Source: Streptomyces fuscigenes (GTDB lineage: Bacteria > Actinomycetota > Actinomycetes > Streptomycetales > Streptomycetaceae). From it: a stretch of DNA of 64,000 nt. Both the position numbers and the translations under genes were made by a program. Location: positions 1 to 64,000 of the forward strand of contig NZ_JAKGCV010000001.1 of NCBI RefSeq assembly GCF_021556455.1, given 5' to 3'. The notes beneath the pieces were generated by a model. The model searched no databases. It saw nothing but the letters and a program-made list of their open reading frames with translations, and was not told the DNA's origin. Shown one piece after another: positions 1 to 64,000 of this stretch; the stretch's first letter is position 1; each line of letters opens with the position of its first letter.

Positions 1-30
1 CAGCCTCGGGGCGCGGCCGGGACGGCCCCG

Positions 31-309
31 TCAGGCCGTCGCCGGGAGGGTGACGGCGGGCAGCGGCGCAGGCTCGCAGGCCACCGCCAGGCGGTCCATC
101 GACAGGCCCAGCGCGTCGGCGAGCGCGGCCACCGTGAAGAAGGCCGGCGTCGGGGCACGGCCGGTCTCGATCTTGCGCAGCGTCTCGGCGGAGACGCCCG
201 CCGCGGCGGCGATCACGGTCATGCTGCGCCCGCCGCGGGCCTCGCGCAGCAGGCGGCCGAGGCGCTCGCCGCGCTCGCGCTCTGCGGGGGTGAGCGGGGT
301 GCGTACCAT
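31..309 (-). CDS. XRE-family helix-turn-helix transcriptional regulator
   Basis: A 92-residue protein that is essentially one Cro/C1-type HTH domain. The core runs from about residue 15 to 70, with the recognition helix around V-S-A-E-T-L-R-K-I-E-T-G. It should bind DNA as a dimer; no ligand-binding domain is present. I chose ATG 309 because it coincides with the predicted transcription start; an upstream in-frame ATG at 318 lies inside the -10 box. Nothing nearby shows its target, so autoregulation or control of an unlinked gene is possible. The family call is secure, the role unknown. Confidence 0.8.
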   Translation of the reverse strand: MVRTPLTPAERERGERLGRLLREARGGRSMTVIAAAAGVSAETLRKIETGRAPTPAFFTVAALADALGLSMDRLAVACEPAPLPAVTLPATA

Positions 310-316
310 GCCGCCC

Positions 317-344
317 ATTCTATGACCGGTATAATTATTGGCAA
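317..344 (-). promoter_or_regulatory. Promoter of the XRE regulator gene, probably giving a leaderless mRNA
   Basis: On the minus strand TTGCCA (344-339) and TAGAAT (322-317) are separated by 16 bases, a good match to a principal-sigma promoter. The A of an ATG at 309 lies seven bases after the -10 box, where transcription would start. The transcript would then begin at the start codon. Confidence 0.55.
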
Positions 345-554
345 GCCCGGAACCGTGCCCGCGGTGCCGGGGCCGCCGGATCGAGCGCGCGTCGGAGGCC
401 GCGCGCAGCCGCCCGCGGCCTCCGTCCTACCGGCACGGCCCCGGCACCACGGCCGCCGCCGAAGGTGCTCGAAGGCACTCGAAGGTGTCACCGAGGGCGC
501 GGCCACCCGGCCGGGCCGCGCCCTCGGGTCCCGTGCGGCGGCCCGTCCCGCCGC

Positions 555-2378
555 CTACTGCGGCCCGGAGCGGCGCACCACCATCGCGGAGCCGCCGCCC
601 CGGCGCACCTTCTCCGCCGCGGCCTGCCACCGGCCGTCGGGCAGGCGCTCGACGCCGGTGGCCGCGCCGATCTCGTCGATCTGCGTGAACTTCTGCCCGA
701 GTGCCTCCAGCTGCCCGCGCAACGGGCTGTTGTACAGGGCCGGTTCGAGCTCCGTCGTGGCCGCGTTGCGCTGGCTCGCGCGCGGCGCGGCGATCGCGTC
801 GACCAGGGGCATCCCGCGGTCGACACGGTTGGTCAGCGTCTGCAGGACGGTGGTGATGATGCTGGCGCCGCCCGGGGAGCCGATCGCGAACACCGGGCGG
901 TGGTCGCGGTCGAGCACGACGGTCGGCGAGATCGAGGAGCGCGGGCGCTTGCCGGGGCCCGGCAGGTTCGGGTCGTGCACCGCCGGGTCGGCGGGCGCGA
1001 AGGAGAAGTCCGTGAGTTCGTTGTTGAGCAGGAAGCCCCGGCCGGGGACGGTCATCGCGCTGCCGCCGGTCTGCTCGATGGTGAGGGTGTACGCGACCAC
1101 GTCGCCCCACTTGTCGGCGACGGTCAGGTGCGTGGTGTTCTGCCCCTCGTACGTCGTGGGGACGGCCTTCCCGCCGCTCGCGCAGGGCACGGGGTGGCGG
1201 GGGTCGCCGGGCGCGAGCGGGCTGGTGAGGGCGTGGCTGTCGCTGATCAGGCAGGCGCGGGAGTCACCGAAGCGCCTGGACAGCAGCCCGGCGGTCGGCA
1301 CGTCCTCCTGCGCGGGGTCGCCGACCCATCGGCCGCGGTCCGCGAAGGCGATCCGGCTCGCCTCGATGTAGTGGTGCAGGTACTGCACCTGCGAGGCGTG
1401 CTTCAGGTCGGTGTTCCGCAGGATGTTGAGTGCCTCGCCGACGCTCGTGCCGCCGGACGAGGACGGCGCCATCCCGTACACGTCGAGGCCCCGGTAGGAC
1501 ACCTCGGTCGGCTTGCGGAAGACCGTGCCGTAGCGCGCGAGGTCACCGGTGGTCAGGTCTCCGGGGCGCACCACCCGGGTGGTGCCCGGGGCGACGGGCG
1601 GCGTGCGGACGGTGCGGACGATGTCGCGGCCCAGGTCCCCGTGGTAGAGCAGGCCGATGCCCTGGCGCCCCAACTTCTCGTAGGTGCGCGCCAGATCGGG
1701 GTTGCGGAGAGTCGATCCGACGGCGGGCGGCGCGCCGTGGGGAAGGAAGAGCTTCGCGGTGTCGGGGAAGTCCGCGAACCGCGCCTGGTTCGCGGCGGTC
1801 TGCGAGCGGAACGTCTCGTCGACGGTGAATCCGTCCTTCGCGAGGTGCTCGGCGGGCGTGAGCACCTGCCCGAGGGACCTGCTCCCCCAGGCGCGCAGGG
1901 CGCTGTCCCAGGTGGCGGCCGTGCCGGGTGCGCCGACGCTGCGGCCGCTGGTGACGGCGTCGTCGAACGGCAGCGGCTTGCCGTTCTCGTCGAGGAACAG
2001 CCCGGTGCCGGCCGAGGCGGGCGCGGTCTCCCGGCCGTCGATCGTGTGCACCGTACGGGACTTCGCGTCGTAGTAGACGAAGTAGCCGCCCCCGCCGATG
2101 CCCGACGAGTAGGGCTCGGTGACGCCGAGGGCCGCGGCGGTGGCGACGGCCGCGTCGACGGCGTTGCCGCCGTTTTTGAGCACCTGGATGCCCGCCGCGG
2201 TGGCGTCGGCGTCCACGCTGGCCACGGCTCCCCCGTAGCCGGTGGCGACCGGCGTCTTCGCGGGCGCGGCGGCGGGCGCCCGGCCGTGGGCGGCCGACGG
2301 CGGCGCGGCGGCACCGGCCGTGAGCATGGCCGCGGTGACGGCCAGTGCCGAGACGTTCCGTGCGGTGGAGCGGCGCAT
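555..2378 (-). CDS. ggt: Gamma-glutamyltransferase, secreted
   Basis: Cleaves gamma-glutamyl bonds of glutathione and related compounds and can transfer the glutamyl group to acceptors. The 607-residue precursor begins with a typical Sec signal peptide (basic MRRSTARN, a hydrophobic stretch, then Ala-rich). It then follows the GGT family to the end. The autoprocessing nucleophile is the first Thr of T-T-H-L-T-V at about residue 415, equivalent to E. coli Thr391. The following G-D-V-V-A-Y-T and L-L-N-N-E-L-T-D-F-S blocks, and the oxyanion region with G-S-P-G-G-A-S near the C terminus, are present. ATG 2378 is preceded by a GGAGG box. It is monocistronic as far as can be seen. Confidence 0.95.
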   Translation of the reverse strand: MRRSTARNVSALAVTAAMLTAGAAAPPSAAHGRAPAAAPAKTPVATGYGGAVASVDADATAAGIQVLKNGGNAVDAAVATAAALGVTEPYSSGIGGGGYFVYYDAKSRTVHTIDGRETAPASAGTGLFLDENGKPLPFDDAVTSGRSVGAPGTAATWDSALRAWGSRSLGQVLTPAEHLAKDGFTVDETFRSQTAANQARFADFPDTAKLFLPHGAPPAVGSTLRNPDLARTYEKLGRQGIGLLYHGDLGRDIVRTVRTPPVAPGTTRVVRPGDLTTGDLARYGTVFRKPTEVSYRGLDVYGMAPSSSGGTSVGEALNILRNTDLKHASQVQYLHHYIEASRIAFADRGRWVGDPAQEDVPTAGLLSRRFGDSRACLISDSHALTSPLAPGDPRHPVPCASGGKAVPTTYEGQNTTHLTVADKWGDVVAYTLTIEQTGGSAMTVPGRGFLLNNELTDFSFAPADPAVHDPNLPGPGKRPRSSISPTVVLDRDHRPVFAIGSPGGASIITTVLQTLTNRVDRGMPLVDAIAAPRASQRNAATTELEPALYNSPLRGQLEALGQKFTQIDEIGAATGVERLPDGRWQAAAEKVRRGGGSAMVVRRSGPQ

Positions 2379-2516
2379 CCGTACCTCCGAACCCCCTGAA
2401 GCGGTCAGTCCGGGCAGCCTAGCCCCGCACCCCACGATGCGTCAGGAACACGTCAGCCAGTCCCCTCGCACCCGGGGCTCGAACGCCGGTACGGAACACC
2501 GCTACGATGCCCGGCC

Positions 2517-3272
2517 ATGACGGACGACGTACGCGACATCGTGCTCGGCGTGGTGGCGGCCCTCGCCTGCGGGGCACTCGGCTGGTTCGCCCGCACCGCG
2601 CTGTGGCGCCGCGCGCTGCGAAGGAAGCAGGCGTTCTTCGGGCTCCCCGAGCACGCGGAGGCGCTGGCGGTGGTGGGCCGGGAGCCGGGCGGTGACGCCT
2701 CCGTGCACCGGCACGACGTCTTCGCGCTGCTGGAGCTGTCCGCGGTGGCCAAGGAGTGCGGCGCCCACACCCGGCTCGTCGCGCACGACGCCACGCAGCA
2801 GGGGTTCGGCGAGCGCACGGAGTTCTGCGTCGGCGGGCCGTCCGTCAACCGCAGGACCGCGGCGCACTTGGCCTCCATGCTCCCGGGGGTCAGGATCGAG
2901 GCCGACCCGGAGCAGGGGCCCGACCGCGGCTCGTTCCGGATCGGGACGGACTTCTACCGCGTCCAGCCCGGCGTCGCCGAGCACGTCCTGCTGGCGCGGC
3001 TGACGGGCGGACAGGGCGCCCGACCGGTGTTCGTGTTCTGCGGGCAGCGCCCGATCGCGCACCAGGCGGCGGCGCGCTATCTCGCCCGGCACCACGAGCG
3101 CCTGCAGCGCAAGCACGGTGACGGGCCGTTCTGCCTGCTGCTCAAGGTGGTCAACTCCCAGGCGTACGGGCCCGACGTCGCCGAGTTCGTGGCGGATGTC
3201 ACGAAGGCGGCCAGGGAGCCGGCGCCCGCCGGCACGCAGCGGCCCTCGCACCGTGCGGGCGAGAAGTCCTGA
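2517..3272 (+). CDS. Membrane-anchored protein of unknown function
   Basis: A 251-residue protein with one N-terminal hydrophobic segment (about residues 8-27, V-L-G-V-V-A-A-L-A-C-G-A-L-G) followed by basic residues, so most of it should be cytoplasmic. The soluble part has alternating beta/alpha character. It contains D-V-F-A-L-L-E-L and a G-G-P-S-V-N-R-R-T-A turn resembling the nucleotide-binding loops of SLOG-like folds, but I cannot assign a family. A -10-like TACGAT (2503-2508) ends eight bases before the ATG and no Shine-Dalgarno is visible, so the message may be leaderless. Confidence 0.7.
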   Translation: MTDDVRDIVLGVVAALACGALGWFARTALWRRALRRKQAFFGLPEHAEALAVVGREPGGDASVHRHDVFALLELSAVAKECGAHTRLVAHDATQQGFGERTEFCVGGPSVNRRTAAHLASMLPGVRIEADPEQGPDRGSFRIGTDFYRVQPGVAEHVLLARLTGGQGARPVFVFCGQRPIAHQAAARYLARHHERLQRKHGDGPFCLLLKVVNSQAYGPDVAEFVADVTKAAREPAPAGTQRPSHRAGEKS

Positions 3273-3432
3273 CGGCGGTGCTGCCCGGGTGGCCCGCCGG
3301 GCCCGAACTCCCCCCGCGCGTGGCGGAAGTGAGGCTTCGAAGGGCCGCCGACGGGGAAGGGGGAAGGCTGACGGGAGCGGGCGGGAGGGGCCACGGAACA
3401 CGGGCGCCCGGGGGCGAAGGCGGGAAGGGCAG

Positions 3433-3482
3433 AAAAAAGAGCGGTGCCCCCGCCGCGCTTCCACGCGGCGTGGGCCCGCTCC
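3433..3482 (-). terminator. Strong intrinsic terminator, minus strand
   Basis: On the minus strand a long, almost fully paired hairpin (outer GAGCGG/CCGCTC, inner GCCGCG/CGCGGC, loop TGGAAG; 3482-3439) is followed directly by six Ts (3438-3433). Such a U-tract is unusual in this GC-rich DNA. There is no minus-strand protein gene just upstream. It must therefore end a non-coding transcript or a 440-base 3' UTR of the gene at 3881-4321. Confidence 0.75.
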
Positions 3483-3654
3483 ACGCCGAGCACAACCCGG
3501 CCGGCCCGCAGCTGACCTTCTCCCCTGAACAGAGAAGTGATCACCGGCTGCCGCCCGGTCCGGGCCATTGCCCCTGAGCTACTGCACGCCTCGCAGCAGC
3601 ATCCCTGGTGCGGCCGGGGTGCCGCCCTCGGCCACCGATCCCGTCCGGGATGAA
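3433..3654 (-). ncRNA. Candidate small non-coding RNA
   Basis: A stretch with no credible protein gene that looks transcribed on the minus strand. A -10 box TAGGAT sits at 3666-3661, and the strong U-tract terminator is about 220 bases downstream. In between is a second hairpin (CTTCTC/GAGAAG, 3537-3517). There is also a tRNA-like opening, GTAGCTCAGGGGC, near 3583. No convincing -35 box was found, no known RNA family was recognised, and the rest does not fold as a tRNA. The alternative is a long 3' UTR of the DUF6278 gene. Confidence 0.3.
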
Positions 3655-3880
3655 CTCCCCATCCTAGTCGAGTTTCGGCCTGGAGGCCCTGCTCTGCGCT
3701 GATGTGGCTCGATCAACGATTCGACGGCCATATGCTGCCCTACCCCATTCTCGGCTCTGTCGAGGTCAGCGCAAACTATCCATGCGGCCAAGGGACTTCG
3801 AGGAGGACACGGACGACACGCATAAATCCGGCATAAGCGCGATTTACTGCAAACTACGCACAGATCGGCCATTCGGGGCG

Positions 3881-4321
3881 TCACGCCTCGGCGGCCTCCG
3901 CGTACACCTGGGCCAGCTCGGGCGCTCCGGTCACGGCCCAGTCCAGACCGGCCTCCACCACCTGGATCTCACGGCCCGACGCGAGACGCACCACGGGATG
4001 TCCGCTCGGCCAGATGTTCCACCGCGCCCCGGGGACGGTTCGCACGATCACGGTGCCGAGGTAGAGGCCCGCGTCGTTGCCGAACCAGGGCAGCTCCTCC
4101 TTGTCCTCGCGCCAGCGCGGCGGCAGCTGGTCCAGCGCGGACAACGAGTCGACCGAGTCGTCCAGCCGGAGCCCGAGCCGCATCGCGTGCACCCGCAGCA
4201 GCTCGCACTCCGACAGGAGCTCGGTGATCCCCTCCTGCTCACGGGCGGCGGCGGCCGACGACGGCCCGGGGCCGCCGCCCCGCCGCCTGTTGCGCCAAGT
4301 GTCCAGGAAAGAGATATTCAT
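3881..4321 (-). CDS. DUF6278 family protein
   Basis: A 146-residue soluble protein found widely in Streptomyces; the function is unknown. It starts M-N-I-S-F-L-D-T-W-R-N-R-R, then a Gly/Pro/Ala-rich linker. The globular part has L-P-P-R-W-R-E-D, W-F-G-N-D-A-G-L-Y-L-G and a late V-E-A-G-L-D-W-A-V segment. No signal peptide or membrane segment is seen. The start was chosen at ATG 4321, where family-like sequence begins; the open frame continues upstream without resembling anything. The Shine-Dalgarno is weak. Confidence 0.75.
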   Translation of the reverse strand: MNISFLDTWRNRRRGGGPGPSSAAAAREQEGITELLSECELLRVHAMRLGLRLDDSVDSLSALDQLPPRWREDKEELPWFGNDAGLYLGTVIVRTVPGARWNIWPSGHPVVRLASGREIQVVEAGLDWAVTGAPELAQVYAEAAEA

Positions 4322-4407
4322 ACCGCTCAGCGTGCCACCCGTGCCGGGGAGGCACCATAGGACGCGCGGGGCGGGTCCCGGACTGTGAGACGGCTGTGCC
4401 CGGCCGC

Positions 4408-5460
4408 TCAGGCGGCCCCGCCGGCGTCCGCTGCCTCCAGGGCCAGCACGGCGAACGTGGCGAGCCAGTGGTCCGTCGTGAAGTCGCCCGAACCGAGCGC
4501 GGACATGCCGGCCGCCAGATGGGCGTCCGCCGTCTCGCGCAGGATCCGGGTGCGGAAGTCGCCGAGCGCGTCCGCCAGCCGGTACAGCGCGGCGGCCCGG
4601 CTGAAGCACAGTCCGTGCAGGTGGCCGATCTGGCCGTCGGCGGGGTCCGTGACCTCGGGCGGCGCGAGCAGCAGCCGGTCCCCCCGGTGCGCGGCGGCGG
4701 TGAGTTCCGGAAGCAGGGCGGCCGTCCAGACGGCGAACTCGGACGGGGTGGTGACCCGGCGCATCGCGTCCGCCTCCGTCAGCAGCGGCGAGAGGAAGTC
4801 CTGGCCGGAGGGCTCCCAGGCCAGCGAGCCGCCCTGGTCGGCGTCGAACCAGGCGCGCAGCTTCGCCCCCACGGGCTCGGCCAGATGGCCCACCCCGGCG
4901 CGTTCCGCCGCGTCCAGCACCAGCCCGAGGGCGAAGGCGCTGTTGCCGTGCACGCCGTGGCGCACGGGGTAGCGGGCCTTGGGCAGCCAGTCGAGGATCA
5001 GCTCGGCGACGGCGCCGGCGGCGGGTGCGAGCGCCGTGTACCAGCGCCGGTCCTCGCGCTCCGCGCTCTCGGCGGTGAGCATCAGGACCCACGCCCAGCC
5101 GTAGGGACGCTCGAAGGAGGGGTGGGCCCGCAGGTAGGCGGCCTCCGCAGCGAGGGCCTCGGGCGTCAGGTGCGCGTCGAGCGCCGCGGTGATCGCCCGG
5201 GCCTCGTCGGCGCCGGGCGTGCAGCGGTGCAGGAGCCACATCGCGAGCCAGTGCATGTGGACCGCGGAGTGCCAGTCGTACGCGCCGTAGAAGGCCGGGT
5301 GGTGCACCCGCGGGTCGACCAGGTCCTCCGGGCCTGCCAGCAGGTGGGCGGGGAAGTTCGGATAGGCGCGGGTGATGTTGCCGACGGCGAGGCGCGCGAA
5401 GGCGCCGGCGTGCGGGGCGAGTGCGGCGTGCGCGCCGGCGCCCCGGGGCGGGGTGCTCAA
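4408..5460 (-). CDS. DUF2891 family protein
   Basis: A 350-residue soluble, alpha-helical protein. Family hallmarks are the N-terminal R-A-Y-P-N-F-P segment, H-P-A-F-Y-G-A-Y-D-W-H-S-A-V-H and G-N-S-A-F-A-L-G-L. The repeated His/Trp-rich turns resemble an alpha/alpha toroid. The biochemical role is unknown. The start is an unusual TTG at 5460 that overlaps the TGA of pcp (TTGA), so the two are translationally coupled. It is the last gene of the DUF969-DUF979-pcp-DUF2891 unit, which suggests a role in handling pyroglutamyl or similar peptide-derived compounds (inference from context). Confidence 0.85.
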   Translation of the reverse strand: MSTPPRGAGAHAALAPHAGAFARLAVGNITRAYPNFPAHLLAGPEDLVDPRVHHPAFYGAYDWHSAVHMHWLAMWLLHRCTPGADEARAITAALDAHLTPEALAAEAAYLRAHPSFERPYGWAWVLMLTAESAEREDRRWYTALAPAAGAVAELILDWLPKARYPVRHGVHGNSAFALGLVLDAAERAGVGHLAEPVGAKLRAWFDADQGGSLAWEPSGQDFLSPLLTEADAMRRVTTPSEFAVWTAALLPELTAAAHRGDRLLLAPPEVTDPADGQIGHLHGLCFSRAAALYRLADALGDFRTRILRETADAHLAAGMSALGSGDFTTDHWLATFAVLALEAADAGGAA

Positions 5461-6098
5461 TGCGTCGCTCCTTCCGGGACCCGGAGGTCCGTGGTGGTAC
5501 GGGCGGCGGTCTCGGCGATGATGCCGAGCCCCCGGGCGATGTCCGCGACGGACATGGACGGCTCGGCCCGGTCGACGACCTGCTCCGGCGCGTACGGGAC
5601 GTGCACGAAGCCGCCGCGCAGCGCGGGCCGCTCGGTCGCGATGAGATGGGCGAGCCCGTAGAAGACGTGGTTGCACAGGAAGTTCCCCGCGGTCCCGGAG
5701 ACGGACGCGGGCAGGCCCGCCTCCCGCACCGCGGCGACGCACGCCTTGACCGGCAGGGACGCGAGGTAGGCGACCGGACCGTCGGGCACGATCGGCTCGT
5801 CCACCGGCTGGTTGCCCGCGTTGTCGGGGATGCGGGCGTCGTCCACGTTGACGGCGACGCGCTCGACGCTCAGGCCGCTGCGCCCGCCGGCCTGGCCGGT
5901 GCACAGGACGAGGTCCGGGCCGGTCTCGGCGACGGCCGCCCGGAGTTCCTCGATCGCCCGTCCGTACACGCAGCTGAGCCGGACCGCGGTGATGTCGAGC
6001 CCTTCGATGCCGGCGGCGGCGAGCTGCTGGGCCGCCGCCCACGACGGGTTGACCCCGTCGCCGCCGAACGGCTCGAAGCCGGTGATCAGGACTCTCAT
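5457..6098 (-). CDS. pcp: Pyroglutamyl-peptidase I
   Basis: Cysteine peptidase (family C15) that removes N-terminal pyroglutamate from peptides in the cytoplasm. The 213-residue protein has the family length. The N-terminal V-L-I-T-G-F-E-P-F-G-G signature is clear. The catalytic triad reads Glu79 (S-V-E-R), Cys142 (G-N-F-L-C-N) and His166 (F-V-H-V-P-Y), within two residues of the characterised Bacillus enzyme numbering. I chose ATG 6098 because that motif starts there; the longer upstream frame is not conserved. It lies 63 bases after DUF979 and overlaps DUF2891. Confidence 0.95.
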   Translation of the reverse strand: MRVLITGFEPFGGDGVNPSWAAAQQLAAAGIEGLDITAVRLSCVYGRAIEELRAAVAETGPDLVLCTGQAGGRSGLSVERVAVNVDDARIPDNAGNQPVDEPIVPDGPVAYLASLPVKACVAAVREAGLPASVSGTAGNFLCNHVFYGLAHLIATERPALRGGFVHVPYAPEQVVDRAEPSMSVADIARGLGIIAETAARTTTDLRVPEGATH

Positions 6099-6161
6099 GG
6101 ATGCTCCGTAGCGCGAGGGGGGGGTGGGACGCGGGCCGGGCCCCCGGGGGGCCCGCACCGG

Positions 6162-7130
6162 TCAGAAGGCGAAGAAGTAGATGATCAGGATGTTGCAGGC
6201 GAGCAGCACGACGGCGGTGGGGGCCTGCACCTTGATCGGCCCGTACTGGTCCTTGAGCTCCAGCAGGGCGGCGGGTACGAGGTTGAAGTTGGCCGCCATC
6301 GGCGTGCAGAGCGTGCCGCAGAAGCCGGCGAGCATGCCGACGGACATGACGGCCGCCGCGTTGCCGTGCAGGTGCTGCACCAGCACCGGCCAGCCGATGG
6401 CCGCGGTCATGACGGGGAACGCGGCGAACGCGTTGCCCATGATCACCGTGAAGACGAACATGCCCACGCAGTACAGCGCCACGGCGGCCAGCAGCTGCCC
6501 GTCCGGCAGGATCTTCTCGGTGATCTTGCCGACCTGGGTGCCGACGCCCGCCGCCTGGAAGATCGCGCCGAGAACGGCGAGGAGCTGGGGCAGCAGCAGG
6601 GCCCAGCCCATGGACTCCAGCAGACCCCGTCCGGCGTGGATCGGGACGGAGACCCGCGGCTCGCGCAGGACCCACATGCCGACCAGCAGGGCGACGATCG
6701 CGCCGACCCCGAGACCGAGGATGGTCTCGTTGCCCTTCTCGAAGACCACGTGGCCGCCGAAGTGGAACTTCGGGATCACGACGGCGCAGACGACGGCGAC
6801 GACGGGGATGGTCAGCGCGGGGATGAACAGCTTGTTGCCGAACCGCTTGGCCAGCTCGGTGCGCTGCTTCTCGTCGGTGGTCTTCGGCGTTCCCTTGCCG
6901 ACGAGGTTGAAGCCGCCCAGGCAGATCAGCACGAGCACGGCGATGCCGAGGGGCTCGGAGGGCAGCGACTTGTCGACGACCCAGGAGCTGTAGAAGAACG
7001 TGACGCCCAGCAGCGTCCAGAAGCTGCCGGAGGTGTAGCGCTTGGCGTTGGAACGGTCGAGCAGGGTCTGCACGCCCATGACGATGAAGACGGCCCCGAC
7101 CAGCCAGTAGAACCATTCGGCCTTGATCAC
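6162..7130 (-). CDS. DUF979 family membrane protein, probable permease subunit
   Basis: A 322-residue polytopic membrane protein with about nine hydrophobic segments and a conserved half with G-F-C-G-T-L-C-T-P-M-A-A-N-F-N. DUF979 nearly always pairs with DUF969, and together they look like a split transporter. The GTG start at 7130 overlaps the DUF969 stop (GTGA). Placement directly before pcp suggests transport of pyroglutamate, pyroglutamyl peptides or a related compound, but the substrate has not been shown by sequence. Confidence 0.85.
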   Translation of the reverse strand: MIKAEWFYWLVGAVFIVMGVQTLLDRSNAKRYTSGSFWTLLGVTFFYSSWVVDKSLPSEPLGIAVLVLICLGGFNLVGKGTPKTTDEKQRTELAKRFGNKLFIPALTIPVVAVVCAVVIPKFHFGGHVVFEKGNETILGLGVGAIVALLVGMWVLREPRVSVPIHAGRGLLESMGWALLLPQLLAVLGAIFQAAGVGTQVGKITEKILPDGQLLAAVALYCVGMFVFTVIMGNAFAAFPVMTAAIGWPVLVQHLHGNAAAVMSVGMLAGFCGTLCTPMAANFNLVPAALLELKDQYGPIKVQAPTAVVLLACNILIIYFFAF

Positions 7131-7840
7131 TTCGAGGTCTCCTCGACGTCGAGCTCGGCGTTGGCGACGACCAGCTCGCGTTCGAGCGTGCGGTCGAAGC
7201 GCAGCAGCCGGGCGCCGTGCACGAGGAAGGCGCAGATGGCGCTGGGTATCGCCCACAGAGCGAGGTTCAGCGGCTCGAGGTGCGTGTGGTAGGTCGCGTT
7301 GACCAGGCCGGTGATCAGCAGGATCGAGCCGATGGCGAGGAAGATGTCCTCACCGAAGAACACGCCGACGGTGTCGGCGCCCGCCGCGTGCGAGCGGACC
7401 TTGTCGCGCACCGCCCTCGGCAGCGGCCGGCCGCCGTTCTTGCGCTCGGCGGCGGCCTCGGCCATCGGCGCGATCATCGGGCGGACGCTCTGGGCGGGCC
7501 CGCCGATGGTCTGGAGGCCGACGGCCGCGGTCACCTGGCGCAGCAGCAGGTAGAGCGTGAGGAAGCGGCCCGTGGTGAGGCTGCCGAGCTTGCCGATGAG
7601 CGTGCGGGCCTGCTGCTGGAGGCCGTTGCGCTCCAGCAGGCCGATGACCGGCAGCGTGATGGCGAAGATGGTCACGGACCGGCTGGAGGCGAAGCTCTCC
7701 CCGAACGTCTTCAGGATCTCGTCCGGTGAGAGCTTGCCGAGCACTCCGGTCACGATCCCGGCGACTCCGACGACCAGCAGAGGGTTGCGCCTTGTGGCGA
7801 ATCCGAGGATCACCACGAGGACGCCGAGCAGAACGATCAT
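7127..7840 (-). CDS. DUF969 family membrane protein, probable permease subunit
   Basis: A 237-residue polytopic membrane protein, first gene of the unit. It starts with a hydrophobic helix (M-I-V-L-L-G-V-L-V-V-I-L-G-F-A). It carries conserved L-P-V-I-G-L-L-E-R-N-G-L and Q-T-I-G-G-P-A-Q-S-V-R-P-M-I blocks, with a cytoplasmic loop rich in Arg and Glu in the middle. A GGAAGG box lies upstream of ATG 7840. It is read from the operator-containing promoter at 7904-7933 and should act together with the DUF979 protein. Confidence 0.85.
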   Translation of the reverse strand: MIVLLGVLVVILGFATRRNPLLVVGVAGIVTGVLGKLSPDEILKTFGESFASSRSVTIFAITLPVIGLLERNGLQQQARTLIGKLGSLTTGRFLTLYLLLRQVTAAVGLQTIGGPAQSVRPMIAPMAEAAAERKNGGRPLPRAVRDKVRSHAAGADTVGVFFGEDIFLAIGSILLITGLVNATYHTHLEPLNLALWAIPSAICAFLVHGARLLRFDRTLERELVVANAELDVEETSK

Positions 7841-7903
7841 GCGCTCTCGGCCTTCCGTACAGGGCTCCGCAACGCTGCGGCGCGGACCGGGGGGTGTGCA
7901 CGG

Positions 7904-7933
7904 AGGCTAGATGATTGTTGAACGATACGACAA
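7904..7933 (-). promoter_or_regulatory. Promoter with GntR operator before DUF969-DUF979-pcp-DUF2891
   Basis: On the minus strand TTGTCG (7933-7928) and TAGCCT (7909-7904) are 18 bases apart. Between and over them lies the 13-bp near-palindrome ATTGTTGAACGAT (7914-7926). This is the reverse complement, except for the central base, of the site in front of the GntR gene. A repressor bound here would block the promoter. Confidence 0.6.
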
Positions 7934-7997
7934 GACTATGGGCGGCACAGGTTTTTCGTCCCCGTCCGGGGGCGCCGCGCTCCGCAGCCGTCCGGCG

Positions 7998-8705
7998 TCA
8001 GTCCGGCAGCCCGGCCGGGTCCGGGTACGCCTCCGCCAACTGCCTTCTGGAATCCTCCAGATAGAAGCCGAGCATCCGCTCCGCGCCCGCCACGTCACCG
8101 GACTCCAGCGCGGTGAGCAGCTCTTTGTTGCGGGTGAGATAGGGCTCATGGAAACGGCGGGGGTCATCCATGATGTGGAACGCGAGCCGCAGCTCAGCGA
8201 GGACGCCCCGCATCAGGTCGTCCAGCCGTTCGCTGCCGGCGAGGCCGGCGATCGCCTGGTGGAAGTGGATGTTCGCGGTGCCGCAGGCGGGCCAGTCGCC
8301 CGTCTCGGCCGCGTGGCGGCCCGCCTCGACGGCCGCCTCGACCTGGTCGAGGGGCTGGGGGCGCATGCCGTGGGAGCGTACGGCCGCGCACTCGACGACC
8401 TGGCGGACCCGGTAGATGTCCGCGATGTCGGCGGCCGTCAGGACCCGCACGAACGCGCCCCTGTTGAGCCGGTGCACCAGCAGCCGCTCGTGCGTGAGCA
8501 GCCGGAACGCCTCGCGCAGCGTGTTGCGGGAGATGCCGAGCGCCTGGCCGATGCGCTCCTCCGACAGGCGGCTGCCGGGCGGGAACGATCCCTGCGCGAT
8601 GCGTTCACGCAGTATCGCGGCCACCCGCTCCGCGGTGCTCTTGCGGCTCAGCGCCTCCCGCGCGGCGAGCAGCTCGGACAGGGCGGGACCGAGGTCGGTG
8701 CTCAT
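7998..8705 (-). CDS. GntR-family regulator, FCD subfamily
   Basis: A 235-residue regulator. An N-terminal winged helix (about residues 20-85, with E-R-I-G-Q-A-L-G-I-S-R-N-T-L-R-E-A) is followed by an all-helical FCD ligand-binding domain. That domain has the metal/acid-binding pattern of Asp and His residues (F-H-Q-A-I-A-G-L-A-G and a later F-H-E-P-Y). It starts at ATG 8705 after a strong GGGGGGAAG. It lies immediately upstream of, and in the same direction as, the DUF969 unit. A matching palindrome in each promoter argues that it controls itself and that unit, with an organic acid such as pyroglutamate as a plausible effector (inference). Confidence 0.9.
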   Translation of the reverse strand: MSTDLGPALSELLAAREALSRKSTAERVAAILRERIAQGSFPPGSRLSEERIGQALGISRNTLREAFRLLTHERLLVHRLNRGAFVRVLTAADIADIYRVRQVVECAAVRSHGMRPQPLDQVEAAVEAGRHAAETGDWPACGTANIHFHQAIAGLAGSERLDDLMRGVLAELRLAFHIMDDPRRFHEPYLTRNKELLTALESGDVAGAERMLGFYLEDSRRQLAEAYPDPAGLPD

Positions 8706-8764
8706 GCGGATCTTCCCCCCTGGGCGGACAGGTCGGCCCGTGACGACCGTGTCACGGGAACGAA

Positions 8765-8795
8765 ACCCTATCCCCAGGGAGGATCGTTGAACAAT
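8765..8795 (-). promoter_or_regulatory. GntR-gene promoter and operator
   Basis: ATCGTTGAACAAT (8783-8795) is the second copy of the palindrome seen at 7914-7926. It overlaps a -35 box TTGTTC (8794-8789), which is 18 bases from TAGGGT (8770-8765). An unrelated inverted repeat CCCGTGAC/GTCACGGG (8737-8758) lies in the predicted 5' leader. Confidence 0.6.
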
Positions 8796-8886
8796 TGTTT
8801 CCGTCAGATGACGATGCCTTCCCGGCCACCCGGGGCGGCCCGCCGCGCCGCCCGCGCACACTCACCCCGCACGGGCGGCACCGCGG

Positions 8887-9666
8887 TCAGACGTCGAGGT
8901 CCACCACGACCGGCGCGTGGTCCGACGCCCCCTTGCCCTTGCGCTCCTCACGGTCGACGTAGCCGTCCTTGACGGCGGACGCGAACGGCTCGTTTCCGTA
9001 GACGAGGTCGATCCGCATGCCGCGGTTCTTCGGGAAGCCGAGCTGCCGGTAGTCCCAGTACGTGAAGGGGTGGTCGTACTTGAGCGGGCGCGGCACCACG
9101 TCGCCCAGGCCCGTGGCGCGCAGGGCCGCGAGGGCGTCCCGCTCCGGCTGGGTGACGTGCGTGGCGCCCTCGAAGGCCGACCTGTCCCATACGTCCTCGT
9201 CGGTCGGGGCGATGTTGTAGTCCCCGAGGACGGCGAAGGGGCGCGGGCCTGCCGCGTCCTGAGCGACGGCGTCCTTCAGCGCCTCCAGCCAGCGCAGCTT
9301 GTACGCGTAGTGCTCATGGCCGACCTCGCGGCCGTTGGGCACGTACACCGACCAGAGCCGGACGGGGCCGCAGGTCGCGGAGACGGAACGCGGCTCCGCG
9401 ACGCCGTCGTACTCCGGGCCGCCGGGCAGGCCCCGCACCACGTCGGCGAGGCCGACGCGGGAGAGCAGGGCCACCCCGTTCCACCGGCCGGTGGCGTGGA
9501 CGGCGCACTCGTAGCCCGCCTCGCTCAGCTCCGCGGTCGGGAACTGCTCCTCGGTGGCCTTGACCTCCTGGATGCACAGCACGTCCGTGCCGCTGCTCTC
9601 CAGCCAGGCCAGCAGCCTCGGCAGCCGGGCGGTGATCGAGTTGACGTTCCAGGTCGCGATGCGCAT
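8887..9666 (-). CDS. xthA: Exodeoxyribonuclease III
   Basis: AP endonuclease and 3'-5' exonuclease of base-excision repair, 259 residues, the normal length. It opens M-R-I-A-T-W-N-V-N-S-I and has the metal-binding Glu in C-I-Q-E-V-K. It also has the Tyr/Asp catalytic region (V-L-G-D-Y-N-I-A-P) and the terminal S-D-H-A-P-V-V-V-D with the catalytic His. A TAGGCT box seven bases before the ATG suggests a leaderless mRNA, starting inside the short gap after the MBL gene. Confidence 0.95.
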   Translation of the reverse strand: MRIATWNVNSITARLPRLLAWLESSGTDVLCIQEVKATEEQFPTAELSEAGYECAVHATGRWNGVALLSRVGLADVVRGLPGGPEYDGVAEPRSVSATCGPVRLWSVYVPNGREVGHEHYAYKLRWLEALKDAVAQDAAGPRPFAVLGDYNIAPTDEDVWDRSAFEGATHVTQPERDALAALRATGLGDVVPRPLKYDHPFTYWDYRQLGFPKNRGMRIDLVYGNEPFASAVKDGYVDREERKGKGASDHAPVVVDLDV

Positions 9667-9696
9667 GCGGGCCAGCCTATCGGCGGGGTACGACAG

Positions 9697-10332
9697 TCAG
9701 AGTTCCAGCGACTCGCCGGGCGCGAGCCTGCCGTGGTCGGCGCCGCCCCCGAGCGATCCGAGGAGCCCGTCGTAGAGCGGCCTCGCGGTGTCGGTCAGCA
9801 GGGCGTCGTGCACGTCGTATGCGCGCCGCGGCTTGAGTTCCCGCAGGTAGTCGATGACCTCGGAGATCCGGTTCCACGGCGCCATCACGGGCAGCATGAC
9901 CGTGTCCACGGGAGCCTCCGGGACCGTGAGCGCGTCCCCCGGGTGGAAGACGCTGGCGTCCAGCAGGTACCCCGAGTTGGGGATGCGCGGGATGTCCGGA
10001 TGGATGACGGCGTGCAGCTCTCCGTGCACCTGTACGTCGAAGCCGGCGGCCGTGAAGGTGTCGCCGTGCCCGACGGCGTGCACCCGGCCGGGGAAGGCCG
10101 CCGCGATCTTGTCGGTGACACTGCGCGGAGCCCACAGCTCGACCGCGGGATCGGCCTCGAGCCCGGCCCGCAGCCGTCCCTCGTCATAGTGGTCCGGGTG
10201 CTCGTGCGTGACCAGGCTGGCGTCCGCGCCCACGGCGGCGTCCTCCTCGCTGAAGCCGCCGGGATCGATGACGAGGGTGCGCCCGTCCTTCTCCAGCCAC
10301 ACGCACGCGTGCTTGCGCTTGGTGAACTTCAC
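9697..10332 (-). CDS. MBL-fold metal-dependent hydrolase
   Basis: A 211-residue UlaG-like metallo-beta-lactamase-fold protein. The metal-binding motif is T-H-E-H-P-D-H (about residue 42-48). Further ligands are in G-E-L-H-A-V-I-H and the C-terminal D-V-H-D. No signal peptide is seen, so it is cytoplasmic. The substrate is unknown; relatives include lactonases and phosphodiesterases. The start is GTG 10332 (V-K-F-T-K-R), where family similarity begins; the frame upstream runs through the repeat array and is not coding. Confidence 0.88.
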   Translation of the reverse strand: MKFTKRKHACVWLEKDGRTLVIDPGGFSEEDAAVGADASLVTHEHPDHYDEGRLRAGLEADPAVELWAPRSVTDKIAAAFPGRVHAVGHGDTFTAAGFDVQVHGELHAVIHPDIPRIPNSGYLLDASVFHPGDALTVPEAPVDTVMLPVMAPWNRISEVIDYLRELKPRRAYDVHDALLTDTARPLYDGLLGSLGGGADHGRLAPGESLEL

Positions 10333-10454
10333 CGTCGACCGCCTTTGCTCGTCGGATACCCCGGGCCGGGCCACCGGTGTGCCCCGGTGCCGCCTGCGGG
10401 GGGCGGGGCCGGCGCGGCCCCTCGGCGGGAGCGGTGCTCCCACCGCCATCCTCC

Positions 10455-10690
10455 TACTCCTGCGGCCGGGTCTCCTCCCGGACCCAGTCCTGCGGCCGGG
10501 TCTCCTCCCGGACCTACTCCTGCGGCCGGGTCTCCTCCCGGACCTACTCCTGCGGCCGGGTCTCCTCCCGGGCCTACTCCTGCGGCCGGGTCTCCTCCCG
10601 GGCCCACCCCTGCCGCCGGGTCCCTTCCGGGCCCACTCCTGCGGCCGGATCTCCTCCGGGCCTACTCCTGCGGCCGGGTCTCCTCCCGGA
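10455..10690. repeat. Eight-copy 30-bp tandem repeat at the 3' end of pcaL
   Basis: Units beginning TGCGGCCGGG recur at 10461, 10491, 10521, 10551, 10581, 10611, 10640 and 10669, mostly 30 bases apart with two 29-base steps. The copy nearest the gene contains the last codons and TAG stop of pcaL. The array looks like repeated duplication of the gene end into the intergenic region. Copies differ by a few bases. Each unit also contains an inverted repeat (GGCCGGGTCTCC with CCCGG). Confidence 0.9.
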
Positions 10691-11984
10691 TCACCGCTCC
10701 GGCGACCTTGAACGCCGAGTTCGCGGCGGGCACGCCGCAGTAGATCGCGCTCTGCAGGAGCACTTCCTTGATCTCCGCGGGGCTCAGGCCGTTGCGCAGC
10801 GCGGCCCGGGTGTGGAACTTCAGCTCGTCGAAGTGGCCGCCCGCGACGAGCGCCGTGAGGGTGATGACGCTGCGGGTGCGGCGGTCGAGTCCGTCCCGGG
10901 TCCAGATCTCGCCCCACGCGTAGCGCGTGATCAGCTCCTGGAAGTCCTCCGTGAAGGGGTCCGTGGCGGCGACGGCGCGATCCACGTGCTCGTCGCCCAG
11001 GACCTCCCGGCGCACCCGCATGCCGGCCTCGTGCGCGTCCGCGTGCGCGGAGGGCTCCGCCACCGGCTCGGGCTGCTCGGCCTGCTCGGACGCCGGCTCC
11101 TCGCCGGTCCCCGGCTCGCCGGGGCGCGGGGCCGCGGGCTCCTGGGGGGCGGCCGGCAGCCGCTCGGGCAGGATCGTGATGCCCGTCGAGGTGTCCGACG
11201 GGTTGTACCAGGCCGTCGAGAAGTGGTGCATGAGCAGGTCCGTGACGGCCGCGGGCTGCTCGACGGGGGCCAGGTGCGAGGCTCCGGGCACGAGCGCGAG
11301 ACGCGCGTCGGGTATGCCCGCGACCAGGGTCCGCGCCTCCGCCGGCCCCGTCACCTGGTCCTCGGCGCCCACCAGCACCAGCGTCGGCACGGTGATCCGG
11401 CCGAGTTCCGCCCGGATGTCGAACGCGGCGAGCGCCTCGCAGGCGGCGATGTAGCAGGCGGGCTCGGTGGTGCGGACCATCTGCACCGCCCACTCCACGA
11501 TCGCCGGCTGGGCCGCCGCGAAGCCGGCGGTGAACCACCGCTCCGGTGCGCTGCGCGCCATGGGCTCGAGGCCGTTGGCCCGGACGATCACGCCACGCTG
11601 GCGGAACTCGTCCGCCGTGCCGAAGCGGGGCGAGGCCGCCGTCAGGGCGAGCGACGCGATCCGGTCGGGCCTGCGCAGCGCCAGCTCCGCGCCGACCGCG
11701 GCGCCGAGCGCGCAGCCCGCGTACCCGAAGCGCTGGACACCGAGGCCGTCGAGCGTGTCGAGCAGGCGCTGCGCGAGCTCCGGGACGGAGCCGGCGGGCA
11801 CGGCGGGCGCACCCCCGTGGCCCGGCAGGTCGAAGCGCACCACGCACCACTGCTTGGCGAGCTCGGGTACCTGCCGGTCCCACATGTGCCATGTAGTACC
11901 GAGGGAGGGCCCGAGGACCAGGGTCGGGGCGTCTTTTGGCCCGTCAACGCGGTACTGCAGGGTCTTGGTCGATATCTCGCTCAC
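10662..11984 (-). CDS. pcaL: 3-oxoadipate enol-lactonase / 4-carboxymuconolactone decarboxylase fusion
   Basis: A 440-residue fusion for two consecutive steps of the protocatechuate branch of the beta-ketoadipate pathway. Residues 1-265 are an alpha/beta hydrolase (PcaD part) and residues 315-435 a carboxymuconolactone decarboxylase (PcaC part). The latter has R-T-R-S-V-I-T-L-T-A-L-V-A-G-G and an A-I-Y-C-G-V-P-A-A-N-S-A-F block. A Pro/Glu/Ala-rich linker joins them. The nucleophile elbow reads G-C-A-L-G, so the expected catalytic Ser is Ala92; the acid (G-A-E-D) and His (G-A-S-H) are kept. Unusually, no other pca genes adjoin it; an integrase pseudogene ends 12 bases upstream. Confidence 0.9.
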   Translation of the reverse strand: MSEISTKTLQYRVDGPKDAPTLVLGPSLGTTWHMWDRQVPELAKQWCVVRFDLPGHGGAPAVPAGSVPELAQRLLDTLDGLGVQRFGYAGCALGAAVGAELALRRPDRIASLALTAASPRFGTADEFRQRGVIVRANGLEPMARSAPERWFTAGFAAAQPAIVEWAVQMVRTTEPACYIAACEALAAFDIRAELGRITVPTLVLVGAEDQVTGPAEARTLVAGIPDARLALVPGASHLAPVEQPAAVTDLLMHHFSTAWYNPSDTSTGITILPERLPAAPQEPAAPRPGEPGTGEEPASEQAEQPEPVAEPSAHADAHEAGMRVRREVLGDEHVDRAVAATDPFTEDFQELITRYAWGEIWTRDGLDRRTRSVITLTALVAGGHFDELKFHTRAALRNGLSPAEIKEVLLQSAIYCGVPAANSAFKVAGAVIREETRPQE

Positions 11985-11996
11985 GGGATCACACCT

Positions 11997-13195
11997 TCAT
12001 CTGTCACGATCTGTCACACTCCCCCTCGCGAGACCGCCCCACGCCTCTGCCGCCGGAAGCAGATCCACCACATCCGGCTTCACGTACCACTTCTTGGTCG
12101 TCCTCACGTTCGCGTGCCCGGCCCACACGGCGAGCAGGTGATCTGCCACGCCGTTGTTGGCCAGGTACGTCAAGCACGACGCCCGAGCATCGTACAGACG
12201 AACCCGGCGAAGACCGTTTGCGTCCATGATCTTGTAGGCCCGCTCCCTCAGCTGCCGTACGTTCAGAGGGGCGCCGAGCTCTTCCACGAGCGCGTACATC
12301 CCGCCCTCGTACCCCTCGCCCGCCGCCAGACGCTCCTTCGCCTGCATGGCACGGAACGTCTTCAGCGCTTCATGCACGAGCACCGGGAGCGGCAGCATGC
12401 GTTCCCCCGCCAAGCTCTTGGTGTCCTTCTCCACCACGATGCGATTACCCATAAGGGTCCGCGTGTTGGCAATGCTGAGCGTGGCCGCGTCCAAGTCGAT
12501 GTCCGACCACCGCAGCCCACAGACCTCGGCCGGGCGGAGGCCCATCAAGGAAAGAAGCAGCGGTGCGTTCAGGCGATCCCCCTTCATCGCCGCCACGAAA
12601 TCGCCCACCTCCGCGGCAGTCCACGGCGGCACGACCCTTTTTGCCTTCCGCTCCGCTTTTCGAGCCTTCAGCGGAATGTGCACCTCACTCGCCACGTTCA
12701 CGGTCAGCAGCCGCCGCGTGACGGCCCGATTCAGGGCCTCCTTCAGCCTCGCCAGGCTCATGTCCACGGAGGTAACCCCAAGTCCCGTACCGGCCATACC
12801 ACCACGCACCCGGCCTCCCTGGAGGGCCCACCGCATCCACTCCTCCACGTGCTGTTCGGTGAGCTCCTGGAGCCGGATGGACCCGAGCCTCCCACGCACA
12901 CGTTCCAGGGTGACGCGGTAGTTGTAGACGGTCGTGGACTCCAAATCTTCGCCTTCATCGCAAGCCACTGGTCCAGCCACTCGTCCACAGTCATCCTGTT
13001 GGGCGCGATGAACGTCCCTTCGTAGCACTTACTGGTAATTCGCGCATACTCCGCCCTCGCCTCCTTCAGAGTGTCGAACGTACGCTTTATCTGCCTACGC
13101 TTCCCAGTCACGGGATCGATGCCACCGTCCACCACGAATCGGTAACGCACCTCCCCCTTCGAATTCGGCGGCAATTTCTTGATCGGTTCTGCCAC
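11997..13195 (-). pseudogene. Tyrosine recombinase (phage/ICE integrase), frameshifted
   Basis: The full reading would be about 400 residues, in the range of actinobacterial element integrases. It starts at GTG 13195 after GGAGG with a basic N-terminal arm (A-E-P-I-K-K, K-R-R-Q-I-K-R-T-F). A SAM-like core-binding region and a catalytic domain follow. That domain has the first Arg in L-R-P-A-E-V-C-G-L-R-W, then Y-D-A-R, and G-H-A-N-V-R-T-T-K-K-W-Y with the nucleophile Tyr. One missing base near 12946-12950 switches frame after A-M-K-A-K. It is either inactive or a sequencing error. GC is lower than in neighbouring genes. Confidence 0.85.
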
Positions 13196-13282
13196 GCTCG
13201 ACCCTCCAGTTTTTTCGGCGCAGATATCACCCTGGCAACCACTTGCGCTGGTACAGGCGACCGCCAGGAACGGCGGTGAACC

Positions 13283-13540
13283 GTGCGGATCTCGGGAATT
13301 CCAGTTGCGCCTGGTTCGCTGCAGAACATTGACCAAGACACGCGCCAGTTTCTGCAGCAGATCAACTACCTGGCTTCAAATGATGCCGACGATCCCCGCC
13401 TTGGTTATTCGGTGAACGTCAGTTACGTCGCCCGTCACCGCAGTGACGCCACAGGGCCAGCTCCCGCCAGGAAGTCAAATAAGAGGGAGCGCAAGGCGCG
13501 AGTCCGACCGCCAGCACCCCGTCACACGTACGTTGGTTGA
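13283..13540 (+). CDS. Small hypothetical ORF in the integrase-proximal region
   Basis: An 85-residue frame starting at GTG. The middle (Q-N-I-D-Q-D-T-R-Q-F-L-Q-Q-I-N-Y) looks like a helical protein, and codon third positions are less GC-biased than in the rest of the window, as in mobile DNA. There is no convincing ribosome-binding site and no recognised family. It could be an accessory gene of the element or chance. The remaining stretch 13541-13940 holds nothing I can support. Confidence 0.2.
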   Translation: MRISGIPVAPGSLQNIDQDTRQFLQQINYLASNDADDPRLGYSVNVSYVARHRSDATGPAPARKSNKRERKARVRPPAPRHTYVG

Positions 13541-13944
13541 GGCGCCACACCAGCCAGGCAACTCATACAGCCCTTCATCCCGCACATTCTCGAAATCCCT
13601 GACCGCGGCTGACCACTAGTAGCTTCTGGCCCAGCATTGGCCGGGCGTTGCATGTTGGCATATTCCCGTGGTCGCCATCCAGCCTTTCGGCGGTTTTTCT
13701 TGTCTGCCGTGGGCGAATACTTGCCTTGCAAAGTGGACAGGACTTATCGATCTCAGGCTCGCCATCCTCGAGCATGACCTTTGCCTTAGACCGTGTCCTG
13801 CACGGCGCTGAGGCCATGGACAAGCTCCCCGAAGATGCGACATGGGTAAACGGGTCTGTTCCTTCACTACAGCGAACCCCACGACGATCGAACTTCTACA
13901 ATGCTCCGGAGAATCGCCGGTTCAGGTAACCGAGGATCCCGTGC

Positions 13945-14773
13945 AAAAGTACGTCGCTCACGCACATTTTCCCGCTGAGCCCGCGCGGAGACATAGACCT
14001 CGACACGCCGCCCGGCCTGTTGACCGCGGCCCAGCGCCTGCCACCGCCGTCCGCCACCGACATCGTCAGGGACTTGAGCGAGGCCTCGTTCATGGACGTC
14101 ACCGGCCTCCACCTCCTCATCCAGCAGCAGCAGGCTTGCACAAACCGGGCGGAGCCTCACCGCCACCGGCCTCGCGTACCAGCCGCACCAACCCCTGCAC
14201 CTGGTCCGCGACCGCTTTCCTGACCAGGAGTGGGACGACTTCCTGCCCGCACCCCGCCCCGCAGCGCCCTCCCCCGCCCAACGCATGATCCCCGCCGTCC
14301 CGCCGGTACCCACCCGCCGCTCATGCAAGGCCTCCCTGCCCGCCCCGGCGACAGCGCACGGCGGGATGCACCCTCACCCACGGACGCGCCTGCCGCAACC
14401 CGCCCCTGCCCGACACCAACCGTCGAGCATCGTTGACGACTCGGCCGGGAACCTCGCGTCCACCGCCCAGGCGCCCTTCGACGGCACCGGCCTGCCCGCG
14501 ACCGCCAGGCTGACTCAACAGCCCCTCGAAGCCACAGATAGGCTCCGGACCGTGCCGACGACGCCGGATCACCACCACAACCACGCCACCCCTACACCGC
14601 CGATACTCACGCAGTACGACCGCGGCGGGGCGTGGGTCATCGAGGTGGGCGGAGAGTTGGACCTGGACACGCTGCCGCCACTGCGCAGTGCGCTGGAGGC
14701 CGCGGTCGGGCCGGTGACGCGCTCAGCCCAGAGACCCAAAGGGTGGGACTGCTGCGCTCCGGCATCGTCGTGA
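13945..14773 (+). pseudogene. Decayed STAS-domain (anti-anti-sigma) genes
   Basis: Two degenerate anti-sigma-factor-antagonist domains in succession. The first begins in one frame (G-D-I-D-L-D-T-P-P-G-L-L-T-A-A-Q-R-L, then S-F-M-D-V-T-G-L-H-L-L). It changes frame near 14130 and continues S-L-T-A-T-G-L-A-Y-Q-P to about 14290. The second starts near 14600 (A-W-V-I-E-V-G-G-E-L-D-L-D-T-L) and is cut off at the stop at 14771-14773, without the Ser-containing loop. No start codon or Shine-Dalgarno fits. Such genes belong to SigF/SigB-type partner-switching modules; these copies are dead. Confidence 0.6.
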
Positions 14774-14792
14774 CCGCCTGCGAGCGTGTCGC

Positions 14793-15149
14793 TCAGCCAT
14801 CGTGACGTTCGCGTCTGATCACCAGTCCGGCGAACGCTGCGACGCTGGCGCCGAAGACTCCGGCCGCGTAAGCAGGGTCACCCTGGTCGATCAGATACTT
14901 CGTGAGCCAGAACACTCCTGTGATGCCCGTGCCGGCCAGCGTGGCGCCGAATACTCGAAACCGGATCTCCACGCGATCCAACCAGCGTCGATGTTCGTAG
15001 TCCGCTTCGATCTGGCGCAGCATCCGTTCCGCGCTGCCTGGAACCGCGGCTTCCCAGGAGGCGATCTGCTCCTCAATGGGGAGATCGTGCCAGCTGCTTC
15101 TCGATCGGCCCGGTGCCTCGGGCTCCGGTACCGGCGTCGCGTCGCTCAC
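14793..15149 (-). CDS. DUF2335-like small membrane protein
   Basis: A 118-residue protein. The N-terminal half is polar and helical (I-A-S-W-E-A-A-V-P-G-S-A-E-R-M-L, then E-A-D-Y-E-H-R-R-W). Two hydrophobic segments (about residues 68-84 and 93-110) end in R-R-E-R-H-D-G. This matches the DUF2335 pattern of a cytoplasmic helical region before a membrane hairpin. The GTG start at 15149 overlaps the stop of the pseudokinase gene (GTGA), so both are made together. The function is unknown. Confidence 0.65.
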   Translation of the reverse strand: MSDATPVPEPEAPGRSRSSWHDLPIEEQIASWEAAVPGSAERMLRQIEADYEHRRWLDRVEIRFRVFGATLAGTGITGVFWLTKYLIDQGDPAYAAGVFGASVAAFAGLVIRRERHDG

Positions 15150-16534
15150 CGGCCGCCCCCCGCAGTACCGGGGTCCTCGGCAGGCGGCGGCCCGAGCTGT
15201 TCGTAGGCATCTCGAAGGAGGACTTCCACACCTGGGGATGTCGACGAGGCGACGGGACTCGAGCGCAGAAACCCGGCGGGAGCCGTGAATCCGTCCAAAA
15301 ACGCAGCAGCTCGGGAGCGTCCAGCGCTCAGATGTTGGACGGTTGCGGGGCCACTTGGACGGCATAGAGCACGGGCCGAGCCAACCGCGACCAGCCCAGC
15401 CCACACAACGCCGAAAAGCGCCAGGCTCCACCAGGAACCGAGCGGGACGCCGAGCGCGAGGCCTGCGCAGAACGCGACGAGCAGCAAGGCCGGCAGGACC
15501 CACGAGCTCGGCGCTGGCGGTCGGCCGGTATCGACGGCACCCCTCGCACGCTTCGGCACGGGCGGCTCATTCTGCGGCCCCCTCGCCACAGGTAATGCGG
15601 GAAGCCCTAAGCCTGTGGTCGCCACGTCCATGGGGTGCGAGCCCTCAGCGATCTCCCTCAGTTTCAACGCCGCGACGAGCAAGTCCACCCGCTCTTCAGG
15701 CTGTTTGGCCAGCAGTCCCCGCAGGACCGGTTCGAGCGGGCCGACCTCGGGCGGCATCAGCGCGTCCTCGTGCACCACGGCATATGAAACGGCGCGGAGC
15801 CAGTCCTCCCCCGGGGGACGTGCAAAGGGGCTGTGGCCCACTACGGCCGCGTACAACGTGGCACCGAGGGAAAAAGCGTCCGACGCCTCGGTCGCTCGAA
15901 AGCCCCGGATCATCTCCGGCGCCATGTAGGCAGGGCTTCCCATCACCGCGGCAAAATCAGCTCGGTCAAGTGTTTGTTCAACGAGCTGATGGTCGACCAG
16001 GGCCCGATCCGGCCTGTAGTTTGCCAGCAGGACCCGTCCGTGCGGATCTCCCGACTCGTCCGGCGCAAGCAGGATGGCGCCCGGCCGTACGTCACCATGC
16101 ACCATGCCGTTCGCGTGGAGTGATTCGAGCGCATCGAGTACCGCGGCTCCGATGCGCGCGGTCTCTCTCGTCTGCAACGGGTGTGCGGAAAACGCCTGCG
16201 CCAAAGTAACGGCGCCGGGCACGTGCTCCGTGACAAGCCATAGTCCGGAGCGGTCCTCCACCACGTCCCTGGCGGCCACCAAGTAGGGATGGCGCAACCG
16301 GGCCTGGTGCACAATCCTTCGTCGGACGTGTTGCAGTCGCTGCCTGACCAAGTCGGCCGGTTCACCGGCCAGCGCGCCTCCGATCTTCGTCATCTCCACA
16401 ACGAGGTCCAACTCCTCATCGAGGGCGACCCAAACGGACGGGTCCCCCGGCCGAGACTGCCGCAGTCTGTAACGACCCGCGATGAATCCACCCGGCCCCT
16501 GAGCCCGCCCCGTCCTCGCTCCAGTTGTTGCCAC
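15146..16534 (-). CDS. Membrane-anchored Ser/Thr protein kinase homologue, probable pseudokinase
   Basis: A 462-residue protein with a PknB-like fold (about residues 15-285) and two membrane segments near residues 320-365 (V-L-P-A-L-L-L-V-A-F-C-A-G and a second stretch). A short cytoplasmic tail follows. Catalytic elements are lost. The glycine loop is absent, the beta-3 Lys position reads V-V-E-M, the catalytic loop is H-G-D-V-R-P-G-A instead of H-R-D-x-K-P-x-N, and DFG is replaced. M-A-P-E and the C-lobe helices remain. It probably works as a binding or scaffold protein. GTG 16534 follows a GGAGGG at proper spacing. Confidence 0.75.
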   Translation of the reverse strand: MATTGARTGRAQGPGGFIAGRYRLRQSRPGDPSVWVALDEELDLVVEMTKIGGALAGEPADLVRQRLQHVRRRIVHQARLRHPYLVAARDVVEDRSGLWLVTEHVPGAVTLAQAFSAHPLQTRETARIGAAVLDALESLHANGMVHGDVRPGAILLAPDESGDPHGRVLLANYRPDRALVDHQLVEQTLDRADFAAVMGSPAYMAPEMIRGFRATEASDAFSLGATLYAAVVGHSPFARPPGEDWLRAVSYAVVHEDALMPPEVGPLEPVLRGLLAKQPEERVDLLVAALKLREIAEGSHPMDVATTGLGLPALPVARGPQNEPPVPKRARGAVDTGRPPAPSSWVLPALLLVAFCAGLALGVPLGSWWSLALFGVVWAGLVAVGSARALCRPSGPATVQHLSAGRSRAAAFLDGFTAPAGFLRSSPVASSTSPGVEVLLRDAYEQLGPPPAEDPGTAGGGR

Positions 16535-16689
16535 CACGCCCTCCGCCCATTCACGCCATTCTGAGCCCTTCCCACACCCCGCAGGTGTCGATCCAGATCT
16601 TTTCGGCACCGACAGCGCCCGCAGCACCTCACCTGCCCGGCCTGTCACCACGCAAGGGAACCGGACACCGGGGTGCCCCAGCCCTTCGC

Positions 16690-17202
16690 GTACACGCGAA
16701 ACGGCCCATGCCGCAGGACCGCCGTCGGCGGGGATGCGGGCGCCGCGGGATTCGTCGTCCATCTGCGCGAGGATCCTGTTGCGGCGGCCCGAGAGACCCG
16801 TCGTGTCCTCGCTCGCGGCGGGGGTGTTCTCCTTCTCCGTCCCCGGTCCGGTCGAGGACGCACCGGAGTGGGACTTCCACGGCGCCCTCTTCCGCGAGTT
16901 TCAGCCCCTGATACCCATCGGCGAAGGACGACTCAGTCGCCCTTTGGACGAAGAGCAGTTGCTCACGACGGCGGGGTTCATCAGTGTCCGTGAGAACGCC
17001 ATCAAACAGCGTCTCCCCGTCCCTGACGCCGACACGTTCTGGGACTGGGGGCTCTCATATGGCTCCCGCGCCTTCATCGAGGCCCTCCCGGCAGACACCC
17101 CGAACCGAGTTCGAAGCCCGAGTACGTACAGAGCTGGTCCTCATGGACCCGATCGTATTCGTCGCCGGCGCCAACCTCTGGCGCGGCACCTCACCAGCCT
17201 GA
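16690..17202 (+). pseudogene. SAM-dependent methyltransferase, truncated and frameshifted
   Basis: The second half of a class I methyltransferase is spread over three frames. H-L-R-E-D-P-V-A-A-A-R-E-T-R-R-V-L is near 16760. It is followed in another frame by F-S-F-S-V-P-G-P and W-D-F-H-G-A-L-F-R-E-F, then the C-terminal T-E-L-V-L-M-D-P-I-V-F-V-A-G-A-N-L-W in a third. The SAM-binding N terminus is missing. It is a relic with no likely function; its intact relatives methylate small molecules. Confidence 0.55.
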
Positions 17203-17439
17203 ATGGTGTACCGACCCGTGAGGTGAGCTAAGCGATGGAGACGGCGCAACAGTAGGCGCCACGCGCTGCAATCTCGCCGTCGGGGCCGATGGGGCTGCGG
17301 TCTTGGCCGCCGTACTGACCGGCTGCACCCCCGTCGCGCCGCCGGCCCGCATCGAGCCACTGCCACCGCCCTGCCGACCTGGGGCCGGGCATGGCGTCCG
17401 CCTCGACCCAGCCCACACCTGATCAGCACCCTCCCCCCG

Positions 17440-17660
17440 GGAACCCATGGCAAGCCGGCTCCGCACCACGATCAGGCACCCTCTCAGCCGACGGCACACC
17501 GGCAGGACCAGGTGCTGCCGCCGGACAGGATCCGCGCACTTCCCAAAGGCACCGGGCTCCTCCTGGCCACCGGCGTACGTCCCGCCATGATCCGTCTGCG
17601 GCCCCGATACAAGGAGCCCGGCGCGGGAGCGATCTCCGCGGCGGCCAAGACGGAGACGGC
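17440..17660 (+). pseudogene. C-terminal fragment of a conjugative coupling protein (VirD4/TraD-like)
   Basis: The frame reads V-L-P-P-D-R-I-R-A-L-P-K-G-T-G-L-L-L-A-T-G-V-R-P followed by A-M-I-R-L-R-P-R-Y-K-E-P. This resembles the end of the TraM-recognition domain of actinobacterial type IV secretion ATPases (known pattern: L-P-x-G-x-A-L-L-L-A-T-G-x-R-P). No ATPase motifs lie upstream, so only the tail is left. With the integrase at 12-13 kb it suggests a degraded conjugative element. Confidence 0.45.
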
Positions 17661-18201
17661 GGCCATCACCACGCGGGCCACCAGGCCCTGGGCGAGGGCT
17701 TCCGCTCCCGGAGCCATGTGCGCCGGCAAGTGGCAGCGGGGAGCCGTGACCGTGGATAAGGGTGCGGCGGTACATCCGAAACAGTTTGCGGCGGACCAAC
17801 TCCAGTTTGGCGCGCTGTGGGACTCCCTCGCTGACCATCGGAACACCGCCTCCGTGGGCAGGAGGCACGGGCGTGGCGTGTAGGCCCTCCGAGTGAAGAA
17901 CGGGCACTTCGGTACCCGTAGACGGAGCGTTGGGCCAGCAGTCGGTGCCCCCGGGCGACAATGCACTCGGGTCTGCTGGTGAAGTGGCTGGCGGGAAGAC
18001 CCGGTAGAAGGCGTAGGACCTGGCATGAACCAGTTGCTGCGCGAACAGCTGATCGGTCACGGAAGCCGGCTCCTTCCACCGGGGAAGCTGCGGATCGCGG
18101 GGAGGCGGGCCGCGTCGGCCGGGGCCGGACGGCTCGTCGGATACCTGTCTGCTCGGCTCCCCTGGGCCGTGCTGCCGGAACAGTGAGCTGGTGAGGTGCG
18201 T
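17661..18201. other. No intact gene
   Basis: Both strands contain gene-like but broken stretches. An example on the minus strand is R-A-K-L-E-L-V-R-R-K-L-F-R-M-Y near 17800. No start, ribosome-binding site or recognisable family supports a gene. It is probably decayed DNA between the conjugation fragment and the SpoIIE-type regulator. Confidence 0.5.
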
Positions 18202-20310
18202 ATGGCCCCGAACCGCGGCGGTGGAGTCAGCGGCGAGGTCCGTGCGGCGCTGTTGGAGGTCCTGTTCACACAAGCGCCGGTCGCGTTGTTGATCGTGGAC
18301 ACGGAGCTGCGCGTCCGACGCGTCAACACCGCCTCCGACGGCATCCAGGGCTCCACCGCGGACGATCTGGTCGGTCGCCCCGTGGTAGAGGTCATCAACG
18401 CGATGGACACCGAGGACGTCGAGGACATGGCGCGCACCGTGTTGAGTACCGGTGCTCCGGTCCTCGATCGCCTCGTGTCCGGCCGTCCGACCGCCGAGCC
18501 CCACACCGAGCATGTCTACTCGCTCTCCGTGTTCCGCCTCCAAGAGAGCAACGGTGACGTACTCGGCGCCGTGTTCTCCGTGATCGACGTGACAGAACGC
18601 GAGCAAGAGCTGGCGCGCGGTGCTGTGCGCGATGCGGCTCGGAAGAAGATCGCCGATTCCCTGGACATGGTCACGATCTGCCGTGAACTCACGGAGGTGA
18701 CCGTACCGAACTTCGCGGACACGGCAATGGCGGATGTCTTGGACGCCGTGGTTCGAGGCGACGAACCTCCGCTCGGACCACTCCTCGGTGACGAGCCGAT
18801 GCGGCGCACGGCGTTCACGTCGTCCACCGGCCTGACGCAGGTTCATATGCTGGGTGAGACGGGCAGGTTTCCTTACCCCACGCCGTACACACAGAGCCTC
18901 AATGACCTCGAGCCCCGCCTGATCACTCTGGACGAGACCACATCATGGCTGGCCGCGGATCCGGAACGGGGACGTGCGCTGCGCGAGGCGGGTGTCCACG
19001 GCATGATCGTCGCCCCGCTCGTCGTGCGCGGAGCCGTGCTCGGCATCACCGCCTTCTACCGTTCCGCCCGAACCGCCCCCTTCACGGCAGACGACGTGGT
19101 TCTCGCGAGTGACCTGGCGGCGTTCACGGCCGTATGCCTGGACAACGCCCGCCGGTTCACACGGGAGCACACCGTCGCGCTCACCCTGCAACGCCGCCTT
19201 CTGCCCCAGGGCCATGCCCCCCAGGGGGCGGCCGAGGTCGTCCACTTCCACCGGCCCGCGGAGGCGAGCGGGGGTTGGTTCGACGCCATCCCGCTGTCCG
19301 GCGCCCGTCTCGCCCTGACCGTGGGCCACGTGGCCGGACGGGGTATCCATGCCGCCACCGCCATGGGACAGCTCCGCGCGGCGATCAACGCGCTCGCCGC
19401 ACTGGATCCGGAGCCCGACGAACTTCTCGCACGCCTCAACGACACAGTCATCCGCCTGGCGGCGGAACGGTCCGCTCTGCCGCCCGCCGACCCGATGCAC
19501 GCCGAACCGCTGACAGCCTCGTGCACATATGTGGTGTACGACCCGGCCACCGGTGACTGCGCCATCGCGTGCGCCGACCACCCCCCTCCGGTTCTCGTCC
19601 GGCCCGACGGCATCGACGAGAGCCCCGAGGTACCGCACGGCCCGCCCCTGGGCGGTGAACACGAGCCTTTCGCAGCCGCACGGACGCGGCTTCCCGCGGG
19701 CAGCGTTCTGGCGCTGTACAACGACGGCTTGTCGCGGGCATACGGCGACACCTCGCCCGGCACTGCCCGCGACCGCCTTCGCGAGGTGCTCTCCTGGCGC
19801 GACCGCACCCTGAAGGGACTGCGTGACGAGGCCGTGTACTCGGTCAAGAGCGTCCAGCGCCCCGAGGACGAGGCGGTTCTCCTGCTGGCCCGCACGCGGA
19901 TTCTCAACGAGGACCAGATCGCCACCTGGGACGTCCCCCCGGATCCCGGGGAGGTGGCCCGGGCCCGTGACCGCGCGGTGCGGCAACTGGAGGAGTGGGG
20001 CCTGACCGGCAACGCCCTCGCGACCGAACTCATCGTCAGCGAACTCGTGACGAACGCCATCCGTCACGGTGCGCCTCCGGTGCAACTGCGCCTCATCAGG
20101 GACCGGTTCCTGACCTGCGAGGTCTCGGACACCAGTCCCGCCGCGCCCCACCTCCGCCATGCCAGGACCCTGGACGAAAGCGGCCGTGGACTCTTCATCG
20201 TGGCCCAACTCGCGCAGCAGTGGGGCACCCGCTACACCGGTTCGGGCAAGACCATCTGGACCGAGCAGTCCCTCTCTCCGGGACAGGCGGCCCCGGACCA
20301 GTTGCCGTGA
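18202..20310 (+). CDS. PAS-GAF-SpoIIE-HATPase regulator
   Basis: A 702-residue multidomain signalling protein. It has PAS (about 20-120), GAF (140-320), a SpoIIE/PP2C-like phosphatase domain (335-560) and a C-terminal anti-sigma-type ATPase (580-690; N box E-L-I-V-S-E-L-V-T-N-A and G-R-G-L-F-I-V). Such proteins both phosphorylate and dephosphorylate STAS partners. In the phosphatase domain two metal-binding Asp are replaced (S-G-G-W-F-D for G-G-D-W-Y-D; G-H-V-A-G-R-G for G-D-V-x-G-x-G), while Y-N-D-G-L and E-D-E-A remain. Activity may be weak or lost. ATG 18202 follows GGTGAGG. Confidence 0.9.
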   Translation: MAPNRGGGVSGEVRAALLEVLFTQAPVALLIVDTELRVRRVNTASDGIQGSTADDLVGRPVVEVINAMDTEDVEDMARTVLSTGAPVLDRLVSGRPTAEPHTEHVYSLSVFRLQESNGDVLGAVFSVIDVTEREQELARGAVRDAARKKIADSLDMVTICRELTEVTVPNFADTAMADVLDAVVRGDEPPLGPLLGDEPMRRTAFTSSTGLTQVHMLGETGRFPYPTPYTQSLNDLEPRLITLDETTSWLAADPERGRALREAGVHGMIVAPLVVRGAVLGITAFYRSARTAPFTADDVVLASDLAAFTAVCLDNARRFTREHTVALTLQRRLLPQGHAPQGAAEVVHFHRPAEASGGWFDAIPLSGARLALTVGHVAGRGIHAATAMGQLRAAINALAALDPEPDELLARLNDTVIRLAAERSALPPADPMHAEPLTASCTYVVYDPATGDCAIACADHPPPVLVRPDGIDESPEVPHGPPLGGEHEPFAAARTRLPAGSVLALYNDGLSRAYGDTSPGTARDRLREVLSWRDRTLKGLRDEAVYSVKSVQRPEDEAVLLLARTRILNEDQIATWDVPPDPGEVARARDRAVRQLEEWGLTGNALATELIVSELVTNAIRHGAPPVQLRLIRDRFLTCEVSDTSPAAPHLRHARTLDESGRGLFIVAQLAQQWGTRYTGSGKTIWTEQSLSPGQAAPDQLP

Positions 20311-20336
20311 GGGGGCTGCGGGAGTGATCCGCGGTC

Positions 20337-20603
20337 TCATTCCGCGCTCAGACCGGCAGGGGTGAGGCTGGGACCGCGACGCTTGCTGACGGCCGAACCG
20401 ACCTCCACGACCTGGCCCATGTTCTCGTGACCGAGCGTACGGCCGGTCTCGAACGAGGTGCGGCCCTCGTGCATGTGCAGGTCCGAACCGCAGATGTCGG
20501 TTGCGGTGATCTTGACGATGATGTCGCAGGGGTGCTCGATCCTCGCGTCCGCTACATCCTCCACCGTGACCGTGCGCGGACCTTCGTATACCGCTGCCTT
20601 CAT
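20337..20603 (-). pseudogene. Truncated duplicate of the zinc alcohol/formaldehyde dehydrogenase
   Basis: The first 74 residues match the N terminus of the dehydrogenase at 23850-25025 with five differences (M-K-A-A-V-Y-E-G-P-R start, C-G-S-D-L-H, G-H-E-N-M-G). After V-G-S-A-V-S-K the sequence changes abruptly and stops after 88 residues. The NAD-binding domain is missing, so it cannot be an enzyme. Confidence 0.85.
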
Positions 20604-20840
20604 GACGACTTGCCTGGGTGTCGGGGCGTGAGCGTCGTGGCGACGATGCGAACACGCGTGTGAGCCCGCGTCCCGAGCGGCGCTACGACGGTGCTCTTGT
20701 GCCTGGGCGGGCCCCGCCCACCCGGATCTCCGGGGCGGGGATCTCGTCGCCGGTTCGCCGGCCGAACCACGGCGCCGCGCGACGTGACGTCCGGGTGTCC
20801 CCCGGCCCGGAGACGAAACAGCCATGCACTGGCCGACCCG
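20385..20840. repeat. Segmental duplication, truncated copy
   Basis: Homologous, in the same orientation, to 24804-25262. About 220 bases of coding sequence are some 95 percent identical by eye. The upstream region is more diverged but ends in the same GTCCGGGTGTCCCCCGGCCC block. The copy therefore includes the promoter region of the dehydrogenase gene and its first quarter. Confidence 0.8.
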
Positions 20841-20885
20841 CCGGAATCGTCAAGGCGCGGCACCGACCGGCCACGCACCCGAAAC

Positions 20886-22010
20886 TCAGGCACCTGCCCC
20901 CGAGCCGTCAGCGCTGGTGTCGCGGAGCATGTCACGACGTTCCTGCTCGCGCTTGGAGTAGGCGGCTGCCCGGACCGCCTCGTCACTCTCCAGCCCCGAC
21001 CCCAGGGCGCCGCCCACCGTGGCGACCGAAGCGACGAACCAGGCCATCGCCCAGTACTGCGCGGCGTGCAGCGGAGTCCGTGTGAAGGAGGCGAAGACGC
21101 GGCCGTTGAGGATGAACAGCGCCCACACGAAGTTGATGACCAGCAACCCCGCGTAGCAGACAACCACCCCGATGCCGACCGTCACGACCGTGGACACGTT
21201 GTAGAGAGCCGCCCGCTGCCTCGCCTCCGGGGAGTCCTCCGCCGACCGATGCCACAGGCGCGCATCCACAATGAGCCAGCCGATCATGAGGGCGATGGAG
21301 CCGACCGTGGCAATCACGAGACGTGCGATGTCGAGGGACGCGGCCAGATTCCAGAGTGTGGAGTTCACGGTGGCGATCGCCCCCGTGGCCAGTGCGGCCG
21401 CCAATGCCTTCGACAGCCCCGGAACCAGGCGCCACGGCCGGTTCGCCCGGACCATGCCGCCAAGCACCCTCAGGTAACCGCGCGGCCCGCCGACGACATA
21501 CCGGAGATCCGCGGCCTCCTCCTCGCCGACCGGGGCCCGGCGTGCGAGGCGACCGGTGGAACCTCCCAGACGGAGGCGGGCCCGTTCGGCCCCACCAGTC
21601 TGACCGGCGGCCAAGCTGACCACGACCCTCTCCACCGCCCGCCGGGCCCTCTTCTGGAAACGCAGGCCCCCCAGCGAGGGGAGGGACAGCAGCGCCAGGC
21701 CGTGCTCATGGCTGACCTCCACGACGAGCTTGCGCCCCCGCGCGTGCAACGGCAGGTCCGTGAGCGCTACCACGACGTCCCAGTCCTCGCCGCGTCCGCG
21801 CTCCCGGACTCGGCCCGTCAAGGTGGACAGGTCCTCACTCCCCGCGGTGAAGGGCTCACTCACGACCCTGACGTCGAAGTCCCGATGCCGACCGAGCCTG
21901 TCCGCGAGGCGAGCGGGGAGGCCCCGGGCTGCGCGCTGCGCGACGTCCGTCGGCGCGTCCGGGTCCGCCAGGAGCGCCACGACCGTGACAGTTTGCGACG
22001 ACTCATCCAC
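20886..22010 (-). CDS. Multi-domain membrane protein of unknown function
   Basis: A 374-residue protein. Residues 1-175 form a soluble alpha/beta region (V-T-V-V-A-L-L-A-D-P, D-W-D-V-V-V-A-L-T-D-L-P, L-V-V-E-V-S-H-E-H-G). Four or five membrane segments follow between about 205 and 345 (for example L-V-I-A-T-V-G-S-I-A-L-M-I-G-W-L-I-V). The tail is charged and polar (S-K-R-E-Q-E-R-R-D-M-L-R). I do not recognise the family well enough to name it. It stands alone on the minus strand. Confidence 0.75.
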   Translation of the reverse strand: MDESSQTVTVVALLADPDAPTDVAQRAARGLPARLADRLGRHRDFDVRVVSEPFTAGSEDLSTLTGRVRERGRGEDWDVVVALTDLPLHARGRKLVVEVSHEHGLALLSLPSLGGLRFQKRARRAVERVVVSLAAGQTGGAERARLRLGGSTGRLARRAPVGEEEAADLRYVVGGPRGYLRVLGGMVRANRPWRLVPGLSKALAAALATGAIATVNSTLWNLAASLDIARLVIATVGSIALMIGWLIVDARLWHRSAEDSPEARQRAALYNVSTVVTVGIGVVVCYAGLLVINFVWALFILNGRVFASFTRTPLHAAQYWAMAWFVASVATVGGALGSGLESDEAVRAAAYSKREQERRDMLRDTSADGSGAGA

Positions 22011-22399
22011 GACAGCCTCTTCTCGTCGACCACACGGCGTTCAAAGGTGCCCATAATGTCCCCGACATAACGTCGGCACCCCAATCCGGACGAAGACCCC
22101 CGCCTGCCACGGGCACACCGACCTCGGCGCGCGAAGAGCCTGAAGAGACGTCACGACCCCGCCCGCAAGGCCTGCGGACCCCTCATGGGTGCTCGTTGGC
22201 CTGGGCCGCGCCCGGCCCCGGGCCGGCAGCCTCCAACAGTTCCTGCGCCCGGTTCCTGCGCCGCTTCCTGCTCCAAGACCTCGCACGTATCGACGCGTGG
22301 ATCCAGCAGGAGACCCTCCACCGGCTCGGCGTGGCCGGAGATTCGCCGCGGCGGGCGCACCAGCCGCGGCGGCACATACCACGTGCGCCCCGGGTCGAC

Positions 22400-22600
22400 C
22401 GGAACTCCAACGGCTCCCGCGATCCCCACGACGCGCTGAACCTGGCGCCCATCCAGGGATGGCCGGGCCCGGCGGCGGTGAGCAGCGGGCCGAGCTGCGC
22501 GCGGTCGGTCGAGAGCAGGAGTGTCGTGCGGGCGACCAGGTGCAGGCGCCCGTCCGGGCCCGGCCGTCCCAGGAGGAGCGTCGTCGGCGCGCTGGGGCGG
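22400..22600 (-). pseudogene. ATP-dependent DNA ligase C-terminal fragment
   Basis: One minus-strand frame reads T-T-L-L-L-G-R-P-G-P-D-G-R-L-H-L-V-A-R-T, then G-H-P-W-M-G-A-R-F-S-A-S-W-G-S-R-E. This is the OB-fold region of actinobacterial LigC/LigD-type ligases (known pattern H-P-W-x-G-x-x-F-x-x-x-W-G-x-R-E). The catalytic Lys domain is missing and the frame loses similarity after P-L-E-F. The rest of 22011-22627 holds no gene. Confidence 0.45.
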
Positions 22601-22627
22601 CCTCGCCCGGACCAGGTCCGGACGTGC

Positions 22628-22936
22628 TCACTGCGGCGGTTTCTCGGCGAGCACGTCGATCTGCTCGATCGTGGGCTGCTCGAACAGCGTGCCGGTCTTC
22701 TCCTGAAGGGCCTTTGCAACGTTGCCGTTGAGGTGCGCTTGACGGCCGGACTCGTCAGGGAAGGCGTCAAAGATGCCGAATGAGGACGGCCCGAAGCAAA
22801 GGCCGAACCAGCGTGCCGTCCCGGCCTCCTGCTGAACGAGCGAGAGCCCCTGGCGAAGGAAGTCGACAACGTCCTCCTCCCTTCCAGGCATCGCTTCGAT
22901 GCGGACCAGCAATGCGGCGTTCACGTCCCGGGCCAT
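22628..22936 (-). CDS. Antibiotic biosynthesis monooxygenase (ABM) domain protein
   Basis: A 102-residue ferredoxin-like ABM-domain protein (A-L-L-V-R-I-E-A-M-P-G-R-E-E-D-V, later F-G-L-C-F-G-P-S-S-F-G-I-F-D-A-F). Despite the family name, most such proteins are quinol- or electrophile-related monooxygenases or stress proteins. It starts at ATG 22936 after a near-perfect AAAGGAGA. It is the last of a run of minus-strand genes with a DJ-1 protein and an aldehyde-type dehydrogenase, which suggests reactive-carbonyl or oxidative stress (inference). Confidence 0.85.
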   Translation of the reverse strand: MARDVNAALLVRIEAMPGREEDVVDFLRQGLSLVQQEAGTARWFGLCFGPSSFGIFDAFPDESGRQAHLNGNVAKALQEKTGTLFEQPTIEQIDVLAEKPPQ

Positions 22937-23045
22937 GATGTCTCCTTTCGTCGTGGCTCTCTGCCCAGCCCGAGCGGGTCTGCGGCGAGACCCAGTTCGG
23001 GCGTCGTGCTGGCCGTCGCCCCGCTGCGCCGACAGCGTCAGCCAC

Positions 23046-23603
23046 TCAGGCGGGCTGCGATGCTTTGGCGAATCGTTCGACGATGGTTGCGCAGAAGGCA
23101 GGGAGGTCGTCGGGACCGCGGCTGGAGATGAGCTGTCCGTCGATGACGACCTCCTCGTCAACAACCTCTGCGCCCGCGTTGCGCAGATCGGTGCGGATGC
23201 TGGGCCAAGAGGTGAGGCGTCGGCCCCGTACGACATCGGCCTCTGCCAGCGTCCACGGTCCGTGGCAAATGGTGGCGACCGGCCTGCCTGTCTCCATGAA
23301 CGCTTTGACGAAGGCGACCGCGTCGGGGTCGGTGCGCAGCTGGTCGGGATTCATGGTGCCGCCGGGCATCAGCAGCGCGTCGTAGTCGTCGACGGCCGCG
23401 TCCGCGACCTTGTCGTCCACCGCGAAGGTTCCGGCGGGGTCGATGTCCATCTGGCGCGCGTTGATCTCGCCGGTGTGGAGCGAAAGCAACTCGGTGCGGG
23501 CGCCCGCACCGTGCAGCGCGCCGCGTGGCTCCTCCAGCTCGACGCGTTCGACGCCGTCGGTGGCCAGGATGGCGACCTTCTTGCCATGCAGTTCATCGGT
23601 CAT
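23046..23603 (-). CDS. DJ-1/PfpI family protein
   Basis: A 185-residue single-domain type 1 glutamine amidotransferase-like protein, of YhbO/PfpI type. The nucleophile is Cys113 in A-T-I-C-H-G-P-W, followed by His114, and the acidic partner lies in the E-R-V-E-L-E-E-P segment. Relatives act as stress-protective glyoxalases/deglycases or chaperone-like proteins. Start ATG 23603 (M-T-D-E-L-H-G-K-K-V) is supported by a GGGGATTCC region and family length. Confidence 0.92.
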   Translation of the reverse strand: MTDELHGKKVAILATDGVERVELEEPRGALHGAGARTELLSLHTGEINARQMDIDPAGTFAVDDKVADAAVDDYDALLMPGGTMNPDQLRTDPDAVAFVKAFMETGRPVATICHGPWTLAEADVVRGRRLTSWPSIRTDLRNAGAEVVDEEVVIDGQLISSRGPDDLPAFCATIVERFAKASQPA

Positions 23604-23849
23604 GGTGGGGATTCCTTTGGGGGTTGACTTCGGCTGATACAAGGCCCGCTCCCGACCCGCGAGCGGCGGGGCCGGCAGCGGACGGGCGAGCATCGGAGCG
23701 ATCGGCGGCGTCAGTACCCCGCGATCCTTCCCGCCCGGCCGGCGCCCGGCCCCGCCGGCGGCCGCCGGACGGGTGGCCTACGGCCCGGACCCGACCCTGA
23801 CCGGGTGACGCGGTGTCAGGCTCGCGGGCCGGCGCAGCGGCCGCACGCC

Positions 23850-25025
23850 TTACTGCTTGTGGCCGTTGGCGTGTCCGTTCGGGTGCAGGACGACCTTGGT
23901 CCAGCCCTTGTCGCGGGCGTCGAAGTGCTGGTAGGCGGTGGTGGCGTCGTCCAGGCCGAGTTCGTGGGAGACGAGGAAGCTCGGCTTGGCCTTGCCGCCG
24001 GCGATCAGGTCTCGCAGGGCCCGGTTGTACCGCTTCACCGGTGCCTGCCCGGTGCCCATCTGCTGGCCCTTGAACCACATGAGGCCGAAGTCGATCGGCA
24101 CCTTGCCCCGCGCCTCCAGCTTCCCCTGGGCCTGCTCGCCGCCGGGGTCCTGGGGCATGAACACGCCCACCACACCGATGTCACCGGTGAACCTGACCGA
24201 GTCGATCAGTGCGTTGAGTGTGATGCTGGCGTCCTCGTTGCCCTCGGCGTCGTGTGCCTGGTAGCCGACGCACTCGCAGCCGTTGTCGGCACCCAGGCCC
24301 AGCGTCGCCTCTTTGACGACTTCTGCAGGGTCCTGCTCCGCGGTGTTGATCGGGATGGCCCCGATCTCCTCCGCCTTGCGCAGCCGGTCGGGCTGGTGGT
24401 CGGCGACCCAGACGCGGCCGGCGCCCTTCAGGAGGGCGGAGTAGGCCGCCATCAGCCCGACGGGACCGGCCCCGTACACGATCGTCTGGTCGCCCGGTTT
24501 GACGTGGGCCATCTCGGTGGCGTGGTAGCCGGTGGGGAAGATGTCGGCGAGCATCACGTAGTCGCTCTGGCGTTCGGCGGCGTCCTCGCCCAGGCGCAGC
24601 GCGTTGAAGTCGCCGTAGGGCACGCGCAGCAGTTCCGCCTGACCGCCCTGGTAGGGGCCCATGTCGGCGAATCCGTAGGCGGCTCCCGCGAGGGCGGGTT
24701 CCGGCTGCATGGTGAGGCAGTAGTTCGTCAGCCCCCGCTCGCACTGCTTGCAGAAGCCGCACGCGATGTTGAAGGGCAGAACCACATATTCGCCGACCTG
24801 GACCTTGCTCACGGCCGAACCGACCTCCACGACCTGGCCCATGTTCTCGTGACCGAGTGTGCGGCCGGTCTCGAACGAGGTGCGGCCCTCGTACATGTGC
24901 AGGTCCGAACCGCAGATGTTGGTTGTGGTGATCTTGACGATGATGTCGCAGGGGTGCTCGATCCTCGCGTCCGGTACATCCTTCACCGTGACCGTGCGCG
25001 GACCTTCGTATACCGCTGCCTTCAT
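23850..25025 (-). CDS. fdhA: Zinc-dependent glutathione-independent formaldehyde dehydrogenase-like enzyme
   Basis: A 391-residue medium-chain dehydrogenase, close to the length of Pseudomonas FdhA. Catalytic zinc ligands are in C-G-S-D-L-H and G-H-E-N. The structural zinc lobe is C-G-F-C-K-Q-C-E-R-G-L-T-N-Y-C. The Rossmann motif is V-Y-G-A-G-P-V-G. The long insertion and C-terminal D-K-G-W-T-K-V-V are typical of the FDH subfamily. It would oxidise formaldehyde or small aldehydes using NAD in the cytoplasm. A truncated copy of its 5' end lies at 20337-20603. Confidence 0.9.
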   Translation of the reverse strand: MKAAVYEGPRTVTVKDVPDARIEHPCDIIVKITTTNICGSDLHMYEGRTSFETGRTLGHENMGQVVEVGSAVSKVQVGEYVVLPFNIACGFCKQCERGLTNYCLTMQPEPALAGAAYGFADMGPYQGGQAELLRVPYGDFNALRLGEDAAERQSDYVMLADIFPTGYHATEMAHVKPGDQTIVYGAGPVGLMAAYSALLKGAGRVWVADHQPDRLRKAEEIGAIPINTAEQDPAEVVKEATLGLGADNGCECVGYQAHDAEGNEDASITLNALIDSVRFTGDIGVVGVFMPQDPGGEQAQGKLEARGKVPIDFGLMWFKGQQMGTGQAPVKRYNRALRDLIAGGKAKPSFLVSHELGLDDATTAYQHFDARDKGWTKVVLHPNGHANGHKQ

Positions 25026-25262
25026 GACGACTTCCCTGATGTCGGGGCACGGCCGCCGCAGTGGCGACACAGAACCCCGGCGCATGAGCCGGAGTGCCGT
25101 GAGGGGCCACGACGACCACTCGCGTGCCAGGGCGGGCCCGCCCACCCGGATGATCACGGGGACGGGGGATGCTGTCGCCGCCGGTACGCCGGACGAATGG
25201 CGGCGCCCCGCGACCTGACGTCCGGGTGTCCCCCGGCCCGGAGACGAAACAGCAACACGTCG
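24804..25262. repeat. Segmental duplication, intact-gene copy
   Basis: This is the region matching 20385-20840. It contains the first 74 codons of the dehydrogenase and about 230 bases upstream, ending in GTCCGGGTGTCCCCCGGCCC. The matching regions are 4.4 kb apart in direct orientation, so recombination between them could delete the genes between. Confidence 0.8.
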
Positions 25263-25306
25263 GCCGATCCTCCGCTCGCCGGAGTCCGTCGAGGACACGA
25301 GGCACG

Positions 25307-27079
25307 TCAGCCCGGTCCGCCCAGGACGACCTTCCACACTCGCGTAGCAACCTGGAGGTTGAGTCGGTCCTCGACGTTCGTGAGGTCCCTGCCCGTGATG
25401 TCACGGATACGTTGGAGCCGGTAGCGCAACGTGCTGCGATGGATCACGAGGATTTCGGCGGTCGCGCTGTAGTTGCCTCCGCAGTCGAAGTAGCGGGACA
25501 GGGTCTCCACCAGGGCCGTGTGGTGCCGCGAGTCGTAGTCGATGAGCTGCCCGAGCCAGTCGTGAACGAACGTCTCCATTTCGCCGTAGCCGCTGCCGGG
25601 CCCCAGAATGCGGTAGAGGCCCAGCTCGTCGTAGAACGTCACACCGCCGCGGTGCCCAGACGTGAGGCCCACTTTCAGGGCGCGCAGTGCCTCCTGGTAG
25701 TGGTGGGGGATGCTGTCCAGAGCGTCGCAACGGCTGCTCACTCCGACGGCCCCGGAATGCGTTCCGGCTTCCCGGGCGATCGCCTCGTACAGCGCGTGAG
25801 GGTGCGACTCTTCGTCGGTGACGAGCACGACGTGATCGGCGCGTCGGGCCAGCACAGAGCGCATGCCCACCACCGATGCCGCGCGGGCGACGGTCCCCGC
25901 GAAGGAAGCGTCCGAGCGCCGGTTCGACCACTGCACCACGACGATGTAGTGGCAGCGGTACACATCGATTCCGGCCGCCAGGCACCGGGCGCAGGCGCTC
26001 GCCTCGTCCGTTCCCCGCAGCAGGTCGTCGGCGAGTTCGCCGTGCAGCCTCAGTTCCATCTCGGCCAGACGGCGCTCGTGGTCCATCTCGCGCGCGAGCG
26101 ATGAGGCGGCATCCTCCAGCGCGAGCTTCGTGTGCTCGTCGGCCTCGCGCCGTGCGTCCACCAGGGCCAGCACACCCAGGATCTCCCCGTGCGGACGGAC
26201 GAGGATGGCCAACCGGTCCTTCACCTGCACCGGCCCGGCCTCCCGGGCAACGGTGTGCAGCATTTCGTCCTGGCGCGCGGAATTCGGCTCCGGGTAGGGG
26301 TCGGGGCAGCTGGGACCGCTCCAGGACCTCAAGCGACCGAAACGGTCCTCCACCAGCGCAGGGAGTCCGGTAAGCCGGTGCAGGCCGCGCGTGACCGCTT
26401 CCTCGCCGCCGCCCGAGGCGGCAAAGTCGCTCATGAGCGCATGCAGAGCCCGCGCATGTCCCAGATCGGCCGCGACGGAGGTCAGCTGCCGCTGGAGGCA
26501 CGACCGCTCCTCCCTGAGCCGGTACAGCTCGGCCGCGTCGTCGCGCCGACGACGACGCAGGAAGGCCAGTGACAGAGCGCAGGCGGCGTCCCGAACGAGC
26601 ATCGTGAGCGCGGAGTAGTCCGCCTCGGTGGGGCGGGAGCGAGCCCCTACCACCAGATAACCGCGCAGCCCCTCGGTGCCGCGCAGCCCGAGGGCCCAGC
26701 ACCAGGTCCGGCCGGGGACCGCCACAGGGCCGTCCTGCCCGTCAAGCTCCCGCACCCTCGGGTCCAGTACCGCGGGTCGGGCCCTCTCGCACCTCGGGCC
26801 GGGGACCAGGTAGTCGTCCACTTGGAGGTAACCGGCCTCGGCGCTGTACGGTCCCGCGACGCCTATGTGATCCATGGCCAAGCGCAGGATCTCGCCCTCG
26901 TCCCGGGTGTCGAGCAGGGCACGGGAGAGCGCTGCCAGCTCGGCCAGGACGCCGTCGGACACAGAGGGGCCGGCTACTCCACGCGCGGTCGAGGAGAGCC
27001 GCGCGGCACTCCCCGGCGGACTTGGGGCCTCCGGTTCGAGATGGCGGCGGGGCAGCTCGTGCGCCCGGCTTCCACACAT
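25307..27079 (-). CDS. PucR/CdaR-type transcriptional regulator
   Basis: A 590-residue regulator. It has an N-terminal GAF-like sensory region (about 50-200), a second GAF-like region (220-350), a degenerate GGDEF-like middle and a C-terminal HTH_30 DNA-binding domain. The HTH reads N-Y-S-A-T-A-E-I-L-V-I-H-R-S-T-L-R-Y-R-L. Such proteins activate catabolic or stress genes after binding small molecules. ATG 27079 is the best start but its GGAAGG is 13 bases away; longer frames reach 27394. It is divergent from the dnaK operon, so it may control that operon or the dehydrogenase gene downstream of it. Confidence 0.88.
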   Translation of the reverse strand: MCGSRAHELPRRHLEPEAPSPPGSAARLSSTARGVAGPSVSDGVLAELAALSRALLDTRDEGEILRLAMDHIGVAGPYSAEAGYLQVDDYLVPGPRCERARPAVLDPRVRELDGQDGPVAVPGRTWCWALGLRGTEGLRGYLVVGARSRPTEADYSALTMLVRDAACALSLAFLRRRRRDDAAELYRLREERSCLQRQLTSVAADLGHARALHALMSDFAASGGGEEAVTRGLHRLTGLPALVEDRFGRLRSWSGPSCPDPYPEPNSARQDEMLHTVAREAGPVQVKDRLAILVRPHGEILGVLALVDARREADEHTKLALEDAASSLAREMDHERRLAEMELRLHGELADDLLRGTDEASACARCLAAGIDVYRCHYIVVVQWSNRRSDASFAGTVARAASVVGMRSVLARRADHVVLVTDEESHPHALYEAIAREAGTHSGAVGVSSRCDALDSIPHHYQEALRALKVGLTSGHRGGVTFYDELGLYRILGPGSGYGEMETFVHDWLGQLIDYDSRHHTALVETLSRYFDCGGNYSATAEILVIHRSTLRYRLQRIRDITGRDLTNVEDRLNLQVATRVWKVVLGGPG

Positions 27080-27663
27080 GAAACCACTTGTCCTTCCGAG
27101 CCTTGACCGGCAGGGACGGCGGCCGAGTACCCCATGTCGCGGCAGCTGATCGGTGCTGTCGGACCTCTTCTCGTACCCGGAGGGCGAACGGACGCGAGCA
27201 CCTCTGCCCCGGTGGACGGAGGAAGGTTTCCATGCGGTTCTCCACACTGCGAAGTGCTGGGCAGTAGAAGGACTGCGCGGGAATGTCGGGAGAACAACAC
27301 CGACGGACCTTCGGCCTCGCGTAGGGGGCACGGCCGTCCGGAGGCGCGTCGAAGGAACCGACCGATTGGGTTCTCGATGCCCGTGAACCGCCACCGGTGA
27401 ATTGCCTCCGGCGCGCCGACGTGTTCGGCCGGGTGCCGACGGCTGCCGAAGTCTGAGGCATGGCTGAGCCGCTTCGAGGTCGTCCCACGGCCCCGGGTGA
27501 CCGAGGCAACCTCACCGCCTGCCCGACGCCGTCCCTCGGCTCCGGCCGTCTGCCGGCGAGGGAGACAGCGGACCGCAGACCAACGGCGGACGCCTCACCC
27601 ATACACGAACACAAAGCCGCTGGGCGGTGGCGGCGGACGCCGCCGCATCGGGAGGAGCATTTC
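27080..27663. promoter_or_regulatory. Divergent regulatory region between the PucR gene and the chaperone operon
   Basis: 584 bases with no gene. Both the chaperone operon and the PucR gene must be started from here. I looked for the HspR operator (CTTGAGT with its inverted partner) and the HrcA CIRCE element and saw neither. No clear GGGTAT-type stress-sigma promoter was seen either. The dnaK start is preceded by GGGAGGAG. Confidence 0.5.
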
Positions 27664-29553
<1,890 letters not shown>

Positions 29554-29563
29554 GGGGTTGACC

Positions 29564-30169
29564 ATGGCGAACGACTCCTGGGAACCCGACCGGTCGCCGG
29601 AGGACGCCCTTGAGACCGAGCCTGAGGACACGCCGCACTCGGACCCGGTGTCCTCAGCAGGCGACGGCACGGACCCGGCGCCGGCGCCGGCGCCGGCGCC
29701 CGAGGCAGCCGGAGGCCCCGAGTCCGACGGTGCCGCGTACACGGCCGAACTCCAAGAACTCGAGGACCGCTGGCGGCATGCGCTCGCGGACCTCGACAAC
29801 CTGCGCAAGCGCCACGCCAGGGAGCTGGAGAGGGAGCGGACGGCCGAGCGTTCCCGTACGGCCGCCGCCTTCCTGCCCGTGCTGGACAACCTCGAACTCG
29901 CGCTGGCACACTCCGGCCCCGCCCCGGACGCGGTCGTGGAGGGCGTCCGGGCGGTACGCGACCAGGCCGTGAACATCCTCGACCTGCTCGGCTACCCCAG
30001 GCACGCCGAGACCGGAGTCGTCTTCGATCCGGCCCGGCACGAGGCGGTCGCCGTGGTCCAGGACCCCGACGCGGAACCGGGGACGGTCGTCGAGGTGCTG
30101 CGCCCAGGTTACGGGGACGGGGAACGACAGCTCAGGCCGGCCACCGTGACCGTCGCGAAGGGGGACTGA
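29564..30169 (+). CDS. grpE: GrpE nucleotide exchange factor
   Basis: A 201-residue GrpE that releases ADP from DnaK. It has an acidic, disordered N terminus with an (A-P)n run near residues 38-46. A long coiled coil follows (E-L-Q-E-L-E-D-R-W-R-H-A-L-A-D-L-D-N-L-R), then the beta domain (D-P-A-R-H-E-A-V-A-V-V and L-R-P-G-Y). It starts ten bases after dnaK, with GAGGGG before the ATG. Confidence 0.95.
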   Translation: MANDSWEPDRSPEDALETEPEDTPHSDPVSSAGDGTDPAPAPAPAPEAAGGPESDGAAYTAELQELEDRWRHALADLDNLRKRHARELERERTAERSRTAAAFLPVLDNLELALAHSGPAPDAVVEGVRAVRDQAVNILDLLGYPRHAETGVVFDPARHEAVAVVQDPDAEPGTVVEVLRPGYGDGERQLRPATVTVAKGD

Positions 30170-30175
30170 CCGGTC

Positions 30176-31129
30176 ATGGCACGGGACTTCTACGAGGTGC
30201 TGGGCGTGCCCCGGGGCGCGAGCCAGGACGAGATCCAGCAGGCATATCGCAAGCTCGCCCGCAGGCACCACCCCGACGTCAACAAGGACCCCGGGGCGGA
30301 GGAGATCTTCAAGGACCTCAACGAGGCGTACAGCGTCCTGTCGGATCCGAAGACCCGCGCCCGGTACGACCGCTTCGGCGAGGACTTCCGCAAAATTCCC
30401 GAAGACTTCGACGAGCGGGTCGCGGCCGGAGCAGGCGGCGCCCACCGCACCCGCGGGACCTCGGGCGCCGGTGCACAAGGGGTCCGGTACTCGACCGGCT
30501 TCGGCGACGACTTCGCGGCGCAGGGCGTCGACATCGAAGACCTCCTGGGCTCGATCTTCGGGGCGGGTGCCGCCTCCGCCGGCGTCCCGGGAGCCGACCA
30601 AGAGGCCGAGCTGACCCTCACCGTCGAGGAGGCGTACAGGGGCGGCCGTCGCACCGTGACGCTCGCAGGCCCCACGGGACAGCCGCGGCGCTACGAGGTC
30701 GACGTGCCACGCGGTGTCGTCGACGGGCAGCGCATCCGGCTGTCGGGCGAGGGAGGCCGGGGCAGCGGCGACGCCGTCGCCGGCGACCTGTACCTGAGGG
30801 TCCGTGTCCGGCCGCACCCCGAGTTCCGGCTGGACGGCCGGAACGTGCATGTCCAGATACCCGTCGCCGCCTGGGAGGCGGCCCTGGGCGCCACCGTACC
30901 GGTCCGCACTCCCGGCGGTGACACGGCCAAGGTCACGGTTCCCGCGGGCTCGTCCACCGGCCGACGCCTGCGGTTGCGGGGCGAGGGCATGCCCAATCCG
31001 CGAGGCGCTGACGGCGACCTGTACGCGGAACTGCGGGTCGTGGTACCGCCCACCCTCAGTGACCGTGAGCGCGAACTGTTCGAAGAGCTCGCGGCCGTCT
31101 CCTCGTTCGACCCCAGGAGGACTCGATGA
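30176..31129 (+). CDS. J-domain co-chaperone without zinc finger (CbpA type)
   Basis: A 317-residue DnaJ-family protein. The J domain at residues 1-70 (D-F-Y-E-V-L-G-V, H-P-D in R-R-H-H-P-D-V-N) stimulates DnaK ATPase. A Gly-rich linker and two C-terminal substrate-binding domains follow (G-Q-R-I-R-L-S-G-E-G-G, L-R-L-R-G-E-G-M-P). The four-motif Cys zinc finger of DnaJ is absent, so this is a type II (CbpA-like) co-chaperone. It starts six bases after grpE and overlaps the next gene (ATGA), which looks like its modulator. Confidence 0.92.
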   Translation: MARDFYEVLGVPRGASQDEIQQAYRKLARRHHPDVNKDPGAEEIFKDLNEAYSVLSDPKTRARYDRFGEDFRKIPEDFDERVAAGAGGAHRTRGTSGAGAQGVRYSTGFGDDFAAQGVDIEDLLGSIFGAGAASAGVPGADQEAELTLTVEEAYRGGRRTVTLAGPTGQPRRYEVDVPRGVVDGQRIRLSGEGGRGSGDAVAGDLYLRVRVRPHPEFRLDGRNVHVQIPVAAWEAALGATVPVRTPGGDTAKVTVPAGSSTGRRLRLRGEGMPNPRGADGDLYAELRVVVPPTLSDRERELFEELAAVSSFDPRRTR

Positions 31130-31500
31130 ACGACCGACCCTCGGGAGCAGGGGGCAGGGGCCTCACCGGCACCGCCCCCACGACAGCCCTGCGGTACGCG
31201 CCGGTCCCCACCACCAGGCTCTCCCTCGGTGATGTGGCCCGCCGTTCGGGCCTCCACCCCGATCTGATCCGCAGGTTCGTCGCCCTCGGCCTGGTCGAGG
31301 CCGAGCGTGACGCCGCGGGACGCCTCGTCTTCGACCGCACGGCGCCCGCCGCTCTCGCGCGCATCCAGCGGCTGCGAACCGGCCTGTGCCTCAACTACGC
31401 ATCCATCGGTCTGGTGCTCGACCTGCTCGACCGCATCAGCCTGCTCGAAGCCGCCCTGCGCGGCCGCGGCACGAGGAGTGAATCGCCCCCATGGACATGA
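31126..31500 (+). CDS. CbpM/MerR-like chaperone modulator
   Basis: A 124-residue protein. A winged helix at about 30-70 ([19 protein letters not shown]) is followed by a helical segment ([16 protein letters not shown]). This resembles CbpM, which binds the J domain of CbpA, and more distantly HspR repressors. It may modulate its J-protein partner, act as operon repressor, or both; sequence alone cannot decide. The ATG overlaps the dnaJ stop by four bases and its end overlaps clpB. Confidence 0.75.
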
Positions 31501-34130
31501 ACCGTCTCACCCAGAAGTCACAGGACGCCCTCCAGGAGGCACAGACCGCGGCCGTCCGTGCGGGCCAGACCGAGGTCGACGGGGAGCACCTGCTGCTCGC
31601 TCTTGTCGACCAGGAGGACGGTCTGGTCCCGCGGCTGCTGCAAGAGGCCGGGGCCCGGCCGGACGAACTGCGCACGACGCTGAGCGAGGAGGTCTCCCGG
31701 CGCCCGAAGGTCACCGGTCCCGGCGCCACCCCCGGCCAGGTCTTCGTCACCCAGCGCCTCACCCGCCTGCTCGACGCCGCAGACGACGAGGCCAAACGCC
31801 TCAAAGACGAGTACGTGTCAGTGGAGCACCTCGTGCTCGCCCTGCTCGACGAGGGCTCCTCGACCGTCGCCGGGCGCCTTCTCAAGCAGGCCGGCGTCAC
31901 CAAGGACTCCTTCCTCGGCGCGCTCACACAGGTCCGCGGCAACCAACGCGTCACATCGGCCAATCCCGAAGTGGCCTACGAGGCGCTGGAGAAGTACGGC
32001 CGCGATCTCGTCACCGAGGCCAGGAGCGGCCGGCTCGACCCCGTCATCGGGCGAGACGCCGAAATCCGGCGCGTCACCCAGATCCTCAGCCGCAAATCCA
32101 AGAACAACCCGGTTCTGATCGGCGATCCCGGCGTCGGCAAGACCGCCATCGTCGAGGGCCTCGCACAGCGCATCGTCCGCGGCGACGTCCCCGAAGGACT
32201 CCGCGACAAGACGGTCTTCGCCCTCGACATGGGCTCCCTGGTCGCCGGCGCGAAATACCGGGGTGAGTTCGAGGAACGCCTCAAGGCCGTGCTGAGCGAG
32301 GTCAAGGCAGCCCAGGGGCGCATCCTCCTCTTCGTCGACGAACTGCACACCGTCGTCGGCGCGGGCGCCGCCGAAGGAGCCATGGACGCCGGCAACATGC
32401 TCAAGCCGATGCTGGCCCGCGGCGAACTCCACATGGTCGGCGCCACCACCCTCGACGAGTACCGCAAGCACATCGAGAAGGACGCGGCCCTCGAACGCCG
32501 CTTCCAGCAGGTCCTGGTCGACGAGCCCAGCGTGGAGGACACCATCTCCATCCTCCGCGGACTGCGCGAACGCCTGGAAGTCTTCCACGGCGTGAAAATC
32601 CAGGACACCGCGCTGGTGTCGGCAGCCACCCTCAGCCACCGCTACATCACCGATCGTTTCCTGCCCGACAAGGCCATCGACCTCGTCGACGAGGCATGCG
32701 CACGGCTGCGGACCGAGATCGACTCGATGCCCGCCGAACTGGACGAGATCACGCGCCGCGTCACCCGTCTGGAGATCGAGGAGGCCGCCCTCTCCAAGGA
32801 GACGGACCCCGCCAGCGGCACCCGCCTTGAGGAGCTGCACAGGGAACTCGCCGACCTGCGGGGCGAGGCCGACGCGAAACGCGCCCAGTGGGAGGCCGAG
32901 CGGCAGGCGATCCGGCGTGTGCAGGAACTGCGCCAGGAGCTGGAACAGGTCCGCCACGAGGCGGAAGAGGCCGAACGCGCCTACGACCTCAACCGTGCCG
33001 CGGAGCTCCGCTACGGACGCCTCCAGGACATGGAACGCCGACTCGCCGCGGCGGAGGAGCAACTGACTTCCAAGCAGGGCCAGGACCGGTTGCTGCGCGA
33101 AGTCGTCACTGAGGAGGAGATCGCCGACATCGTCGCCACCTGGACCGGCATTCCCGTCGCCCGCCTGACGGAGGGCGAGCGCGACAAACTGCTGCGCCTC
33201 GACGAGATCCTGCGCGAACGCGTCATCGGCCAGGACGAGGCCGTCAAGCTCGTCGCCGACGCCATCATCCGAGCCCGCTCCGGCATCCGCGACCCGCGCC
33301 GCCCCATCGGATCCTTCATCTTCCTCGGCCCCACCGGCGTCGGTAAGACCGAGTTGGCCAAAACGCTCGCCCGCGCTCTGTTCGACACCGAGGACAACAT
33401 GGTGCGCCTCGACATGAGCGAGTACCAGGAGCGGCACACCGTCAGCCGGCTCATGGGCGCACCGCCCGGATACGTCGGCTACGAGGAGGGCGGCCAGCTC
33501 ACCGAGGCGGTACGCCGCAAGCCGTACTCCGTCGTACTGTTCGACGAGATCGAGAAGGCGCACACCGACGTGTTCAACACCCTGCTGCAGATCCTCGACG
33601 ACGGCCGCATCACGGACGCCCAGGGCCGCACCGTCGACTTCCGCAACACGGTGATCATCATGACGTCCAACATCGGCTCCGAGCACCTCCTCGACGGCGC
33701 CACCGCCGAGGGCGAGATCAAGCCGGACGCCCGCGCCCTGGTCATGGGCGAACTGCGCGGGCACTTCCGCCCGGAATTCCTCAACCGCGTCGACGACATC
33801 GTGTTGTTCAAGCCGCTCGGTGAACAGCAGATCGAGCGGATCGTGGAGCTGCAGTTCGACGAGCTGCGTCAGCGGGTCGCCGAGCGCCGCATCGCCGTCG
33901 AACTCAGCGACGCGGCACGTGAGGTGATCGCCCATCAGGGCTACGACCCGGTCTACGGGGCCCGGCCGCTGCGGCGCTACATCTCCCACGAGGTCGAGAC
34001 ACTCGTCGGACGGGCGCTGCTGCGCGGGGACGTTCAAGACGGCGCGACGGTACGCGTCGACGCCGTGCACGGAGAACTGCTGGTCACCTACGACCAGCCG
34101 GCGGGAGACCGGGAAGCGGCGACAGCGTGA
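31491..34130 (+). CDS. clpB: AAA+ disaggregase ClpB
   Basis: An 879-residue Hsp100 that pulls proteins out of aggregates together with DnaK. It has the N domain with two repeats (residues 1-150), AAA-1 with Walker A G-D-P-G-V-G-K-T at about 210 and a coiled-coil middle domain at about 400-520. AAA-2 follows with Walker A G-P-T-G-V-G-K-T at about 613, and then the C-terminal D2-small domain. No ClpP-binding I/L-G-F loop is evident, fitting ClpB rather than ClpC/A. ATG 31491 and 31497 are both possible; GAGGAG lies upstream. Being in the same operon as dnaK gives fixed stoichiometry. Confidence 0.95.
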
Positions 34131-34585
34131 ACACCATCCGGACCACAACGGTCACCTGCCCGAACTGCGGGCGCGGCAACAGGGTTCCCGTGGCCGCGGA
34201 GGGCAGCCCCCGGTGCGGTCACTGCCGGCAGCCCCTGCCGTGGATCGTCGACGCGGGCGACTACGACTTCCTGGACATCGCCGACAACGCCACCACGCCC
34301 GTCGTGGTCGACCTCTGGGCCACGTGGTGCGGCCCATGCCGCGCGGTGAGCCCTGCCCTCGAACAGGTCGCACGGGACCTCGCGGGACGGATCAAGCTGG
34401 TCAAGGTCGACATCGACCGCAACCCGCTGCTCAGCCGCCGCTTTGAGGTGCAGGCGGTGCCGACTCTGCTCGTCCTGGACCGGGGCGAGCCGATCGCGCG
34501 GCAGGCCGGGGCCGCACCCACGCACACCCTGCGCTCGTGGATCGAGCACGCGATGGCGGCCCGGGACACGTCCGCAGGAGGGTGA
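34127..34585 (+). CDS. Thioredoxin with N-terminal zinc ribbon (thioredoxin-2 type)
   Basis: A 152-residue disulfide reductase. Residues Cys11, Cys14, Cys30 and Cys33 form two C-x-x-C pairs of a zinc ribbon as in E. coli Trx2. The thioredoxin fold follows, with active site W-A-T-W-C-G-P-C (Cys68, Cys71) and the cis-Pro loop (A-V-P-T-L). Trx2 proteins resist oxidation and can act as redox-regulated helpers. The GTG start overlaps the clpB stop (GTGA), so it is tied to clpB expression. Confidence 0.93.
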
Positions 34586-34589
34586 ACAG

Positions 34590-34754
34590 ATGGTCCGGCT
34601 ACGTATCGATTTCCCTGCCGCAGGTGGTCGGCACACGGGTTCGATGAAGGGCCACCGCACATCTGGGCGCCGCGCCGCGGTCGGCACACCACGGCCGGCG
34701 GCCACGTCGAAGGCCAAGGGGCACAGCCCCGTACGCAAGGAGGGTCCCGCATGA
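34590..34754 (+). CDS. Small basic protein, unknown
   Basis: A 54-residue ORF with good translation signals: AGGAGGG nine bases before the ATG, a four-base gap after trx and an ATGA overlap with the next gene. The first part (M-V-R-L-R-I-D-F-P-A-A-G-G-R) may form a beta strand. The rest is rich in Arg, Lys, Gly, Ser and Pro and probably disordered. It could be a real peptide or a translated leader coupling the next gene. Confidence 0.5.
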   Translation: MVRLRIDFPAAGGRHTGSMKGHRTSGRRAAVGTPRPAATSKAKGHSPVRKEGPA

Positions 34755-35014
34755 CGACGATTCCCGACCCGCACCTGGCCATGGTGCACCCGGTCACGCC
34801 GCGTACCCCCGAGGGCTGCGAGGAGTGCCTCAAGGAGCACTCCCCCTGGGTGCACCTGCGGCTCTGCCTCACGTGTGGGCACGTGGGCTGCTGCGACTCC
34901 TCTCCCCGCAAACACGCCAGGCGCCACGCGGGCACCGTCGGCCACCCCGTCGTGCAGTCGTTCGAACCGGGAGAGGAATGGCGCTGGTGCTACGTTCACG
35001 AGGCTCCGGTCTGA
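34751..35014 (+). CDS. UBP-type zinc finger protein
   Basis: An 87-residue protein that is one zf-UBP domain. Zinc ligands are C-E-E-C, C-L-T-C-G-H-V-G-C-C-D, K-H-A-R-R-H-A and a final H-P-V-V-Q-S-F. In eukaryotes this domain binds the C-terminal Gly-Gly of ubiquitin; bacterial stand-alone copies have no known ligand but are common beside thioredoxin-reductase-like genes in actinobacteria. It overlaps both neighbours (ATGA before, TGATG after). Confidence 0.88.
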   Translation: MTTIPDPHLAMVHPVTPRTPEGCEECLKEHSPWVHLRLCLTCGHVGCCDSSPRKHARRHAGTVGHPVVQSFEPGEEWRWCYVHEAPV

Positions 35015-36795
35015 TGGGCGGGCCCGCGCACGAGCAGGCGCCGGTCCCCACGCCCCCTGAACGGCTTGGGGAGTTTCCGCGCCTGCCGCCGGAGCGACTC
35101 GATGAGCTGACAGAGCTCGGCGAGCGTCGCAGGACCACCGAGGGGGAGGTGCTGTACTGCGAGGGCGAGCCTTCCCGGGAGTTCCTCGCGATCCTCACGG
35201 GGACCGTCGAGGTCGTCCACGACCGAGGTGGGCCCGACGAACTCACGCTGGGAGTACAGGGGCCCGGCGAATTCCTGGGGGAACTCGGACTGCTGGAGGG
35301 ACAGGCTGCCTTCGAAACGGCCGTCGTGCGCCGGGCGGGAGAGATCGTGGCGGTGCCGGTCGAGCGGCAGCGCGCCCTGGTCGGGCGCGACTCCGCGCTC
35401 GGTGACCTGATCCTCCGCGCCTACGTGGCCCGCCGGTATCTGCTCATCGGCCTCGGCGCCGGCTTCCGCATCCTGGGCTCGTGTTATTCGCCTGACACAC
35501 TGCGCCTCCGTGCGTTCGCGGCCCGCAACCGCCTCCCCCATCGGTGGGTGGATCTGGAGCAGGACAGGGAAGCCGAGGCACTGCTGCGCAGGTTCTCCAT
35601 CCGTCCCGAAGAGACCCCGGTGGTCGTCTGGAAGGGCGAACGGGTGCTGCGCAACCCGAGCAACGCCGAACTCGCGCGGCTCATCGGGCTGCCGGCCAAC
35701 CCGCCGGACGCGGGCCAGTGCGACGTGCTCGTGGTCGGCGCGGGCCCCGCAGGGCTTGCCGCCGCCGTGTACGGAGCCTCCGACGGCCTCACCACCGTCA
35801 GTGCCGACGCCGAGGCCACCGGAGGCCAGGCAGCCACCTCCTCCCGCATCGAGAACTACCTCGGCTTCCCATCGGGCGTCTCCGGGGGCGAACTGGTCGA
35901 ACGCGCAGTGCTCCAGGCCCGCAAATTCGGTGCACGCCTGCTGATACCGGCTCAGGTCAACGGTCTGACGCCGCAGGACGGCGCGTACGACGTCGCCTTT
36001 GCGGACGGGTCGCGGATACGGGCGGGCGCCGTGGTCCTCGCCTCGGGTGTGCGGTACCGCAGGCTGGACGTTCCCGGCATCGACCGCCTTGAAGGCACCA
36101 GCGTCTACTACGCGGCGACGGTCCACGAGGCCAGTCTCTGCCGGGCGGGCCCTGTTGCCGTGGTCGGCGGCGGGAACTCCGCCGGGCAGGCGGCACTGTT
36201 CCTCGCGGGCCACGCGTCCACGGTGCACCTCCTCGTCCGGAGCGACGACCTCGGCGCGAACATGTCCCGCTACCTCGTGGACCGGGTGGAGCGGCATCCG
36301 AGGATCGAGACACGGCTCAACGCCGAGGTCCGGGGCGTGTCCGGGGAGGAGGCGATGGAGTCCCTGACGGTCGAGGACACGGCAAGTGGTAACCGTCTTG
36401 AACTGCAGGCGGCGGCATTGTTCGTCTTCATCGGGGCCCGGCCGCGCACGGAATGGCTCCGGGGCGCGGTGGCACTTGACGACAAGGGATTCGTCCTCAC
36501 CGGAGCCGACGCCTGGGCCTCCGCCGACACGGCCCGGTGGTCCCCCCTCGGCCGCGAGCCGTATCTGCTGGAAACCACCCTTCCCGGTGTCTTCGCAGCC
36601 GGGGACATCAGGAGCGGCTCGGTCAAACGGGTGGCTTCGGCGACCGGCGAAGGCGCCATGGCTATCAGCTTTCTGCACGAGCACCGGGAACAGAACGGCC
36701 ATCTCGTCCACTCCGCGAGCGCGGAGGGGCGACCACAGGCGGGGGACCGTCCGCGCCCTGGCACTGGCCCTCCGCCGACGGACCACGCACGGTGA
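35014..36795 (+). CDS. cNMP-binding / glutaredoxin-like / thioredoxin-reductase-like FAD oxidoreductase
   Basis: A 593-residue fusion. Residues about 15-135 are a Crp-type cyclic-nucleotide-binding fold (F-L-A-I-L-T-G-T-V-E-V, G-E-F-L-G-E-L-G-L-L). About 145-225 form a thioredoxin/glutaredoxin-like region, and 230-560 a thioredoxin-reductase fold. The latter has FAD motif V-V-G-A-G-P-A-G, NAD(P)H motif V-V-G-G-G-N-S-A-G and terminal A-G-D-I. The usual active-site C-x-x-C of the reductase is missing (Y-Y-A-A-T-V-H-E-A-S). It therefore is not a classical TrxR; the electron acceptor is unknown. ATG overlaps the zf-UBP stop. Confidence 0.9.
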   Translation: MGGPAHEQAPVPTPPERLGEFPRLPPERLDELTELGERRRTTEGEVLYCEGEPSREFLAILTGTVEVVHDRGGPDELTLGVQGPGEFLGELGLLEGQAAFETAVVRRAGEIVAVPVERQRALVGRDSALGDLILRAYVARRYLLIGLGAGFRILGSCYSPDTLRLRAFAARNRLPHRWVDLEQDREAEALLRRFSIRPEETPVVVWKGERVLRNPSNAELARLIGLPANPPDAGQCDVLVVGAGPAGLAAAVYGASDGLTTVSADAEATGGQAATSSRIENYLGFPSGVSGGELVERAVLQARKFGARLLIPAQVNGLTPQDGAYDVAFADGSRIRAGAVVLASGVRYRRLDVPGIDRLEGTSVYYAATVHEASLCRAGPVAVVGGGNSAGQAALFLAGHASTVHLLVRSDDLGANMSRYLVDRVERHPRIETRLNAEVRGVSGEEAMESLTVEDTASGNRLELQAAALFVFIGARPRTEWLRGAVALDDKGFVLTGADAWASADTARWSPLGREPYLLETTLPGVFAAGDIRSGSVKRVASATGEGAMAISFLHEHREQNGHLVHSASAEGRPQAGDRPRPGTGPPPTDHAR

Positions 36796-36881
36796 ACCGG
36801 ACCCCGTGCGTCAAGAGGACTGATCCGGTGACGGACGCCGGCCGCTCTTCGGGCGGGCGCGGATGGGTCGCCGCGGCCAGG

Positions 36882-37604
36882 TCAGTGGAGAATGCTCACC
36901 GCCCGGGCGATGACGAGGAGCGACGTCACCAGTGCGGCGAGGCTCTGCACACTCATCATCACTTTGGCGCGAGTGGACAGCGGCATGGTGTCCGTAGGGC
37001 TGAAGGCAGCCGAGTTCGTCACGGAGACATACAGATAGTCGACCAGAGTCGGCATCCAGTCCGATGTCGTACTGGCGCCGTCCGCGACTTCCTGCACCGC
37101 GTCGTCGTCCTCGTCCTGGGGAAAACGGAAGTCCGCCAGCGGCAGATCGACGCGACGGGCCTGAGTGCGGGTCACGGGGCCGCCACGATCCAGCTCCCAG
37201 TACGCCAGGCCGAAGACGATGATATTGGTGAGCCAGACCTGCAACGCGGCCACCAACAAGGAACGCCCGTCCTTCACCCCCGCGTAGACCAGGTCGTGGA
37301 TCAGGATGCCGAGGGCAACCAGATTACTCGCGGCGATCACCAGCACGAGCACCAGTGACAGGACACGGAACGCCGTACTCTGCCGGGTCAGCCGCTTGGG
37401 ATTGACGGCGATGAGCATCACCAGCAGCAGGAGTTCCAGAGCAGGCAGGACGTAGCGCGGTGCGATCAGCAGCCGCTGAGGCAAGCCCACATAGAGGGCG
37501 ATCGCGGAGAGCGTCGCGACCACACCGGGCAGACGCGCCTCTCCACGGCGCTCGTGCCGGGGATGTCTGCTCCGGGCACGAGCGAGCCTGCGCGTCATCG
37601 TCAT
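36882..37604 (-). CDS. Membrane protein, channel-like C terminus
   Basis: A 240-residue protein with about five membrane helices. The conserved end (Y-L-Y-V-S-V-T-N-S-A-A-F-S-P-T-D, then M-P-L-S-T-R-A-K and a last helix) looks like the pore-helix/TM2 part of two-TM channels, without a T-V-G-Y-G filter. The family occurs in actinobacteria and rhizobia; the function is unknown to me. Start ATG 37604 after GAAAGGG. It converges with the chaperone operon. Confidence 0.75.
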   Translation of the reverse strand: MTMTRRLARARSRHPRHERRGEARLPGVVATLSAIALYVGLPQRLLIAPRYVLPALELLLLVMLIAVNPKRLTRQSTAFRVLSLVLVLVIAASNLVALGILIHDLVYAGVKDGRSLLVAALQVWLTNIIVFGLAYWELDRGGPVTRTQARRVDLPLADFRFPQDEDDDAVQEVADGASTTSDWMPTLVDYLYVSVTNSAAFSPTDTMPLSTRAKVMMSVQSLAALVTSLLVIARAVSILH

Positions 37605-37928
37605 CGCCTGCGACCCTTTCGTGCAGCGGTGCCCGCCGAGGAGGATCTCGTACAGCGGTGCCCGCCGAGGATAGACCGCAGCGGGGTGCGAGCACCGGCG
37701 GCGCCAGGGTCGCGACATAACCGGCGGGGCCTTCCCCTTCCAAGGCGGCCCTCAAGGACTGCGGCACGCCGAAAAGGAGGAGCCCCCCATTCGGCGACGA
37801 AGCACCCACGGCGGGACCGCGCCCCTGGAGCGCCGACACCCGGGGCCACGGCACCACGACCCTTTGCTCGTGCGGGGCGCTGCCCGTTCGACAGATGGCG
37901 CTTCGGGCCGCTCCGACACCGTGACACC
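37605..37928. other. Intergenic, with a short direct repeat
   Basis: No gene was seen. CAGCGGTGCCCGCCGAGGA occurs at about 37624 and again 30 bases later, a small tandem duplication upstream of the membrane-protein start. Confidence 0.5.
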
Positions 37929-38378
37929 TCACAGCAGGAGGTCGAAGACGGCTCGAGCGTCATCCCAGTGCTGGGTCCGCGGGTTCTTCAGGTCAGGGTG
38001 AATGATCTTGAAGCTCCGAGCGAGAGCCAGGCTGAGTCCCCCGATGATCTCCGGATAGGCCGCCTCGGTCTCCTCGTCGGGTGCCCGGTCCAGGGCCGGT
38101 CGGGCGGCGAGCTGTTCCAGAATGGGCCCGAGTTCCAGCTCCTGGTCGATCTCCCGGAAACGGTGAATGCTCTCCTGCAGGCCTTTCGTGATCGGCAGGT
38201 CGGAGATCCGGACGATGTCGCGGCCGTTTGCCTTGGCAGTGGCCTGGGCAATGGTCAGCAGGTCGTAGAGCTTCGCGTCGACGAAGTCGCTGTAGCGTTT
38301 GAGATCGTTCTTGTCGACGTCCAGCCCCGCGGCCGTGCGGAAGAATTTCTCGAACCTGGCGATGGACATCACTGGCAT
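37929..38378 (-). CDS. DUF1931 histone-fold protein
   Basis: A 149-residue protein made of two fused histone folds, the family's usual size (M-S-I-A-R-F-E-K-F-F-R-T-A-A-G-L-D-V, then L-K-R-Y-S-D-F-V-D). Related bacterial proteins have a histone-like structure, but DNA binding is unproven. ATG 38378 has AGGAGG eight bases upstream. It lies alone, near other stress-type genes, so a role in stressed or stationary cells is likely but not shown. Confidence 0.88.
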   Translation of the reverse strand: MPVMSIARFEKFFRTAAGLDVDKNDLKRYSDFVDAKLYDLLTIAQATAKANGRDIVRISDLPITKGLQESIHRFREIDQELELGPILEQLAARPALDRAPDEETEAAYPEIIGGLSLALARSFKIIHPDLKNPRTQHWDDARAVFDLLL

Positions 38379-38675
38379 GGCGGCAACCTCCTAATGCGCG
38401 CGCGAACAATTCTCGGCACCCGAACTCCCAGCACAGCCTGCCGATGGGCGCGCGCGACCGCATGACCCTGCCGGGCCCGTTTCAACCTCGCGGTACTGCT
38501 CCACCGGGCCCAGGCATCTGCGTGCGGGCCTTGTCACCGATTCTGGCGCGGCGGTGCCCTTCATGGCTTCACCGGACGCCTGCAGGCAGGCGAGCTGGCA
38601 CAGCGAAAAAGGGAAATGCCAGGTGCCTGGCGCGTCGGGGCGAACGTTGGTCAGGGGACGGTCCAGCGTCGGCGC

Positions 38676-38924
38676 CTACGGCGAGATCCGAATCGCTTTC
38701 ACACTGGAGGGTTCCTGGAAGCCGCTGGTGTGGATGATCCGGACTTCCGCCTGGGGACTGATCTCTGCCAGCACGATGCCTGTCTCATCTGCGTAGACGG
38801 GGTTGCCCCCGGGGCCGGTGCGGTCTGTGCGGTGGACGAGTACCGTCTCGATTTCGCGGCCTGGTTCTTGGAAGAGCAGCTCATACCCGAAAACGTAAAC
38901 GTCTCCTGGCTCTGTGTCGCGCAT
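38676..38924 (-). CDS. DUF6296 family protein
   Basis: An 82-residue Streptomyces-type protein. The family core is visible (E-T-V-L-V-H-R-T-D-R-T-G-P-G-G-N-P-V-Y, then A-E-I-S-P-Q-A-E-V-R). The function is unknown; such genes often sit in stress or accessory regions. ATG 38924 gives the family start; the frame extends to 39086 without similarity. The Shine-Dalgarno is weak (GGGTGA). The 297 bases between it and DUF1931 hold no gene. Confidence 0.65.
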   Translation of the reverse strand: MRDTEPGDVYVFGYELLFQEPGREIETVLVHRTDRTGPGGNPVYADETGIVLAEISPQAEVRIIHTSGFQEPSSVKAIRISP

Positions 38925-39360
38925 GCGTGTCACCCGCCAAGGTAGTGAGGTGGCGGCTCCTGCCGATGATTCCAGTGTGCTGCCTGCGACGGCATCGGCG
39001 CCCGGACTTTCAGGTGGCTCGGATTGTCGTCCCGTCGTTCCCGCCTTCGGCGCGGCTGTCACCCCGCACATCGACTCGCCTCTCATGGTCGCCCCACGGT
39101 TTCTTCCCGCTCGACATCGTCTTGCGGCACTTCACCGTGCAGCCGGCGAAGATCGGCTTCGCTGCGGTCCTCTCCCGCGGTGCCGTCGTGCCAGTCCCGT
39201 CGCGTCGCGCTACCGCAGGCCCTGCCGCGGTCCGCGCTCGGCGCGGTCCACCCCTGCCGACCTCCGCCGGCGCATGCGACACGGGTTGTCTCGGCTCCGC
39301 GGGCCTGGGCACTCGGTGCGAGGCACGCGACACGAACCCGCGGCAGACGGGAGGCAAGAG
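38925..39360. other. Intergenic, no gene seen
   Basis: About 430 bases between the divergent DUF6296 and aldo/keto reductase genes. Long frames here lack family similarity and start signals. A GGGAGG box precedes ATG 39361. Confidence 0.5.
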
Positions 39361-40206
39361 ATGTCTGCGGAATCGACCAGGACGATCGCGCTCCCCTCCG
39401 GTGAGGAGATTGCGGCGCTCGGGCAGGGCACCTGGTACCTGGGGGAGGATCCGGACCGGCGTGACCAGGAGATCGCCGCGCTGCGGCTGGGCGTGGAACT
39501 GGGTATGACCGTCGTCGACACGGCGGAGATGTACGGCGACGGCGCGGCCGAGGAACTCGTCGGGGAGGCCCTCCATGGACGGCGGGAGGAGGTCTTTCTC
39601 GTCAGCAAGGTACTGCCCGGCCACGCCGATCGGAAGGGCACCGTCGCCGCCTGCGAGGGCAGTCTGCGGCGACTCCGTACGGAACGGGTCGACCTCTACC
39701 TGCTGCACTGGCGAGGACGGTGGCCGCTCGAGGAGACCCTTGCGGGCTTCACCGACCTGATGGAGGCGGGAAAGATCCGATATTGGGGCGTGAGCAACCT
39801 GGACGCCGCCGACATGCTGGAGCTGACCACACTCCCCGGCGGCGACACCGGGGCCGTCGACCAAGTGCTGTACAACCTCTCCCGGCGCGGCATCGAATGG
39901 GATCTGCTCCCGTGGTGCCGCGAGGCAGGGGTGACGGTCATGTCCTACTCCCCCATCGAGCAGGGACGTCTGATGAAGACCGGGGCTTTGAGCGCCGTGG
40001 CCCGTGCCCTCGGAGCCACGTCGGCCCAGGTCGCACTCGCCTGGGTGCTGGCCCAAGGGACGCCAGCGATCCCGCGTTCCGGTTCACCCGAACACGTTCG
40101 GGACAACCGCGGAGCAGCCGACCTCCACCTTCCTGCCGAGGCGCTCGACGCACTGGACAAGGCGTTCCCGCCGCCCAGCGGGCCCACGCCCCTGGAGACG
40201 CTCTGA
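39361..40206 (+). CDS. Aldo/keto reductase
   Basis: A 281-residue TIM-barrel NADPH-dependent reductase. The catalytic tetrad is visible: Asp in V-V-D-T-A-E-M-Y-G, Tyr of the same block, Lys in F-L-V-S-K-V, and His in Y-L-L-H-W. The cofactor region (I-P-R-S-G-S-P-E-H-V-R-D-N) is normal. It probably reduces aldehydes or ketones in the cytoplasm, which suits the aldehyde- and redox-stress genes in this part of the window. Confidence 0.93.
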   Translation: MSAESTRTIALPSGEEIAALGQGTWYLGEDPDRRDQEIAALRLGVELGMTVVDTAEMYGDGAAEELVGEALHGRREEVFLVSKVLPGHADRKGTVAACEGSLRRLRTERVDLYLLHWRGRWPLEETLAGFTDLMEAGKIRYWGVSNLDAADMLELTTLPGGDTGAVDQVLYNLSRRGIEWDLLPWCREAGVTVMSYSPIEQGRLMKTGALSAVARALGATSAQVALAWVLAQGTPAIPRSGSPEHVRDNRGAADLHLPAEALDALDKAFPPPSGPTPLETL

Positions 40207-40221
40207 AGGAGTTGACACACG

Positions 40222-40360
40222 ATGGCACGCCTCCAAGCGGGGGCCTACGTCCCCGGCGGCCATCTGGACACCCCTCAGATCAAGGGGCGGCCGACGACGT
40301 ACACCTGCAGTCCGGCCGGCCCGCCCGCATTCCGCGCCGCTCTCGTGGAGCAGACCACCC
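40222..40360 (+). pseudogene. Fragment of a winged-helix (MarR/HTH_27-type) regulator
   Basis: A frame with a proper AGGAG ahead of ATG 40222 reads G-A-Y-V-P-G-G-H, then I-K-G-R-P-T-T-Y-T-C-S-P-A-G-P-P-A-F. This resembles the wing and end of HTH_27 regulators (G-R-R-P-T-T-x-Y-x-L-T-P-A-G-R-x-A-F). The helix-turn-helix part is absent and the frame then runs into the 3' end of the uvrA paralogue. It is probably a remnant. Confidence 0.35.
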
Positions 40361-40516
40361 GGTCGCGCCTCCCCCGCACGGCTGACGCGACGGAATGGGC
40401 CGGCCCAGACGGAACACCTCGCGAGCGACGTCCACCACCGGCTGGACCGCAGTATGTCGAGGCGCGCGACCCTCCGGCGGCCCAGGCCCACCGGCGCCCA
40501 GTTCCTCGGAACGTCG

Positions 40517-42985
40517 TCAGGGGCGCGCGAGCCGGGCCGCGAGGTAGGGCGCGGTGGCGCTGCGGCGAACCCTCGCCACCTCGGCCGGCGGGCCCGCCGC
40601 GACCACCTGCCCACCCGCGTCGCCGCCGCCCGGCCCGAGGTCGATGACCCAGTCGGCGGTGGCGACCGTGTCGAGGTCGTGCTCGACGAGGACCACTGTG
40701 TTGCCGGCGTCGACGAGCCGGTGGAGTTGTCGCAGCAGCAGTGCGATGTCCGAGGGGTGCAGCCCCGCCGTCGGCTCGTCGAGCAAGTAGAGCGCGTGCC
40801 CGCGGCGGGCCCGCTGCAGTTCGGTGGCCAGTTTGATGCGTTGCGCCTCACCACCGCTCAGTTCTGTCGCAGGCTGCCCGAGGCGCAAGTACCCGAGTCC
40901 CACCTCGCGCAGCGTCTCCAGACTGCGGGAGGCGGCCGGGACGGCGGCAAGGAACGCGGCGGCCGCGTCGACGGACAGCTCCAGCACCTCGGCGATGTTC
41001 TTGCCGCGGTGGGTGACCTCCAGGGTCTCGGGGTTGTACCGGGCGCCGTGGCAGGTCGGGCAAGGAGCGTAGGTACCGGGCAGGAACAGCAGCTCCACCG
41101 CGACGAACCCTTCGCCCTGGCAAGTCTCGCACCGGCCCTCGGGCACATTGAAGGAGAACCGCCCGGCCGAGTAGCCACGCTTCCTGGCCTCGTCCGTCCC
41201 TGCGTACAGCTTGCGCACCGCGTCGAACATCCCCGTGTACGTCGCCAGGTTGGACCGCGGAGTTCGCCCGATGGGCCGTTGGTCGACCCGGACCAGCCGA
41301 TCGAACGACTCGACCCCGGAGGCGCCTTGGACGTCGACCTCCAGCCGTGCCTCGTCGGGCTCCTCGGCTTCGAGTCCGAGGTGGCCGCGGACGACCTCGG
41401 CGAGCACCTGCGTCACCAGCGTCGATTTTCCGGAGCCGGACACGCCCGTCACCGCCGTCAGTACGCACAGCGGTACGTCGACGGACACGTCGCGCAGATT
41501 GTGACGGGAGACGCCGCCCAGGCGCAGCCGGCCCTGCGGCGTACGCGGTCGGCGGTCGAGCGGCCGGGCGCGCCCGAACAGGTGCTCGCTCGTGGCCGAC
41601 TCCCCGACCCGCTCCAGACCGGCGACCGGACCGCTGTACAGCACGCGTCCGCCCGCCTCACCCGCGCCGGGGCCGATGTCGACCACCCAGTCGGCCCGCC
41701 GCACGACGTCCATGTCGTGCTCCACGACGAACAGCGAGTTGCCCGCCGCCTTGAGTCGGTCCAGCACGTCCAGCAGGGGCTCCGCGTCGGCCGGGTGCAG
41801 GCCCGCGGAGGGTTCGTCGAGAACGTAGACGACGCCGAACAGCCCCGAGCGCAACTGGGCGGCGACCCGAAGGCGCTGCGCCTCACCGGGCGACAGGGTC
41901 GTCGAGCGGCGCCCGAGGCTGAGATACCCGAGACCCAGGTCCAGCAGCACGGTGATCCGCGCCACCAGATCGCCGCAGATCCGGACCGCGACCTCGGTCG
42001 TCTCCCCGGACCGGGCGGTCGACGTGGTGGCGTCGGCCTCCGCCCGCCCCGCGACGGGCCGCAGTACGGCAACGACCTCGGTGAGCGGCATCGCGTTGAT
42101 CTCGGCGATGGAACGTCCGGCGAAGGTCACGGCGAGCGCCTCGGGCCGCAGCCCGCTGCCGTGGCACACGGGGCAGGGCACGCTCCTGACGAACCGGAGC
42201 GCCCGTTCGCGCATCTTCTCGCTCTTGGAGTCGGCGAGGACGTGCATGACGTGCTTGCGGGCACTCCAGAATGTGCCCTGGTAGCCGTAGTCGACGCGGT
42301 CCTCCTCCGGCTCGACGTACACGGAGGGTTGCTCGTCCGTGTACAGCAGCCAGTCCCGGTCCCTCTTCCTGAGCCTGCGCCACGGCCGGTCGATGTCGAT
42401 GCCCAGACCGCTGACGACACTGCGCAGGTTGGCGCCCTGCCAGGCGCCCGGCCAGGCGGCGATGGCCCCCTCGCGGATGCTCAGCGAGGGATCCGGGACG
42501 AGCAGGTCCTCGGCGACGTCGTGCACGACGCCCAGTTCATGGCACTCCGGGCAGGCGCCGGCCGGCGTGTTGGGTGAGAACGCCTCCGCCTCCAGCCGCG
42601 CGGCCCGGGGCGGATAGGTGCCGGCGCGGGAGTACAGGATGCGCAGCAGATTGGACAGCGTGGTGATGGTGCCGACCGACGAGCGCGAGCTGGGCGACCC
42701 GCGGCGCTGCTGCAGGGCCACGGCCGGCGGCAGTCCGGTGATCTCCTGCACGTGCGGCGCCCCGACCTGTTGCAGCAGCCTGCGCGCGTACGGCGCCACG
42801 GATTCGAAGTAGCGCCGCTGGGCCTCTGCGTAGAGGGTCCCGAACGCCAGAGAGGACTTGCCCGAACCGGAGACACCGGTGAAGGCGACCATCGCATTTC
42901 GCGGAACGTCGAGATCGACGTCCCGCAGGTTGTTCTCACTGGCGCCCCGGACATGCACGAAGGGGTCGGACGCGTCCTTAACCAC
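40517..42985 (-). CDS. UvrA-family ABC ATPase (UvrA2/DrrC-like)
   Basis: An 822-residue paralogue of UvrA, shorter than housekeeping UvrA (about 950). Two ABC modules are complete: Walker A G-V-S-G-S-G-K-S-S and G-V-S-G-S-G-K-S-T, signature motifs L-S-P-G-E-A-Q-R and L-S-G-G-E-A-Q-R, and zinc-binding Cys modules (C-P-E-C-H, C-P-V-C-H, C-E-T-C, C-P-T-C-H). The UvrB-binding domain seems reduced. Such proteins occur with resistance or drug-production loci. The start is taken at ATG 42985. Confidence 0.9.
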   Translation of the reverse strand: MVKDASDPFVHVRGASENNLRDVDLDVPRNAMVAFTGVSGSGKSSLAFGTLYAEAQRRYFESVAPYARRLLQQVGAPHVQEITGLPPAVALQQRRGSPSSRSSVGTITTLSNLLRILYSRAGTYPPRAARLEAEAFSPNTPAGACPECHELGVVHDVAEDLLVPDPSLSIREGAIAAWPGAWQGANLRSVVSGLGIDIDRPWRRLRKRDRDWLLYTDEQPSVYVEPEEDRVDYGYQGTFWSARKHVMHVLADSKSEKMRERALRFVRSVPCPVCHGSGLRPEALAVTFAGRSIAEINAMPLTEVVAVLRPVAGRAEADATTSTARSGETTEVAVRICGDLVARITVLLDLGLGYLSLGRRSTTLSPGEAQRLRVAAQLRSGLFGVVYVLDEPSAGLHPADAEPLLDVLDRLKAAGNSLFVVEHDMDVVRRADWVVDIGPGAGEAGGRVLYSGPVAGLERVGESATSEHLFGRARPLDRRPRTPQGRLRLGGVSRHNLRDVSVDVPLCVLTAVTGVSGSGKSTLVTQVLAEVVRGHLGLEAEEPDEARLEVDVQGASGVESFDRLVRVDQRPIGRTPRSNLATYTGMFDAVRKLYAGTDEARKRGYSAGRFSFNVPEGRCETCQGEGFVAVELLFLPGTYAPCPTCHGARYNPETLEVTHRGKNIAEVLELSVDAAAAFLAAVPAASRSLETLREVGLGYLRLGQPATELSGGEAQRIKLATELQRARRGHALYLLDEPTAGLHPSDIALLLRQLHRLVDAGNTVVLVEHDLDTVATADWVIDLGPGGGDAGGQVVAAGPPAEVARVRRSATAPYLAARLARP

Positions 42986-43328
42986 CCTTCCTGGTTACCT
43001 GATCGCGGCGGGAACCGCACGGCGCCACCACCCGACCGCGCTCATATGAGCGTCCCGATAGACCCTCGGGCGAGCCGATCCGAGGGGGCGCATCGCTGAC
43101 GGTGATCAGTCGGATTCCGGGCATCGCCTACGACGAAGGCGTCTGTCGTCCTGCTGCGGCCGGCCGTCGTCCCCGACCCGCGGACTGCTCAAGAGGGCCA
43201 TCCCGCAGGCCCGGCAAAACCACAGGTCAGCAACCCTTTTACGACCGGGTCGAGGACCGCGACGCACTCCACGTGGTGGGTCGTGCCGACGGGGTGGAGT
43301 CGCGGCCGGTGGCTCCTGCCCCCGACAC
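42986..43328. other. Intergenic, no gene seen
   Basis: 343 bases between two minus-strand genes. A less GC-rich patch around 43210-43260 is the only notable composition change. Confidence 0.5.
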
Positions 43329-44588
43329 TCAGGTGTGGGCGAGCATCCGGTGGATGCCGTAGGCGGCAGCACCGAACGCGAGTACGGCCGCGCCCCACAG
43401 CACCGAAGTGCCGGGCAGGGCGAAGGCAAGGACGAGGCAGCCGGAGCCGCCGAGGACGGGCACGATCCGGGGCGGGCGGCCCTCCACCGGGGTGAGGGTC
43501 CAGGCAGAGGCGTTGGCGACGGCGTAGTAGGCCAGGACGCCGAAGGAGGAGAAGCCGATCGCCCCCCGCACGTCCACGGTGGCCGCGAGGACGGCAACGA
43601 CAGTCCCGACGGCGAGTTCGGCGCGTTGGGGAACCTGGGAGCGCGGGTGCACCACGGCCAGGGCCTTGGGCAGGTGGTGGTCGCGGGCCATGGCGAGAGT
43701 GGTGCGCGAGACGCCGAGGATCAGCGCCAGCAGCGATCCGACGGCGGCGACCGCGGCTCCCGTGCGCACCGCCGGGGCCAGCCCCGGCGCGCCGGCGGCA
43801 CGGACCGCGTCGGCCAGAGGAGCGGAGGTGCGGGCGAGCTGGTCGGGGCTCAGCACCGCCAGGACGGCGAGCGCGACCATGACGTAGACGACCAGGGTGA
43901 TGCCCAGTGCCGTCGAGATGGCGCGCGGGATCACGTGGGCCGGGTCACGGACCTCCTCGCCGAGGGTCGCGATGCGCGCGTACCCGGCGAAAGCGAAGAA
44001 CAACAGCCCTGCGGCCCGCAGTACGCCGTGTCCTCCAGCGCCGGGGCCCCAGTGACCGGTGACGGCGGCCGAGCCGGTGGAGCATGCGGTGATCACGGCG
44101 GCGAGCACCGCCAGGGCCACGGCGACGATCAGCCGGGTCAGCCAGGCGGCCTTCTGAACTCCGGCGCAATTCACCGCCGTCATTGCCACCACGGCAGCGA
44201 CAGCGACGCCGTGCGCCTGGGTGGGCCAGACGTAGGAGCCGACCGTCAGCGCCATCGCCGCACAGGAGGCGGTCTTGCCGACCACGAATCCCCAGCCGGC
44301 CAGAAAGCCCCAGAACTCTCCAAGGCGTTCGCGCCCGTAGACGTAGGTCCCTCCGGACTGCGGGTAACGAGCTGCGAGACGCGCGGAGGACGTGGCGTTG
44401 CAGTAGGCGACCGCCGCAGCCAGCGCGAGACCGGGCAGCAGCCAGGAGCCGGCGGCGGAGGCGGCCGGTGCCAGCACGGCGAAGACACCGGCGCCGATCA
44501 TCGACCCGAGCCCGATCACCACGGCATCGAACATGCCCAGGCTCCGCCGGAGTTCTCCCGCCCCGGCAGACGCCCTCCGCGTGTTCAT
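43329..44588 (-). CDS. APC-family amino acid permease
   Basis: A 419-residue transporter with about 12 membrane helices. Motif I near the N terminus (I-G-L-G-S-M-I-G-A-G-V-F) and Y-P-Q-S-G-G-T-Y-V-Y in TM3 are classic APC superfamily features. The conserved F-A-G-Y-A-R-I-A-T-L-G-E-E-V block in the TM6-TM7 region is also present. The substrate cannot be read. ATG 44588 has GGGGAGG. It stands alone. Confidence 0.93.
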   Translation of the reverse strand: MNTRRASAGAGELRRSLGMFDAVVIGLGSMIGAGVFAVLAPAASAAGSWLLPGLALAAAVAYCNATSSARLAARYPQSGGTYVYGRERLGEFWGFLAGWGFVVGKTASCAAMALTVGSYVWPTQAHGVAVAAVVAMTAVNCAGVQKAAWLTRLIVAVALAVLAAVITACSTGSAAVTGHWGPGAGGHGVLRAAGLLFFAFAGYARIATLGEEVRDPAHVIPRAISTALGITLVVYVMVALAVLAVLSPDQLARTSAPLADAVRAAGAPGLAPAVRTGAAVAAVGSLLALILGVSRTTLAMARDHHLPKALAVVHPRSQVPQRAELAVGTVVAVLAATVDVRGAIGFSSFGVLAYYAVANASAWTLTPVEGRPPRIVPVLGGSGCLVLAFALPGTSVLWGAAVLAFGAAAYGIHRMLAHT

Positions 44589-44834
44589 GTCCCGGCCTCC
44601 CCCACGATGAGGTACGAAGTCCGCGCACCATAACCGAGCCCTTGGTCGGCCAGGTGAACACGGCGGGGCCTGCGAGAGATCCAGGGCGGCGGCCGGCGCC
44701 ACCACGCCGGGCCCGTTCCCGTCCCGGTCCACGTTCTCGCCACGGCCGGACGCGGCGGGCGTATCGCGATCAACGGCGTCGGCGGGTGGAGTCGCGGTGA
44801 CACGTCGCCGCGGGCCGGCGCCGAGCACCCGGGA

Positions 44835-46262
44835 TCACGAGCGGGGAAATGTGAGGCGGAAGGTGGTGCGCCCGGGGCGGCTCGTCACCTCCGCCGTCCC
44901 TCCGTGGGCCGTGACGACGGCATGGACGATGGCCAGCCCCAGGCCCGTGCTGCCCGTGGTTCGGGAACGCGCGTGATCGGCCCGCACGAACCGCCCGAAG
45001 ACCTCATCCTGCAGTTCCTCGGGGATACCGGGACCGCTGTCGCTCACCGTGAGGATCACTTGGTCCTGCCCGGTGGAGAGTCCGACGGTCACCTCGGTGC
45101 CCGGTGGTGTGTGGACGCGGGCGTTGGCGAGGAGGTTGCCGATGGCCTGTTGCAGCCGGTGGGAGTCGCCCGTGACGGCGACGGGCTGCTCGGGCAGATC
45201 GAGGAGCCAGTGGTGCGCCGGCCCGGCGGCGCGCGCGTCCTGCGTCGCGTCGAGGATCAGGCGAGTCAGGTCCACCTGCTCGTGCTCCAGCGGACGGCCG
45301 GCGTCCAGCCGGGCCAGGAGCAGCAGGTCGTCGACGAGGCGGGTCATGCGCCGCGATTCGGCGTCGATGCGTTCCAGGGCGTGGCGGACGGCGCCTGGGA
45401 CCGGCCCGGGCTGCCGCAGGGCGAGCTCGGCGTGACCGCGGATGTTGGCGACTGGTGTGCGCAGTTCGTGGCTGGCGTCGGCGGCGAAGTGCCGTAGCCT
45501 CTCCTCGCTCGCCTGCCGGTGCGAGAGCGCGTCCTCGACGCGGGCCAGCATGTGGTTGAGGGCCGTCCCGACCTGCCCGACCTCGGTGCGCGGGTCCGTG
45601 TCGGGCAGTGGCTCGGGCATGGCGACCTCTCCACTGGCAAGAGGCATCCCGGCTACTTCGGCCGCACGGGCGGTGACCCGCTGCAGCGGGTGCAGTGAGA
45701 TACGTACCCACACCGCGCCGGCGACACCCGTGACCACCAGTGCGGCGCCGAAGAGGACTGCCTCCAGTCCCTCCAGATGGTGGAGCGTCTCCTCCACCGG
45801 GTGCAGGGGCAGGCCCGTCACCAGGATGTCGCCGTCGTCCCCGGTGACGGCCGCGACGCGATACTCCCCGAGCCCGGTGATGTGGATGGTGTGACCGCTG
45901 CCGTCGGTGGGAACGCCCGCGAGCGCACGCCGGTCCGAACCCGTGAGATCGAGCGGCCGGTCGGTGGCGTCGTCGACCACGCCGGCCCGGGGCACCGTGC
46001 CGTCGAGAAGACGGGCTCCGAAGGTGGCATCGGCCTGACCGCGCGTGTCGGGGCGGTTGTCGGCGTCGTGGTCGTTGTCGTGTTCCAAGCTGGCGGCGAA
46101 CCGGCCGCCGGACGCGGACAACTGGTCGTCCAGACGGCCCAGCAGAAATCCCCGGAGCGCGAAGACCGTGGTGACACCGACCGCCAGGCAGGCCAGGGCG
46201 AGCAGGGTGACGAGCCCGGCGGTGAGCTGGCCGCGCAGGCTGCGCACCGGCAGCCCCCTCAT
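44835..46262 (-). CDS. Sensor histidine kinase
   Basis: A 475-residue membrane kinase. TM1 is at residues 8-33, with an extracytoplasmic sensor of about 130 residues containing an acidic D-N-D-H-D-A-D-N patch that could bind cations. TM2 is near 165, followed by HAMP, a HisKA domain with the phosphorylated His in S-H-E-L-R-T-P, and an HATPase with N box and G-x-G boxes. The ATG overlaps the stop of the response regulator (ATGA). The partner is that regulator, and targets probably include the divergent flavin operon. Confidence 0.93.
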   Translation of the reverse strand: MRGLPVRSLRGQLTAGLVTLLALACLAVGVTTVFALRGFLLGRLDDQLSASGGRFAASLEHDNDHDADNRPDTRGQADATFGARLLDGTVPRAGVVDDATDRPLDLTGSDRRALAGVPTDGSGHTIHITGLGEYRVAAVTGDDGDILVTGLPLHPVEETLHHLEGLEAVLFGAALVVTGVAGAVWVRISLHPLQRVTARAAEVAGMPLASGEVAMPEPLPDTDPRTEVGQVGTALNHMLARVEDALSHRQASEERLRHFAADASHELRTPVANIRGHAELALRQPGPVPGAVRHALERIDAESRRMTRLVDDLLLLARLDAGRPLEHEQVDLTRLILDATQDARAAGPAHHWLLDLPEQPVAVTGDSHRLQQAIGNLLANARVHTPPGTEVTVGLSTGQDQVILTVSDSGPGIPEELQDEVFGRFVRADHARSRTTGSTGLGLAIVHAVVTAHGGTAEVTSRPGRTTFRLTFPRS

Positions 46263-46993
46263 GCCGGTCCCGGCCGCAGGACGTAGCCGACGCCACGCAC
46301 GGTGTGGATCATCGGGGTGCGGCCCGCGTCGATCTTCTTACGCAGGTAGCTGATGTAGAGCTCGACCACGTGGGCCCGCCCTCCGAAGTCGTAGGCCCAC
46401 ACCCGGTCCAGGATCTGCTCCTTGGACAGTACGCGGCGCGGATTGCGCATGAGGAAGCGCAGGAGCTCGAATTCGGTGCGCGACAACTCGACGGGCGTTT
46501 CGTCGCGCCGGACCTCCCGGGCTTCCTCATCCATCACCAGGTCGCCCACGACGAGCCGGTCACCGTTGGGCTCCGCCGCCATCCCCGCGCGTCGCAGCAG
46601 CCCCCGCAGTCGGGCGAGCACCTCTTCCAGGCTGTAGGGCTTGGTCACGTAGTCGTCGCCGCCCGCCGTGATCCCGGCGATGCGGTCCTCGACCGCGTCG
46701 CGCGCCGTGAGGAACAGCACGCAGACGCTGGGCGCCTCCCGGCGCAGCACCCGCAGGATGTGCAGGCCGTCCAGGTCGGGGAGCATCCAGTCCAGCACCA
46801 CCGCGTCGGGACGGAAATCGCGGGCCTGCGTGAGAGCCGCGGCTCCGTCGCCCGCGGTGCGGACCTGCCAGCCCTCGCCGGTCATCGCACGGGCGAGCAC
46901 ATCGGTGACGTCGGGCTCGTCGTCGACGACGAGTACCCGCACCGGGAGTCCGTCGGGGCGGTGCAGGAGCGGGGTGGCGCGCGGTTCGTCCAT
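46259..46993 (-). CDS. OmpR-family response regulator
   Basis: A 244-residue regulator. The receiver domain has the acidic pair D-D-E-P, phosphorylation site Asp68 (V-V-L-D-W-M-L-P) and Lys in T-K-P-Y. It is followed by a winged-helix DNA-binding domain (E-F-E-L-L-R-F-L-M-R-N-P, then R-T-P-M-I-H-T-V-R-G-V-G-Y). First gene of a two-gene operon with its kinase, divergent from the ferric-reductase-like gene. Confidence 0.95.
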   Translation of the reverse strand: MDEPRATPLLHRPDGLPVRVLVVDDEPDVTDVLARAMTGEGWQVRTAGDGAAALTQARDFRPDAVVLDWMLPDLDGLHILRVLRREAPSVCVLFLTARDAVEDRIAGITAGGDDYVTKPYSLEEVLARLRGLLRRAGMAAEPNGDRLVVGDLVMDEEAREVRRDETPVELSRTEFELLRFLMRNPRRVLSKEQILDRVWAYDFGGRAHVVELYISYLRKKIDAGRTPMIHTVRGVGYVLRPGPA

Positions 46994-47041
46994 GGTTCCC
47001 TCAGCATCTCAGGGCACATGTCGGAAGCCGGGCCGGGTGAA

Positions 47042-47061
47042 CCTCTGAGTTTCCTCTGAGT
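47042..47061. promoter_or_regulatory. Direct repeat, candidate response-regulator binding site
   Basis: CCTCTGAGT occurs at 47042-47050 and 47053-47061, exactly 11 bases apart, the usual spacing for OmpR-type dimers. It is in the 170-base region shared by the two-component system and the flavin operon. A related CGGCGCTGTT repeat follows (near 47068 and 47081). Confidence 0.45.
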
Positions 47062-47163
47062 AGGCGCCGGCGCTGTTCCTCGGCGCTGTTTCAGAAGGTA
47101 CACAGAGGTTCCGCTGTGACGCTGTCCACCCAGCACCGAGCGTGTCTCATCCGGAGGAGCGCC

Positions 47164-48525
47164 ATGGCGACCACATCCAGCACGACGTACGACTCCCGCG
47201 GGGTGCGTCACCGGCGGTCACGGCGCAGCCCGGTACCGCTCCTGGCGCAGGTCGTCGTCTGGGCCGGTGCCGCGGGGGTCCTCGCCCTGTGGTGGAGCGA
47301 CACGACGTCGGTGATCGGCGCGGCCGGGTGGCTGACCGGCGCCGGGCGCATCACCGGGCTGCTCGCCGGATACGCGTGTGCCGTCCTGCTCGCGCTCATG
47401 GCCCGCGTGCCGCTGCTCGACCACACGATCGGCACGGACCGGCTCGCCCGCTGGCACGCGCTCGGCGGGCGCTGCACCGTCAGCCTGGCTCTCGCCCACA
47501 CTCTGCTGATCATCTGGGGCTACTCCCTGAGTTCAAACGCGCGGGTGACGAGCCAGGCTGCCACGCTCGTCCTGCACTACCCCGACCTCCTCAAAGGCAC
47601 CGCGGGGTTCCTGCTGTTCCTCGTCACCGCTGTTCTCTCGGCTCGTGCGGCCCGGCGCAGGATGAGCTACGAGACCTGGCACTACCTGCACTTCGCCACG
47701 TACCTCGCGGTCTTTCTCACCTTCGGGCACCAGCTGTCCAACGGGGCGGACTTCGTGGGCAACCGGCCCGCACAGGCCGCCTGGTACGCCCTGTTCGTCG
47801 GCGTCGCGGCGCTCCTGGGGTGGTACCGCTTCGCCGTACCCCTGCGCAGGGGGCTGCGGCACCGGCTGCGCGTGGCCGCCGTGACACCCGAGGCCCCGGG
47901 CGTGGTGTCGGTCCACCTGACGGGGCAGCACCTGGAGGAGCTCGGTGGCCAGGCGGGACAGTTCCTGCGCTGGCGCTTCCTGGCCCCCGGCCTGTGGTGG
48001 ACGGCCAACCCCTACTCCCTGTCGGCTCCGCCACAGCCTGGGCGGCTGCGCATCACCGTGAAGACCGCCGGAGGCCACAGCGCCGCCGTGAGGCACCTGG
48101 CCCCGGGAACCCGGGTCTGGGCCGAGGGGCCCTACGGCAGCTTCACCGCCGATCGCCGCCATTTCGACAAGGTGCTGCTGCTGGCAGGCGGCGTCGGGAT
48201 CACTCCCCTGCGCTCACTCTTCGAGACCCTGCCGGGACAGGTCACACTCGTCTACCGCGCGCGCCGCCTCGACGACCTGGCCCTGCGCCGGGAGCTCGAC
48301 GCGATAGCCGCCCGGCGGCGGGCAGCAGTGCACTACACCGTCGACGAACCGCCCGGGCACCACAGCCCACTCACCGGCCCCGGCCTGAGCGCCCTGGTCC
48401 CGGACCTGGCCGCACACGAGGTCTATCTGTGCGGACCTCCCGGCATGGCGCACGCCGCGATCCAGGCCCTGCGCGACGCGGGTGTACCCCTGCGGCGCAT
48501 CCACCACGAGTCCTTCGCGTTCTGA
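47164..48525 (+). CDS. Ferric-reductase-like transmembrane oxidoreductase
   Basis: A 453-residue protein. The N-terminal half has six membrane helices of the ferric-reductase-like heme domain (W-H-A-L-G-G-R and Y-L-H-F-A-T-Y-L provide candidate heme His). The C-terminal half is a ferredoxin-reductase-type FAD/NAD(P)H module: N-P-Y-S-L-S for flavin, G-G-V-G-I-T-P for pyridine nucleotide, and terminal L-C-G-P-P-G-M. It should pass electrons from cytoplasmic NAD(P)H across the membrane. ATG 47164 has GGAGGAG. Confidence 0.9.
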   Translation: MATTSSTTYDSRGVRHRRSRRSPVPLLAQVVVWAGAAGVLALWWSDTTSVIGAAGWLTGAGRITGLLAGYACAVLLALMARVPLLDHTIGTDRLARWHALGGRCTVSLALAHTLLIIWGYSLSSNARVTSQAATLVLHYPDLLKGTAGFLLFLVTAVLSARAARRRMSYETWHYLHFATYLAVFLTFGHQLSNGADFVGNRPAQAAWYALFVGVAALLGWYRFAVPLRRGLRHRLRVAAVTPEAPGVVSVHLTGQHLEELGGQAGQFLRWRFLAPGLWWTANPYSLSAPPQPGRLRITVKTAGGHSAAVRHLAPGTRVWAEGPYGSFTADRRHFDKVLLLAGGVGITPLRSLFETLPGQVTLVYRARRLDDLALRRELDAIAARRRAAVHYTVDEPPGHHSPLTGPGLSALVPDLAAHEVYLCGPPGMAHAAIQALRDAGVPLRRIHHESFAF

Positions 48526-48537
48526 GGAGCGACCACC

Positions 48538-48969
48538 ATGCGCCGAGCCCTCGTCGTCACCACGGGAATCAGTACCGTCGTGGTGGGACTGCTGGCCGTC
48601 AAGCCCCACCAGCCCGCGGTCCTGTCCGCGCCCGCTTCCCCTCAGTCGTCCGCGCCGACCCCCCGGGGCGGGGCGACGCCCCGCCCCGGGGGGTCGGGCA
48701 CCTTCACCGGATCGTCCGTCGACACCCAGTACGGACCCGTCCAGATCCAGGCGCGGTTGACCCACGGGAGGATCACGTCGATCACAGTCCTGCGGGCACC
48801 CGACCGCAGCGGTCGAGACCAGCAGATCGCCGCCTACGCCCTGCCGCGGTTGACCCGGGAGGCGATGGGCGCGCAGAGCGCCCACATCGACGCCGTGTCC
48901 GGCGCCAGCTACACGAGCCAGGGCTACGTCCAGTCCCTCCAGAGCGCTCTGGACCAGGCCCATGCCTGA
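48538..48969 (+). CDS. Exported FMN-binding protein
   Basis: A 143-residue protein. A signal or anchor helix (residues 4-21) is followed by a Pro/Ser/Thr-rich linker and an FMN-binding domain. The flavinylation motif D-A-V-S-G-A-S-Y-T-S places covalent FMN on Thr126. Its electron source is likely the upstream membrane oxidoreductase and its modifying enzyme the downstream ApbE, whose start overlaps it by eight bases. Confidence 0.9.
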   Translation: MRRALVVTTGISTVVVGLLAVKPHQPAVLSAPASPQSSAPTPRGGATPRPGGSGTFTGSSVDTQYGPVQIQARLTHGRITSITVLRAPDRSGRDQQIAAYALPRLTREAMGAQSAHIDAVSGASYTSQGYVQSLQSALDQAHA

Positions 48970-49729
48970 GCACACGCACGGGCTGCGGCACGTGGAGGAC
49001 GTCATGGGGACCGTCTTCTCCTTCGACATCCGCGACGCGCCGACACCCGACCTCCGCTGCGCCCTCGCCCGGGCCGTCGACGAACTCCACCGGGCCGACG
49101 GAATCTTCTCGACCTACCGCGCGGACAGTTGCATCAGTCGGCTGGACCGCGGAGAGATCGGGATGCACGACTGCCCCCGGGACGTCCTTGAAGTGCTCGA
49201 ACACTGTGCCCACGCCGCCAGGGCCACGGACGGCTGGTTCAGCATCGTTCCGGCCGGCACCCTCGACCCGTCGGGTCTCGTCAAGGGCTGGGCCACGGAG
49301 CGGGCCTCCCGCATACTTCAGGAGGCGGGCGCCCGCCACACCTACGTCAACGGCGGTGGAGACCTGCAGATCACGGGCCGCAGGGCGCCCGGCACACCTT
49401 GGCGTGTCGGCGTCGCCCACCCGCTGCGGCCCGGCGCCCTCGCCACCGTGATCACCATCGACCGGAATCTGGCCGTCGCCACGTCGGGTACGGCGGAGCG
49501 CGGTGTGCACATCTTCAACCCCCACGACGGCAGCCCTGTCAGCGGCTTCGCCTCTCTGACCCTCGTCGGCCCGGGGCTCACCCTGACCGACGCCTACGCC
49601 ACCGCCGCGTTCGCCATGGGCCCGGCCGCCCGCGAATGGGTCGAAGAACAGGACGGCTACGAGGCACTCGCCGTCCTGCCCGACGGCACCGAATGGCGCA
49701 CCCGCGGATTCCACCGCCATGAATCCTGA
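48962..49729 (+). CDS. apbE: FAD:protein FMN transferase
   Basis: A 255-residue ApbE that attaches FMN from FAD to Thr of exported proteins. Family blocks are present: V-M-G-T-V-F-S-F at the start, D-P-S-G-L-V-K-G-W-A, N-G-G-G-D-L-Q, A-T-S-G-T-A-E-R and D-A-Y-A-T-A-A-F with a metal-binding Asp. No signal peptide is obvious, so it may act inside the cell before export of its substrate. The gene overlaps the FMN-binding protein gene. Confidence 0.94.
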   Translation: MPEHTHGLRHVEDVMGTVFSFDIRDAPTPDLRCALARAVDELHRADGIFSTYRADSCISRLDRGEIGMHDCPRDVLEVLEHCAHAARATDGWFSIVPAGTLDPSGLVKGWATERASRILQEAGARHTYVNGGGDLQITGRRAPGTPWRVGVAHPLRPGALATVITIDRNLAVATSGTAERGVHIFNPHDGSPVSGFASLTLVGPGLTLTDAYATAAFAMGPAAREWVEEQDGYEALAVLPDGTEWRTRGFHRHES

Positions 49730-50465
49730 ACCGACCCGGTGATCCCGGCCGGCCGACCCGCCGTCCCCCACCTCTGGAGGAGCAGTCACTGGTCTCGCAC
49801 GCCTGGGCGGGTGCCGACCGCTACGGTGACGGATGCCGCGCCCGCTCGCAGCTGCCTTCAGGCACCGCCGGGCAGGAGGCATCCTGGACGTCCACATGGC
49901 CGACGCGGCCGGGCCGGCCGACTCCGTGCCCCTCTCCACGACCCCGATACCGGGCACCGGCACAACCGGATCCGCGTCGCAGGACGCTTCCACCAGGGTC
50001 TCGCGGGCCCCTCAACGGACGCTCTCCCCGCTCGACCGAGGCGTTCGGTTGCTCCCCCCGCAGTTCATCCAGTCGTCCAGCACCTGGTGCGTCCGGTCGT
50101 CCGCAGCCTGCCGATGGGGCGTCCGGGCTCCCTCCGCTGCCGGGCGCCGCTCGACGTGCGGCTGTGGCGGGGCGGCCGGCCGACGTGTACGGCTGGGCTT
50201 TCGGCCGCTCGCGGTCCGCGTTCCGAAGCAGCGAATGCGCGACCGGGTCCTGCCGAAGGTCTACGACCTTCGGCAGGACCCGATTGGTGCGCGGGATGGT
50301 CCTCGCATTGGAGGAGCGGTTCCCTATCGCTGATACGAGGGCCGTCCCGGCCGATTCATCACCTACCCGACAGGACCTTTCCCACGCGTGGAGTGAAGGG
50401 ACCCGCACAACTGGTGAGGGCGGCGCCGACATGCGGGGCCGCCCTCACCAAGTGTGCGGGTGCTT
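49730..50465. other. Intergenic with no supported gene
   Basis: Frames on both strands lack known domains and plausible starts. The only clear element is the perfect hairpin at 50244-50282. Confidence 0.5.
50244..50282. terminator. Perfect 17-bp hairpin
   Basis: CGGGTCCTGCCGAAGGT and its exact reverse complement flank a five-base loop (CTACG). It has no T-run but would be a very stable RNA hairpin. It lies between convergent genes (apbE and the small hydrophobic protein), so it probably serves as a bidirectional terminator; a relic of a transposon end is the alternative. Confidence 0.5.
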
Positions 50466-50639
50466 CTACCAGCGGTACCAGCGCCCCCGCTTGCCTCCGC
50501 CGTGTGCCGCCGGGCGGATCAGGAAGCCCAGCGCCCACACGATCAAAACGATTATTGCGATCCACCACAGCAGGTGAAGCGCGAAACCCGCACCGGCGAG
50601 AATCAGTGCGAGAAGCAGAACGAGCAGAATGGGAACCAT
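50466..50639 (-). CDS. Small hydrophobic membrane protein
   Basis: A 57-residue protein. It starts M-V-P-I-L-L-V-L-L-L, with two hydrophobic helices separated by a short turn (A-G-A-G-F-A-L-H), then W-W-I-A-I-I-V-L-I-V. The tail is basic (G-G-G-K-R-G-R-W-Y-R-W). A perfect GGAGG is seven to eight bases before ATG 50639. Such proteins are common in Streptomyces and often stress-induced. It lies 280 bases downstream of the RsbQ/RsbP/STAS operon on the same strand. Confidence 0.8.
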   Translation of the reverse strand: MVPILLVLLLALILAGAGFALHLLWWIAIIVLIVWALGFLIRPAAHGGGKRGRWYRW

Positions 50640-50921
50640 GGTTATTACCTCCGAGGAGCCGTATGCCCTCGAGAGGTCATGGCATGTGCCGAATATCGAA
50701 CTCTCTTATGTGCCGCTTGGAGGGGCCCGGCGAACGGGGCTCAGGTGCCGGGTTGTGGTGCCGGCTCGGCGCCCTTCGGCGGGGAGACCTGGTAGCCGAT
50801 GGGCCGCGCAGTTGCCAGCCCCTACGAACGTCCACCGACCGCCGTGGTGTGCGACCGTTGACACCGCGCGCCGGCCTTGGCCAGGCGCCGGGACGGGCCG
50901 TGCCGTGCGGTCGAGACCGGC

Positions 50922-51275
50922 TCAGTGCCTGGCGGAGGTGCGGGCGGTGGCCGCCGAGACGTCCGCGTGCAGGGTGAAGACCTGGTCCAGACCGACGATG
51001 GACAGGATGCGGGCCGTGTTGGCGGGGACGGCGGCCAAGGCGAGGCCGCAATCATGCTCCATGACCACGTTGCGCGCCGCGAGCAGCGCGCTGATCCCGC
51101 TGGAGTCGCAGAACTCCAAAGCGGCCAGGTCCAGGACCAGCAGGTGGCCCGCGGTCAGGGAGAGGCCGGCCACCGCGGTGCGCAGTTCGGGCGCCGTCAT
51201 GTAGTCGAGGTCGCCGGTGATCTCCAGTACGGGACCGGGGGCGGCGTCTCGGGTGGTGATCGTCAGTGGGCTCAT
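50922..51275 (-). CDS. STAS-domain anti-sigma-factor antagonist (RsbV-like)
   Basis: A 117-residue single STAS domain. It has the canonical phospho-acceptor loop C-D-S-S-G-I-S-A (Ser58/59) and a first strand with L-E-I-T-G-D-L-D. When dephosphorylated it should bind an anti-sigma kinase and free a sigma factor. ATG 51275 is one base after the stop of the phosphatase gene, so the two proteins are made together and are likely enzyme and substrate. Confidence 0.92.
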   Translation of the reverse strand: MSPLTITTRDAAPGPVLEITGDLDYMTAPELRTAVAGLSLTAGHLLVLDLAALEFCDSSGISALLAARNVVMEHDCGLALAAVPANTARILSIVGLDQVFTLHADVSAATARTSARH

Positions 51276-51276
51276 G

Positions 51277-52554
51277 TCAGCTTTCACTCACGGTGGTGGG
51301 AAGCGGGGCGGGTACGCCGAGGGCGAGCAGCGCGGTGTCGTCGTCGAGTCCGGTGCCGAAGGAGGCCAACAGGCCGGTCAGGGCAGCGATCAGGGCCTGC
51401 GGGCCGTGCCCGGGCCGGGCGGCGGTGAACTCGCGCAGGGCGTCGTCGCCGTACCGCTCGCGCTGGGGCCCGGTGCGGGCCTCGGTCAGGCCGTCCGTGT
51501 ACAGCAGCAGGGTCTCGCCGGGCAGCAGGTCGGTGCGGGTCGCGCTGAAGTGGGCCTGGGGCAGGACTCCGATGAGCATGCCGCCCGGGGTGGGCAGGTA
51601 GTCCGCGCTGCCGTCTGTGCGCTGGATCAGAGCCGGAGGGTGGCCGCCGGAGGCCAGGTGCACGCCGACGTGCTCGCCGGTGAGGTCGAGGACGCCGTAT
51701 ATGGCGGTGCAGTAGCGGGGATCGCCGCTGGTGTAGCGCTCGTGCAACACCGTGTTCAAGGTGGTCAGGACCGTGACGGGATCGGGATTGTGCAGGGCGG
51801 CGGCGCGCAGCGTGTAGCGGGTCAGTGAGGTCACCGCGGCGGCCTGGGGCCCCTTGCCGCACACGTCTCCGAGGAAGAACGCCCATCTGCCGGTTTCCAG
51901 GGGGAACAGGTCGTAGAAGTCTCCGCCCAGCAGATCCGGGGACGCCGTGTGGTAGTAGGAACCCGCCTCCAGTCCGGGAATCGTGGGCAGCTCCGCGGGC
52001 AGCAGGTTCTGCTGCAGCACCGCGAGAGCCTCCTGGAGCCGGGCTCGGTCCGCCTCGGCCTGCCGGCGTGCCTCCTCGGCCACCGTGCGGCGCCGCAACA
52101 GCTCGCTCTCGTAGGCGCGGCGGTCCCGGGCGTCGAAGACGGTGGTGCGGATCAGCAGCGGCTCGCCCTCCTCGGTGGTCTTCACCTTCGAGGTGACCAG
52201 CACCGGCATCCGGCCCGCGGCGGTCTTGATGTCCATGGCGATGCCGCTGACCGCGCCCTGCATCTGCAGCATGGGCGCGAAGTGCGTCTCGTGGTAGAGC
52301 CTGCCACCCACGGTGAGCAGATCAGCGAAGCGCTTCCGCCCGACCACCTCGGAGCGCTCCAGACCCAGCCAGGCCAGCAACGTGGCGTTGATCTTCGCGA
52401 TCGTGCCGTCCATCAGCGTCGACACGTAGCCGCACGGAGCCTCCTCGTACAGCTCCTCGGCACTGTCCTCCAGCAGCGATGTGAACACCGCGTCCGTGGC
52501 ATCCACGTCCTGTCCCTCGCCCGGCTCGGGCACCTGGTCGGTGCGGCACATCAT
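51277..52554 (-). CDS. PAS-PP2C phosphatase (RsbP-like)
   Basis: A 425-residue protein. It has an N-terminal PAS domain (E-E-A-P-C-G-Y-V-S-T, G-L-E-R-S-E-V-V-G-R), a coiled coil of about 45 residues (R-R-T-V-A-E-E-A-R-R-Q-A-E-A-D-R) and a SpoIIE-type PP2C domain. All metal ligands are present (G-G-D-F-Y-D, G-D-V-C-G-K-G, Y-T-D-G-L-T-E, D-D-D-T-A). It would dephosphorylate the adjacent STAS protein. This architecture is that of Bacillus RsbP, the energy-stress phosphatase. It overlaps the hydrolase stop (TGATG). Confidence 0.92.
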   Translation of the reverse strand: MMCRTDQVPEPGEGQDVDATDAVFTSLLEDSAEELYEEAPCGYVSTLMDGTIAKINATLLAWLGLERSEVVGRKRFADLLTVGGRLYHETHFAPMLQMQGAVSGIAMDIKTAAGRMPVLVTSKVKTTEEGEPLLIRTTVFDARDRRAYESELLRRRTVAEEARRQAEADRARLQEALAVLQQNLLPAELPTIPGLEAGSYYHTASPDLLGGDFYDLFPLETGRWAFFLGDVCGKGPQAAAVTSLTRYTLRAAALHNPDPVTVLTTLNTVLHERYTSGDPRYCTAIYGVLDLTGEHVGVHLASGGHPPALIQRTDGSADYLPTPGGMLIGVLPQAHFSATRTDLLPGETLLLYTDGLTEARTGPQRERYGDDALREFTAARPGHGPQALIAALTGLLASFGTGLDDDTALLALGVPAPLPTTVSES

Positions 52555-53354
52555 CAGACTGCCCCCATGAACTCGGCGATCGCCGCCGCCGTCGCCTGCG
52601 GAGCGCTCAGCTGCGGGCAGTGCCCCGTCGCCTCCAACGTGATCAGCCGACTACCAGGAATCGCGTCGCGGACGTATGCGCCCACCTCCCGGGGCGCGAT
52701 CAGGTCCTGCCGGCACTCCAGGATCAACGTCGGCACGGTGACCGTTCTCAGATCGTTGCGGCTGTCCGACAGAAAGGTCGTGCGGGCGAAGACACGGGCC
52801 ATGTCCGGGTCGGTCGCGCAGAACGAGGCCGTCAGCTCCTGCCCGAGCTCCGGGCGCTCCGCGTTGCCCATGATGACGGGGGCCATCGTCGCCGACCAGC
52901 CCAGATAATTCGACTCCAACGACTCCAGCAACTCCTCGATGTCCTCTGCGCTGAAACCGCCCCGATACCCGTCCTCGTCGACGTAACGGGGTGAGGGGGC
53001 GATCATCACCAGTCGTGCGATGCGGTGCGGGGCTCCGGCCGCCGCGAGTACCCCCACCATCGCACTGACCGAATGTCCCACGAACACCACATCCCGCAGG
53101 TCCAGCTCCTCGACGACGTCCAGCACATCCCGTGCGTAGCCCTCCAGCGAGCCGTAACGCCGCTCGTCCCAGGCCGCCGAGTCCGCCCGACCCGAACCCA
53201 CATAGTCGAAGAGCACCACCCGGTAGGCGTCGGTCAGCAACGGAAGCACCAGGCGCCACATGTTCTGATCGCAGCCGAACCCGTGAGCCAGCAGGAGCAC
53301 CGGTCCGTCCTCGCGGCCGACGACAGTGACATTGTTCCTGCGGCGGATATCCAT
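52554..53354 (-). CDS. rsbQ: Alpha/beta hydrolase, RsbQ-like
   Basis: A 266-residue hydrolase. The triad is Ser95 (G-H-S-V-S), Asp217 (C-R-Q-D-L-I-A-P) and His245 (T-G-H-C-P-Q-L), each within two residues of Bacillus RsbQ (269 residues). The oxyanion block H-G-F-G-C-D-Q-N-M-W is also RsbQ-like. RsbQ is needed for activation of RsbP by an unknown hydrophobic ligand. Start ATG 53354 fits family length. First gene of the rsbQ-rsbP-STAS operon. Confidence 0.9.
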   Translation of the reverse strand: MDIRRRNNVTVVGREDGPVLLLAHGFGCDQNMWRLVLPLLTDAYRVVLFDYVGSGRADSAAWDERRYGSLEGYARDVLDVVEELDLRDVVFVGHSVSAMVGVLAAAGAPHRIARLVMIAPSPRYVDEDGYRGGFSAEDIEELLESLESNYLGWSATMAPVIMGNAERPELGQELTASFCATDPDMARVFARTTFLSDSRNDLRTVTVPTLILECRQDLIAPREVGAYVRDAIPGSRLITLEATGHCPQLSAPQATAAAIAEFMGAV

Positions 53355-53767
53355 ACCCGCCAGTTTCCCACCCCGCCCCGAACGGCAGCAGCCACCCCGG
53401 CTCCTCGATCGGAGCGCTTGGGCCTCGCGGTGTCGGATCGTCCCGGCCTGTTCAACCGGCGCTTCCAACGAAGGTGTGGTCGTGGAGTCGGGGTCGGCAG
53501 CGCATGCGGTGGGCCGCCGGCGGGCCCAGTTGGTCGAGCACAGGATCGCCGGACCGGGACATGACCCGGCCGGGGCGGCCCGCCCGCGAGGTCGCCATCG
53601 GCGAGGTCATCGGCTCCCTGCACGTGGGACACCTGATCAGGAGGGTCGCGTGCGGCTGCCGCGGCACGTCCGGCGATGCCACGGTCCCGGGAACCGCGTC
53701 GACAACGCGTGCCCCGCTGCGGGAGCTGACGGGCTCAGTCGCCGCCCGACGCGACCAGGCGGGTCGC
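53355..53767. other. Intergenic, no gene seen
   Basis: 413 bases between two minus-strand genes. Open frames have no support. The rsbQ promoter should be here but no consensus was convincing. Confidence 0.45.
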
Positions 53768-54100
53768 CTAGTTCGAACCGAGGGAGCACACAGCCAGGAG
53801 GCACAGGTTTCCGCCCTGCGTGTTGCTGACACCGCCGCTGTGCCCGCCTCCCAGTGAACACTGGGCAAGCAGGCAGAGATTGAAGCCCTGTATCCCCTCG
53901 TAGGACGTCGGCATGGCCGGTCGCCCAAACGCCGACGTCCTTTCCTGTCCTGTGGTCCCCGAGTGCCGCACGACGTGGTGGCTCGGCAGCGCGGAGCCAC
54001 TCGCCGATGCGGCCTCGGCCGTGACAGTCGTGGACATCAGCAGGAGGCCGGCGGCCGTGGCCGCAGTGCCCCAACGCAACGCGGAACGGGAGATGGTCAC
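53768..54100 (-). CDS. Small secreted protein with two C-L-L-A-x-C repeats
   Basis: A 110-residue precursor. The signal peptide covers about residues 1-31 (basic start, T-A-A-T-A-A-G-L-L-L-M-S-T, then A-E-A-A). The mature part ends in two near-identical units, N-L-C-L-L-A-Q-C-S-L-G-G and N-L-C-L-L-A-V-C-S-L-G-S, the second at the C terminus. The four Cys have the same C-x4-C spacing. I know no family; it is not a chaplin or rodlin by motif. GTG 54100 follows GGAGG. Confidence 0.8.
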   Translation of the reverse strand: MTISRSALRWGTAATAAGLLLMSTTVTAEAASASGSALPSHHVVRHSGTTGQERTSAFGRPAMPTSYEGIQGFNLCLLAQCSLGGGHSGGVSNTQGGNLCLLAVCSLGSN

Positions 54101-54506
54101 GGATCCTCCGGTACGTCGAATCGAATGTGTCACTCAGCTTCGTTCGGCACCCGGGCCCTCGGGGATTGGTGGCCGCAGACAGACGTGACGCACCTCACCC
54201 TGGCGAACTGTGCGTTTGTGAACATGTGGTGACGTCGTGTGGTGTGCGGCACAAAGTCCAATCCTCGGTCACGGGGCCTCCGAATGGTCCACCGATGGCG
54301 CCCACAGGGGCTAACAGCGGCGGTGGGACCGAACCCGCTGCACGGCCGCGCTCGAAGGAGAGGCACATGCGATGCCACGCCCGCGGAGGAACCCGTGTTC
54401 CTTCGCAAATCCCGTGACGTGGAGGCGACTCCCGCGAGCCTTCTCGATCGCGGGTTCTCCCTTCCTCGCCTGATCTCTCCCGCTCTTACGCAAAGGTGAT
54501 TGCCGC
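54101..54506. other. Divergent intergenic region before the NRPS gene
   Basis: 406 bases with no gene. It must contain promoters for the secreted protein and the NRPS; no clear consensus or iron-box repeat was recognised. AAAGGTGA lies nine bases upstream of the NRPS GTG. Confidence 0.45.
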
Positions 54507-57500
54507 GTGTCCGACGCGCATGTGACGAACAAGGTGCAGATCCTCCCGCTCACGGCCGCCCAGTCGGGCTTGTGGTTCGCGCAGAGGATCGATCCGGGCA
54601 ACCCGTCGTACAACATCGCCGAGTACGCCGACATCCGCGGCGATCTCGACTTCTCCTGCCTGGAACGCGCGGTGCGGCACGCCGAGCGGGAGATGGAGGC
54701 GCTGCGTGTCACGTTCGAAGAGCGCGAAGGGGTCCCCTTCCAGCGGGTGCACCCGCCGGGCCGGCTCCGGATCGCCCTCGTCGACCTTCGAAGGCACGAG
54801 CAGCCTGCGGACGAGGCGGCTCGCCGGATGCAGCGCGACCTCACGCAGGCCGCCGACGTGACGCGCGGGCCGCTCGTGCGGCTGACGCTCTATCGCCTGT
54901 CCCGGGAACGGCACCTGTTTCACCAGCAGGTGCACCACCTGGCGCTCGACGGTTACGGCGCCGCGCTCGCGCTCGCGCGGATCGCCGAGATCTACAGCCT
55001 CCTGGCATGCTCGTCAGGCGCCCCGGCGCCCTTCGTACCGGCACCTCTCAGCCCGCTGCTGCGCGAAGAGCGGGCCTACGAGGAGACCGAGCGGGCAGGC
55101 GACGCCCGCTTCTGGGCCGATCACCTCGCGGACGCGCCGCCCGCCACCGGTCTGGCCGACGCCACCGCCCCGCTGGGACACGGCACGATCGTCAGCGGCC
55201 GCGGCGCCTCCCACCTGCCGGTCGAAGCCCTCAGAGCGGCGGCCAAAGAGATGCGTGTCGCCTGGCCCACCCTCTTCATGGCCGCCATGGGCGTCTACCT
55301 CCACCGCGCCCGGGGGCTCGGGGAGGTCGTGCTCGGCCTGCCGGTGACGGGACGGCGCACGAAGACGGCGCGCACCACCCCCGGGATGCTGTCGAACATC
55401 GTGCCGCTGCGCTTCTCCGTGTCGCCGTCGGACACCGTCGCCGAGGTGACGCGGCGCGCCTCCGCACAGGCCAAGCTCGTGCTGCGCCACCAGCGCTACC
55501 CCGCCGAGCAGATGCGCCGGGACCACCGTCTTACCGGCAGCCCACGACGTCTGGTCGGGCCGTCGGTCAACGTCCTCGCCTTCGACGACGCCTTGCGCTT
55601 CGGCGCCGCACTGGCCACACTCCACAATCTCTCCATCGGGCCCGTGGAGGATCTCGCCCTCGCGGTCCATGCCTCCTTCGCGGACGGTGAGCTCGGCATC
55701 GAACTGCTGGGCAACCCCCGCCTGCACGATGCGGGCGAACTGGATGCCCACCGGAACCGGTTCGCCGACCTGGTGAAGGAATTCGCCGGGGATCCGCGGC
55801 GCGTGATCGGGTCGCTCAGCCTTCTCCGCAGCCAGGAACGAGCACACGTGCTCTCACTGAGCCCCGGGCCGGCGCCGGTGGCCGGGACGCCGACGACACT
55901 GCTGGAGGAGTTCGCCCGCCGTGTCGCCGCTGCTCCCGAGGAGACCGCCGTCGTCGCCGAGGACAGCCGGCTGGGCTTCGCGGAACTCGATGCGCGCGCC
56001 GACGCCCTGGCTTCGGAACTGTCCCGGCACGGGGCGCGTGCGGGTACCCGAGTGGGTGTCGCCCTTCCGCGCTCGGTCGACCTGGTCGTCGCGATGCTCG
56101 CCGTGCTGCGCACCGGGGCCGCCTACCTGCCCCTGGACTCCTCGTACCCGGCGGATCGACTCGCCTGGATGCTCGAGGACGCCCGGCCGGTCGCACTGAT
56201 CGCCACGCCGGACACGCGCCGGAGGGTGGATCCACAGGGCACGGTCACCCTCGTGGCGCCCGACGCCCACGGGCAGTCGGCGGACCGGGCGGCGGCGCCC
56301 GTCCGGCCACCGGGCCCGCACGACGCCGCCTACGTCATCTACACGTCGGGGTCCACCGGCCGCCCGAAGGCAGTGGTCGTGGAGCACCGTTCGCTGGCCA
56401 ACCTCCTGACACACCACCGCCGCGAGTTCCACGCGCCCGCGCAGGACATGCTCGGACGGCGGGCGCGGGTGGCCCTGACAGCTGCCACCTCGTTCGACGC
56501 GTCGTGGGACCCGGTGCTGTGGATGATCGCGGGGCACGAGCTGCACATCGTCTCGGACACGACCCGCAGGGACCCCGAGGCCCTGGTGCGGCACCTGGTG
56601 GCGCAGCGGATCGACGTGGTCGAGAGCACGCCCACGTATGTGCGCCAGCTGATGCGGGCCGGACTTCTGACGTCCGCGGCACACCGTCCCCGCGTGATCG
56701 CCCTCGGCGGCGAACCCGTCGACAGCGCCTTGTGGGAGGAGCTCGCGGCCCACAGCAACCTCCTGGTCTTCAACTTCTACGGCCCGACGGAGACCACCGT
56801 CGACACCGTCACCGCACGGATCGTGCGCGGAACGCAGCCCGTCATCGGCCGCCCGGTCGCGGGCGCCCGCGCCTATGTCCTGGACAGCGCCCTGCACCCG
56901 ATGCCGCCCGGCACGGCCGGCGAGCTGTATCTCTCGGGCGAGGGGGTGGCACGCGGCTACGCGGGCCGCTCCGACCTCACCGCCGAGCGTTTCCTCCCCG
57001 ACCCGTTCGGCCCGCCCGGCACGCGCATGTACCGCACCGGCGACCTGGCCCGGTGGAGTGACGTCGGCGCGCTGGAGTTCCTCGGCCGCAGCGACCGGCA
57101 GGTCAAGGTGCGCGGCTACCGCGTCGAGACCGGCGAGGTCGAGTCCGCGCTGGGCTCCCTGCCCGAGATCGCGGAGGCCGCCGTCACGCTGGTCACCGGG
57201 CACGACGGCCCCCAGCGCCTCACGGCCTGGCTCGTGGCGAGGCCCGGCCACGAGGTTCCCGATCTCGTCGGCGTGCGCGACGCACTGGCGTCACGGATGC
57301 CGGAGCACATGGTTCCCTCCGCCTATGCCGTCGTCGACGCGTTGCCGCTCACGTCCAACGGAAAACTCGACACCGGCCGCCTTCCCGCCGCGGCGCCGCT
57401 CACCGCTTCGGGCGCCGCTGCGCGCACACCCGAGGAGGAGCGGATGTGTGCCCTGTTCGCCGACGTCCTGGGCGTGCCCGGCACGGGGCGCGACGACGAC

Positions 57501-60500
57501 TTCTTTCTGCTCGGCGGGCACTCCCTGCTGGCCACCCGGCTGATCGGGCGGATCCGTGCGGTGTTCGGCGTAGAGGTTCCGGTGGCCGCCCTCTTCGAGG
57601 CCCGCACGCCCGCCGCGCTGGTGGCCGCGCTGGCCACGGCCGCTCCCGCGCGCCCGGCGATCGAGGCGATGGCACGGCCCGAGCGCGTGCCGCTGTCCTT
57701 CGCGCAGCAGCGGCTGTGGCTGGTCGAACGCATGGGAGACGGGGGCGCGGCCTACCACCTGCCCGTCGCCCTCCGCCTCACCGGCGAGATCGACACGTCC
57801 GCCCTGTCCCACGCGCTGGACGACGTCGTGCGGCGCCACGAGGCACTGCGCACCCTGATCGTGGAGGACGAGGACGGCGCCCACCAGCGGGTACTGCCGG
57901 CCGACACCGTAGGTGTCGTCCTCCACCACCGGCTTCGAGGCGAGCAGGGGGTGAGGCCCGATGCGTCCCCCTTCGCGCTGGATCGCGATCTGCCCCTGCG
58001 AGCTGAACTGTTCGCCACCGGTCCCGACGAGCACACACTCGTCCTGACGCTCCATCACATCGCCGCCGACGGTTGGTCGATGGCGCCGATGATGAGCGAT
58101 CTGTCCACCGCCTACGCGGCACGTCTGTCCGGACGCGCCCCCGACTGGAGGCCCCTGCCCCTCCAGTACGCGGACTACACCCTGTGGCAGCGCGAGTTCC
58201 TCGGTGACAGCGCCGATCCCTCATCCCTCGCCGGGCAGCAGCTGGCCCACTTCACGGCCACCCTCCACGACCTGCCCGCCGAGGCCACGCTGCCCGCCGA
58301 CCGTCCGCGCCCCGCCCGCTCCTCGGGTCGCGGCGGCACCGTCCCGGTCCGTCTCAGCGCCTCGACACACCGCGCGCTGGCCGACCTGGCGCGATCCCTG
58401 GACGCCACCCCCTTCATGGTGCTCCACGCGGCGCTCGCCGCCCTGATGAGCCGGCTCGGCACCGGCGAGGACGTGCCGGTTGGCACACCGGTGGCCGGCC
58501 GCGCCGACGAGCAGCTCACCGGCCTAGTCGGCTTCTTCGTCAACACACTCGTCCTGCGCACGGACACCTCCGGCGCCCCCGCGTTCCGCGACCTCGTCCG
58601 CAGGGTCCGCCACCACGACCTCGCCGCATACGCCCACCAGGACCTTCCCTTCGACCGGCTGGTGGAGGAACTGGCGCCCGGCCGACGGGCCGGCCGGCAC
58701 CCGCTGTTCCAGGTCATGCTCTCCCTGAACAACGTGCCCGCCCCCACGCCCGCCCTGCCCGGCCTGGCGGTCGTCCACGACCCGTCCGTGGGCCGCGGCG
58801 GCGCCAAATTCGACCTCACCTGGGACTTCACCGAGAAGCACGACGCCGGCAACGACCCGGGGGGCATCGTCGGCGAACTCGAGTACAGCCAGGACCTCTA
58901 CGACCGGAGCACGGCGGAACGCTTCGCCGAGCACTTCACGCTCCTGCTCGACGCGCTCCTCGACGACCCGGAACGTCCCTTCACAGACGTCGAGTTCCTC
59001 ACGCCCGAGCAGCGGGCGGCCGCACTCGACGAGGCGGCCGGGCCCACCGCACTCAGCCCGGGGCGCACCGTCCTCGACGCCTTCGCCGCACAGGCAGCGA
59101 GCTCTCCGCAGCGCACCGCCGTGGTCTCCGCGGCGGAGAAGAGCACGTTCACGGACCTCCAAGGACGTGCCGAAGAGGTGGCTCGCCTCCTGGCCGACCG
59201 CGGCGTCGCCCGGGGCGACCGGGTCGCCGTCGCCCTGCCCCGCACCTCGTGGGCCGTTGCCGCCCTGCTCGGAACGTGGCGCGCCGGAGCCGTATACGTG
59301 CCGCTCGACCCGAGCCATCCGGCCGCCCGCAACCGCATGATCCTCGACACCGCGGCACCGCGGCTCCTGCTGACCACGCCCGAGCTGGCTCCCGCGCTGC
59401 CCGACTCGGTCGACGCACTGTTCCTCGACGACGCAGGTCGGCCGTCCGTATCCAGCGGCGGGCGCCTTCCGGAGCCCCCGGCCCCGGGCGAGGCGGCCTA
59501 CGTGCTGTACACGTCCGGCTCCACCGGCCGGCCCAAGGGCGTCGTCGTCGAACACGGCGCGCTCGCCAACCTCCTGGCCAGCCACCAGGAACGGCTGCTC
59601 GGGCCCGCGGAGGCCGCCAACAACGGGCTGCCCCTGCGGGTCGCCCTGAGCGCCGCACTCACCTTCGACGCGTCCTTCGACCCGCTGCTGTGGATGGTCG
59701 CCGGACACGAACTGCACCTCCTGGACGACGCCGTCCGGATCGACGCGGAGGCACTCACCGCGCACCTGCACGAGCACGGCATCGACGTCCTGGAAACCAC
59801 CCCTTCGTTCCTCGAACAGCTCAGGGCGGCAGGCCTGTTCGCGCCGGGCCGGCCGTGGCCGCGCGTCGTGGCGCTGGGGGGCGAGGCCGTCGACGAGACC
59901 CTGTGGAACGAACTCAGCGACCTTCCGGGCGTCGCCGTGTGGAACCTGTACGGACCGACGGAGGCGACCGTCGACAGCGTGATGGGACGCCTCCTGCCCG
60001 GCACCCGGCCGCACCTCGGCCAGTCCGTCGCCGGCATCCGCGCCCGCGTGCTCGACACGCGTCTGCGCCCGGCGGCCCCCGGCACGACAGGGGAGCTCTA
60101 CCTGTCGGGCCCGGGACTGGCCCGCGGCTACGACCGTCGTCCCGGCGCCAGCGCCGAGCGCTTCCTGCCGGACCCCTACGGGCCGCCCGGCAGCCGCATG
60201 TACCGCACCGGCGACCTCGTACGGCGGGCGCAGGGCCGCCTCGTCTACGCCGGCCGCTCCGACGGCCAGGTCAAGGTCCGCGGATTCAGGATCGAGACCG
60301 CCGAGGTCACCGCGGCACTGGGCGCACACCCCGCCGTCGCCCGCGCGGCCGCGACCGTACGCCCCGGTCCCGACGGCACCGGTCGTCTCATCGCCTGGAT
60401 CGTCCCGCGCGACGGCCGGGAAACCCCCAGCGCGGACATCAGGGCGTACGCGGCCGACCGCCTCCCGCGCTACATGGTCCCCTCCGCCGTGATCCCGGTA

Positions 60501-63500
60501 GCCGAACTTCCCCTGACCGTGCACGGCAAGACCGACTTCGATGCCCTGCCGGATGCCTCCCCCGACGATGCCGCGGCGCCCAAGGAGGCACCCCGATCGG
60601 CTCGGGAGGAGATCTTGTGCGCTCTGTTCGCCGACAGCCTCGGACACCAGGACGTCGGCCGCGCCGACGACTTCTTCGACCTGGGCGGGCACTCGCTGAT
60701 GGCCACACGGCTCGTCGGCCGGATCCGGGCCGCGTTCGGCGTCGAGCTCCCCGTCCGCGCCCTCTTCGAGGCCGGCACGCCGGCCGCCCTCGCGGCCCGC
60801 CTCGACGAGGCCGCCACGGCCCGCCCGGCCCTGCGCCCGGCCCTGCGGCCCGAACACCCACCGCTCTCCCCCGCGCAGCACCGCCTGTGGTTCCTGCACC
60901 GGCTCGACCCGGGCAACGCCGCCTACCACATTCCGATCGCCGTCCACCTCGACGGGCAGCTCGACCACGCCGCTCTGCGCGCGGCGCTCTCGGATCTCGT
61001 GGCCCGCCACGAGAGCCTGCGCACCGTGATCAAGGAGCACGACGGCGCGCCGTACCAGGCCGTCCTCGACACCGGGGACGCACGGCCGGCGCTCCCTCTG
61101 ACACCGATCCGGGAGGACAGCCTGGAGACGGGGCTCGCCGTGTCCGCCACCCGGGCTTTCGACCTCGTCCACGAGATCCCGTTGAGGGCCGAACTCTTCG
61201 AACTCGGCGACGACCGGCACGTCCTGCTGGTGACCGTTCACCACATCGCGGCGGACGGCTGGTCCATGGGGCCGCTCGCCCAGGACCTCGCCGGGGCGTA
61301 CAGCGCCCGCGTGGCAGGCCGGTCCCCCAGCTGGCCGCGGCTGCCCGTCCAGTACACCGACTACACGCTGTGGCAGCGCGACCTCCTCGGCAGCACCGAT
61401 CGACCCGACTCCGCCGTGTCCGGCCAGCTCACCCACTGGAAGGACCAGATGGCCGGTGCACCGCAGGAGACCGCCCTGCCCACGGACCGGCCGCGGTCCC
61501 ACGTCTCCGGGCGTCGGGGCGGCAGCGTGCCGCTCCACCTACCCGCCACGACCGTGGAGCCCCTGACGGCGCTGGCCCGTGCCTGCTCGGCCAGCGTGTT
61601 CATGGTCCTGCACACGGCCGTCGCCGCACTGCTGCACCGGGTCGGCGGGGACGACGACATCACGATCGGTACCCCCGTAGCGGGGAGGACCGACGAGGCT
61701 CTCGACGGGCTCGTCGGGTTCTTCGTCAACACCCTCCCCCTGCGGACCGACCTGGCCGGCGATCCCTCCTTCAGGCAACTGCTCGCCAGGGTCCGGGAGT
61801 CGGACCTGTCCGCCTACGCGCACCAGGACCTCCCCTTCGAGCGGCTCGTGGAAGAACTGCAACCGGCCCGCTCCCTCAGCCGCCACCCGCTCTTCCAGGT
61901 GATGCTGAGCCTCAACAACACGCCCCCTCCCCGCCTCGAACTGCCCGGCCTGCACGCACGACTCGCCCCCGTCGAGACCGGCGGCGCCAAGTTCGACCTC
62001 TCCTTCGGTTTCACCCAGGTCGGTTCCGACCGGGGCGGGGCCGGCTTGGACGGGACGCTGGAGTTCGACCGCGACCTCTTCGACGCCGAGACCGCCCAGC
62101 GGCTCGCCGGCCTGCTCGCTCTCCTCCTGCGACAGGCCGTGGCGGACCCCGACCTCCCGATCTCCGAGCTCCGCACGACCGACGCGACCGAAGAGGCCGC
62201 ACTGCTCGCCCAGGGCGACGGCGGCACCTCCCAGGAACCGGCCCGCACGATCCTCGACCACTTCGCGGACACCGTCGCCGCCTCCCGAAGCGGTGACATC
62301 GCCGTCACCGCTCCCGACGGACGGCTCTCCTTCGCCGAGTTGGACGAGCGTTCCGGCAAGGTCGCGGCGCTCCTCGCCACCGCGGGTGTGCGCCGCGGCG
62401 ACACCGTCGCCGTCCTGCTGCCGCGCTCCACCGGCTCCCTGGCCGCACTGCTCGGTGTGCTGAAGGCCGGCGCGGTGTACGCACCGCTTGAGCGCAGCCT
62501 TCCGGACGCGCGGATCGCCGCCGTCCTCGACGATGCCTCGCCCGCGCTGGTGATCGCCGACGAGGCGTCCACGCCGCGGCTGCCCGGCTCCCGCCCCGTC
62601 CTCGTACTCGACGAGGACGCGCTCCCGGCCGGCCCCGACACCGTCAGCAGCGCTCGCCCGCCCAGGCCCATCGATCCGGCCTATCTCATCCACACCTCGG
62701 GCTCGACCGGCACGCCCAAGGGGGTGCTCGTCGGCCACGCCTCACTGGCCCGCCTTTTCGAGCACCACCGCACCCACCTCTACGCCCCCGCAGCACGGAC
62801 GGCGGGCCGAGACCGGCTCAACGTGACCCTGACCGCCTCCCTGTCCTTCGACGCCTCCCTCGACCCGGTCCTGTGGATGATCGCCGGACACACCCTCCAC
62901 ATCATCGACGACCTCACACGCCGCGACCCCGAGGCCCTCGTCCAGACCGTACGCACGGAACGCCTCGACGTGCTGGAGTCGACCCCGACCCACGTCGCCC
63001 AGCTCCTCGACGCCGGCCTCCTCGCTCCCGGCGCGCACACGCCCAGCGTCCTCGCCCTGGGCGGAGAGGCCGTACCGGCCACGCTGTGGTCGAGACTGCG
63101 GGCCGCGCCCGGGACCGTGAGCTGGAACCTGTACGGACCGACCGAGGCCACCGTGGACACCCTGGTGACACCCCTGGCCGCAGCCGACCGCCCCGTCCTG
63201 GGCCCGCCCGTGACCGGCACCCGCGCCTACCTGCTGGACACGGCGCTGCGGCCCGTCCCCGCGGGGGTCGCCGGCGACCTCTACCTGGCCGGCGACAGCC
63301 TCGCCTTCGGCTACCTCAACCGGCCGGGCGAGACTGCCCGTTCCTTCCTGCCCGACCCGTTCCGGCCCGGCGGCGGACGCATGTACCGCACCGGCGACCG
63401 GGCCCGCCGCGCCTCCGACGGCGCCCTCCTGTTCGCCGGCCGCGGCGACACCCAGGTGAAGATCCGCGGCTTCCGCGTCGAACCCGACGAAGTCGCGGCC

Positions 63501-64000
63501 GTCCTGGAGACCTGCACCGCCGTCGCACGGGCCGTCGTCGTCCCGCAGGACACCGGCACAGGTCCCCGCCTTGCCGCCTACCTCGTCCCGGCCGACCCGC
63601 CCGGCGACACCCTCCCACCCGAAGCCGAAGCGATCCTCGAAGCCGCCAGGGAGCACGTCACCGACGCCCTGCCCGAATACATGCTGCCCACGGCGTGGGC
63701 GGTGGTCGGCGACATTCCCCTGACGCCCAGCGGCAAGCTCGACCGGCACGCCCTTCCGGAACCCACCGCGTCAGTCCGCACCGGCACCGGCCGCACCAGC
63801 CCCCGCACCCCCCGCGAGGACGTGCTGTGCACCCTCTTCGCGGAGACCCTCGGCATCGAAAAGGTCACCATCGACGACGACTTCTTCGCCCTGGGCGGAC
63901 ACTCCCTGCTCGCGACACGCCTCATCGGCCGCGTACGGGCCGTCCTCGGCGTCGACGTCAGCATCCGCAGCATCTTCGAAGCACCCACCGTCGCCCGGCT
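54507..64000 (+). CDS. Non-ribosomal peptide synthetase, partial (C-A-T-C-A-T-C-A-T...)
   Basis: The open frame runs off the window after about 3,160 residues. Module 1 has C at about 8-440 (H-H-L-A-L-D-G at 143), A at 455-965 and T with Ser1006 (G-G-H-S-L). Module 2 has C with H-H-I-A-A-D-G, A, and T with Ser2063. Module 3 has C, A, and T with Ser3133. No epimerase lies between. The first C domain (L-P-L-T-A-A-Q-S-G-L-W) resembles EntF/DhbF-type domains that accept an aryl or acyl group from a separate carrier, so a capped, siderophore-like peptide is possible (inference). All A domains give nearly the same pocket residues. Confidence 0.96.
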   Translation, partial: MSDAHVTNKVQILPLTAAQSGLWFAQRIDPGNPSYNIAEYADIRGDLDFSCLERAVRHAEREMEALRVTFEEREGVPFQRVHPPGRLRIALVDLRRHEQPADEAARRMQRDLTQAADVTRGPLVRLTLYRLSRERHLFHQQVHHLALDGYGAALALARIAEIYSLLACSSGAPAPFVPAPLSPLLREERAYEETERAGDARFWADHLADAPPATGLADATAPLGHGTIVSGRGASHLPVEALRAAAKEMRVAWPTLFMAAMGVYLHRARGLGEVVLGLPVTGRRTKTARTTPGMLSNIVPLRFSVSPSDTVAEVTRRASAQAKLVLRHQRYPAEQMRRDHRLTGSPRRLVGPSVNVLAFDDALRFGAALATLHNLSIGPVEDLALAVHASFADGELGIELLGNPRLHDAGELDAHRNRFADLVKEFAGDPRRVIGSLSLLRSQERAHVLSLSPGPAPVAGTPTTLLEEFARRVAAAPEETAVVAEDSRLGFAELDARADALASELSRHGARAGTRVGVALPRSVDLVVAMLAVLRTGAAYLPLDSSYPADRLAWMLEDARPVALIATPDTRRRVDPQGTVTLVAPDAHGQSADRAAAPVRPPGPHDAAYVIYTSGSTGRPKAVVVEHRSLANLLTHHRREFHAPAQDMLGRRARVALTAATSFDASWDPVLWMIAGHELHIVSDTTRRDPEALVRHLVAQRIDVVESTPTYVRQLMRAGLLTSAAHRPRVIALGGEPVDSALWEELAAHSNLLVFNFYGPTETTVDTVTARIVRGTQPVIGRPVAGARAYVLDSALHPMPPGTAGELYLSGEGVARGYAGRSDLTAERFLPDPFGPPGTRMYRTGDLARWSDVGALEFLGRSDRQVKVRGYRVETGEVESALGSLPEIAEAAVTLVTGHDGPQRLTAWLVARPGHEVPDLVGVRDALASRMPEHMVPSAYAVVDALPLTSNGKLDTGRLPAAAPLTASGAAARTPEEERMCALFADVLGVPGTGRDDDFFLLGGHSLLATRLIGRIRAVFGVEVPVAALFEARTPAALVAALATAAPARPAIEAMARPERVPLSFAQQRLWLVERMGDGGAAYHLPVALRLTGEIDTSALSHALDDVVRRHEALRTLIVEDEDGAHQRVLPADTVGVVLHHRLRGEQGVRPDASPFALDRDLPLRAELFATGPDEHTLVLTLHHIAADGWSMAPMMSDLSTAYAARLSGRAPDWRPLPLQYADYTLWQREFLGDSADPSSLAGQQLAHFTATLHDLPAEATLPADRPRPARSSGRGGTVPVRLSASTHRALADLARSLDATPFMVLHAALAALMSRLGTGEDVPVGTPVAGRADEQLTGLVGFFVNTLVLRTDTSGAPAFRDLVRRVRHHDLAAYAHQDLPFDRLVEELAPGRRAGRHPLFQVMLSLNNVPAPTPALPGLAVVHDPSVGRGGAKFDLTWDFTEKHDAGNDPGGIVGELEYSQDLYDRSTAERFAEHFTLLLDALLDDPERPFTDVEFLTPEQRAAALDEAAGPTALSPGRTVLDAFAAQAASSPQRTAVVSAAEKSTFTDLQGRAEEVARLLADRGVARGDRVAVALPRTSWAVAALLGTWRAGAVYVPLDPSHPAARNRMILDTAAPRLLLTTPELAPALPDSVDALFLDDAGRPSVSSGGRLPEPPAPGEAAYVLYTSGSTGRPKGVVVEHGALANLLASHQERLLGPAEAANNGLPLRVALSAALTFDASFDPLLWMVAGHELHLLDDAVRIDAEALTAHLHEHGIDVLETTPSFLEQLRAAGLFAPGRPWPRVVALGGEAVDETLWNELSDLPGVAVWNLYGPTEATVDSVMGRLLPGTRPHLGQSVAGIRARVLDTRLRPAAPGTTGELYLSGPGLARGYDRRPGASAERFLPDPYGPPGSRMYRTGDLVRRAQGRLVYAGRSDGQVKVRGFRIETAEVTAALGAHPAVARAAATVRPGPDGTGRLIAWIVPRDGRETPSADIRAYAADRLPRYMVPSAVIPVAELPLTVHGKTDFDALPDASPDDAAAPKEAPRSAREEILCALFADSLGHQDVGRADDFFDLGGHSLMATRLVGRIRAAFGVELPVRALFEAGTPAALAARLDEAATARPALRPALRPEHPPLSPAQHRLWFLHRLDPGNAAYHIPIAVHLDGQLDHAALRAALSDLVARHESLRTVIKEHDGAPYQAVLDTGDARPALPLTPIREDSLETGLAVSATRAFDLVHEIPLRAELFELGDDRHVLLVTVHHIAADGWSMGPLAQDLAGAYSARVAGRSPSWPRLPVQYTDYTLWQRDLLGSTDRPDSAVSGQLTHWKDQMAGAPQETALPTDRPRSHVSGRRGGSVPLHLPATTVEPLTALARACSASVFMVLHTAVAALLHRVGGDDDITIGTPVAGRTDEALDGLVGFFVNTLPLRTDLAGDPSFRQLLARVRESDLSAYAHQDLPFERLVEELQPARSLSRHPLFQVMLSLNNTPPPRLELPGLHARLAPVETGGAKFDLSFGFTQVGSDRGGAGLDGTLEFDRDLFDAETAQRLAGLLALLLRQAVADPDLPISELRTTDATEEAALLAQGDGGTSQEPARTILDHFADTVAASRSGDIAVTAPDGRLSFAELDERSGKVAALLATAGVRRGDTVAVLLPRSTGSLAALLGVLKAGAVYAPLERSLPDARIAAVLDDASPALVIADEASTPRLPGSRPVLVLDEDALPAGPDTVSSARPPRPIDPAYLIHTSGSTGTPKGVLVGHASLARLFEHHRTHLYAPAARTAGRDRLNVTLTASLSFDASLDPVLWMIAGHTLHIIDDLTRRDPEALVQTVRTERLDVLESTPTHVAQLLDAGLLAPGAHTPSVLALGGEAVPATLWSRLRAAPGTVSWNLYGPTEATVDTLVTPLAAADRPVLGPPVTGTRAYLLDTALRPVPAGVAGDLYLAGDSLAFGYLNRPGETARSFLPDPFRPGGGRMYRTGDRARRASDGALLFAGRGDTQVKIRGFRVEPDEVAAVLETCTAVARAVVVPQDTGTGPRLAAYLVPADPPGDTLPPEAEAILEAAREHVTDALPEYMLPTAWAVVGDIPLTPSGKLDRHALPEPTASVRTGTGRTSPRTPREDVLCTLFAETLGIEKVTIDDDFFALGGHSLLATRLIGRVRAVLGVDVSIRSIFEAPTVAR

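Follow-up and report, generated by a model that had tools for sequence, protein, structure and literature searches.

A sensor-fused, cysteine-less thioredoxin reductase-like flavoprotein encoded beside a chaperone operon in Streptomyces fuscigenes

P0001 of Streptomyces fuscigenes joins a cyclic nucleotide-binding (CNB) domain, a cysteine-less glutaredoxin-like domain and a cysteine-less thioredoxin reductase (TrxR)-like flavoprotein core in one polypeptide, and its role is probably not that of TrxR but that of a redox sensor or an enzyme under signal control. The reading preferred here, with a probability of about 0.45, sees in it an NAD(P)H flavoprotein that works without thiols, is gated by a signal and is paired with a zf-UBP protein. 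The window, i.e., the whole stretch of DNA analysed, comprises positions 1 to 64,000 of the forward strand of contig NZ_JAKGCV010000001.1 (assembly GCF_021556455.1); all features given below lie on its plus strand unless stated otherwise.

Domain architecture and loss of the redox cysteines

P0001 is encoded at positions 35014 to 36795 (593 aa in the ORF translation), and its ATG overlaps the stop codon of the upstream zf-UBP gene. A CRP-like CNB domain (residues about 20–145; 35071 to 35448), delimited by Pfam and alignment, is followed by a glutaredoxin-fold domain (residues about 150–230; 35461 to 35703), recognised by structure prediction and fold comparison, and by the TrxR-like FAD/NAD(P) core (residues 235–560; 35716 to 36693), supported by Pfam and structure comparison. 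The Pfam matches are cNMP_binding at residues 39–123 (E 1e-13) and Pyr_redox_2 at residues 237–547 (E 2.2e-32), and the same scan of P0001 revealed no DNA-binding or other output domain. This three-part fusion had been proposed in the initial annotation, as had the intactness of the FAD and NAD(P)H motifs; the ORF, Pfam and fold prediction confirm the former, and the Pfam match and conserved residues, including both glycine motifs typical of thioredoxin reductase, the latter.

The structure prediction of the three domains suggested there succeeded for the glutaredoxin-like part alone (pLDDT 83, pTM 0.72). The model of the whole protein is weak (pLDDT 68, pTM 0.55, with values below 50 in the segments expected at FAD), and its structure-match list covers mainly residues 230–564, the CNB and glutaredoxin folds not being judged from it. 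The isolated glutaredoxin-like domain matches thioredoxin-like, glutaredoxin and NrdH folds at Z 10–12, while its best Foldseek E-values are only about 1e-3, with a yeast actin-interacting protein as the first match; one four-cysteine relative matches Pfam Glutaredoxin (E 1.5e-10). Pro202, at the cis-Pro position of glutaredoxins, is kept in P0001 and in 53 of the 54 CNB forms, and instead of a CPxC or CPxS active site P0001 has S159-P-D-T162 (35488 to 35499), aligned with C-P-D-C of the four-cysteine relatives.

In an alignment with the latter, free of gaps at this position, the C-A-T-C redox motif of the core reads A367-A368-T369-V370 in P0001 (36112 to 36123), as initially annotated. The cysteine pair of the glutaredoxin domain is also lost, a point absent from that annotation. 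The distribution of these residues was established for 82 sensor-fused proteins, that of the window included, drawn from the counts of a 112-row alignment and including 54 CNB-type and 26 REC (response regulator)-type forms, with 29 CATC-bearing relatives and 13 four-cysteine forms for comparison. Four rows were dropped (L009, truncated at a contig end; L116, the same gene as L105; and the partial L126 and L128), and L072, whose match starts at residue 153 and in which no sensor was recognised, is outside the class counts. Loci L010–L039 were replaced in the final counts by longer ones fetched later; homologues seen only among them (e.g., L016, L023, L036, L039) are thus outside the 112-row counts, and no CxxC was found in them in the printed columns of an earlier alignment.

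Both CATC cysteines are present in 29/29 CATC-bearing relatives and in none of the 82 sensor-fused proteins, and the Asp that follows them in 28 of the 29 (the other having Glu) is likewise absent from all 82. The first glutaredoxin cysteine is found in 13/13 four-cysteine forms vs 0/82, the second in 12/13 vs 6/82. CATC has become AATx in every member counted, and CPDC is replaced by SPDT, WSPxS and similar motifs; since both core cysteines are missing in 82/82 proteins, their loss is not due to chance. A cysteine pair elsewhere, which would have spoken against the initial annotation, was sought across the 82 proteins and not found. The only frequent new cysteine is the single C376 (36139 to 36141), present in 64/82 and not invariant: it occurs in 48/54 CNB forms, 16/26 REC forms and 0/29 CATC-bearing relatives. 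By sequence, these residues rule out that P0001 reduces thioredoxin in the usual way through a dithiol. P0001 was also rejected as the thioredoxin reductase of the organism, whose genome encodes a separate, normal TrxR with CATC that scores over the family cut-off. Of the earlier proposal that the acceptor is something other than thioredoxin, the part that stands is that the normal thioredoxin mechanism is not to be expected.

The sensor-fused clade and its sensor domains

In a second tree, calculated with eleven diagnostic columns removed and without L078 and L107 (over-long segments after trimming), the sensor-fused proteins form one clade (100/100), grouped with the four-cysteine glutaredoxin–TrxR forms, also at 100/100. 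As far as the sequences tell, the core dithiol relay was lost in a single old event on the stem of this clade. Within it the sensor domain varies, being either CNB or REC. The family is common: at the threshold applied, 174 of 295 genomes from the same genus give matches, not all of them inspected. Data across phyla were drawn from plasmid records and a single contig scan and amount to few rows: nine CNB-type plasmid loci of other phyla (L044, L045, L106–L108, L110, L111, L113, L115), one Chloroflexia MAG (L008), a REC-type locus of Deinococcus (L109), L112 and L114.

The cofactor residues D237, G242, G244, G270, G271, N281, G345, G385, G530 and D531 are conserved in the sensor-fused proteins and their CATC-bearing relatives, and position 539 (36628 to 36630) separates the two sets, with Arg in 82/82 of the former vs Gln in 29/29 of the latter in the alignment. 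This invariant replacement suggests a flavin site retuned rather than decayed. In 21/26 REC and 8/54 CNB forms, the protein of the window not being among them, the sequence at the second NAD(P) motif is GxAxxA, which may weaken nucleotide binding.

All three domains of P0001 are under purifying selection. In comparisons of the window gene with six close relatives, which share its branch and are not independent, dN/dS is 0.25–0.39 for the CNB domain, 0.09–0.12 for the glutaredoxin-like domain and 0.27–0.32 for the core, the glutaredoxin-like domain thus being the most constrained. The same is true of the groups L042/43/66, L059/61 and L040/50/51, but of only 2/6 pairs of L055/57/58/60 and 0/7 REC pairs, a mixed pattern that does not allow a general claim.

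The CNB domain of P0001 scores 51.5 bits against PF00027 (cut-off 27.5) and keeps Gly89-Glu90 of the phosphate-binding cassette, as do 53/54 CNB-type proteins. The canonical Arg of the cassette is the residue that binds the cNMP phosphate; P0001 has Ala99 there, and Arg is found in 1/54 CNB-type proteins, with eight forms carrying an Arg one position off. Control by cyclic nucleotides, as put forward in the initial annotation, is unlikely on this evidence, and cAMP/cGMP control was rejected as the main reading; the loss of ligand-binding residues that would argue against it is largely seen, although Gly-Glu survives. REC forms keep the phospho-accepting Asp in 24/26 and the Lys in 26/26 cases, and the next gene codes for a CNB-histidine kinase in 21/26 (verified with Pfam on three); the partner kinase of one relative carries a zf-UBP domain.

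Plasmid relatives, e.g., one 72% identical to P0001, bear the NCBI product name "cyclic nucleotide-binding domain-containing thioredoxin-disulfide reductase", and other deposited plasmid copies are named FAD-dependent oxidoreductase. The former name is misleading, both its halves being contradicted by the residues found (the canonical cNMP Arg and the redox disulfide are missing). Among the open-access papers listed by the literature searches, none was found to deal with the CNB- or REC-fused family.

Genetic context and possible function

The gene overlapping the start of P0001 codes for P0002, a zf-UBP protein of 87 aa (34751 to 35014) assigned by Pfam, and neighbourhood counts show it to be a recurrent neighbour. 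In the genomes searched, 17 of the 22 listed CNB-type genes have a zf-UBP gene no more than 120 bases away (read by hand). With six short-flank loci left out (L004, L008, L068, L071, L089, L095), 28/49 CNB and 7/24 REC loci with adequate flanks have one within 2 kb; the slightly different tblastn figures for the whole fetched stretch are 29/46 and 8/24. As none was found within 2 kb of 21/49 CNB and 17/24 REC loci, it is not an obligatory neighbour. The link to the zf-UBP protein raised in the initial annotation is thus supported by position only, the zf-UBP domain of one partner kinase included. The Arg of the CGR motif in the zf-UBP domains of HDAC6 and USP16 serves ubiquitin-tail binding; P0002 aligned to these two proteins has S or D at this place, and a similar mode of binding is doubtful. 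The best solved relative of P0002 is a hypothetical protein (2ida).

Upstream lies a chaperone operon, identified by sequence analysis and, where indicated, by the annotation of its plasmid counterparts. It codes for DnaK (27664 to 29553, start chosen by eye; annotated dnaK), a GrpE-type protein (29513 to 30169, true start probably somewhat downstream; grpE), a DnaJ/CbpA-type co-chaperone (30176 to 31129), a MerR-type, CbpM-like chaperone modulator (31126 to 31500; CbpM), a ClpB-type disaggregase (31491 to 34130; clpB) and the thioredoxin P0003 with an intact WCGPC (34127 to 34585; over the TIGR01068 cut-off and below that of the TrxC model). A DUF1931 gene on the minus strand (37929 to 38378) adjoins the island in 11/46 CNB loci of the neighbourhood comparison. 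The dnaK-grpE-dnaJ-cbpM-clpB operon accompanies the family in Streptomyces, Rhodococcus and Nocardia plasmids and related loci, and ClpB is found in the fetched stretches of 24/46 CNB and 0/24 REC loci. The best reading is that the P0001 module is paired with the dnaK-grpE-dnaJ-cbpM-clpB-trx operon in many of the actinobacteria sampled. A dnaK2-grpE2-dnaJ2 operon and two trxB genes are reported from S. avermitilis, clpB not being mentioned in the available extract of that source (PMC5402319).

By sequence, the core lost its dithiol relay on the stem of the clade and the glutaredoxin domain lost almost all of its own; the cofactor sites for FAD and NAD(P) stayed, and REC or CNB was added in front as a signalling domain. 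Under the preferred reading, NAD(P)H would still reduce the FAD of P0001, and electrons would go straight from the flavin to a non-thiol acceptor, i.e., a protein partner, quinone or oxygen, a step proposed by analogy with the CxxC-less TrxR-like FNRs (extract of PMC10294844). The N-terminal domain would gate electron exit, acting through the dead glutaredoxin domain, and the zf-UBP protein may be the docking or acceptor partner. The module belongs, in the window, to the dnaK-grpE-dnaJ-cbpM-clpB-trx stress operon. More tentatively, an ancestral glutaredoxin–TrxR disulfide relay that lost its thiols may have been rewired to serve a CNB/zf-UBP sensory module as its effector, either in one piece, with CNB fused to the flavoprotein and zf-UBP encoded next to it, or split into a two-component system, in which the CNB-histidine kinase (in one case with zf-UBP) would phosphorylate the REC-flavoprotein; the output, of a new kind for signalling, would be the redox state of the flavin or electron transfer without thiols rather than transcription.

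A non-catalytic redox or nucleotide sensor is a possible but somewhat unlikely alternative, in which the core would bind FAD and NAD(P)H without turnover and the state of the flavin or nucleotide would alter the shape of the dead glutaredoxin domain, a signal received by zf-UBP, the kinase or the chaperones. It agrees with the concerted loss of the relay alongside retained cofactor motifs, with the signalling domains in front and the kinase and zf-UBP neighbours, and with the strong constraint on the cysteine-less domain in the window gene and its six relatives; the retained motifs together with the invariant Arg539 nevertheless suggest continuing flavin chemistry, and P0001 shows no output domain in Pfam. 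The chaperone operon shared across genera makes it conceivable, albeit improbable, that P0001 is a chaperone accessory whose glutaredoxin-like domain offers a docking or holdase surface for DnaK/ClpB, redox activity being secondary. ClpB was, however, not found in the fetched stretch of 24/24 REC and 22/46 CNB loci, so the core function is probably independent of the chaperone link.

Two readings that keep a reductase are very unlikely. A cyclic nucleotide-gated reductase of the operon's thioredoxin or of the zf-UBP protein, the proposal of the initial annotation, would suit the clear CNB fold with its Gly-Glu and the two genes directly upstream of P0001, but the canonical Arg is found in 1/54 CNB-type proteins and the CATC cysteines in 0/82 proteins. 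Disulfide reduction through another thiol, mainly C376, draws on the frequency of this residue in the clade and its absence from CATC-bearing relatives; yet 18/82 proteins have another residue there, no second widespread cysteine exists, and the YpdA/Bdr score is far below the cut-off (57 vs 340 bits). That P0001 is a decaying pseudo-enzyme of little consequence is hardly credible: all catalytic thiols of the core are gone, but the loss is single and old, the family is widespread and selection is purifying.

The clade is a natural experiment in which the core thiols of the relay vanished once and sensors were fused on, and through it the function of a TrxR fold devoid of dithiols becomes open to test. 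It also ties the bacterial zf-UBP family to a candidate partner, and the locus points to a mobile chaperone island in actinobacteria.

Comparison with known systems

P0001 shares the core fold and the FAD and NAD(P) motifs with low-Mr thioredoxin reductase (TIGR01292), which also provides its best PDB sequence matches. It differs from it in scoring 215.3 bits (cut-off 343.45), in having neither the CxxC nor the following Asp and in carrying the additional CNB and glutaredoxin-like domains. AhpF likewise has a thioredoxin-fold domain ahead of a TrxR-like core, its N-terminal part consisting of two thioredoxin folds. It is the top Foldseek match to P0001 (447 columns), but with a low TM-score (0.30; rmsd 22.7); in a further model comparison Z is 27.2 over 302 residues (rmsd 14.8), confined to the core range. 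Against TIGR03140 P0001 scores 161.2 bits (cut-off 502.9), and unlike AhpF it has one thioredoxin fold, S159 and T162 in place of the N-terminal CxxC, no cysteine pair in either part and an added sensor.

The nearest group outside the clade are the four-cysteine glutaredoxin–TrxR fusions with the same order of domains (e.g., L105/L116, and L114 of Emticicia), 36–38% identical to P0001 in the actinobacterial forms and 30% in L114. Their glutaredoxin motif is an intact WCPDC or a close variant of it, their core motif an intact CATC or CASC; a sensor domain was not found in them, and 9/13 carry Glu at the nucleotide-selecting position. A TrxR fold without CxxC is known from TrxR-like FNRs (ferredoxin/flavodoxin reductases) and YpdA/Bdr, according to an extract of PMC10294844. 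P0001 has this trait in common with the FNRs and scores 57 bits against YpdA/Bdr (TIGR04018; cut-off 339.9). To our knowledge, neither of these types has a sensor or glutaredoxin-like domain. The locus as a whole resembles tLST, the locus of heat resistance: both are accessory islands of chaperone genes that include a thioredoxin gene and are carried on mobile DNA; in the extract of PMC8290217, tLST codes for ClpG/ClpK, sHsp20, FtsH and KefB, whereas the window has DnaK-GrpE-DnaJ-CbpM-ClpB-Trx-zf-UBP.

Architecture of P0001 and its homologues

The open reading frame at 35014–36795 (+) is real and codes for P0001, a 593-aa protein in which Pfam recognizes a cNMP_binding domain (residues 39–123), corresponding to the Crp-like sensor proposed in the initial annotation, and a Pyr_redox_2 domain (residues 237–547). 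Upstream, on the same strand, lie the genes of a thioredoxin (34127–34585, +) and of a zf-UBP protein (34751–35014, +), the stop codon of the latter overlapping the P0001 start. The best PDB matches of the core are thioredoxin reductases (TrxR), and P0001 scores 215 bits on the thioredoxin-disulfide reductase model, below the cut-off of 343. A gap-free alignment places AATV (A367–V370) exactly over the redox CATC of TrxR, confirming the reported replacement of the cysteine pair, and the FAD and NAD(P)H motifs, also described as intact, are retained.

Residues 150–230 are not recognized by Pfam. Modelled alone from nine sequences, they are predicted to form a beta-alpha-beta-alpha-beta-beta-alpha fold (pLDDT 83, pTM 0.72), whose top structural match is the thioredoxin-like protein 3zit (Z 11.8, rmsd 1.6, 77 aligned residues), with further matches to glutaredoxins, including NrdH redoxins (Z 10–12), and to Mrx1 (Z 9.4); Foldseek E-values are only ca. 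1e-3. A relative keeping its cysteines matches Pfam Glutaredoxin with an E-value of 1.5e-10, and the predicted fold likewise agrees with the glutaredoxin-like region claimed initially.

Searches with P0001 gave matches in 69 of 296 genomes of the phylum (E up to 1e-60) and in 174 of 295 of the same genus (E up to 1e-50), the window's genome being counted in both; among named relatives, S. roseus comes closest (77% identity), which makes Streptomyces the probable genus. Many matches span residues 150–560 only, because their N-terminal domain is a response-regulator receiver (REC) and not a cyclic nucleotide-binding domain (CNB). At least seven of the 69 phylum genomes (G007, G073, G095, G117, G160, G224, and G245) are represented by a four-Cys form, a glutaredoxin–TrxR fusion with both cysteine pairs. 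In the distant relatives L105 and L114 the glutaredoxin domain carries WCPDC and the core CATC; with L105 as the query, further four-Cys forms were gathered. Such fusions (L105/L116, L117–L125, L127, L129, and L114) occur in actinobacterial genomes and Emticicia; L114 and L129 carry two glutaredoxin-like domains in tandem, and L125 a monothiol CPDS site.

Cysteine loss and the sensor domains

A single alignment of 112 rows comprised 54 CNB forms (P0001 included), 26 REC forms, two other CNB forms, 13 four-Cys forms, 16 plain TrxR, taken as the top matches of a four-Cys query and not drawn at random, and one uncounted row. Four-Cys rows have the first glutaredoxin cysteine in 13/13 and the second in 12/13 cases, sensor-fused rows in 0/82 and 6/82, respectively; both CATC cysteines are present in 29/29 four-Cys and TrxR rows versus 0/82 sensor-fused ones. 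These counts do not represent independent events since some rows are near-copies, kinship being accounted for by the tree. The position after CATC, where E. coli TrxR has the Asp that serves as acid, is Asp in 28/29 versus 0/82 rows. Position 539, presumably within the flavin-contacting C-terminal segment of TrxR, changes from Gln in the 29 rows to Arg in all 82 sensor-fused ones, which also show switches at positions 256 and 393 (79/82 each) and 276 (78/82), and a Met insertion at 417. At the site bearing on nucleotide preference, where TrxR has HRR and most four-Cys forms have Glu, they carry V-R-G or similar.

The sensor-fused clade received an SH-aLRT of 100 in a quick tree of 84 rows. In a careful, TrxR-rooted tree (82 rows, eleven diagnostic columns removed) this clade (54 rows) and its union with the four-Cys forms were each supported at 100/100, and the four-Cys group alone at 94/87; therefore, a single loss of the core cysteines, on the stem on which the sensors arise, is the simplest reading. 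The REC character requires two changes on the careful tree. L079 and L112, both CNB-bearing by Pfam cNMP_binding, fell within the REC side of the quick tree, probably reflecting a second sensor swap on one core, which suggests that the sensor was exchanged more than once.

The cyclic-nucleotide control proposed initially was not upheld. Although Gly89 and Glu90 are each retained in 53 of the 54 CNB rows, only L076 has the canonical Arg of the cassette at position 99, which makes cyclic nucleotides unlikely ligands of this lineage; a different ligand is possible. Eight CNB rows, L076 among them, have an Arg one position earlier, and in the alignment the canonical Arg is absent from L079 and L112. 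In contrast, PR.A/S-type cassettes are present by pattern in three CNB-kinases adjoining REC forms (L096, L097, and L100).

Genetic neighbourhood

A CNB-histidine kinase is the next gene in 21 of the 26 REC loci; among the other five, one stops at the edge of its contig. The phospho-Asp is present in 24/26 REC domains, the exceptions, L101 and L104, both belonging to kinase-less loci. Pfam confirmed CNB and HATPase in three of these kinases and zf-UBP at the C-terminus of the L100 one (555 aa, CNB in front, encoded downstream of a REC-type flavoprotein); the dead relay is thus repeatedly accompanied by CNB and zf-UBP, in two layouts.

Across 22 genomes, related to each other and chosen mainly for holding CNB forms, 58 matches to zf-UBP were counted, on average one in about 3.4 Mb of listed genome size, and by hand comparison zf-UBP lies at most 120 bases from 17 of the 22 listed CNB-type genes (not in G420, G318, G547, G353, and for one of two in G455). 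Among loci with at least 2 kb of flanks, zf-UBP occurs within 2 kb in 28/49 CNB, 7/24 REC, and neither of L079 and L112. Its pairing with the flavoprotein recurs on two Rhizobium plasmids; the annotation of five further proteobacterial plasmid stretches lists no zf-UBP. ClpB was found upstream in 24/46 CNB versus 0/24 REC loci; therefore, the chaperone link was observed only on the CNB side, and the association of sensor and flavoprotein, often with zf-UBP, is wider.

Proposed mode of action and comparison with known systems

P0001 is no decaying protein: dN/dS against six relatives is 0.25–0.39 for CNB, 0.09–0.12 for the glutaredoxin-like domain, and 0.27–0.32 for the core, the glutaredoxin-like domain not being consistently the slowest in other subclades or REC pairs. 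Retention of the cofactor motifs, loss of the thiols, gain of sensors, and presence of partner genes are established at the sequence level. In keeping with the initial proposal that the enzyme could act on something other than thioredoxin, the sequence rules out thioredoxin reduction by the usual relay, and the organism has a separate TrxR with CATC. NAD(P)H would reduce FAD, with electrons exiting without thiols, or else the flavin state itself may be the signal, and the sensor domain would gate either the exit or that signal. TrxR-like FNRs, which are active despite missing CxxC, show that such cores can work (PMC10294844).

The sensor-fused family is named in databases "cyclic nucleotide-binding domain-containing thioredoxin-disulfide reductase" or "FAD-dependent oxidoreductase", and searches of open-access literature found no study of it among the papers listed. 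New here are the apparently single event in which both active sites were lost in concert, the probable exchange of sensors together with the connection to CNB-kinases, and the associations with zf-UBP and chaperones.

Elsewhere in the window there are a PAS–GAF–SpoIIE phosphatase–kinase-like ATPase protein, a typical stress-signalling set (18196–20310, +), a UvrA-like protein with the UvrA DNA-binding domain (40517–42985, −), its 822 aa being presumably below the usual UvrA length, and an ORF of >3100 codons with high third-position GC running to the window end (54507–64001, +). A DUF1931 protein is encoded near the island (37929–38378, −), and directly after the flavoprotein on the Rhodococcus and Nocardia plasmids examined.

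The accessory dnaK-grpE-dnaJ-cbpM-clpB-trx-zf-UBP operon (27664–36795) has its order up to P0001, with zf-UBP optional, kept on two Streptomyces, one Rhodococcus, and one Nocardia plasmid, an annotated zf-UBP being missing from one of the Streptomyces plasmids. It may be regarded as an actinobacterial analogue of stress-tolerance islands: it resembles the proteobacterial tLST island but differs from it in gene content (PMC8290217).
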